Source of the DNA: an uncultured Bacteroidales bacterium
GTDB taxonomy: Bacteria > Bacteroidota > Bacteroidia > Bacteroidales > UBA932
Reading direction: 5' to 3'
Length of the DNA: 36,761 nt
Assembly (NCBI GenBank): GCA_947305815.1
Contig: CAMZEI010000003.1
Location: 1 to 36,761 of the forward strand
The stretch's first letter is position 1; each line of letters starts with the position of its first letter. Shown here piece after piece: positions 1 to 36,761 of the stretch. The notes under the pieces were generated by a model that saw nothing but the letters and a program-made list of their open reading frames with translations, ran no database searches and was not told where the DNA came from. The translations under genes were made by a program, and so were the position numbers.

Positions 1-1300
1 GCAGGAGGTCCTCAGGGACGAACTGCTTCTCGACCACGAGGCGGAACATGTATTCATTGAACCACTCGTCCGTCATGATGATGTTGCCCTTGTAGCCTGA
101 CTTGGCTCCCCAGCTGTTCTCTACCATCCATTTCTGAGGGATGCCGTCCTTGAGATCGACGGCGATTAGCGTCATGGCGTGCGAAGAGCCGCTGGCGTGG
201 GTTGCAACCCTCTGGCGCTTGTCCATCGTGAACTCGACACCCAGCAGTGCGCCGTAGTCGAAGTTGCGCAGGTCCGCGACTCCGTTGCTGCGGTTGAGGA
301 ACTTGCCCACGTCGCAGGAGAAGTACATGGCCTTGTCGGCCTTGATGGACGCTATGGCCATCTCCTTGATGCGCTCTATGGGGAGGTTGAGGTAGAGCCA
401 GTTGTGACCGTCGTACAGATGGCGGTCCCACTCTATCTCATAGACCTTGCCGTATTCGCGGCAGGGATCGTTCATAAGCATCACATAACCGTCCTGCAGG
501 TCGTAGCCGAGCAGCTCTGCGTAGTACTCCTGCGGGGTGTAGGTTTTGCCCTTCCACTCGAACTCCGTGGGAGGAGTGCCGAGGCACAGACACAGTATGC
601 GGTAGATCTCGCAGAGCATCTCGGTCTTGCGGTTCTGCAGCCAGGCGGGTATCTTGGATTTCTTGACCCCTGCGGGATTCTCGCGGAGCTCCAGTCCGTA
701 TTGACGGAGCAGGGTCTTCATCTGGGTGGCGTACTGCGAGGTACTGTTAGCAATCATGCTCTCGGTCATGACTTCGGCGGGCACAAGGCCGTATTTGGTC
801 ACGAGGTCGGCGACTCCGGTGAAAGTGCCGCCGTCACCTATGGGGTGGCTGAACAGCCAGTCCACCTCGCGGTCCTCGATGGACTTGTCGCGGGTGTCGA
901 TGACCGCCTGCAGGAACATGTTGGACTTCTCCAGCTGGTCCCAGAAGAAGCAATATGCCTGAGAGAACTGGAAGTCACCCAGGTCATGCCTGGTGATTGC
1001 TGCGGCCCTCAGGACATTGAGCCCGGTGAACAGCCAGCAGCGGCCGCTTTGCTTCTGGTCCGTAATGCCTTTGGTCTTCACCTTGTCGGAGAAGTGGGTG
1101 TCAATCATTGCTGCATTGTCAGCGTTGGCAGAGAGCACGTTGATTGAAGCTGCGTTGAGGGCATTGCGTATGGCCTTGTCGGAAGCCGTCGGGGTGTAGC
1201 TGCCGCGTATGCGGCCGAGCATCTCGGGGGAGATTCCTCCCTGGGCAAACGCGCTTGCGCTGAGCATGATGCCAAGGGCTAGAAGCAAAGTCTTTTTCAT
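1..1300 (-). CDS. C1B-family cysteine peptidase (bleomycin hydrolase / aminopeptidase C-like), C-terminus cut by window edge
   Basis: Reverse translation from ATG at 1300: MKKTLLLALGIMLSASAFAQ signal peptide, then TDQKQSGRCWLFTGLN (catalytic Cys), GSSHAMTLIAVD (His), VENSWG (Asn). Open to the window edge, so missing from the ORF list. Confidence 0.9.
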   Translation of the reverse strand, partial: MKKTLLLALGIMLSASAFAQGGISPEMLGRIRGSYTPTASDKAIRNALNAASINVLSANADNAAMIDTHFSDKVKTKGITDQKQSGRCWLFTGLNVLRAAAITRHDLGDFQFSQAYCFFWDQLEKSNMFLQAVIDTRDKSIEDREVDWLFSHPIGDGGTFTGVADLVTKYGLVPAEVMTESMIANSTSQYATQMKTLLRQYGLELRENPAGVKKSKIPAWLQNRKTEMLCEIYRILCLCLGTPPTEFEWKGKTYTPQEYYAELLGYDLQDGYVMLMNDPCREYGKVYEIEWDRHLYDGHNWLYLNLPIERIKEMAIASIKADKAMYFSCDVGKFLNRSNGVADLRNFDYGALLGVEFTMDKRQRVATHASGSSHAMTLIAVDLKDGIPQKWMVENSWGAKSGYKGNIIMTDEWFNEYMFRLVVEKQFVPEDLL

Positions 1301-1309
1301 ATTGCTGTG

Positions 1310-2419
1310 TTATTTAATGACTATCCTTTCGATGCGTCGGGGCACCGAAGTGAGTATTTCGTAGGGTATGGTACCGAGTATCCCGGCGATTTCCTCGACG
1401 CGGGGGTCCTCTCCAAATATGGTCACCGTGTCACCCACCGCTGCATCCACTCCGCTGATGTCTATCATGCACATGTCCATGCAGATGTTGCCGACCGTGG
1501 GGACTCTCTTGCCGCCAAGGCTGAACGAAGCAGCTCCGCATCCCAGATGCCTGTTGATGCCGTCAGCGTATCCCACAGGGATGGTGGCAATCCTGAGGCC
1601 TCCCTCGGGGATAAGCCCGCGGCGTCCGTAGCCTATTGTGCCGTCGCCTGGCTGCAATTCCTTTATCTGGAGTATCTTAACCTTAAGCGAAGCGACCGGG
1701 GAGAGTTTCACTCCGGGCAGAGCGCTGATGCCGTACATGCCTATGCCGACGCGTACCATATCCATCTGGTACTGAGGGAAGCGCTCAACTCCGGCGGAAT
1801 TCAGCAGGTGCCTCATGGGAGCATAACCGAGGGCGGCTTCAATCCTGTTCGCCATGGCTATGAACTCCTTGGCCTGACCTGTGGTGAAAGTGTCCTGCGA
1901 AGGGTCTTCTGCCGCGGCGAGGTGCGAATATACTGACTTGACCTTCACTTCGGGGTGCTCCGCGAGGAAGTCCAGCAGGGCAGGCAGTTCCGATCCCACG
2001 AAGCCGAGGCGGTGCATACCCGTATCGAGCTTGAGGTGTATGGGATAGCCGCTGCGGCCGCTGGCTCTGAGTACCGAGCAGAGGGCTTCGAGGGCATAGA
2101 GGTTGGGTATTCCGGGCTCGAGCCTGGCGTCCGTTATCTCCTCGAAGAAGTCCGTGCCGCAAGTAAGCACCATGATGGGCAGCGATATGCCGGCGGCGCG
2201 CAGCTCCAGACCCTCGACAGGCAGGGCTACCGCCAGATAGTCGGCCCCGAACGACTGCATCATCGAAGCGAACTCCACGGCTCCGTGCCCGTAGGCGTTG
2301 GCCTTGACGAGCACCAGCATACGGGTGTCTTCCCGCAGCAGACCCCGGAAGTAATCATAGTTGCTCCGGCATCCTCTGAGGTCGAGCTCGAGTCTTGAGA
2401 AGTCATTCTGTCCCGGCAT
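1310..2419 (-). CDS. alr: Alanine racemase
   Basis: LVLVKANAYGHGA PLP-lysine motif, HLKLDTGMHRLGF, GNICMDMCMIDISG. The listed ORF starts at a TTG (2428); the ATG at 2419 is the more likely start. Confidence 0.93.
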   Translation of the reverse strand: MPGQNDFSRLELDLRGCRSNYDYFRGLLREDTRMLVLVKANAYGHGAVEFASMMQSFGADYLAVALPVEGLELRAAGISLPIMVLTCGTDFFEEITDARLEPGIPNLYALEALCSVLRASGRSGYPIHLKLDTGMHRLGFVGSELPALLDFLAEHPEVKVKSVYSHLAAAEDPSQDTFTTGQAKEFIAMANRIEAALGYAPMRHLLNSAGVERFPQYQMDMVRVGIGMYGISALPGVKLSPVASLKVKILQIKELQPGDGTIGYGRRGLIPEGGLRIATIPVGYADGINRHLGCGAASFSLGGKRVPTVGNICMDMCMIDISGVDAAVGDTVTIFGEDPRVEEIAGILGTIPYEILTSVPRRIERIVIK

Positions 2420-2430
2420 AGAGTGCAAAA

Positions 2431-5181
2431 TTAATCATTTCCGCTGAATTCGACGAGTTCGTCGGTCCTTACGAACCACAGCGCACCTCGCACATCCTTA
2501 TAGCCCATCTGCCTGTACAGCTTCATATATCGCTGTACCTGAGCCTTGTAGCCGGGATGCATGTCTCCGAATTTGTAGTCTATCACAGTCACACGGTCTC
2601 CGTCTATGACGACATGGTCGGGACGGTATTCATTCCCGTAGCTGTCGATTATCGTGACTTCGTTGTAGCAGCGCCCGGTGAAGAACTCCGGATGCGCGGC
2701 TATCCTGCCAGCCAGCAGGCTCCTTGCCTCCTCTGCTCCGTCGCCGGAGATGGCTCCCGATGCGACTGCCTTTGCCACGGCTGCATCCAGGCTGTCCGGC
2801 CCCGTGACATCCTCAAGTATGCCGTGCAGGGCTATGCCAGCCAGCCTCGGCGATGCTTCTACTCCGCAGACTCCGTCTTCGCCGAAATAGTCGGACGCAT
2901 CTGAGGAAGGCTTCAGCCTGTTTCCCATTGCGATTGACCTGAACTCGGAGCGCAGCTCCAGCATCTCTGCGCTCTCCTTGCGCTCCATGCGGCTGAAGTC
3001 GTAGGGCTCGCCGTACACATATTCGTCCATGCCGCCCACATAGTGGTAGAGCAGCTCCGCGAAGTTGCCGTAATGGGGATTCTTGCCTACGCTGTCGCGA
3101 CATTTCTTGCTCGGCTCTGCGGCTATCACATGCAGGCTCTTGCACGCTCTGGTGAAGGCTACGTAGAAGAGGTTGATGCTATCCACCAGCTGCTTGCGCT
3201 TCTCATCCTGCAGGTAGGGGCCGAACTCCGTGAGCTCGGTGTCATTCGTGAGGTTTATGGGGAAGATGCCGTCGTACAAGCCGCTGCGGCACCATTTAAA
3301 GTCGTTCCTGTACAGCTTGACCTTATTGGCAAAGGGGAAGATGAGGTGCTCGAACTCCAGTCCCTTGGACTTGTGGATGGTGAGTATGCGCACCGCATCC
3401 CCGCCCTGAGGCGAACCTATTGAGGGGTCGCTCTCGTCCCAATGCTTAAGGAACCCGCGCAGGTCGTTGCCGTAGGTGTCGGTCCAGGTCTGCACATTGT
3501 CCAGGAAAGCCTGTATGTAGAGGGATTCGCCTTCGGTCTCGCCGGGTCTGGACTCGCGCAGCCGCCTCAGCAGCTCATGGCACAGGTCCACCAGCGAATG
3601 ATAGCTTGCAGGCAGCTCCACTCCCAGGTCTCGGGACAGGAAGCCGCTGAGCAAGTTGTCGGGATTGTCCACGCAGCTAAGCAGCGAAGCGAGACGGCGG
3701 ACTGTAATGGAGGATTTCAGGAGCAGCGAATCGTCTGAAACGACAGCTATGCCTTCGGCTATAAGCCGGGACGCGACTGCTGCCCCGTCAGTGTTGGTGC
3801 GGGTAATCACCGCTATGTCCGAGAGTTGAGCTCCGGCGGCGACGGCATCGCGTACCGATTCCACGACGGCATCCAGCTGGTCATCCCGGAAACTAACCCT
3901 GACATAACCTCTCTGAGGGTCTCTGGTCCTGGGGGTCTGCGCCACATCGGCGTAAATATCCTCCACGTCTATCTCGACGGCCGCGTAAGCGAAGAAGCTG
4001 TTGTTGAAATCTATTATGGCCGGTTGGCTGCGCCAGTTGTTGTCCAGTACCTCTACGTCTGCGCTCGGGAATTCTTCCTCAACTTTACGGGCAAGCAGCG
4101 ACCAGTCCGAATCCCTCCAGCGGTAAATGCTCTGCTTGACATCGCCAACCACCAGACTGTCGCCACCTGAGGCTTCGCTTTCGCGCAGCAGAGGCAGGAA
4201 ATTCTCCCACTGTATGCGCGAAGTGTCCTGGAATTCGTCCAGCAGGAAGTGCCTGTAGCGCACACCGGTCTTCTCATAGACAAACGGGGCGTCGCTGCCG
4301 TCGATTATGTCGCGAAGTATGAGGTTCGACTCATCCAGGCACATTATGTTCTTCTCCGCGAGCAGCGCATCGAATTCGCGGTAGAAGTCCTCCGCAACTC
4401 CGAGGCTGAACACTGCCTTGTGCACTGCCAGCGCGGTGAGGTAATTCGTGTAATGCTCTTCGAAAAGTTCGGCCAGCTCCTTCGAAGCGGCAAGCGCCTT
4501 CTTGCTCGGCATCTTGACCTTTTCGCCCGGCTCGAACTGCACTCCGAGATTGTCAGCCTTAGCCTCGAAGGACCGGATTATGCGCCAGCACTCCACACCA
4601 GTCTCCCAAAGCTTCTTCCTCGTGAGTCCGTCGGTCTCAGCGACGCCGGCCTGTTCGCACATCTGCCTGTGGTCCTGGTTCTTGAGCAGCTTGCCCATGT
4701 CGTGCAGACGATCCTCTATTTTGGGACGGCCTCCGGTTTCGAGGCTCCTTGTGATATCGGCTCTCAGCCATCCAAGCATGTCGGTGCTTTCCTCGGTCAG
4801 CGAGTCCAGGATTCTGTCCATGGCTTCGTTGATGAGGGCTTCCCGTTCCAGCTCGATCTGGTAATCGGCCATCTGGCCTATTTCGCGTGCGAACGCCTTG
4901 AGGGCGGTCTGGAAGAACTTGTCTATGGTGCTGACCGCAAAAGCTCCGTAGTCATGCAGGATGTCGATGAGTATTTCGCGGGCACGCGGATTCTTATCAG
5001 ACATCGCCGCCAGCTCTTTCAGTATGCGGCTCTTCATCTCGGCGGTAGCCTTGTTGGTGAAGGTTACCGCGAGTATGTGACGGTACTCCCGGGGGTCTTC
5101 GCTGTTTAGAAGCAGCTTAATATATGTGTGCGCGAGCCTGTAGGTCTTTCCCGAACCCGCGGATGCCTTGAGTATATTCAT
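2431..5181 (-). CDS. UvrD/Rep-type helicase with C-terminal PD-(D/E)XK nuclease, AddA/RecB-like
   Basis: ASAGSGKTYRLA Walker A, LLDEFQDTSRIQW, VVGDVKQSIYRWRDSD, HKSKGLEFEHLIFPF, C-terminal VTVIDYKFGDMHPGYKAQVQRY nuclease motif. Confidence 0.88.
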   Translation of the reverse strand: MNILKASAGSGKTYRLAHTYIKLLLNSEDPREYRHILAVTFTNKATAEMKSRILKELAAMSDKNPRAREILIDILHDYGAFAVSTIDKFFQTALKAFAREIGQMADYQIELEREALINEAMDRILDSLTEESTDMLGWLRADITRSLETGGRPKIEDRLHDMGKLLKNQDHRQMCEQAGVAETDGLTRKKLWETGVECWRIIRSFEAKADNLGVQFEPGEKVKMPSKKALAASKELAELFEEHYTNYLTALAVHKAVFSLGVAEDFYREFDALLAEKNIMCLDESNLILRDIIDGSDAPFVYEKTGVRYRHFLLDEFQDTSRIQWENFLPLLRESEASGGDSLVVGDVKQSIYRWRDSDWSLLARKVEEEFPSADVEVLDNNWRSQPAIIDFNNSFFAYAAVEIDVEDIYADVAQTPRTRDPQRGYVRVSFRDDQLDAVVESVRDAVAAGAQLSDIAVITRTNTDGAAVASRLIAEGIAVVSDDSLLLKSSITVRRLASLLSCVDNPDNLLSGFLSRDLGVELPASYHSLVDLCHELLRRLRESRPGETEGESLYIQAFLDNVQTWTDTYGNDLRGFLKHWDESDPSIGSPQGGDAVRILTIHKSKGLEFEHLIFPFANKVKLYRNDFKWCRSGLYDGIFPINLTNDTELTEFGPYLQDEKRKQLVDSINLFYVAFTRACKSLHVIAAEPSKKCRDSVGKNPHYGNFAELLYHYVGGMDEYVYGEPYDFSRMERKESAEMLELRSEFRSIAMGNRLKPSSDASDYFGEDGVCGVEASPRLAGIALHGILEDVTGPDSLDAAVAKAVASGAISGDGAEEARSLLAGRIAAHPEFFTGRCYNEVTIIDSYGNEYRPDHVVIDGDRVTVIDYKFGDMHPGYKAQVQRYMKLYRQMGYKDVRGALWFVRTDELVEFSGND

Positions 5182-7985
5182 CGTCCGCAGATTTTTTTGA
5201 AGTCACACCATTTGCACGATTCCCTGTCCTCCGTGCAGCGGAAGGGTTTCTCGGGGTCGCATATAGTATCCAGGAGCTCCTTGAGGCGTGGTGCCATGAG
5301 GCGGGAGAACTTCGCGCACGCAGGGGCGCTCAGGATACCGTCGGTAAAGAGTCTGGCTGTCTGGTAGATAGCATTGAGAGTTTGCCTGCCCTTAGTCTCG
5401 GCTGTGCAGAGCAGACCGTATATCCACATCTGCAGGGCTATCTTGGGGCGTTTGGTGCTGTCGTCTCCGAATATGGCGTCCACCACCGCCTCAGCATTGC
5501 CGTCTTCGATAAAGATGTCTTCGTCGCTTACGTGTCCTGTCTTGTAGTCCACTATCCTCACCTGCCCCTCATGCAGGCTGTCCAGACGGTCTATAGTGCC
5601 CTTCAGCTTATAACCTTCGAAGTCGCAGCGCTTCGTGCGCTCCAGATCGATTATGCTGAAAGCGTTGCTCTTCTCGCTGTGGAGCAGGTTCATATCCCGT
5701 TCGAGCACCTTGCGCACATAGCGGCAGAGAATATCCTCCGTAATTATATTGCGTCCCTTCAGCTCTATGCTTCCGAGGCTCTCGAGTATGCCTGCGCGGA
5801 CCATGTCCCGTATGGCGCTGTCGTCCTCCAGTATGCTGCGCAGGTACTCCGCATCCACGCGCCCGCCGGCCTTCTCGTAGATGGACTTCATCACGTCGTG
5901 GAATACGCTTCCCGTCATGCCAGCATCCAGGTCATCCACGGCTTCGTTCTCCTCCCTGAGCCCCTGTACCACTTCGTAGTAGAACTTCACCGGGCACTGC
6001 AGGTAGGATTGCAGGCGAGAGGGGGAGTATTCGTAGGAGCGCAGCAGCTCTATGTCCTCCGGGGTCTTGGCTATATCCGGCAGGATCTCGGGCTCGCGCG
6101 GCGCAGCACCTGCCACATAATGCTTGACATCCACTCCGAAATGCAGCTCCATCTGGCTTATGTAGCGGCTGGGCTCTCCCGAGCGGGAAATCTCCGTGCG
6201 CGAATCATAGAGCATCCACAGCTGGCGGCATCTCTGGATGCTGCGGTAGAAATAGTATGCCCAGACGGCATCCTGATGCTCGTAGGTGGGCAGCCCGAAG
6301 CCGCGGCGCAGCTCCGCTGGGATAAACGAGGCGGCTACATTCCTGCGGGGGAATATGCCTTCGTTGCAGCCAAGTATTATCAGGTTCTCGAAGTCGAGGG
6401 CGCGAGTCTCCAGCGGGCCCATTATCTGCAGGCCCCGGACCGGTTCGCCCTTGAACGGCACCGATGCTCCACCGACGAGTCCGCCCAGCAGTTTGAAATA
6501 TGTAGCCGGCTTAATCTCCAGCCGATGCGACTGCAGGCGGCCTATGGCCAGATGGAAGTCCCTTGCGAAATCCAGCTCCAGGGACATGTCTTCCTTCTCT
6601 TTGAGCAGGGGAGCGAGGGTCTCGATAATGCGCTTCTGGTAGTCCTCTATTGCGGCTATCTGTCCGGCATCGGCTTCCCCGGGCTTATCTGCCACGGGGG
6701 TGAATACGGTCTCCAGCAGAGGATCTCCCTTGAAAAGATCCTGTGCGACATAGTAGCGGGCCTGCTTAGCTATGTCCGCTACAGCCGCAAGGCCGGTCTC
6801 GGAGAGGCAGGATTTCAGAAGACCCGACGACAACACTTCGCTGACTGCCTTATGGTAGAAGAACTTGGTGCCGTCCTTGTCGCGCACGTTCTGCTGCAGG
6901 CGCGAGATGGCGTTCATCAGAGTCCAGAGGCCGGATGCCGACATGGGATAGCCCATGGTGACATTGACATTCTCTATTTCCTCCGGTATGGAGTTGAGTA
7001 CGCCCATCAGGGCCTTCTCATCCGGGAGTACGATTGCGGTGCGTATGTCTGTATGCTCCAGGCGCGAGAGTATCTCGGGTATGAGGCTGGCCTGCCCGGC
7101 TGCGGAAGGGACGCTCACTGCGTGTACCTCGGGGATGCCTACATCGGAGGTATCGAGCGCAAAGGCCTGGGGGAAATCGCGCACATTGCTGTCCATGAAC
7201 ATGCTGGCGCGCCCCCTGGGATTGCGTATCATGTCGCTGCAGTAGTCCCAGCAGAACTCGGCTATCCCGGCGTCGCGCATACGGCGCATCAGGCGCCTTT
7301 CGCATTCGTTGAGGGCGTTGAGTCCCACGAAGACGAAGCCTTCCGTCTCAGGGAATCCGGCCGAAGTGATATCCACTGCGCTGTCCGTGGAGAGCCTCTC
7401 GGCGGTGTCGCGGTATGCCATGCCGTCGTAGCTGAGACCTTCGGCGCTCAGTGTCTGCCGGAAGCTCCTGTACAGGGGGAGCATCAGGTCCCATATGGAG
7501 AGGAACTTCTCCTTGTAGCGGCCGGGTGTCTTGAAATTGCCTAGGAACCTTTCGAGAGCCTCTTTCTGCACCGGGTCCAGATAGTCGAAACTGTCCTGCA
7601 GGCGGCGGTAGTCGGAGACGTTGGTGAATATGTGCGAGGGGTCCACGAGGTACTTGTCCACATCGTCGAAGTCGCTCAGGATCACCCCGCCCCAGTATAT
7701 GAACTCGTCAAGGCTCTCAGCCTTGGGATTGAGGGCCTTGTAGCAGTCGTAAAGCCTCAGCAGCAGGTGTATCCTCTCTGCTGATGCCTTACCTGACAGT
7801 GTGTGGACGAACTCGTCCTGGGTAATCAGACGGGGCAGTATCACGGGGATGCCTTTCTGCCTTGCGATGGCTCCCAGTTCTTTGCGGAAAAACGCAACCG
7901 CACGTCTGTTGGGGAATATAAAGACCTTGCTCCCGATACCGCCGGCATCGAAATAATGACGTGCTACCTGTCCCAGAAACGTCAT
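5178..7985 (-). CDS. AddB-like PD-(D/E)XK nuclease / inactivated helicase subunit
   Basis: FIFPNRRAVAFFRKEL N-terminus, LQCPVKFYYEVVQGL, VRIVDYKTGHVS nuclease motif, C-terminal CTEDRESCKWCDFKKIC consistent with an Fe-S cluster; 4-bp overlap with the AddA-like gene. Confidence 0.82.
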   Translation of the reverse strand: MTFLGQVARHYFDAGGIGSKVFIFPNRRAVAFFRKELGAIARQKGIPVILPRLITQDEFVHTLSGKASAERIHLLLRLYDCYKALNPKAESLDEFIYWGGVILSDFDDVDKYLVDPSHIFTNVSDYRRLQDSFDYLDPVQKEALERFLGNFKTPGRYKEKFLSIWDLMLPLYRSFRQTLSAEGLSYDGMAYRDTAERLSTDSAVDITSAGFPETEGFVFVGLNALNECERRLMRRMRDAGIAEFCWDYCSDMIRNPRGRASMFMDSNVRDFPQAFALDTSDVGIPEVHAVSVPSAAGQASLIPEILSRLEHTDIRTAIVLPDEKALMGVLNSIPEEIENVNVTMGYPMSASGLWTLMNAISRLQQNVRDKDGTKFFYHKAVSEVLSSGLLKSCLSETGLAAVADIAKQARYYVAQDLFKGDPLLETVFTPVADKPGEADAGQIAAIEDYQKRIIETLAPLLKEKEDMSLELDFARDFHLAIGRLQSHRLEIKPATYFKLLGGLVGGASVPFKGEPVRGLQIMGPLETRALDFENLIILGCNEGIFPRRNVAASFIPAELRRGFGLPTYEHQDAVWAYYFYRSIQRCRQLWMLYDSRTEISRSGEPSRYISQMELHFGVDVKHYVAGAAPREPEILPDIAKTPEDIELLRSYEYSPSRLQSYLQCPVKFYYEVVQGLREENEAVDDLDAGMTGSVFHDVMKSIYEKAGGRVDAEYLRSILEDDSAIRDMVRAGILESLGSIELKGRNIITEDILCRYVRKVLERDMNLLHSEKSNAFSIIDLERTKRCDFEGYKLKGTIDRLDSLHEGQVRIVDYKTGHVSDEDIFIEDGNAEAVVDAIFGDDSTKRPKIALQMWIYGLLCTAETKGRQTLNAIYQTARLFTDGILSAPACAKFSRLMAPRLKELLDTICDPEKPFRCTEDRESCKWCDFKKICGR

Positions 7986-7998
7986 GGCCGGTGGGATA

Positions 7999-8457
7999 TT
8001 AGCGCAGATCTACAATGGTCCAGTCTTCTCCAAGACCGGTGGTGTCAAAGCGAAAAGCCCCGTCGTCTTCGGAAGCCGGAGTGAAAGTAACGTCCATAAG
8101 GTTGAGATTGCTCACCGAGCCGAGCCATCCGGCAGGGTCAGTGAGGAACTCCTTCACGCCGACTGCGTTCTCTATGTAGATTTCCCTGCACTCATCGTCT
8201 ACAGTCCAGCGGGACTGACCGTCGCAGTAGATGGCCAGGCCTGCGCCGCTCGCGAAATAGCAGTTGTGCTGGGCGAGTATGGTGCCTTCGAGAGTGATGT
8301 CCACGCCGTCAGGTCCGGCAATGGTGCAGGAATAGTGCAGCGAGACCCTCTCGTCGCCAAGCCTTGACAGTATCCCTTCGACCTCCTCTCTGTCCTGAGC
8401 TGCAAGCATCACGGACGACAGGATGGCAATTGCGATTATTGAGAGCAGTCTTCTCAT
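7999..8457 (-). CDS. LolA-like outer-membrane lipoprotein carrier family protein
   Basis: Signal peptide MRRLLSIIAIAILSSVMLAAQ, beta-rich ~150 aa with LEGTILAQHNCYFASGAGLAIYCDGQSRWTVDDECREIYI; directly downstream of ftsK. Confidence 0.7.
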   Translation of the reverse strand: MRRLLSIIAIAILSSVMLAAQDREEVEGILSRLGDERVSLHYSCTIAGPDGVDITLEGTILAQHNCYFASGAGLAIYCDGQSRWTVDDECREIYIENAVGVKEFLTDPAGWLGSVSNLNLMDVTFTPASEDDGAFRFDTTGLGEDWTIVDLR

Positions 8458-10856
8458 CGTTTAAGCAAATCAAGTATGGTTTGTAACTCCACGAGGTCCC
8501 TTACAAGTACGGCGCGGGGTTTCGAGCCTTCCTGAGGGCCGACTATGCCTGCGCTCTCGAGCTGGTCCATCACCCTTCCGGCTTTGGCATAACCCATGCC
8601 AAGACGGCGCTGGATGTCCGAGGTGGAGCCTCTCTGAGTGGTCACGACCAGCCTTGCGGCTTCCTCGAAGCGCTCGTCCAGATCGTCGAGGCTGGCTGCA
8701 TCACCCTCACTGCCGGATTCTGCGGGAAGCGGCAGGTAGTAAGGAGTATTGTAGCTCTTGCCGTAGCCATGCTGGGCTCCGATGAACTTAGTGATGCTCT
8801 CTGATTCAGCACCGCTGACGTAGCCGCACTGTATGCGCTCGTTCTCGATGCTGGCGGAGAAGAGCATGTCTCCGTTGCCTATGAGCTTCTCTGCACCCGG
8901 AGCGTCGATTATGGTCATGGAGTCGGTCCTGGACGCTACCCGGAAGGCTATCCTCATAGGGAAGTTGCTCTTGATAAGACCGGATATGACATCTACCGAA
9001 GGCCTCTGGGTTGCGAGTATCACGTGGATACCGGCAGCACGGCCTTTCTGAGCCAGACGTATTATCGAGTTGGTGATGCTGCGGCTGGAATTGCGGGCTT
9101 CGCTGGATGCCCCGACCGTCATGGTGAGGTCGGCGTACTCGTCCACAACCGTTACGAGATAGGGGAGGAAGCGGTGTCCGTTCTGAGGATTGAGCTTGCG
9201 CTCCTTGTACTTCTCGTTATAGAGCTTGATATTGTTGACTCCGGCGGCGCTCAGCAGCCCGTACCTCTCGTCCATTTCCAGACAGAGGGAGTGCAGTATC
9301 TTCTCGGCATCCTTGGGCGACTTCACTATGGCCTTATTGCGCTCGTCCTCTTCGGAGTTGGCTTCGGGGAGCACCGCGAGATAGTGGTGCAGCAGATTGG
9401 AGTAAGCGGAGAACTCGACCATCTTGGGATCGATGAACACGAACTTCAGCTCCGACGGGTGCTTGCTGTACAGCAGCGAAGCGACGATTACATTGATACC
9501 CACGGACTTACCCTGCTTGGTAGCACCGGCAATCAGCAAGTGCGGGGCGTCCGCAAGGTCGAATACCTTGACTTTCTGGGTGATGGTATAGCCTATTGCC
9601 ACCGGCAGGTCAGCCTTGCTCTCGCGGAACGCATCGTCATTGAGAAGCGCCTTCAGAGGGACGATGGACGCGGAGTCATTGGCCACCTCGATGCCTACAG
9701 AGTCGTTAAGCGTGATTACGCGCACTCCGTTGGCGTTAAGGGACATTGCTATGTCTTCCTGGAGTCTCTTGATATCGCCTATTCTCACTCCCGGCGAAGG
9801 ATACACCTTGTAGAGCGTTACGGTCGGACCCACAACGGCCTTGACGTCATCGATGCGTATCTTGTAGTTGCCGAGGGTGAAGCGTATCTTGTTGTTGTTG
9901 CGGGTGAGCTCTTCGTTGGAGACCTCGTGCTTGCCGCTCCTGTAATCGCCGAGCAGGTTAAGCGAAGGGAAATTGAACTTCGGCAGGCCGTCCGGCGGAT
10001 CGAGCCTGTTGTCGATGGGTTTCAGAGGCTCCCGGACCTGAGTGTCGAGACCGTCCTCGTCGCGTATTACCTCGAGGCTGCTTTCCTCGGGAGCGACGAG
10101 TTCATCCTCCTCGTCGTCAGGATTGAAGTTTATGCTGCCCCGGGAGAATCCCTGAGGCTCAACTTCCGGTACTTCAATCTCGAAGGGTTCATCCTCGGCT
10201 ATCTCCTCGTCGGCAACTGCTTTTTCAGCTTCCTTTCCCGCGGCTTCGGCCTCCTTTTCGAGGCGGCGCTGTTCGAGTTTCTCCCTGCGCCTGTCGCCTA
10301 TGCTGGCCATCCAGGCATTGAAGCGGTTGCTGCAGAAGAAAAGCAGGCAGAGTATAAGTATGCCAATGAATATCCCGGTGACGAGTGTCCCGAACAGGGT
10401 CTCTGCCCAGGCCACGACATGCGCTCCGCACCATCCTCCGAGTCCGCCGCCGAACAGCTCGTTCAGTCCGAGGAGCCCTCCGGCATAGGCAAATGCGAAG
10501 GAGAATATGAAAGTAGCGCTGATAAGGATGATTGCAGTACCAATCAGGGGCCTGCGCCACAGATTCCCGAGGAGTCTGGCACTCACGGTCGCGAGAATCA
10601 GAGGCAGGGCCAGGCTCGCAAGGCCGAAAAGCTCGCACACCAGCAGATGGCCGGTTTTTGCGCCCAGAGTGCCGGCCTTATTGGCCGCAGCATCCGAGCC
10701 GCCGCTCAGCAGGCTCATGTCTTCCTGCCAGTGGAGGAGATACGACAGGCAGGCAATCAGAAGAAACAGCGTGAGGGCTGCGACCAGAAGTCCCAGTATC
10801 CTGCGCGCTGAAGTCTTCTGCTCCGCGTCCCAGTATTTCCAGAAGAGCAGCTTCAT
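8454..10856 (-). CDS. ftsK: DNA translocase FtsK/SpoIIIE
   Basis: N-terminal TM segments, HLLIAGATKQGKSVGINVIVASLLY Walker A, FIDPKMVEFSAY, VVDEYADL, HVILATQRPSVDVISGLIKSNFPMRIAF, C-terminal gamma winged-helix (STSDIQRRLGMGYAKAGRVMDQLE). Confidence 0.96.
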   Translation of the reverse strand: MKLLFWKYWDAEQKTSARRILGLLVAALTLFLLIACLSYLLHWQEDMSLLSGGSDAAANKAGTLGAKTGHLLVCELFGLASLALPLILATVSARLLGNLWRRPLIGTAIILISATFIFSFAFAYAGGLLGLNELFGGGLGGWCGAHVVAWAETLFGTLVTGIFIGILILCLLFFCSNRFNAWMASIGDRRREKLEQRRLEKEAEAAGKEAEKAVADEEIAEDEPFEIEVPEVEPQGFSRGSINFNPDDEEDELVAPEESSLEVIRDEDGLDTQVREPLKPIDNRLDPPDGLPKFNFPSLNLLGDYRSGKHEVSNEELTRNNNKIRFTLGNYKIRIDDVKAVVGPTVTLYKVYPSPGVRIGDIKRLQEDIAMSLNANGVRVITLNDSVGIEVANDSASIVPLKALLNDDAFRESKADLPVAIGYTITQKVKVFDLADAPHLLIAGATKQGKSVGINVIVASLLYSKHPSELKFVFIDPKMVEFSAYSNLLHHYLAVLPEANSEEDERNKAIVKSPKDAEKILHSLCLEMDERYGLLSAAGVNNIKLYNEKYKERKLNPQNGHRFLPYLVTVVDEYADLTMTVGASSEARNSSRSITNSIIRLAQKGRAAGIHVILATQRPSVDVISGLIKSNFPMRIAFRVASRTDSMTIIDAPGAEKLIGNGDMLFSASIENERIQCGYVSGAESESITKFIGAQHGYGKSYNTPYYLPLPAESGSEGDAASLDDLDERFEEAARLVVTTQRGSTSDIQRRLGMGYAKAGRVMDQLESAGIVGPQEGSKPRAVLVRDLVELQTILDLLKR

Positions 10857-11497
10857 TTGCGCTTGCCTCCCTTGCGGTTCTTGTGTCCGTTCCAGTTCTT
10901 GGGAGCGGCCTGTCCTACATTGATGCCTATGCCTGGCTTGGAGAAGTTGGTATCGGATGCCAGCTTGCTGAGGGTGATGCCCTCCGGTATCTTCAGACGG
11001 TAGTCGGAAAGCTTCTCTATGTCAGCAAATATGGTCTCGTCGCTCACGCTGTCCTTGTTCCATATGAGGTACTGCTGCCTCATGTAGATTGCGAGCGAGC
11101 GTATCAAGGCAGTCTTGACTTCGCCGTCAGGCTCGTCGCAGAGCAGGTCAATAATCTTCTCAATATTGCGTCCGTAGTGGGTTGCCTTTATCTTGGAACC
11201 CTTCATGGGGATGGGCACCGGCTTGGTCTCGAAGTCCTCCTTCACGGGGCTGGGATAGGGAGCATCCACATCCAGGGTGAAGCCGGAGATTATGTACAGG
11301 TGGTCCCAGAGCTTGTGCTCCCAATTCTCCTGAGAGCGCACTGAGGGGTTGAGTATCTCCATCACTTTCACCACGGCCCTGGCCTGGCGGGTCCGGGTCT
11401 CCCTGTCCTCAATGGTCTGGAGCTGCTCCACCATCTTGAGCACATTGCGTCCGTATTCAGGCATTGCCAGCCTTTCTCTTTCGGTATTGTAATCCAT
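10853..11497 (-). CDS. DUF4290 domain-containing protein
   Basis: MDYNTERERLAMPEYGRNVLKMVEQ start at 11497 (ORF track extends further upstream); KLWDHLYIISGF; basic C-terminus NWNGHKNRKGGKRK. Confidence 0.8.
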   Translation of the reverse strand: MDYNTERERLAMPEYGRNVLKMVEQLQTIEDRETRTRQARAVVKVMEILNPSVRSQENWEHKLWDHLYIISGFTLDVDAPYPSPVKEDFETKPVPIPMKGSKIKATHYGRNIEKIIDLLCDEPDGEVKTALIRSLAIYMRQQYLIWNKDSVSDETIFADIEKLSDYRLKIPEGITLSKLASDTNFSKPGIGINVGQAAPKNWNGHKNRKGGKRK

Positions 11498-11501
11498 GTC
11501 G

Positions 11502-12491
11502 TCAGTCTTTGTTTTTGATGCAGCGTACGCTTGCGGCAAACCCGGTCTTGTCAGCGGTGCCTGCGTACAGCATGTCATTGCTGTAGCTGATATACCTGTA
11601 AACGCCCTTCCCCTCGTACTCGTCGGAAGTCCAGAAGGCAGCGTATGTGCCAGCTCCACCATGTTTGTATATCGGTCCTTCTACTGTGGCATATCCGGCG
11701 GGGAGCGCCGAGAACCCGGTGGTATCAGTCCTCTCAAACACTGCGGTGTCCCACAGCAGGTCGCCGTTCAGACGGCCGTTTGCCAGCATTTTCGAAGCCA
11801 CTCCGGGGAAGTCAGCGAAGCTGGTTGCAGCTTCACCGCCCAGGTGCTTTGCCAGCGCCGACCAGTCTTCGTCGGAGGGAAGTCTCCATCCGTCAGGACA
11901 GACGGCCTGGGCCTCTCCCCATGTGAAATAGCCTCCGAGGATGGTGCTGAGGAGCTCATAGCCATTGAACGACTCGCCCTTGCCGGCTGTCGGAGGCAGA
12001 TTGACCATGGTCCAGTAACTGTCGCCGAACTCCTGGTAACAGATATTATTGCCGTCCAGCTCGAAACTGCCGTCCGCCAAATCGTTGCGTATGCCTGTGA
12101 GCGACTTCCCGGGCGCGGGATCTACCACCACCATGGTCCCGGAATACGATTTGCCATAGTATCCCTTGGCGAATGCGGTGCAGGTCACGCTCAGAGATGC
12201 CAGGGTGTCGGGAATCACGAATGTATACACGTAGTCCGGCCCCGATGCGGTGTCAATTTTAGACCTGTATGAGAAGTAGTGACCGACCTCAGTGCCGTCA
12301 TCGGCATATACGGTGGAGATCTCTGACAGCTTGATTGACTGAGTGTATCCTGCCGGTACGAAATCGGGCACTCTGAAACTCAGGCTTCCGGACAGAGTGA
12401 GGTATGTGGTGTCATCGTCATCCTTGCAACCGCTAAGTGCGGCAGCAGCAAGGATAATGACGAGGGAGGCGAACTTCAGGTTCTTCTTCAT
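11502..12491 (-). CDS. Lipoprotein with Fibrobacter succinogenes major paralogous (FISUMP) domain
   Basis: MKKNLKFASLVIILAAAALSGC lipobox; YFTWGEAQAVCPDGWRLPSDEDWSALAKHLGG; start moved to ATG at 12491. Confidence 0.75.
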   Translation of the reverse strand: MKKNLKFASLVIILAAAALSGCKDDDDTTYLTLSGSLSFRVPDFVPAGYTQSIKLSEISTVYADDGTEVGHYFSYRSKIDTASGPDYVYTFVIPDTLASLSVTCTAFAKGYYGKSYSGTMVVVDPAPGKSLTGIRNDLADGSFELDGNNICYQEFGDSYWTMVNLPPTAGKGESFNGYELLSTILGGYFTWGEAQAVCPDGWRLPSDEDWSALAKHLGGEAATSFADFPGVASKMLANGRLNGDLLWDTAVFERTDTTGFSALPAGYATVEGPIYKHGGAGTYAAFWTSDEYEGKGVYRYISYSNDMLYAGTADKTGFAASVRCIKNKD

Positions 12492-12564
12492 CTTACGAAA
12501 AATTACAGAAAACAAAGATGCAAATTTTTCGCCAAAAAACCTCGCCTTTCCTTCGGAAAATGGA

Positions 12565-12948
12565 CTAGTTCCGGGAGGCCGGGCGGATTTCTTTGCCGAA
12601 GGGGAAGATGCTGCCGAGGGCCATCTTGAAGTGCTGCAGGCCCCAGGGGATGCCGACGATGGTGATGCAGAACAGCAGGCCGAAGCACAGGTGCATCACG
12701 GCAATCTCCCACCAGCCGAACAGGATCCAGATGAGGTTCATTACGATGGACACGCAGCCGGGCTCTTTGGGGCCGTTCACCAGTTCCCTCCCGAAGGGCC
12801 AGAGGGCGTAGCCTCCGAGCTTGAAGAGCTGCAATCCGAAGGGTATGCCGATGATGGTTATGCACATCAGTAGTCCGACGATGTAATACACGAGGGCGAT
12901 TAGAAGGCCGCCCAGGATGAGCCAGAGAAAGTTGCCTATAGTTTTCAT
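12565..12948 (-). CDS. YccF domain-containing inner membrane protein
   Basis: MKTIGNFLWLILGGLLIALVYYIVGLLMCITIIGIPFGLQLFKLGGYALWPFGRE with the second half repeating ITIVGIPWGLQHFK...FPFGKEI. Confidence 0.9.
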   Translation of the reverse strand: MKTIGNFLWLILGGLLIALVYYIVGLLMCITIIGIPFGLQLFKLGGYALWPFGRELVNGPKEPGCVSIVMNLIWILFGWWEIAVMHLCFGLLFCITIVGIPWGLQHFKMALGSIFPFGKEIRPASRN

Positions 12949-12989
12949 ATTGACAAATGTAATGATTTTTGGGTATTTTTGCGGGAGAA

Positions 12990-13964
12990 ATGCGCAGCAA
13001 AATGTCACTTGTCAGAATGTCCCCGGCGCTTGCACTCGCCGCTCTCCTCGCCGTGTCCTGCAACACGGGCGGCTACCGGACCTTCCAGGGCTATGCCCAG
13101 GGTGGTGTATATACCGTGAAGTACAATGCCAGAGGCGTGAATGTGAGCCCGCAGGAGGTGCGCGACAGCGTCGAAGCGCTGCTCACGGCTATTGACTTCT
13201 CGGTGTCGGGATACAACCGCAATTCGATCCTCAGCCGCCGCAATGCTGGGGAGGAGGTCGAGCCGGACAGATACTACAGTGAGCTGCGGGAGATTTCCGA
13301 GCACTACCGCGAGATTACCGGAGGAGCATTCGACGCCGCGGCCGGACCGCTGTTTGATATCTGGGGCTTCGGATTCACCCGCGACACCTTGCCCGATCAG
13401 GCGGCAGTGGATGCGGCGCTCTCTCTTTGTCACGAGGGCAAAAGGCTCAATTTCAACGCTATAGCTCAGGGCTACACCTGCGATGTGGTGGCTGCGTACC
13501 TGCATTCGCTCGGTGTCAGAGACATGCTCGTAGATATAGGTGAAATCTATTGTGAGGGCCTCAATCCGTCCGGCGAAGGCTGGAAGATAGGGATAGACAA
13601 TCCGGTGGACGGCAACAACAGTCCCGGAGCCGATCTGCGCGGTGTCTGGCAGTCTGATGGCGGAGCGCACGGGGTCGTGACTTCGGGGAACTACCGCAAA
13701 TTCTATGTGCGTGACGGCCGCAAATACTCCCACACTATCGACCCGCGCAACGGTTATCCGGTCTCGCACAGCCTGTTGAGCGCCACGATTGTGGCTCCGA
13801 CGGCGACCGAAGCCGATGCGCTCGCTACCTATTGCATGGTTATTGGACCCGAGGCGGCGCGTGACTTCGTCCTCTCACGGCCTGACATCGAGGCCTGCCT
13901 CATCAGTGCTGACACCCTCTGGACCTCCCCTGGTTTTAAGATTCCGGCTCTTCGGCCGGAATGA
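12990..13964 (+). CDS. apbE: FAD:protein FMN transferase (ApbE family), lipoprotein
   Basis: Lipobox LAALLAVSC, GGVYTVKYNA, FDAAAGPLFDIWGFG, NFNAIAQGYTCDVVAAYLHSLGVRDMLVDIGEIYCEG, KYSHTIDPRNGYP. ATG at 12990 preferred over 12969, which lies upstream of the -7 box. Confidence 0.92.
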   Translation: MRSKMSLVRMSPALALAALLAVSCNTGGYRTFQGYAQGGVYTVKYNARGVNVSPQEVRDSVEALLTAIDFSVSGYNRNSILSRRNAGEEVEPDRYYSELREISEHYREITGGAFDAAAGPLFDIWGFGFTRDTLPDQAAVDAALSLCHEGKRLNFNAIAQGYTCDVVAAYLHSLGVRDMLVDIGEIYCEGLNPSGEGWKIGIDNPVDGNNSPGADLRGVWQSDGGAHGVVTSGNYRKFYVRDGRKYSHTIDPRNGYPVSHSLLSATIVAPTATEADALATYCMVIGPEAARDFVLSRPDIEACLISADTLWTSPGFKIPALRPE

Positions 13965-14084
13965 CTACGCGAAAGCGTTGTGGAGCCAGGATGCTGCCTT
14001 CTGGACCGGGTGTCTTTTTACCCGGGACAGGAGGCACATTCTGGCGCGTAGGAATAAGTCATTCCGGACGAAGAGCCGGGATCT
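13939..14084. repeat. Composite inverted-repeat element (copy 1): outer arms around a nested hairpin core at 13969-14052
   Basis: Left arm AGATTCCGGCTCTTCGGCCGGAATGACT vs reverse complement of right arm AGATCCCGGCTCTTCGTCCGGAATGACT (2 mismatches in 28). Core hairpin CCAGGATGCTGCCT...CCGGGTGTCTTTTTACCCGG...AGGCACATTCTGG. Confidence 0.85.
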
Positions 14085-15168
14085 ACAATGAAGAGATAGC
14101 CTTCAGGCAGACCAGGAGCAGGTCGGCGAGACGGTCGCAGAGGGCCGGGAGGAACGCCGGACACAGGCCGACGCAGCTCAGCGCCAGCATCGCGAGGGCG
14201 CAGATCATAAGGATCTCCGTGAGCGGTAGCGCCACGAGATTTGTCACCAGGAAATACCGTGGAAATATCTTGAATCGCACCCATACCAGAGGCGCAGTGA
14301 ACAGCTGGCATGAGATGGACAGTGAGAGCATTTCCCAGAGTTTGCGCAGTGGGTCAAACCGCAGTCCCGCCGGGTACAGGCTCCGCAGCCGCGGGAATAC
14401 CAGCGCCGTACCCGTCATCGCAAGATAAGACAGCTGGAACCCGGTATCCCTTATCAGCTGCGGATCTGCAATCAGCTGCAGCATAGCGGCCAGGCAGAGG
14501 GTCCCGAGGGGGCTTCGGCGGCGCCCTGGCAGCAGCGAGTGCAGCTCGGCAGCGATGATGTAAATCAGAGCCCTCACCGTCGAAGGCCTCCATCCTGTGA
14601 TGAAAGTATAAGCGCCGCAGAGCGCTACAGCAAGTGCAGCCCGCACCCATCGGGCAAAAGGGTTGTTGCCTGCTGCCGCGAGCACCGTCCTTACAACCAG
14701 GTAGATAATCCCGAGATGCAGTCCCGAAAGGGCCAGGATATGCGCCGCTCCGCTCTGTCGGAAGACGGCCGTCGTCTCCCGCGGCAACAGGCTGCGGTCC
14801 CCGGTGAGCAGGGCCCGCAGCAGTGCGTTCGTCTGACCCGATACCCCCGTCGCGGAGATCCTGTCCTGCAGGGCCCCGAGTGCCCCGTCTGCAGCCTCGG
14901 AGAGCCAGCCCATGCCAAACGCCGGCCATGCTCCCCGCGTGGCGACTGCTCCCGCGTAGCCCATCACTCCGAGGCACAGGAAGGCCGCCGGCAGCAGCAC
15001 GTCCGGGGTGTACTGCCACGAGGGATGCCTTGCCGCAATCCAGACCAGCGGGAGCAGCGCAACTGAGCATACAATTCCAGCCGCAGGTGCTCCTCCGAGC
15101 GCCCAGGCCGCAATGACTCCTGCCGCATAGCTGACGGATATCGCTTCGAATCTTCCGGCTCCTTCCAT
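14083..15168 (-). CDS. ComEC/Rec2-type competence membrane channel protein, short form
   Basis: FRQSGAAHILALSGLHLGIIYLVV, YTFITGWRPSTVRALIYIIAAELHSLL; polytopic; 361 aa with no recognisable C-terminal metallo-beta-lactamase domain. Confidence 0.82.
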   Translation of the reverse strand: MEGAGRFEAISVSYAAGVIAAWALGGAPAAGIVCSVALLPLVWIAARHPSWQYTPDVLLPAAFLCLGVMGYAGAVATRGAWPAFGMGWLSEAADGALGALQDRISATGVSGQTNALLRALLTGDRSLLPRETTAVFRQSGAAHILALSGLHLGIIYLVVRTVLAAAGNNPFARWVRAALAVALCGAYTFITGWRPSTVRALIYIIAAELHSLLPGRRRSPLGTLCLAAMLQLIADPQLIRDTGFQLSYLAMTGTALVFPRLRSLYPAGLRFDPLRKLWEMLSLSISCQLFTAPLVWVRFKIFPRYFLVTNLVALPLTEILMICALAMLALSCVGLCPAFLPALCDRLADLLLVCLKAISSL

Positions 15169-15181
15169 TTATCCCAGTATT

Positions 15182-15212
15182 TTTGGCAAGATACTCTTTT
15201 TTCGTAAATTTG
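15182..15212 (+). promoter_or_regulatory. Bacteroidota-type promoter for ackA
   Basis: TTTG (15182-15185) - N19 - TAAATTTG (15205-15212), matching the -33/-7 Bacteroidota consensus. Confidence 0.75.
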
Positions 15213-15236
15213 CCCTGCTAAAATTTCAGACCAATC

Positions 15237-16445
15237 ATGAAAATTCTCGTAATCAACTGTGGCAGTTCGTCCATCAAGTACCAGCTGCTCGATATGCGCA
15301 GCGACGAAGACTATTCCCTTCTCGCCAAAGGCCTCCTCGAAAAGATAGGTCTCCCCGACAGCCGCCTCGTGCACAAACCCACCGGAGCCGATGTCTATGA
15401 TGTCGTAACCCCCGTGGCAGACCACAAGATAGGTATGAAGCTGGTCATGGACGCCCTCGTGGATCCCAGGCACGGAGTCCTCGGGAGCTTCGACGATGTC
15501 GATGCGGTCGGCCACAGGATAGTGCAGGGTGCAGATTTCTTCGCAGGCAGTGCAATTGTCACTCCTGACGTTATTGAAAAGATACGCATCTGCTGCGACT
15601 TCGCTCCTCTCCACAACCCCGCCCATCTGCTGGGTATCGAGGCAGTCTCCGAGGTGCTTCCCAAGACCCCTCAGGTGGTGACGTTTGATACCGCCTTCCA
15701 CCAGACCATGGAGCCCGCTGCATACATGTACGCCCTGCCCTGGAAGTATTACGAGCAGTACCGCGTGCGCCGCTACGGAGCTCACGGCACTTCGCACCAG
15801 TACGTGTACGGCCGCGGCGTCAAGCTCGCAGGACTCGATCCTGACAAGGCCCGCGTGATTACCTGCCATCTCGGCAACGGCAGCTCGGTCACCGCAATCC
15901 GCGGCGGCAAGTGTGTGGATACCTCCATGGGCTTCACCCCTCTCGAAGGCATGGTCATGGGTACCCGCTGCGGCATCATCGACGCCAATATAGTCCCTTA
16001 TATCATGAAGAAGGAGGGCCTCAGCCCGGATGAGATGACCACCGTGCTCAACAAGAAGAGCGGTTTCATGGGCCTCACCGGCAAGAGCTCCGATATCCGT
16101 GACATCAACTCCATGGCAGCCGCCGGCAATCCTCGCGGCAAGCTCTGCCAGGACATGCTGGTACACCACGTCACCAAGCTCGTGGGCGGCTACATTGCCG
16201 AGCTCGGCGGAGTCGACATGATAATCTTCACCGCAGGAGTGGGCGAGAACAATCCCTGGCTGCGTCAGCGCGTGCTGGAGAACCTCAGCTTCCTCGGCAT
16301 GAAAATCAACAAGGCCGCCAATGATGCCCCTAACGGTGAGGAGACCATAATCTCCGCGCCCGATTCGGCGATCATAGCGGCCATGATACCTACCAACGAG
16401 GAACTCGTGATAGCCCGCGACACTATGGAGCTTACGCGTCCATAG
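15237..16445 (+). CDS. ackA: Acetate kinase
   Basis: MKILVINCGSSSIKYQLLDM; VTFDTAFHQTMEPAAYMYALP; RRYGAHGTSHQYV; CHLGNGSSVTAI; FTAGVGENNPWLRQRV. Confidence 0.98.
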   Translation: MKILVINCGSSSIKYQLLDMRSDEDYSLLAKGLLEKIGLPDSRLVHKPTGADVYDVVTPVADHKIGMKLVMDALVDPRHGVLGSFDDVDAVGHRIVQGADFFAGSAIVTPDVIEKIRICCDFAPLHNPAHLLGIEAVSEVLPKTPQVVTFDTAFHQTMEPAAYMYALPWKYYEQYRVRRYGAHGTSHQYVYGRGVKLAGLDPDKARVITCHLGNGSSVTAIRGGKCVDTSMGFTPLEGMVMGTRCGIIDANIVPYIMKKEGLSPDEMTTVLNKKSGFMGLTGKSSDIRDINSMAAAGNPRGKLCQDMLVHHVTKLVGGYIAELGGVDMIIFTAGVGENNPWLRQRVLENLSFLGMKINKAANDAPNGEETIISAPDSAIIAAMIPTNEELVIARDTMELTRP

Positions 16446-17436
16446 CCTGGCAGGCGGTAATCGCTACCATTTTATATATATCGTCCACGCTGCAGCCGCG
16501 GCTGAGGTCGTTGACCGGCTTGGCGATTCCCTGGAGGATGGGGCCGATAGCATCGGCCTCTCCCAGTCTCTGGACCATCTTGTAGCAGATGTTGCCCACC
16601 TCAAGGTTAGGGAACACGAGCACGTTGGCCTTGCCTGCGATAGGGGAGCCGGGGGCCTTCTTGGAGCCTACCGAAGGGACGAGTGCCGCATCGGCCTGGA
16701 GTTCGCCGTCGATGTCGAGGCTGGGATCCATCTCCTTGGCGAGGCGGGTAGCTTCGAGCACCTTTTCCACGACTTCGTGCTTAGCGGAGCCCTTGGTTGA
16801 GAACGACAGCATTGCCACGCGGGGATTCTCGAATCCCGCGACGCTCTTTGCGGTCCTCGCGGTGCAGACGGCTATCTGTGAGAGCTGAGCTGCATCGGGA
16901 GCGGGAGTCACTGCCACGTCCCCGACTACGAGCACGCCTTCCTCACCGTACTGGGGAGTCTTGGTGATCATCAGCATGGCGCCGCTGACGCAGCTGATGC
17001 CGGGAGAGCACTTGATAATCTGAAGGGCGGGGCGGAGGGTCTCACCTGTAGTGGAGAGAGCGCCGCTTATCTGTCCGTCTGCATCGCCGCTCTTGATGAT
17101 GAGGCAGCCGAAATAGAGGGGATTCTGCACGAGTGCGTGTGCCTGCTCGGGGGTCATGCCCTTGGCTTTGCGGAGCTCATAGAGCAGAGCCTCGTACTGA
17201 GCGGTCTTCTCCGAAGTGGCGGGGTCGATGATGGTGGCTTCGCCTATGTGGCCGAGTCCGAGGGAAGCGGCTTTGGAGAGTATCTCCTCACGGTTGCCGA
17301 TGAGGATGATTTCAGCCAGCCCGTCCGCGATGGCGCGGTCAGCTGCCGTGATGGTGCGGTCCTCCAGCGATTCGGGGAGGACGATGCGCTGCTTGTTAGA
17401 CTTTGCGCGAGCGATGATGCTTTCGATAAGTGCCAT
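16432..17436 (-). CDS. pta: Phosphate acetyltransferase (short form)
   Basis: IVLPESLEDRTITAADRAIADGLAEIILIGN; KSGDADGQISGALSTTGETLRPALQIIK; VLVFPNLEVGNICYKMVQRLGEADAIGPILQG. Confidence 0.96.
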   Translation of the reverse strand: MALIESIIARAKSNKQRIVLPESLEDRTITAADRAIADGLAEIILIGNREEILSKAASLGLGHIGEATIIDPATSEKTAQYEALLYELRKAKGMTPEQAHALVQNPLYFGCLIIKSGDADGQISGALSTTGETLRPALQIIKCSPGISCVSGAMLMITKTPQYGEEGVLVVGDVAVTPAPDAAQLSQIAVCTARTAKSVAGFENPRVAMLSFSTKGSAKHEVVEKVLEATRLAKEMDPSLDIDGELQADAALVPSVGSKKAPGSPIAGKANVLVFPNLEVGNICYKMVQRLGEADAIGPILQGIAKPVNDLSRGCSVDDIYKMVAITACQAMDA

Positions 17437-17465
17437 AATATGTGAATTAATATGTTGTCTTTGGA

Positions 17466-18863
17466 TTATTCTGCTGCGCTGCCGAGGATTTCTGCGCTGC
17501 CTCCGTCATGCAGCTTGCTGAACTTGCGGAACAGCCACACTATGCATATGGCTGATACCAATACCGATATTGAGTCCGATATGGGGAAACTCCACCATAC
17601 ACCGTCCTCCGCCATGAGCGAGGGGAGAGTGTAAATCAGCGGGAGCAGGAATATGAGCTGTCGTGACAGGGAGAGGAAGACGGATATCTTCACCATCCCC
17701 AGGCACTGGAAGAAATTGGCCGTAGTCATGCCGAATCCTACCAGGGCGAAGCCGCAGTTCATTATGCGTATGCCACGGGTGGCAAGTGTGAGCAGCTGCG
17801 GATCATTTGTAAAAAGCCCGACTGCAAGCTCCGGCAGGAACTCCGAAATCAGGAAGCACAGCAGGGTGACCAGCGTGTTCCATTTGGCTGTAAGAATGAA
17901 TACTTCCTTGACCCTGCCGTACTGACGTGCCCCGAAATTGTAGCCTGCAATTGGCTGCAGGCCCTGGTTGAACCCGAAGCATATCATGATGAACAGCATG
18001 GTGAAGCGGTTGATTATGCCGTAAGCACCGATTGAGAGGTCGCCGCCGAATTTGCGAAGCTGCTGATTGATGAACATCGCCACGAGGCTGGCCGCGCAGT
18101 TCATGAGGAAGGGCCCCAACCCTATGGCGAGGGACTTGCGTGCGATGGTCCAGTCAAGCTGGAACGGGGGCCTCGGGAAGTGCAGGAAGCGCTTCTTGTC
18201 CGCAAGGAACCAGAAGGTGTACACCAGAGCTCCCATCTGGCAGAGTATGGTGGCTATCGCAGCGCCCTTGATGCCCATGTCCAGCACGAAGATGAACAGC
18301 GGGTCCAGAATCGCGTTGGCAATGACCGTGAAGAGGGTGAGCGCCATCGCAGTCTTGGGATGGCCCGAGCAGCGAATTATGCCGTTGAAGCCGTGATACA
18401 GATGGGTAAATGCGTTGCCCAGCAGGATTATCCTCATGTAGTCCCGCGCGTACGGGATTGTCGCATCGCTGGCTCCGAAGAAATACAGTATGGGATCCAG
18501 GAATGCCAGGGCGAGCACCGTAAACAGGATGCCGATTATGACATTGAGGGTCAGGGTACACGAAAGCACCTTGCCGGCGCTCCGGTATTCCCTCTGCCCA
18601 AGCAGTATGGAGATGAGTGTCATCGCTCCTGCCCCGACGAGGGTGCCCAGGGCGATGGAGCTGTTCATCAGCGGGAATGTGACTGCAAGTCCGGAGATAG
18701 CATACGAGCCCACGTCCCTGATATGGCCGATATAGATGCTGTCGACCATGTTGTACAGCGAAGCAGCGGTCTGGGCTATTATGCCCGGGACCGCATACAT
18801 GCGCAGGAGCTTACCTATCTTGAGAGTGCCGAGCTCGGTAGGGGCTGCAGAGGCGTTGTCCAT
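17466..18863 (-). CDS. MATE family efflux transporter
   Basis: ~12 TM protein; MYAVPGIIAQTAASLYNMVDSIYIGH; GFNQGLQPIAGYNFGARQYGRVKE. Confidence 0.92.
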   Translation of the reverse strand: MDNASAAPTELGTLKIGKLLRMYAVPGIIAQTAASLYNMVDSIYIGHIRDVGSYAISGLAVTFPLMNSSIALGTLVGAGAMTLISILLGQREYRSAGKVLSCTLTLNVIIGILFTVLALAFLDPILYFFGASDATIPYARDYMRIILLGNAFTHLYHGFNGIIRCSGHPKTAMALTLFTVIANAILDPLFIFVLDMGIKGAAIATILCQMGALVYTFWFLADKKRFLHFPRPPFQLDWTIARKSLAIGLGPFLMNCAASLVAMFINQQLRKFGGDLSIGAYGIINRFTMLFIMICFGFNQGLQPIAGYNFGARQYGRVKEVFILTAKWNTLVTLLCFLISEFLPELAVGLFTNDPQLLTLATRGIRIMNCGFALVGFGMTTANFFQCLGMVKISVFLSLSRQLIFLLPLIYTLPSLMAEDGVWWSFPISDSISVLVSAICIVWLFRKFSKLHDGGSAEILGSAAE

Positions 18864-19858
18864 CAGTTGCTCTCCGTAGCTTCGAGGTCAAACCTGAGGG
18901 GGCTGTAGGCAGGTATGGTCTTGCCGCTGCCGGATGAGCCATATCCCAGCGAGGATATGAATATCACCGAAACCTCCTGCCTTGGAGGCATGTTCCAGAC
19001 TCCGGCTGCGAATCCGGCCACGGGCTTGGATTTGCTCGTGGTTATAGTGACTTCAGAATAATCCTTGCCCCATTGCACCGACACCTTGGAGCTGCTGTCG
19101 AACTCGCTGCCGTTCAGCAGGCGGCCGCTGTAATTGACATACACGGTCGTATCGCTGGGGTACACGCTCTCGCTGTAGGGAGTCTTTACGGCATTGCCGG
19201 CGGCGTCAATCAGATACACGCCGTAGATAAGGGAGTCGGCAATCTTTACTTTTGGGAAATTGTGACTGAAAAACGCACTCAGAGAATCCAGCTCCCACTT
19301 TGTCTCGTCGGGTACGATATCCCTAAGATACAGGTCGTATATGGTGCTGGTGCCGGACTCGTTGGCATAATAGTCGTCAAGCTTGTCGTAGCGCGAGGTC
19401 GTGTTGAGCCAGCCCGGGACGAGGCATTTGCGGTGGCCTCCTACCTTCATGCCCTTGAGCGCGGATTCCAGACCGGCTGAGATGCCGCTCTCGGAGAAGC
19501 TTGTAAGTTTGGGACCATAGTAATAGCTCTTGTCGTAACCCGTGCCTACACGCTCGGCGAGGCTGCGAAAGGTTGTGCTCACGAAGCTCTCTCCCAGTGA
19601 AGCAGGGGTGCTGGTGGTATAGTCAAGATACACGAACAGCTCTTCATCAGTGCCCTCGAGTTCGGCTCCTGTCCCGGGCTCATCGACGAGTATCCATACG
19701 CCTTCGGGTGTCTGGGGTGCGTCCGGGTGATAAGTGTTGATCCAGGCCTCCAGGGATTGTTTTGTGCCGGAGTTCAGCTCGGTGCTTGCGGTCTTGGCGC
19801 ACGATGCCGCCACCAGGAGGGCTGCAAGTGCCGAAATAATTATGATTGTCTTTTTCAT
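18863..19858 (-). CDS. FKBP-type peptidyl-prolyl isomerase lipoprotein, apparently two FKBP-like domains
   Basis: MKKTIIIISALAALLVAASC lipobox; TVYVNYSGRLLNGSEFDSS and PRQEVSVIFISSLGYGSSG...IPAYSPLRFDLE; N-terminal half with VYLDYTTST...GLESALKGMKVGGHRKCLVP. Confidence 0.8.
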   Translation of the reverse strand: MKKTIIIISALAALLVAASCAKTASTELNSGTKQSLEAWINTYHPDAPQTPEGVWILVDEPGTGAELEGTDEELFVYLDYTTSTPASLGESFVSTTFRSLAERVGTGYDKSYYYGPKLTSFSESGISAGLESALKGMKVGGHRKCLVPGWLNTTSRYDKLDDYYANESGTSTIYDLYLRDIVPDETKWELDSLSAFFSHNFPKVKIADSLIYGVYLIDAAGNAVKTPYSESVYPSDTTVYVNYSGRLLNGSEFDSSSKVSVQWGKDYSEVTITTSKSKPVAGFAAGVWNMPPRQEVSVIFISSLGYGSSGSGKTIPAYSPLRFDLEATESN

Positions 19859-20880
19859 TCGCTTAAATGCTCTTTAACATAGGCCTCTGCCCCTTCGGGT
19901 GAGGAGATTTGGGAGGGCCACCGCAGTTTCCCGCCGGCCGCCTGCTCGTGTCCGCCGCCGCCATACCATGTCTTGGCGATGGCGAGGGCCGAGCGTCCCT
20001 TCTTGGACCTGATCGATACGCGGAAGTACCCGCCTTCGTCCTCTCTGAGGAATATGCTTGCCGTGACTTCCTTAACCGTGAGCGGGATGTTGACCAGGCC
20101 TTCCAGCTCGCCTTCGCGTATGCCGAAATGCTCAATCTCCTCGCGCCGCAGTATCATCCAGGCGGTGTCGCCTTCGATATGCAGCTTTTCCGACAGGATG
20201 TAGCCGGTAATGCGCAGCCTGTTCTCCCTGCCGGAGTTGTAAATCGCTTCGATTATGGCGTCGCGGTCTACTCCGAGCGAAAGCAAATCCGATGCCATCG
20301 CAAGGGTTGAGGGATATACCGAATTGGCGAAATTGTTGGTGTCGGTGGTCATGCCGCACATAAGTGCCCTGGCGCATGGTTCGGTGAGCGGGCCGCCGTC
20401 GGGGCGGGATGCCTCCAGTGCGCGCAGGACTTGATATACCAGCTCGCTTGCGGAGGAGATCTCCGTCTCGCTGAACCACAGGTCAAACAATTCGGTATCG
20501 GGCTCCTGGTGATGGTCTATGAGGACTTTGCGGGCAGGACTGCGGCGCAGGGCCCCCTCCAGGCTGTCTACCCGCGAGGGCTTGTTGAAGTCGGTGCATA
20601 TCAGCAGGTCGCATCCGGTGACCAGCGCTTCGGCCTTCCCGGGCTCCGAAGATGCATATACGGTGCACTCGGGGTCCACGATGAACTTAAGATTGCCTGC
20701 GAGTTCGCCCGGCAGTACCACGGTCGCCTCAATGCCTCTGGATGCAAGGTAGCGCCTCACTGCGGTGCTGCTTCCCGCAGCGTCGCCGTCAGGGTTGGTA
20801 TGCGACAGTACGCACACCCTGGGCCCGCCATCCAGCATGGCGGACAGCCTTGCAATCTTGTCAGCGGTAACCGTGCTCAT
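19855..20880 (-). CDS. DHH/DHHA1 phosphoesterase, NrnA-like (oligoribonuclease / pAp phosphatase family)
   Basis: LSHTNPDGDAAGSSTAVRRYL; KVLIDHHQEP; GMTTDTNNFANSVYP; C-terminal WYGGGGHEQAAGGKL. ATG at 20880; listed ORF begins at a TTG. Confidence 0.9.
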   Translation of the reverse strand: MSTVTADKIARLSAMLDGGPRVCVLSHTNPDGDAAGSSTAVRRYLASRGIEATVVLPGELAGNLKFIVDPECTVYASSEPGKAEALVTGCDLLICTDFNKPSRVDSLEGALRRSPARKVLIDHHQEPDTELFDLWFSETEISSASELVYQVLRALEASRPDGGPLTEPCARALMCGMTTDTNNFANSVYPSTLAMASDLLSLGVDRDAIIEAIYNSGRENRLRITGYILSEKLHIEGDTAWMILRREEIEHFGIREGELEGLVNIPLTVKEVTASIFLREDEGGYFRVSIRSKKGRSALAIAKTWYGGGGHEQAAGGKLRWPSQISSPEGAEAYVKEHLSE

Positions 20881-20918
20881 GCGTCGTCTGTCTATGATTC
20901 GCAAAATTAGTCAAAATA

Positions 20919-20949
20919 TTGCATTTCATAAATCAATTTCCTAACTTTG
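20919..20949 (+). promoter_or_regulatory. Bacteroidota-type promoter upstream of the 20985 operon
   Basis: TTG (20919-20921) - N20 - TAACTTTG (20942-20949). Confidence 0.6.
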
Positions 20950-20984
20950 TCAGGATATTTGGAAATAATGTAAACGCCTTAATA

Positions 20985-21686
20985 ATGAATCCCGTTATCA
21001 AGAAAATTCTGACCTGGGTAGTATTCCCCGTCGTCATCCTGCTGCTGGTCTATCTTACGGTCGCCAGCATCATGAAGCCGGTCAACTTCAACAAGCAGAA
21101 GGCTTTCCGCGAGACCATTGCAGTACAGCGTCTCCAGGACATCCGTACGCTCCAGGTTGCCTACAAAGGCTTCTATGGCAAGTATGCTGACCAGATTGAC
21201 AGCCTTAAGGATTATTACAACAACGGTGACATGATCATCGTCATGCAGGTCGGTTCGCTCGACGACTCCGCTGCAGTTGCCCACACCGAAGCTGTCAAGA
21301 AGAAGGCTCCCCGTAACAAGAAGCTTTCGTCTGCCGACCTCTATCAGATGTACATGGCAGGTGACAAGAACCTCGTCTTCTCTGTTGAGACCAAGATTCC
21401 CGTACGCGACACCCTTCTGCGCAGGGATGGCTTCAGCATCGACGATACTTTCGTGATTCCGTTCTCCGGCGGCGAGCCCGTCGAGATGGAAGCGGTCATC
21501 AAGCCGGTCTCCGGTGTCCAGGTGCCCCTGTTCGAGGCCCGCATGCCTTACAAGCAGCTGCTTAAGGGACTTGACAACCAGCTTCGAATCAACCTCGATG
21601 CTGAGTGCCGCGACCGCAACCGCTACGAAGGCCTCCAGGTCGGCAGCGTATCCGCTCCTAACAACAACGCAGGTAACTGGGAGTAG
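20985..21686 (+). CDS. Conserved hypothetical protein with single N-terminal TM anchor
   Basis: MNPVIKKILTWVVFPVVILLLVYLTVASIMKPVNFNKQKAFRETIAVQRLQDIRTLQ; good promoter upstream; start set at ATG 20985. Confidence 0.8.
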   Translation: MNPVIKKILTWVVFPVVILLLVYLTVASIMKPVNFNKQKAFRETIAVQRLQDIRTLQVAYKGFYGKYADQIDSLKDYYNNGDMIIVMQVGSLDDSAAVAHTEAVKKKAPRNKKLSSADLYQMYMAGDKNLVFSVETKIPVRDTLLRRDGFSIDDTFVIPFSGGEPVEMEAVIKPVSGVQVPLFEARMPYKQLLKGLDNQLRINLDAECRDRNRYEGLQVGSVSAPNNNAGNWE

Positions 21687-21691
21687 CAGCG

Positions 21692-22210
21692 GTGGAGGTA
21701 TCCATTCTCACACCCAAATGCACCCTGGTGCCCGCGGATCTCTTTGAGCCTGATAAGGCTTCCGCGATGCTCTCAGAGGTTGTAGGGTTGGAGGATGACG
21801 ATGTCGTAAGCCATGTTGAGGTGCCGCAGTACGGAGCCGTGCTCCTGTATGCGGATTCCACCTCGGACAAATACTCCAAGACCATAAAGGACATCTCGGG
21901 CAAGGGTGTAGGTACCCTTCCCGAGATGTTTTATATACTCCGGGACCTGCGCGAGTGCAGCGAGTACAACAAGCTCGTAGCCTCCCGTCATGACGGCTGG
22001 CTATATCTTGCAATCGCGAAGGGTGATGACCTGTCGCTGGCCAATGTCTACAAGGCTTCCGACTTCACCACCGCCGAGTATTTCCTCTTCCTCGCACTCA
22101 AGTCCCTGCAGCTCAATCCCGAGCAGACTACGGTATGCTGGAGGGGGCCGCTCGAGCAGGAGGACGAAATGTCCCTCTGCCGTTATTTCAAGTCCGTCGA
22201 GACCATATGA
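21692..22210 (+). CDS. DUF3822 family protein (short)
   Basis: 172 aa between the anchored hypothetical and rsmD; SEVVGLEDDDVVSHVEVPQYGAVLLYAD, PEMFYILRDLRECSEYNKLVASRHDGWLYLAIAKGDDLSLANVYKASDFTTAEYFLFLALKSLQLNPEQTTVCWRG; assignment from recalled family pattern and linkage with rsmD. Confidence 0.65.
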   Translation: MEVSILTPKCTLVPADLFEPDKASAMLSEVVGLEDDDVVSHVEVPQYGAVLLYADSTSDKYSKTIKDISGKGVGTLPEMFYILRDLRECSEYNKLVASRHDGWLYLAIAKGDDLSLANVYKASDFTTAEYFLFLALKSLQLNPEQTTVCWRGPLEQEDEMSLCRYFKSVETI

Positions 22211-22746
22211 GGATAATCGGCGGACGTCTGGGAGGCAAGACTGTCCTCCCTCCTTCAGGCTATAAGGCCAGGCCCACCACGGATTTCGCCAAGGAGGGCC
22301 TTTTCAGTGTACTGGACAACGCATACGAGTTCGAGGATCTCAAGGTCCTGGACCTTTTCGGCGGCACCGGCGCTATTTCATACGAGTTTGCATCGCGTGG
22401 CGCATCGCGCGTGTACTGCATAGAGATGTCGCGTGACAACGCCTCCTTCATCCGCCGCGAAACCGCCCGCCTCGGGCTTGACAATGTCACGGTAGTACAT
22501 TCCAACGTATTTGATTTCCTGCCGCTCTGCCGGGAGAAGTTCGATATCATTTTTGCCGATCCACCCTATGCAATAGAGGGCCTGGACGGCATCCCGGACA
22601 AGGTCTTCTCAAGGGATATCCTGCATCCCGGGGCATGGTTCATCCTCGAGCACGGCGGCGAATACGACTTCTCGGGCCATCCCTTCTTCCTCAAGGAGAA
22701 GGTCTATGGCCGGGTGCATTTCACTTTCTTCGAAAAGAAGCCCTAG
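22207..22746 (+). CDS. rsmD: 16S rRNA (guanine(966)-N(2))-methyltransferase RsmD
   Basis: MRIIGGRLGGKTV; RPTTDFAKEGLFSVLDN; VLDLFGGTGAISYEFASRGA; FDIIFADPPY. Start at 22207, 4-bp overlap with upstream stop. Confidence 0.94.
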   Translation: MRIIGGRLGGKTVLPPSGYKARPTTDFAKEGLFSVLDNAYEFEDLKVLDLFGGTGAISYEFASRGASRVYCIEMSRDNASFIRRETARLGLDNVTVVHSNVFDFLPLCREKFDIIFADPPYAIEGLDGIPDKVFSRDILHPGAWFILEHGGEYDFSGHPFFLKEKVYGRVHFTFFEKKP

Positions 22747-23534
22747 AGTCCTTTGGACTTGCCTTCGTCCCAGATGGCGTCCATCTGCTCCAGACTCAGG
22801 TCTGAGAACTTGATGCCGCGCCTCTTAATCTCATCCTCCAGATAGCCGAAACGCCTGCGGAATTTGCTGCAGGTTCCGCTCAGGGCTTTCTCGGGGTCAA
22901 CTCCGTAGAGGCGGGCGGCGTTGATGCACGCGAACAGCAGGTCGCCGAACTCCTCCTCCATATGGGCGGGATCATCTTCGCCGCAGGCTTCCCTGGCTTC
23001 ACCGAGCTCCTCGGATACCTTGGCCCAGACATCCTCGCGCCTCTCCCAGTCGAAGCCGCATCCCCTGGCTTTTTCCTGCATGGACATGGCCTTGAGCAGG
23101 GCGGGCATTGAGTCAGGGATGCCTGACATGACGGTCTTGTTGCCGTTCTTCTCCTTTGCCTTAACCAGCTCCCAGGTGTCAGCTATCTCCTTGGCTGACA
23201 GCTGCTTGCCTGCCTGGTCGCCGAAGACGTGCGGATGGCGGAAGACCATCTTGTCGCATATTATCCCGAGGCAGTCGGCTATGTCGAATAGCCCCTGCTC
23301 CTGGGCGATGCGGGCATAGAACACCATGTGGTACAGCAGGTCGCCTATTTCGCCGGCAGTCGCTCCGGAATCCTCTTTTACTATAGCATCGCTGAGCTCA
23401 TAGACTTCCTCTTCGGTCATGGGACGTATGCTGAGCATAGTCTGTGCGGCGTTCCAGGGACAGCGTTCGCGCAGGGCGTCCATAGTGTCCAGCAGACGGC
23501 CGAAAGCCTCCATTTTCTCTTCTTTGGTGTGCAT
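22743..23534 (-). CDS. mazG: Nucleoside triphosphate pyrophosphohydrolase MazG
   Basis: LLDTMDALRERCPWNAAQTMLSIRPMTEEEVYELSDAIV...EIGDLLYHMVFYARIAQE; second domain EEFGDLLFACINAARLYGVDPEKAL. Confidence 0.94.
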   Translation of the reverse strand: MHTKEEKMEAFGRLLDTMDALRERCPWNAAQTMLSIRPMTEEEVYELSDAIVKEDSGATAGEIGDLLYHMVFYARIAQEQGLFDIADCLGIICDKMVFRHPHVFGDQAGKQLSAKEIADTWELVKAKEKNGNKTVMSGIPDSMPALLKAMSMQEKARGCGFDWERREDVWAKVSEELGEAREACGEDDPAHMEEEFGDLLFACINAARLYGVDPEKALSGTCSKFRRRFGYLEDEIKRRGIKFSDLSLEQMDAIWDEGKSKGL

Positions 23535-23578
23535 CGGAATAATTGCTAATTTTGCGTCTTGCAAAGGTAACAATTATT

Positions 23579-24292
23579 ATGGATTGGCAGGAGCGCACAC
23601 GTCTTATGCTGGGTGAGGAGGCCCTCGGGTCCCTCGCCGCGGCTCGCGTTGCCGTTGTGGGAGTCGGAGGTGTCGGCTCAGTAGCTGCGGAAATGCTCGC
23701 CCGCGCCGGCGTAGGGCATATCCTTCTTATTGACAGCGACTGCGTCAGCCCGTCCAACATCAACCGCCAGCTGCCGGCTCTGCACTCCACCGTCGGTCTC
23801 CCCAAAATAGAAGTGGTGGGCGCACGGCTGCGCGACATCAATCCTGAGCTGGAGCTCGATCTCGTAGGGGAGTACCTTACTGAAGAGAATGCCGCTTCGC
23901 TCCTGCAGCCCCGTCCTGATGTGATAGTCGATGCGATTGATACCCTGAGTCCCAAGGTGGCCCTTATCCGGTACTGCCTCTCTGCTGGCATACCGCTGGT
24001 GTCATCCATGGGGGCCGGAGCCAAGCTGGACTCCACCGCGATACGCATTGCTGACATTTCCCAGACCCGTGAATGCCCGCTTGCCCACATGCTCCGCAAG
24101 CGCCTTCACAAAATGGGGATAACGACCGGTTTCGATGCGGTCTTCTCCATCGAAAAGCCTCGCCGTGAGGCAGTTGCTCTCGAAGAGAGCCGCAACAAGA
24201 AGTCCCAGGTGGGGACCGTTTCTTACATGCCTGCTGCGTTTGGCCTGGCCTGTGCCCAGGCGGCCATCGCCAGGATAAGCGGAATCCAATGA
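23579..24292 (+). CDS. tcdA: ThiF/E1-like adenylyltransferase, TcdA-type (tRNA threonylcarbamoyladenosine dehydratase)
   Basis: VAVVGVGGVGSVAAEMLARAGVGHILLIDSDCVSPSNINRQLPALHSTVGLPKIEV; VIVDAIDTLSPKVALIRYC; start MDWQERTRLMLGEEAL at 23579. Confidence 0.88.
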   Translation: MDWQERTRLMLGEEALGSLAAARVAVVGVGGVGSVAAEMLARAGVGHILLIDSDCVSPSNINRQLPALHSTVGLPKIEVVGARLRDINPELELDLVGEYLTEENAASLLQPRPDVIVDAIDTLSPKVALIRYCLSAGIPLVSSMGAGAKLDSTAIRIADISQTRECPLAHMLRKRLHKMGITTGFDAVFSIEKPRREAVALEESRNKKSQVGTVSYMPAAFGLACAQAAIARISGIQ

Positions 24293-24313
24293 TTTTTCGT
24301 AAATTTGCAGGCT

Positions 24314-25429
24314 ATGTATAATTTGGTCGAAGTAACACGCCATTCCCAGTTGAGGGACTTCATATCGTTCCCCGACAGGTTGTACCGTGACTGCCCCCAG
24401 TACGTCCCGCGTCTTCGCAGCGAAGCCGAACGCGAGCTCACTGAGGCGGCAGCGCTGAAATACTGCAAACGCCGCATGTGGATGGTAAGCGACGGAAGTG
24501 AAGTCGTCGGGCGCATCTGTGCCCTGATTAACCCCAGGTACAATGAGCGTCACGGTGTGCGCAAGCTGCGTTTTGGCTGGTTCGACTGCATCAATGACAT
24601 AGAAGTCGCCCGCATGCTCTTCGGAGCCGTCATTGCATGGGGTAAGTCGGAAGGAATGACCCAGGTACACGGACCCTTCCACTATTCTTCGACTTTCCGC
24701 GACCAGGGTCTGGTCGTCGAAGGATATGAGCATGTGCCTCCGTTCAACTGCCGCTTCAACTTCCCGTATTACAATGACCTGCTGCTCGAGCTCGGTTTCG
24801 AGAAAGAGAATGACTGGGTGCAGAACGAGATGGTGGCCAACCACGGCGTCCCCCAGAAGGCCCGCCGCATGGCCAGCATCTGCAAGCAGAAATACGGCAT
24901 CACCATAGGTTCGTTTGATAAACTCAGGCAGGACCCTGAGAGGGTGCGCGAGTTCTTCAACGTTTACAATACCTGTGTGTCCGAGGGTGCTTACGGCTTT
25001 GTCCCCGTGGCTGAAGAGGAGATGAAGGAGCTGGCAGACTACATGCTGCCCTATCTTTCCGACAGGACCTGCTGCGTGCTGCAGGATCCCCAGGGCGCGA
25101 TAGTCGCGTTCTGTATCACCCTGCCAAGCATGTCCCGGGCTCTCAAGGCGGCCCATGGCAGCCGTTTCCTCTTTAACCTCTTATACAAGCGCAGGGCTCT
25201 GCGTAACTGTCAGGTCATGGACCTCCTGCTCGAGGGCGCCCTCCCCGAGTGGCGTGACAAGGGCATCTCCGCGATTTATTACCGCGAGATGGGCGACAGG
25301 GCTATAGCATACGGCAGCCGCCGTGCGATTTCCAGCCCGCAGAGCGAGCGCTCTTCGGTTGCGAATGTCTGGAAGGATTATGAGCACGAGCCTTACATGC
25401 GCCGCCGTTCATACATTAAGGATATTTGA
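24314..25429 (+). CDS. GNAT-like N-acetyltransferase-family protein (YghO-like)
   Basis: [98 protein letters not shown] at 24314, as the listed TTG start lies inside the -7 box. Confidence 0.72.
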
Positions 25430-25433
25430 GATT

Positions 25434-26531
25434 ATGGCAGCAGACAGCAATACATTACTTGAGAAAGTTCTCTCGCTTCAGGACAAGTTCCAGTCCCTCC
25501 AGGACCAGCTTGCAAGTCCCGAAGTGATGTCGGACATGAAGAAGTTCGTCCAGCTCAACAAGGACTACAAGGAGCTCGAACCCATCATACGCAAGGGTCT
25601 CGAGTACAAGAAGATGGTCACCGACCTCTCTTCCGCCAAGGATATCCTCGCCACCGAGAAGGACGAGGAGCTCCGCGAGATGGCCCGCATGGAGATCTCC
25701 GAGATAGAGCCCAAAATCCCCGAGATTGAGCAGGAGATCAAGCTCCTTCTCATCCCCGCCGATCCCGACGACAGCAAGAACGCTATGGTCGAGATTCGCG
25801 GCGGCACAGGCGGCGACGAGGCTGCCATTTTCGCGGGAGACCTCTTCCGCATGTACCAGCATTTCGCCGAGTCACGCGGCTGGAAGCTCGAGGTTACCGA
25901 CCAGGCCCCCGGCACTTCCGGCGGCTTCAAGCAGATAGTCTTCAAGCTCTCCTCCAATACCGACGGAGTCTATGGCATAATGAAATACGAGTCCGGCGTG
26001 CACCGCGTCCAGAGGGTCCCTCAGACCGAGACCCAGGGCCGTATCCAGACTTCAGCGGCTTCGGTGGCAGTGTTCCCTGAGGCCGGTGAGTTTGATGTGG
26101 ACCTTAACTGGGACGACATCAGGCTGGACCTTTTCTGCTCATCCGGTCCCGGCGGCCAGGGCGTCAACACGACCTATTCGGCTGTGCGCCTCACGCACAT
26201 CCCTTCGGGTCTCGTGGTGCAGTGTCAGGAGGAGCGCTCCCAGCTCAAGAACAAGGACCGCGCCTTCGAAGAGCTCCGTACCCGTCTCTATAACCTTGAG
26301 CATCAGAAGTATCTGGACGGCATAGCGGCCAAGCGCAAGACGATGGTATCGACCGGTGACCGCAGCGCCAAGATCCGCACCTACAACTATCCCCAGGGTC
26401 GTGTCACCGACCACCGCATCGGCTGGAGCATGTACAACCTGCCCGTCTTCATGGACGGAGATATCCAGGAGTGTATCGACCAGCTGCAGATCGCCGAGAA
26501 CGCCGAACGCCTCAAAGAGGCCGGGGATTAG
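25434..26531 (+). CDS. prfA: Peptide chain release factor 1
   Basis: Start [19 protein letters not shown] at 25434; [75 protein letters not shown] (GGQ). Confidence 0.96.
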
Positions 26532-26565
26532 CCCAGCCCAACTCCACAACGCCCTCGCGCGTCTA

Positions 26566-27819
26566 TCAGATCTTCCGGAAAGCCAGGCAGGCGTTGTGTC
26601 CGCCGAAGCCCAGGGACTCCTTCAGACCGATGGTGGCCTGGAGCTTGAGCGCCTTGTTGGGCGTGTAGTCCAGGTCGCACTCCGGGTCGGGAGTGTCCAG
26701 GTTGATTGTAGGAGGGATTATGCCGTCGCGCAAAGCCAGGATGGTTGCGATTGATTCGGCGGCTCCGGTAGCGCCCAGCATGTGACCGTGCATCGACTTG
26801 GTGGAGCTGATGTGGCACTTGTATGCGAAATCACCGAAAGCGTTCTTAATTGCAAGCGTCTCCGTCACGTCGTTGAGCGCCGTACCTGTACCATGAGCGT
26901 TGAAATATACCGTATCCCTGGTCTCGTCGAATCCGGATTCCCTGAGGGCGATGCGTATGGCTTCTGCCTGGGTGCTTCCGTCGGGACGTGGTGCTGTGGC
27001 GTGATATGCGTCGCAGGTGCTGCCGTATCCGGTCATCTCGCCGTAGATGCGGGCTCCGCGGGCCAGAGCGTGCTCGTATTCCTCAAGCACCAGGATAGCT
27101 GCGCCGTCCGCCATGACGAATCCCCCTCTGTTGAGATTGAAGGGCAGGGATGCGTACTTGGGATCAGTTGCACGCGAGAGAGCGCGGCTGTTGGCGAAGC
27201 TCGCGAGTCCAATGGGGATGGTGCTGTTGTCAGTGCCTCCGGTGATTATTGCATCGGCATAGCCGTGCTTGATGGCTCTGTAGGCCTCTCCCAGATTCTG
27301 GGTCGAAGTTGCACATGCAGTCACTACATCGATGCAGGGGCCCTGCGCATGGAACTTGATGGCTATCTGTCCTGCCGCCATGTTAGAAATCATGACGGGG
27401 ATGAACTGAGGCGAAATCCACTGGCCTGAAGGGTCTTCGTACATCTTGCCGACTTCACGGTAGATGCTCTCGAATCCACCTATTCCCGAACCCACATAGA
27501 CGCCGAAGCGGAAGGGATCGATATTGGCGCCCTCGCCTTCGGACTTAAGGCCGGAATCCTGCACTGCCTGCCAGGCAGCGGCCATGGCAAAAATTGTAAA
27601 GGGATCCTGCTTGCGGATGAAAGGCTTCTCCATGCCGTAATCCTCGGGGTGGAAGTCCTTCAGACGGCCTCCTATCATCACGGGAAGTCCCATGGAGGCA
27701 TATTCTTCGATAATCTCTATGCCGCAGCGTCCAGCCTTGAGGCTGTCCCAGAAATCGGGGACATTGTTGCCCACGCAGGAGACAATGCCCATACCGGTTA
27801 TTACTACTCTTTTGTCCAT
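26566..27819 (-). CDS. fabF: Beta-ketoacyl-ACP synthase II
   Basis: Start MDKRVVITGMGIVSCVGNNV; DVVTACATSTQNLGEAYR active-site Cys; NAHGTGTALND; SSTKSMHGHMLGATGAAE; GFGGHNACLAF. Confidence 0.97.
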   Translation of the reverse strand: MDKRVVITGMGIVSCVGNNVPDFWDSLKAGRCGIEIIEEYASMGLPVMIGGRLKDFHPEDYGMEKPFIRKQDPFTIFAMAAAWQAVQDSGLKSEGEGANIDPFRFGVYVGSGIGGFESIYREVGKMYEDPSGQWISPQFIPVMISNMAAGQIAIKFHAQGPCIDVVTACATSTQNLGEAYRAIKHGYADAIITGGTDNSTIPIGLASFANSRALSRATDPKYASLPFNLNRGGFVMADGAAILVLEEYEHALARGARIYGEMTGYGSTCDAYHATAPRPDGSTQAEAIRIALRESGFDETRDTVYFNAHGTGTALNDVTETLAIKNAFGDFAYKCHISSTKSMHGHMLGATGAAESIATILALRDGIIPPTINLDTPDPECDLDYTPNKALKLQATIGLKESLGFGGHNACLAFRKI

Positions 27820-27875
27820 AACATATATATACAGCGGGGCAAAGGTAATCAAAAAAAGAGTATATTTGTAATCCT

Positions 27876-28277
27876 ATGTGGCAGAGAGTACAAACCCTAT
27901 ATCTCGCACTGGCGACAGCACTAATCGCCTCGCTTTTCTTCTGTGACAAGGCAGAGGGAATACGCTTTACGGCCTATGTCCCCTACCTTATATTCATTAT
28001 CATAATTACCCTCCTCAACTTCCTGGCGCTCACTACTTACAAGCACAGGATATTCCAGCTGCGCACGGCAGGACTCGCCGCAATCATCACTATAGCTTTC
28101 CAGATATGGCTGGGTGTTGACTTTGCGTTCACTCACGGCGACGTGCTCTTCCGCATGACGGCGGTATTCCCCGTTGTAGCAGCCATCTTCGACTTCCTTG
28201 CAGTTAGAGGCATCGCTGCGGACGAACTGATGGTGCGCAGCGCCTCCAGGCTGAGAGGCTCAAGACGTAAAAAATAA
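27876..28277 (+). CDS. DUF4293 family membrane protein
   Basis: MWQRVQTLYLALATALIASLFF, four predicted TM helices, basic C-terminus. Confidence 0.8.
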   Translation: MWQRVQTLYLALATALIASLFFCDKAEGIRFTAYVPYLIFIIIITLLNFLALTTYKHRIFQLRTAGLAAIITIAFQIWLGVDFAFTHGDVLFRMTAVFPVVAAIFDFLAVRGIAADELMVRSASRLRGSRRKK

Positions 28278-28290
28278 CACAAGCATAACC

Positions 28291-29166
28291 ATGGCACGCA
28301 GAATCCCCGAATCCGAACTCATAATCAACTCAGACGGCTCCGTTTTCCACCTTCATATCCGTCCCGACCAGCTTGGCGACGTCGTTTTCCTCGTAGGTGA
28401 CCAGGGCCGCGTCTCATATTTCCTGCCCTTCTTCGACTCGGTCGAATGTGAAGGCTCGTCCCGTGAGTTCCACTGGGCTACAGGAATGTTCGGGGGCAAG
28501 AGGGTTACCGCCCTCTCCACCGGCATAGGCACCGACAATATCGACATCGTGATGACAGAGCTGGACGCCTGCGCCAATGTGGATTTCGCTACCCGCGAAG
28601 TCAAGCCGGAACACAAGACTCTCAAGATTCTGAGAATCGGTACCTGCGGCGCGATTCAGCCCGAAGTCCCCATCGGATCATACATCCTGTCGCACATCTC
28701 CATCGGCTGCGACGGTCTGCTCAACTGGTATGAGAATCGCGACAGCATTGCCCTGCTGGATTTCGAGGAGGCCTTCAAGAAGCATGTAGGCTGGGACCGT
28801 CACCTGCCCGACCCGTATTTCGTGCGCGCAAGCCAGGAGATTATCGACCGCTTTGCTGATTGCACCGTGATGGGTATGACCATCTCAGCAAGCGGCTTCT
28901 ACGGCCCTCAGGGGCGCGTTGTACGTCAGGGTCTCGCGATGCCCAATATGCTCGAGGACTTCGAGAGCTTCGAGTTTAAAGGTTATAAGATCACTAACTT
29001 CGAAATGGAAGGCTCGGCGCTCGCCGGCATGGCCGCAAAGCTCGGCCACGAAGCCGCCACGCTCTGCCTCGCGATAGCTCACCGCTATCATCGCGACGCC
29101 AATACCGACTACCACTCACGCATGCGCGAGCTGGTCAGCCTCGCCCTGAAGCGGATGACTGATTAG
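28291..29166 (+). CDS. Nucleoside phosphorylase (uridine phosphorylase-like)
   Basis: VFLVGDQGRVSYFLPFFD; VTALSTGIGTDNIDIVMTEL; LKILRIGTCGAIQPEVPIGSYILSH; NFEMEGSALAGMAAKLGHEA. Confidence 0.9.
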   Translation: MARRIPESELIINSDGSVFHLHIRPDQLGDVVFLVGDQGRVSYFLPFFDSVECEGSSREFHWATGMFGGKRVTALSTGIGTDNIDIVMTELDACANVDFATREVKPEHKTLKILRIGTCGAIQPEVPIGSYILSHISIGCDGLLNWYENRDSIALLDFEEAFKKHVGWDRHLPDPYFVRASQEIIDRFADCTVMGMTISASGFYGPQGRVVRQGLAMPNMLEDFESFEFKGYKITNFEMEGSALAGMAAKLGHEAATLCLAIAHRYHRDANTDYHSRMRELVSLALKRMTD

Positions 29167-29201
29167 TGTTTTCTGCAACTACCTGATTTACTGATAATTC
29201 C

Positions 29202-29237
29202 AAAAATGGCATAGGGAATTTGCCCTATGCCATTTTT
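29202..29237. terminator. Bidirectional intrinsic terminator-like hairpin
   Basis: AAAAATGGCATAGGG-AATTTG-CCCTATGCCATTTTT; the perfect arms extend to 19 bp (29198-29216 / 29223-29241). A-tract, GC stem, T-tract geometry on both strands, between convergent genes. Confidence 0.75.
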
Positions 29238-29321
29238 GGAAATTATTGATTACCACTAATATACGTAAAACGGTCAATGTATACTTGGCGGCGGACAACG
29301 GAGCGGAATCTGGTTTTCCGT

Positions 29322-29406
29322 GCGAGGGCGTTGTGGAGCCAGGGTGGTGCCTTCCGGGCCGGGTGTCTTTTTACCCGGAACGGGAGGCACCACCCTGGCG
29401 CGTTGG
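29322..29406. repeat. Hairpin repeat element (copy 2), homologous to 13969-14052
   Basis: GCGAGGGCGTTGTGGAGCCAGGGTGGTGCCTTCCGGGCCGGGTGTCTTTTTACCCGGAACGGGAGGCACCACCCTGGCGCGTTGG; perfect 14-bp stem CCAGGGTGGTGCCT/AGGCACCACCCTGG; 73 of 85 aligned columns identical to copy 1. Confidence 0.85.
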
Positions 29407-29415
29407 GCGAGGTTA

Positions 29416-30387
29416 TCAGTCGTACAGGTTACGGTAGCTGATGTTGGACCACTCTTCGGCTACGACGGCAGGGTCGGAGACGGTCTCGTCGATGGCCTCG
29501 TGCTCACCCATCATCACGCTGTGGATGAGGAAGTTCTCCTCGTCATCGATGCGCTGTATCTGAGCGGCCGCGACCTCATGGGAGTTGCCGTCGAAGCGGT
29601 ACATGCGGTAGCTGTAACCGCCGTCGGCAAGCACCTTGGCTATATTGCTGCTGCCGGAGAAGTTAAGCTTGAAGAAACGCTTCCCGGTGTAGGGGACGGT
29701 GACGTCCGCAGTGCCGTGAAGCAGCATTGTAGGGCAGGGGTCGGAAGCGAAACACAGCGCTCCCTGATCGGAGAAGATAGCCCCGGCAAATGACATCACT
29801 CCGGCGTAGTTGAAACCTTCGGGCAGCACGGTGGCATGAGGCCCGCCATTGCAGATTTCCCACTCTGCCTGCATTGAGGTCATGGCACCGGCGGAGCCGC
29901 CGCTGACCACCAGAGCCGCAGGGTCAATCCCGAGCTCCGCTGCATTGTCGACGAGGAAGCAGGTCGCGCTGAAGAGGTCCTCCACGGCGGTATCGACCGC
30001 CGCTCTCAGGGCCTTTATGAACTTAAGCCCTATATGCTTGAACTTCTTGTCCTTGAGGGCAAGGCGATAGTCTATCGCGACTATTCTGAAGCCGCGGTCG
30101 GTCATGGCCTTGAACCACTCCACGTTGCGGGGATTGTCGCGTGTACCTATGGCGAAGCCGCCGCCAAACAGGAAGATTACAGTCGGCTTGGCCATGCCGT
30201 CCACGCTCGTCTCGCTCCCCTCGGCGGGCTCATAGATGTCGAGGTAGAGCTCCTGCCCGTCCTTGACATCATAGAGATAGGTGCCGCTGGGCTCGATTGC
30301 CAGAGGGATTTCCTGAGGCTGCCGGACCTCAGAGAGTTGGGCAGAGGTAAGGGTCATTGCGAGTGCTAAGAGGAGAATACTTGTCAT
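29416..30387 (-). CDS. Secreted alpha/beta-hydrolase (carboxylesterase-like)
   Basis: N-terminal signal [43 protein letters not shown] oxyanion motif; VVSGGSAGAMTSMQAEW nucleophile elbow (GGSAG). Confidence 0.85.
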   Translation of the reverse strand: MTSILLLALAMTLTSAQLSEVRQPQEIPLAIEPSGTYLYDVKDGQELYLDIYEPAEGSETSVDGMAKPTVIFLFGGGFAIGTRDNPRNVEWFKAMTDRGFRIVAIDYRLALKDKKFKHIGLKFIKALRAAVDTAVEDLFSATCFLVDNAAELGIDPAALVVSGGSAGAMTSMQAEWEICNGGPHATVLPEGFNYAGVMSFAGAIFSDQGALCFASDPCPTMLLHGTADVTVPYTGKRFFKLNFSGSSNIAKVLADGGYSYRMYRFDGNSHEVAAAQIQRIDDEENFLIHSVMMGEHEAIDETVSDPAVVAEEWSNISYRNLYD

Positions 30388-32783
30388 GCGAGTGAAACTT
30401 TTGTACCCAGTTTGTCGGCCGAGAGGCTCACCTTGAGCGTTTTGGACGCATCGCCGGCACCGCGCCGCGTAAACCTTTCGCCGATGATGAATTCGGAGAC
30501 GGGATCCTCGACATAGCGGGTGACAGCCCTCTTGAGAGGACGTGCGCCGTAGGTGGGGTCGAATCCCGCCGAAGCGATGAACTTACGGGCGCCTTCGGTT
30601 ATGTGCAGGTCGTACCCGGCATCGGCTACCCTGCGCCGCAGGTCTGCTACTTCTATGTCCACGATTCTGCCGAGGTCTTCGCGGGAGAGGGAGTTGAAGA
30701 ACACCTGCTCGTCAATGCGGTTGATGAACTCGGGCGGGAAGGTTTTGCGTATGCTCTTGTCCAGCACTCCCTTGCGGTTGCCGTCCACGTCCCTGCCGGC
30801 GGCGGAGAAGCCTATGCCGCGGCCGTAATCGTCCAGCTCGCGGGAGCCGACGTTGGAAGTCATGATGACTATGGTGTTGCGGAAATTGATGTGGCGTCCG
30901 TTGCCGTCGGTGAGGCGTCCCTCGTCCAGTACCTGCAGAAGCAGGTTGAATATGTCCGGATGGGCCTTCTCAATCTCGTCGAGGAGCACCACGCTGTAAG
31001 GCTTACGGCGCACGGCTTCGCTGAGCTGACCGCCCTCTTCGTATCCGACATAGCCAGGAGGCGCACCGATAAGGCGCGTTGCCGCAATCTTCTCGGTGTA
31101 TTCGGACATGTCGATGCGTATGAGGTTGTCCTCGCTGTCGAAGAGGTACTCGGCGAGGCACTTGGCAAGACGCGTCTTACCTACGCCCGTGGGGCCGAAG
31201 AACAGGAAGGTGCCTATGGGTTTGCCGGGATCCTTGATGCCCGAACGGCTGCGCATTATTGCCCTGCAGATAGTGTCTATGGCTTCGTCCTGGCCGATAA
31301 CCTTGCCGCAGAGATGTTTCTTCATCTCCATCAGACGGGCCTTCTCGCCGCGGGCAACCTTGCCTGCCGGCACTCCGGACATCTTGGAGACCACCTCGGC
31401 CACGGCGTCAGCGTCCACCTTGCCTTCGCGTCCGGCACCAGCGGGACCGAGTCCGAGGCGTATCATAGAGCCGGCCTCGTCCATGGCATCGATGGCCTTG
31501 TCGGGCAGCTGGAGGTCAGGAAGGTATCTGTCGGTATGCCGCACGCAGGCTTCGAGGGCCTCGTCGGTGTATTTTACATTGTGGTATTTCTCGTACTGGG
31601 GACGCAGCTCGTGCAGTATCTTGAGAGTTTCTGCGATACCGGGAGCCTCGACCACTATCTTCTGGAAGCGGCGGTCGAGCGCCCCATCTTTCTCCACTAT
31701 CTTGGTGAACTCGTCGCGGGTCGTGGCGCCTATGCACTGTATCTCGCCGCGGGCGAGCGCCGGCTTGAGCATGTTGGCGGCATCCAGGCTGCCCTGCGCT
31801 CCGCCGGCTCCCACAATTGTGTGGAATTCGTCTATGAAGAGTATGATTTCAGGATGGTTGCGCAGCTCCTCCACTACGTTCTTGATGCGGTTCTCGAAGT
31901 CGCCGCGGTAGCGGGTGCCTGCCACCAGCGAACCTATCTCGAGGGTGAAGAGGCGGCGGCCCTTGAGCACCGGAGGTACATCACCTGCGGCTATCCTCAG
32001 GGCAATGCCCTCCACTATGGCGGACTTGCCGACGCCGGGTTCGCCTATAAGCATGGGATTGTTCTTCTTGCGGCGGCCCAGAATCTCCACGACCCTCTCG
32101 ATCTCGCGGTCGCGTCCCACAACGGGGTCTAGCTGACCCTCGCGGGCAGCCGCGGTGAGATCGTATCCGAATTCCTCAATCACCAGCGAAGCTTCGCCGT
32201 CATTCGAAGGCTCAGCTTCGGGAGCCTCCTCCTCAGCCGCCGGCTTAGGGCGTGAGCTGAGTATACTGTCGGAGGCAGTTTTCGCGGGGGATTTCTCCTC
32301 GGGCCTGCTGCCTGTGGGCGTCCCGTCCTCGGAGGTTGCGGGCAGATAATCGTGCTCACGGGTATAGCGCAGCACGTCTGCATAGGTTATCCCCTTGGAA
32401 GAGAGGAACTTCTGAGAAGCCGTCCCGGTGAGCCTCACGATGGCGAGCAGCAGGTGCGCCGGGGTAGCGAATGTGTCGCGGAGGCGGGCCGCTTCAAGCA
32501 GGGTGAGGTTGAGGGCGTTCTGGGTCTGGCGTGAGAACACCAGGTGATCCATCTCAGAATAGGATATGCTCTCGCTGCGGAATATGCTGTAGTCAATGTG
32601 GCCCTTGAACTCCTCGACATTGACCCCGAGACCCACCAGAGTACGGCAGGCGTCATTGTCTGCGTGACGCAGGATTCCAAGGAACAGATGGTCCACGCCG
32701 ATTGAGTAACTGCCTGTGCGCATGGCCTCCTCACGGGCGTAGCTGACTATGAGATTGAGCTCTTCGGAAATACGTATGTCCAT
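30384..32783 (-). CDS. ClpC/ClpA-type AAA+ unfoldase (Clp ATPase subunit)
   Basis: N-domain repeats, [85 protein letters not shown] ClpP-docking motif. ATG at 32783; listed ORF starts at a TTG. Confidence 0.94.
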
Positions 32784-32798
32784 AGTGATAAATGTATG

Positions 32799-32837
32799 CA
32801 AAAGTAGCAAATTAATCGGTAATTTTCGTTATATTTG
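32799..32837. promoter_or_regulatory. Divergent -7 boxes for the Clp unfoldase gene (-) and gyrA (+)
   Basis: CAAAAGTA at 32799-32806 (TACTTTTG on minus) and TATATTTG at 32830-32837 on plus; -33 boxes not convincing. Confidence 0.5.
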
Positions 32838-32862
32838 CGTGTTTATAACAGTAGAGTAAAAC

Positions 32863-35385
32863 ATGAGTGAAGAGATAAAGAATCCCGAAGAGAATATCGG
32901 CATCATCGAACCGGTTGAGATAGACCGCGAGATGCGGTCGGCGTATATTGATTACTCGATGTCTGTCATCGTGTCCAGGGCTCTCCCGGACGTGCGTGAC
33001 GGACTCAAGCCGGTGCAGCGCCGCGTCCTCTTCGGCATGGACGAGCTGGGTCTGAGCTACTCAGGTCAGACCAAGAAGTCCGCCCGTATCGTGGGTGAAG
33101 TGCTCGGTAAGTACCACCCTCACGGAGACAGCAGCGTGTACGACGCAATGGCGCGTCTCGCGCAGCCCTGGAACCAGCGTTATCCCATGGTCTTCGGCCA
33201 GGGTAACTTCGGCTCCATGGACGGCGACCCCGTTGCGGCCATGCGTTACACCGAGGCCAAGCTTGCCAAGATGTCCGAGGATGTCCTCGGCGACATCGAT
33301 GAGGATACCGTCGACATGCAGCTCAACTTCGACGACTCCCTCGAGGAGCCGACCGTGCTGCCGACCAAGCTGCCTCTGCTCCTGCTCAACGGAGCTTCCG
33401 GTATCGCTGTGGGTATGGCCACCAACATGGCCCCTCACAACCTCGGTGAAGTCTGCGACGGCATCTGCGCATATATTGACAATCCCGATATCACCGTGGA
33501 TGAGCTCATGGAGCACATCAAGGGTCCCGATTTCCCGACAGGCGGCATCATCATGGGCCGTCAGGGCATCGTGGACGCCTATACCACCGGCCGCGGCCGT
33601 GTAGTGGTAAGGGCCAAGACCGAGATTGAGGTTGCCGACAACGGCCGCGAGACCATCGTGGTGACCGAGATCCCCTACATGGTCAACAAGGCCGAGATGC
33701 TCCATCACATCAGCGAGCTGGTGCGCGACAAGAAGATAGAGGGTATTTCCGAGATCAAGGACCTCAGCAACCGTGACGGCCTGCGCATCGAGATCCCCCT
33801 TAAGATGGGCAGCAACTCCGGCGTGGTGCTCAACACCCTGTTCAAGTTCACCGCCCTGCAGTCCAGCTTCGCCATCAACAGCGTGGCCCTCGTAGGCGGC
33901 CGACCTTACACCCTGCCGCTCAAGGATATCATCTCCAATTTCGTGGATTTCCGCCACGAAGTGGTGGTGCGCCGCACCCGCTTCGAGCTCGAGAAGGCTC
34001 GCAAGCGCGCCCATATCCTCGAAGGTCTGCTGAAGGCCATCGATATCATCGACGAGATAGTGGCTCTGATCCGCGCCTCCAAGAACATCGACGAGGCCAA
34101 GTCCGAGCTGGTGTCCCGCTACGCCTTCACCGAGGTGCAGGCCGCTGCCATCGTGGAGATGCGCCTGCGTCAGCTCACCGGACTGGAGAAGGATAAGCTC
34201 CGCGCCGAGTTCGAGGAGCTCGAGAAGTTCATCCTCCGCTGCGAGGAGATACTCGCAAGCGAGGCTGAGCAGCTCGCAATAGTCCGCGATGAGACCCAGA
34301 AGATGAAGGCCAAGTACGGCGACCCCCGCCGCTCTGAGATTACGCTGAGCGCCGACGAGTTCAACCCGGAGGACTTCTACCCGGATGAGGATGTGGTGAT
34401 CACCATCTCCCACCTTGGATACATCAAGCGTACCGCCCTCAGCGAATTCCGCCTGCAGAACAGGGGCGGTGTCGGTGCCAAGGGAGGTGCCACCAGGGAC
34501 GAGGACTTCATAGAGCACATCTATGTCGCGAATATGCACTCGACAATGCTCTTCTTCACCCAGAAGGGTATATGCTACCGCCTCAAGGTCTATGAGCTGC
34601 CCGAGGGCAACCGTTCGTCCAAGGGCCGTGCTGTCCAGAACCTCCTGCCCATCGACCAGGACGACAGCATCAGGACCTATCTCAACGCCAAGTCAATAGA
34701 GAGCCTCGACTATACCGACACCCACTTCGTGACCCTCGTGTCCCGTCAGGGTATAATCAAGAAGACCACTCTTACCGAATATGCCAACCGCCGCAGCCGC
34801 AACAAGGGTATCATAGCCCTCACTATACGCGAAGGCGATGCTCTGCTGGATGCAGTGCTCACCAGCGGCGAGGAGCAGATCATGATAGCCGCCCGTGACG
34901 GACGCTGCGTCCGCTTCGAGGAGAAGGATCTACGCGCCATGGGCCGTGGCGCCTCCGGTGTGAAGGGTATCAATCTCGCCGAAGGTGACGAGGTCGTGGG
35001 AGTCATCACCTATGATCCTGCCGACACCGCTGACGGAGCCCATACTATACTGGTAGTCAGTGAGAACGGCTATGGCAAGAGGTCCGATCCCGAGGACTAT
35101 CGCCTCACTGCCCGCGGCAGCAAGGGAGTCAAGACTCTCAACATCACCGACAAGACTGGCAAGGTTGTTGCGATAAAGAACGTGACTGACGCCAATGACC
35201 TTATGATTATCAACCAGTCAGGACTTACCATAAGGATGGCCGTGACCGACATCAGGGTCGCCGGCCGCGCCACTCAGGGTGTCCGGCTCGTGAGCCTGCG
35301 TGAAGGCGACAGCATAGCCGCCGTCTCCGCAGTCGCACATGATTCCGACGATGCCCCCCAGCAGGAAGAAACATTAAACCAATAA
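32863..35385 (+). CDS. gyrA: DNA gyrase subunit A
   Basis: [77 protein letters not shown]; GyrA-box-like [10 protein letters not shown]; beta-pinwheel C-terminal repeats. Confidence 0.97.
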
Positions 35386-35392
35386 CTGTATT

Positions 35393-36703
35393 ATGAAGAA
35401 AATCTTTTTAGCATTGGCTATACTTGCATCCGTGACCTTTGCGGGTGCACAGGACAAGAAGGTCGAGAGCGCAAAGGTCGCTATCGGCAAGGCTCTGGTG
35501 GCTTCACAGGACGCAAAGAAGTCCCTCAAGCCCGCCACCTGGCAGAAACTCGGCCAGGCTTATCTTGACCTCTACAGCGCATCTTCCGGCTCTGCATGGC
35601 TCGGCATGGGTATGCAGGAGCTGAACATGGTCGTGGACGAGAAGCCCGTTGCTACGGAGCAGGTAGCCCTCATGGGCGACCAGATGGTCAAGTATGTCTA
35701 TGCTTCGCATAACTACTATTTCAACAGCCTTGGACAGCTCGCAATAATCGAGATTACCGTCCCCGAGGCAGAGGGCGCTCTCGCAGATGCTCTCGAGGCT
35801 TTCGAGAAGTTCTACAGCCTCGATCCCAAGAAGGTTAAGGAAACTTCCGCAGCCATCCAGAAAGTATCCCAGAGCTACAACGAGGCAGCTTACAGCAGCT
35901 ACTCTCTCGGCAACGCCGCCAAGGCTTCCGAGCTCTTCGAGAAGGCTTACTGCGCATCTGTTGTAGAGCCTTATGCTCAGGCTGACACCAACGCTCTCTA
36001 TAACACCGCGTTCATCGCTTTCGCAGCTCAGGATTTCGACAGGGCAGAGAAGTTCTTTGGTGTCTGCCTTGACAAGTACCAGTACGGCGGACAGGACGGC
36101 GACGTCTATGCCAAGCTTGCCGACATAGCCGACAAGAAGGGTGACAAGGCCGCTTCCATCGCAAAGCTCGAGGAGGGCTTCGCAAAGTATCCTCAGAGCC
36201 AGTCCATCCTGGTTGGCCTCATCAACTACTACATCGGAGCAGGTGAGGGCACCGATCGTCTGTTCCAGCTCCTCGAGCAGGCCAAGCAGACTGAGCCTGA
36301 CAATGCTTCCCTCTCCTATGTCGAGGGTAATATCCACGGCCAGCTGGGTGACATCGAGGCTGCTAAGGCTGCATATGCCAAGTGCGCTGAGATCAACCCT
36401 GAGTATGAGTTCGGTTACATCGGTGAAGGCCTCATGTTCTTCAACAAGGCCGTCGAGGTGAGCGAGAAAGCTCAGACCGAGATGGACGACGCCAAGTACA
36501 TGGCTCTGGTAGCTGAGTTCGAGGCTGACCTCAAGGCCTGCATCCCTCCGTTCGAGAAGGCTTTCGAGATTACCAAGGACGACAGTATCAAGCTCAGCGT
36601 GGCAGAGTACCTCAAGAACGCCTACTTCCGCTTCCGCACTGAGAGCGAGGAGTTCATGGCCGGCTACAACAAGTTCAACGACTACGTAACCGCCAATAAG
36701 TAG
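35393..36703 (+). CDS. Secreted/periplasmic TPR-repeat protein
   Basis: Signal peptide MKKIFLALAILASVTFAGAQ; repeated TPR-like helices (EAALAYAKCAEINPEYEFGYIGEG-type, ADIADKKGDKAASIAKLEEGFAKYPQS). Confidence 0.82.
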   Translation: MKKIFLALAILASVTFAGAQDKKVESAKVAIGKALVASQDAKKSLKPATWQKLGQAYLDLYSASSGSAWLGMGMQELNMVVDEKPVATEQVALMGDQMVKYVYASHNYYFNSLGQLAIIEITVPEAEGALADALEAFEKFYSLDPKKVKETSAAIQKVSQSYNEAAYSSYSLGNAAKASELFEKAYCASVVEPYAQADTNALYNTAFIAFAAQDFDRAEKFFGVCLDKYQYGGQDGDVYAKLADIADKKGDKAASIAKLEEGFAKYPQSQSILVGLINYYIGAGEGTDRLFQLLEQAKQTEPDNASLSYVEGNIHGQLGDIEAAKAAYAKCAEINPEYEFGYIGEGLMFFNKAVEVSEKAQTEMDDAKYMALVAEFEADLKACIPPFEKAFEITKDDSIKLSVAEYLKNAYFRFRTESEEFMAGYNKFNDYVTANK

Positions 36704-36727
36704 CTCCTCAGGAGTTATTCATTTTTT

Positions 36728-36761
36728 CCCGTGAGCAAAAGACCCCCTTTTCGCTCACGGG
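36728..36761. terminator. Terminator-like hairpin at the window edge
   Basis: CCCGTGAGC-AAAAGACCCCCTTTTC-GCTCACGGG just 24 bp after the TPR gene stop; downstream sequence not visible. Confidence 0.6.

Follow-up and report, generated by a model that had tools for sequence, protein, structure and literature searches.

An undescribed dispersed palindromic DNA element with a fixed core and exchangeable hairpins in an uncultured Bacteroidales genus

Introduction

Palindromic repeats that invade genes in frame are best known in Rickettsia and Wolbachia. The Rickettsia palindromic elements (RPEs) of Ogata et al. (2000) are about 105–150 bp long and palindromic, and are found in intergenic regions as well as in frame in conserved genes; when an RPE insert was tested in guanylate kinase, it was tolerated (reviewed in PMC2229807, PMC10969869). 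The CGTC-tagged REPs, with stems of 8–9 bp, include RPE-4 and RPE-6 (PMC3733652). No literature on gene-embedded palindromes in Bacteroidetes was found in the open literature, as far as its incomplete coverage reached. Here, we describe a previously undescribed dispersed palindromic DNA element from an uncultured Bacteroidales genus, starting from a window of 36,761 nucleotides, the whole stretch of DNA that was analysed.

Results

Copies of the element in the window

An earlier note on this DNA had placed two hairpin copies approximately 15 kb apart, at 13969–14052 and 29322–29406, and both were present as placed. Its hand alignment, with 73 of 85 columns identical, agrees with the blastn alignment of 13969–14052 to 29318–29410 (86% identity over 85 bp, E 8.7e-22). 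The 85-bp unit was found, but the conserved unit is slightly longer (about 13963–14056 and 29316–29410), as matched by R1, a covariance model built on the subtypes of the window's own genome. Both copies lie in tail-to-tail gaps, as had been reported, one between ApbE and ComEC-like genes and the other between phosphorylase and alpha/beta-hydrolase genes. The element had been counted twice in the window, and both of these copies are real, but there is also a degenerate third copy on the minus strand. Its 5' core is intact at 26542–26558 and its hairpin is degraded, and it lies in a convergent gap whose flanking genes encode a release factor and a ketoacyl synthase. The two palindromes that frame copy 1 are, by their tag and head-to-head arrangement, CGTC-type REPs (PMC3733652). 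The features of the window are as follows.

13017..13964, + strand: ApbE-family gene, left neighbour of copy 1 (Pfam E 2.6e-63)
13940..13965, - strand: CGTC-type REP palindrome by sequence, left arm around copy 1 (outer stem P1; joint fold -97 kcal/mol)
13963..14056, + strand: copy 1, subtype A (R1 covariance-model match, 100.2 bits, E 4.2e-21)
13969..13985, + strand: copy 1 5' core GCGAAAGCGTTGTGGAG, made up of the GNRR mini-hairpin and unpaired GTTGTGGA (conserved in copies of the own genome and of congeners)
13986..14044, + strand: copy 1 variable hairpin P3, with outer stem, purine internal loop, inner stem and T-rich loop (fold, covariation)
14045..14052, + strand: copy 1 3' motif CGCGTAGG, conserved (sequence; alignment A1)
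14058..14083, + strand: CGTC-type REP palindrome by sequence, right arm around copy 1 (outer stem P1; joint fold -97 kcal/mol)
14083..15168, - strand: ComEC/Competence-family gene, right neighbour of copy 1 (Pfam E 1.1e-44)
26491..26564, - strand: copy 3, degenerate (R1 E 0.058; exact core match)
28291..29166, + strand: phosphorylase superfamily gene, left neighbour of copy 2 (Pfam E 2.6e-23)
29316..29410, + strand: copy 2, subtype A (R1 match, 101.7 bits, E 1.8e-21)
29322..29338, + strand: copy 2 5' core GCGAGGGCGTTGTGGAG, conserved (sequence)
29339..29398, + strand: copy 2 variable hairpin P3 (fold z = -7.5)
29399..29406, + strand: copy 2 3' motif CGCGTTGG, conserved (sequence; alignment A1)
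29416..30387, - strand: alpha/beta-hydrolase (BD-FAE) gene, right neighbour of copy 2 (Pfam E 1.2e-15)

A second dispersed palindrome, TTCCAAAAATGGCATAGGGAATTTGCCCTATGCCATTTTTGGAA, was observed at 29195–29245 of the window and at no fewer than three other loci of the genome (at least L062, L067 and L019). Its apical AGGGAATTTGCCCT is retained while the outer stem changes pairwise.

A fixed core carries exchangeable hairpins

The conserved parts of the element are 5' GCG-NRR-GCGTTGTGGAG and 3' CGCGNNGG, and unrelated hairpins stand between them. The core is made up of a GC-GNRR-GC mini-hairpin, unpaired GTTGTGGA and the closing CGCGNNGG, and GTGG was invariant in alignment A1, one base ahead of the stem. 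The unit measures approximately 85–100 bp, with a stem of about 24 pairs. The hairpins of the own genome belong to subtypes A (both window copies), B (TCGGAATGAGCCGCCTGGGACGAGC...) and C (of the GTAAAATATTTCAGCGAGGC... type) or are short collapsed forms; the "solo cores" of the blastn search, which matched by the 5' core alone, mostly bear a full hairpin of other sequence when read. The long hairpin varies freely in sequence yet remains paired, within a fixed core. The hairpin that had earlier been taken as the core of the element is real, but the flanking core is the fixed part and the hairpin is the exchangeable one.

Copies 1 and 2 folded at -50.4 and -63.3 kcal/mol (z = -6.8 and -7.5), respectively, and no shuffle was equally stable. 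Copy 1 and the two inverted ATTCCGG palindromes that frame it gave a single fold of -97 kcal/mol. The stem is broken by a purine-rich internal loop, in which G.A and A.G interchange by eye in alignment A1. The 14-bp arms ascribed to copy 2 were not upheld: its outer arms are approximately 19 bp, and a 2x2 purine-rich internal loop precedes the inner stem.

Nested stems with pairing-preserving changes had also been proposed, and covariation was strong. In the 18-copy alignment, 95.6% of stem cells were paired and 18 pairs had changed on both sides, compared to 9.6 expected from shuffling (0/500), and this signal was lost when the partner column was slid by one to three. In a second alignment, of another congener hairpin type, 96.6% were paired, with nine double-changed pairs compared to 3.7 (0/500). 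Such paired changes can arise through selection on structure or through template switching between hairpin arms in replication. The + strand folded better than the minus strand owing to its G.U pairs, so that it is probably this strand that folds, whether as RNA or as single-stranded DNA. Outer, locus-specific inverted repeats were longer than permuted flank pairs both in the own genome (7.06 vs 5.70, 2/300) and in congeners (6.4 vs 5.05, 0/300). With these repeats, which lie beyond the core and often frame the element, the predicted fold of the whole can take the form of a three-way junction in which the centre is fixed and the arms vary.

Copy number and distribution

The window's own assembly comprises 1.38 Mb in 102 contigs and is 88.6% complete. 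Blastn gave 13 near-full matches in it plus matches to the 5' core alone, and a covariance model built on 18 copies found about 26 places, the further model rows being reverse-strand echoes of the same palindromes. The dispersed, REP/MITE-like character suggested earlier was supported, at about 26 copies in 1.38 Mb.

Model R1, built on the own subtypes, found no match in 60 relatives. A short core pattern recurred in other species of the genus, for example 10 times in genome G303, seven times in G224 and four times in G132, over a low reversed-pattern background, and the congener loci at these matches held true elements with new hairpins. With models of two further hairpin types, the number of matches at E<=0.01 reached 38 in G224, a few of them reverse-strand echoes; other element-bearing species mostly gave several to 20 matches with further hairpin models, again with some echoes. 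Up to about 35 copies were present per congener genome. The core was found in about 20 of 300 sampled congeners, an estimate that combines pattern hits verified by reading with model hits, and none of 392 further genomes taken from across the order, nearly all of them belonging to other genera, contained the 17-nt core. To judge solely by how species-rich it is, the genus is probably Cryptobacteroides. Hairpin types were amplified in a genome-specific manner (A and B in the own genome, one type in G303, others in G224), and at L112 (G303:C16:17507-17687) two copies stand in direct tandem, about 15 bp apart.

A 17-nt loop pattern searched against the genome contig collection gave only chance hits in unrelated taxa, and a search of the phage collection gave nothing significant. 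There was no Rfam match above the gathering score in the window and congener loci, and a permissive Rfam search at the element gave chance-level hits only. An integron attC site, considered for a GTTRRRY-like 3' end, was dropped, the 5' side lacking a complementary RYYYAAC.

Intergenic context

Gene context across genomes was assigned from individual loci, with a simple gene caller based on codon usage. Ten of the 15 classifiable intergenic copies in the own genome were in convergent gaps, four in co-directional gaps and one in a divergent gap, a convergent excess with a binomial p of 8e-4 on the assumption that one gap in four is convergent. Of the 44 intergenic copies in congeners, 11 were in convergent gaps. 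The preference for such gaps noted earlier therefore holds for the own genome but not for the congeners, and it was rejected as a general rule. The co-directional copies of the own genome were sense to the upstream gene in 4/4 cases; those of congeners were in the same orientation in 15 and the opposite in 10, and no clear orientation bias emerged. Intergenic copies were richer in stop-free frames than shuffles (4.65 vs 3.73 and 3.94 vs 3.21).

A strong hairpin, placed between convergent genes in those 10 of 15 own intergenic copies, could in principle act as a bidirectional transcription terminator. However, the T run lies in the loop and the stem has no 3' U-tract, which confirms the view of the earlier note that this is not a standard terminator; the convergent preference is missing in congeners, copies occur inside genes, and a separate palindrome is already present in the gap of copy 2, at 29195–29245. 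We regard a terminator function as very improbable.

Copies in frame inside conserved genes

Both copies first noticed in the window are in gaps, but about one-sixth of all copies fall within protein-coding genes, which the description of the element as intergenic had missed. About 20 of 114 copies were intragenic, 14 antisense and six sense, a tally that includes a few probable false calls from spurious reverse frames. In the own genome, copies were in frame in dsbD (L065), atpG (L067) and trmB (L070), as well as within a small ORF (L060) that also holds in-frame REPs. In congeners, they were in frame in ugd, pyrK, rmlB, rmlD (two), dapF, metH, hemW, atpG (two) and a glycosyltransferase gene. 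Most of the invaded host genes were identified by NCBIfam or Pfam; metH and the glycosyltransferase were named by sequence features rather than by profile search. In ugd and rmlB, the insert divides the NCBIfam match into two stretches; in pyrK and hemW, the best stretch starts just past the insert. Two recurrent predicted peptides, ..PAPQRPR.. and ..SAPPSTTPTH.., correspond to two frames of the antisense core, and the insert sites are loops of varying length among homologues. Read from the open frames, these findings show that the element occupies intergenic sites and also, in frame, length-variable loops of conserved genes.

Exact empty sites or target duplications were not definable through atpG, dsbD and glycosyltransferase orthologues, because the inserts lie in hypervariable loops and the best homologues of the own genes are only 56–67% identical, so that boundaries could not be read.

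CGTC-type REPs were likewise observed in frame in L067 (atpG), L070 (trmB) and L060, with predicted peptides such as SAGMTKDSHSGQAERDPE. In atpG of G174 (L176), a shrunken element remnant, PAGAPSTTPTHN, occupies the same loop in which G308 and the own genome have full copies, an apparent case of decay or of a hot spot.

One glycosyltransferase loop in seven species

The glycosyltransferase loop was occupied in G249, G104, G308, G143, G174, G121 and G224, and empty in G132, G015, G089, G008 and G082. An 11-nt core, CTCCACAACGC, was identical in 7/7 occupied species, the neighbouring native codons varying at third positions, and the P1 and P3 arms changed pairwise. The five-codon window that includes the variable loop codon scored 0.73, and 29 of 100 native windows scored as high; this window is thus not exceptional, and the selective constraint on the core at this site is only suggestive. 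The occupied species did not form one clade in the gene tree, most forks of which are weak. A single insertion event was therefore rejected, and repeated gain or loss is needed.

The invariance of the core together with paired changes at one orthologous site looks more constrained than would be expected of a dead insert. This could be explained by selection for a function, either as a structured RNA or as a cis-acting element of the 3' end or of DNA architecture, if the three-way junction served, for example, as a transcript end or as an RNase or protein-binding site. The better folding of the + strand with its G.U pairs, the GNRR mini-hairpin and the fixed junction with variable arms are consistent with such a role, as are the covarying P1 and P3 arms around an unchanged core in the seven orthologues, the convergent preference in the own genome and the sense orientation of its 4/4 co-directional copies. 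However, the element is patchy within one genus, amplified genome by genome and without an Rfam match; it occurs in genes in both orientations (14 antisense, six sense) and between co-directional genes of congeners as 15 same and 10 opposite; and template switching between hairpin arms can yield paired changes without selection. We consider this explanation distinctly improbable. A narrower proposal is that the module of fixed core and exchangeable, covarying arms was kept by selection after insertion, to which the 11-nt core unchanged at one in-gene site in seven species would point. This we hold to be unlikely, if a little less so. If true, the selected module would have a function at the level of the host or of the element, as RNA or folded DNA, while also being translated.

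Candidate mobilising enzymes

One RAYT/Y1-transposase-like ORF with the HUH motif MPNHIHIL was found in the own genome (L046, G000:C13:13964, 1290-2292, + strand), and it has its own tandem palindromes on both sides (GCGTTGCTACACAAAAGAGGCC... and GCTACACGAAAAC...). Among 31 RAYT loci scanned, none had the element on both sides, and those that were read carry other palindromes or none. Genomes G221, G203 and G143 contained core matches but no PF01797 match in their incomplete drafts. RAYT (PF01797) was accordingly rejected as the mobiliser, RAYT genes being present but flanked by palindromes of their own.

The element could nevertheless be a true GTAG/GTRG-type REP moved by RAYT, with the GTGG 5' of the hairpin as its tag, an explanation that overlaps with that of a mobile repeat and names the enzyme. 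It draws on the GTGG at the hairpin foot, on the GTAG-20 elements of O. terrae, most of which have GTAG mutated to GTGG (PMC3733652), on the presence in the genus of RAYT-like ORFs bearing HUH motifs, and on the convergent and unidirectional gaps that REPs favour (PMC3733652). Yet REPs are 20–40 bp with stems mostly of 6–9 bp, compared to approximately 85 bp, a stem of about 24 pairs and conserved cores on both sides here; the RAYT loci examined were not flanked by the element, except in one possible chance case (189 bp, G224), and three genomes with core matches had no PF01797 match. We judge this assignment to be rather improbable.

In G224 (L152/L333, contig C22), a copy of the element was observed 189 bp from a short RAYT-like ORF, with another copy 4 kb away on the same 18-kb contig; this proximity is compatible with chance. 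RAYT-like genes were abundant in the genus, with one to six per genome in most, and several had a private palindrome pair, one at each end (L147–L171 and neighbours). They make up a rich and apparently unstudied collection of REP/RAYT systems.

Discussion

The element is likely to be a non-autonomous mobile palindromic repeat with a lifestyle like that of RPEs and REPs. This reading follows from its copy number, genome-specific amplification, covariation, in-frame copies, the site that is occupied in some species and empty in others, the outer inverted repeats and the stop-free frames. The REP/MITE-like character suggested in the earlier note was largely right, given a dispersed repeat of approximately 26 copies with covariation and no Rfam match, but the invasion of genes had been overlooked. 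In the mechanism we propose, an enzyme supplied in trans would recognise the core at the foot of the hairpin. It would most probably do so on single-stranded DNA, as an enzyme of the HUH/tyrosine-transposase kind, although we put this step forward only tentatively. Copies would be inserted into or beside palindromes such as CGTC-REPs, and those that land between genes, or in frame where a protein loop tolerates them, would survive.

In this large, uncultured Bacteroidales genus, a distinct family is present in dozens of copies, which suggests that in-frame invasion of genes by palindromes recurs independently and reaches core metabolism. A fixed core with an exchangeable hairpin offers a clear handle on the moving enzyme, a question that also stands for CGTC-REPs and RPEs. 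With hundreds of congeneric genomes, gain, loss and constraint can be traced at single sites such as the glycosyltransferase loop.

Like MITEs, the element is small, non-autonomous and amplified within the genome; MITEs have terminal inverted repeats shared with an IS and a target-site duplication. The outer inverted repeats found around the element are locus-specific. CGTC-tagged REPs share the genome with the element, which in many cases stands between a head-to-head pair of them, but the CGTC/TGTC tag is confined to these framing palindromes and the element itself does not carry it. With the GTAG-tagged REPs and REPINs that accompany RAYT (PMC3733652), it shares a dispersed hairpin with GTGG at its foot, a division into subfamilies with alternative complementary stems and known intragenic cases; in contrast, it is several times longer and conserved on both sides of the hairpin, and RAYT association was not found.

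With RPEs the element shares a small palindrome with a long stem-loop, slightly shorter at approximately 85–100 bp, a location between genes and fused in frame in conserved protein genes, no known transposase, and a recurring encoded peptide, which in the element is predicted from open frames as ..PAPQRPR.. or ..SAPPSTTPTH... It belongs to a different phylum and is likened to RPEs by lifestyle, not by sequence, and the fixed core with exchangeable hairpins and the GNRR mini-hairpin are absent from the RPE descriptions in PMC2229807 and PMC10969869. By analogy, then, the element would work like an RPE, and it is assigned to no named RPE or REP family. Compared by lifestyle, its nearest kind is the RPE, and compared by anatomy, with GTGG at the foot of the hairpin, it is the GTAG-type REP.
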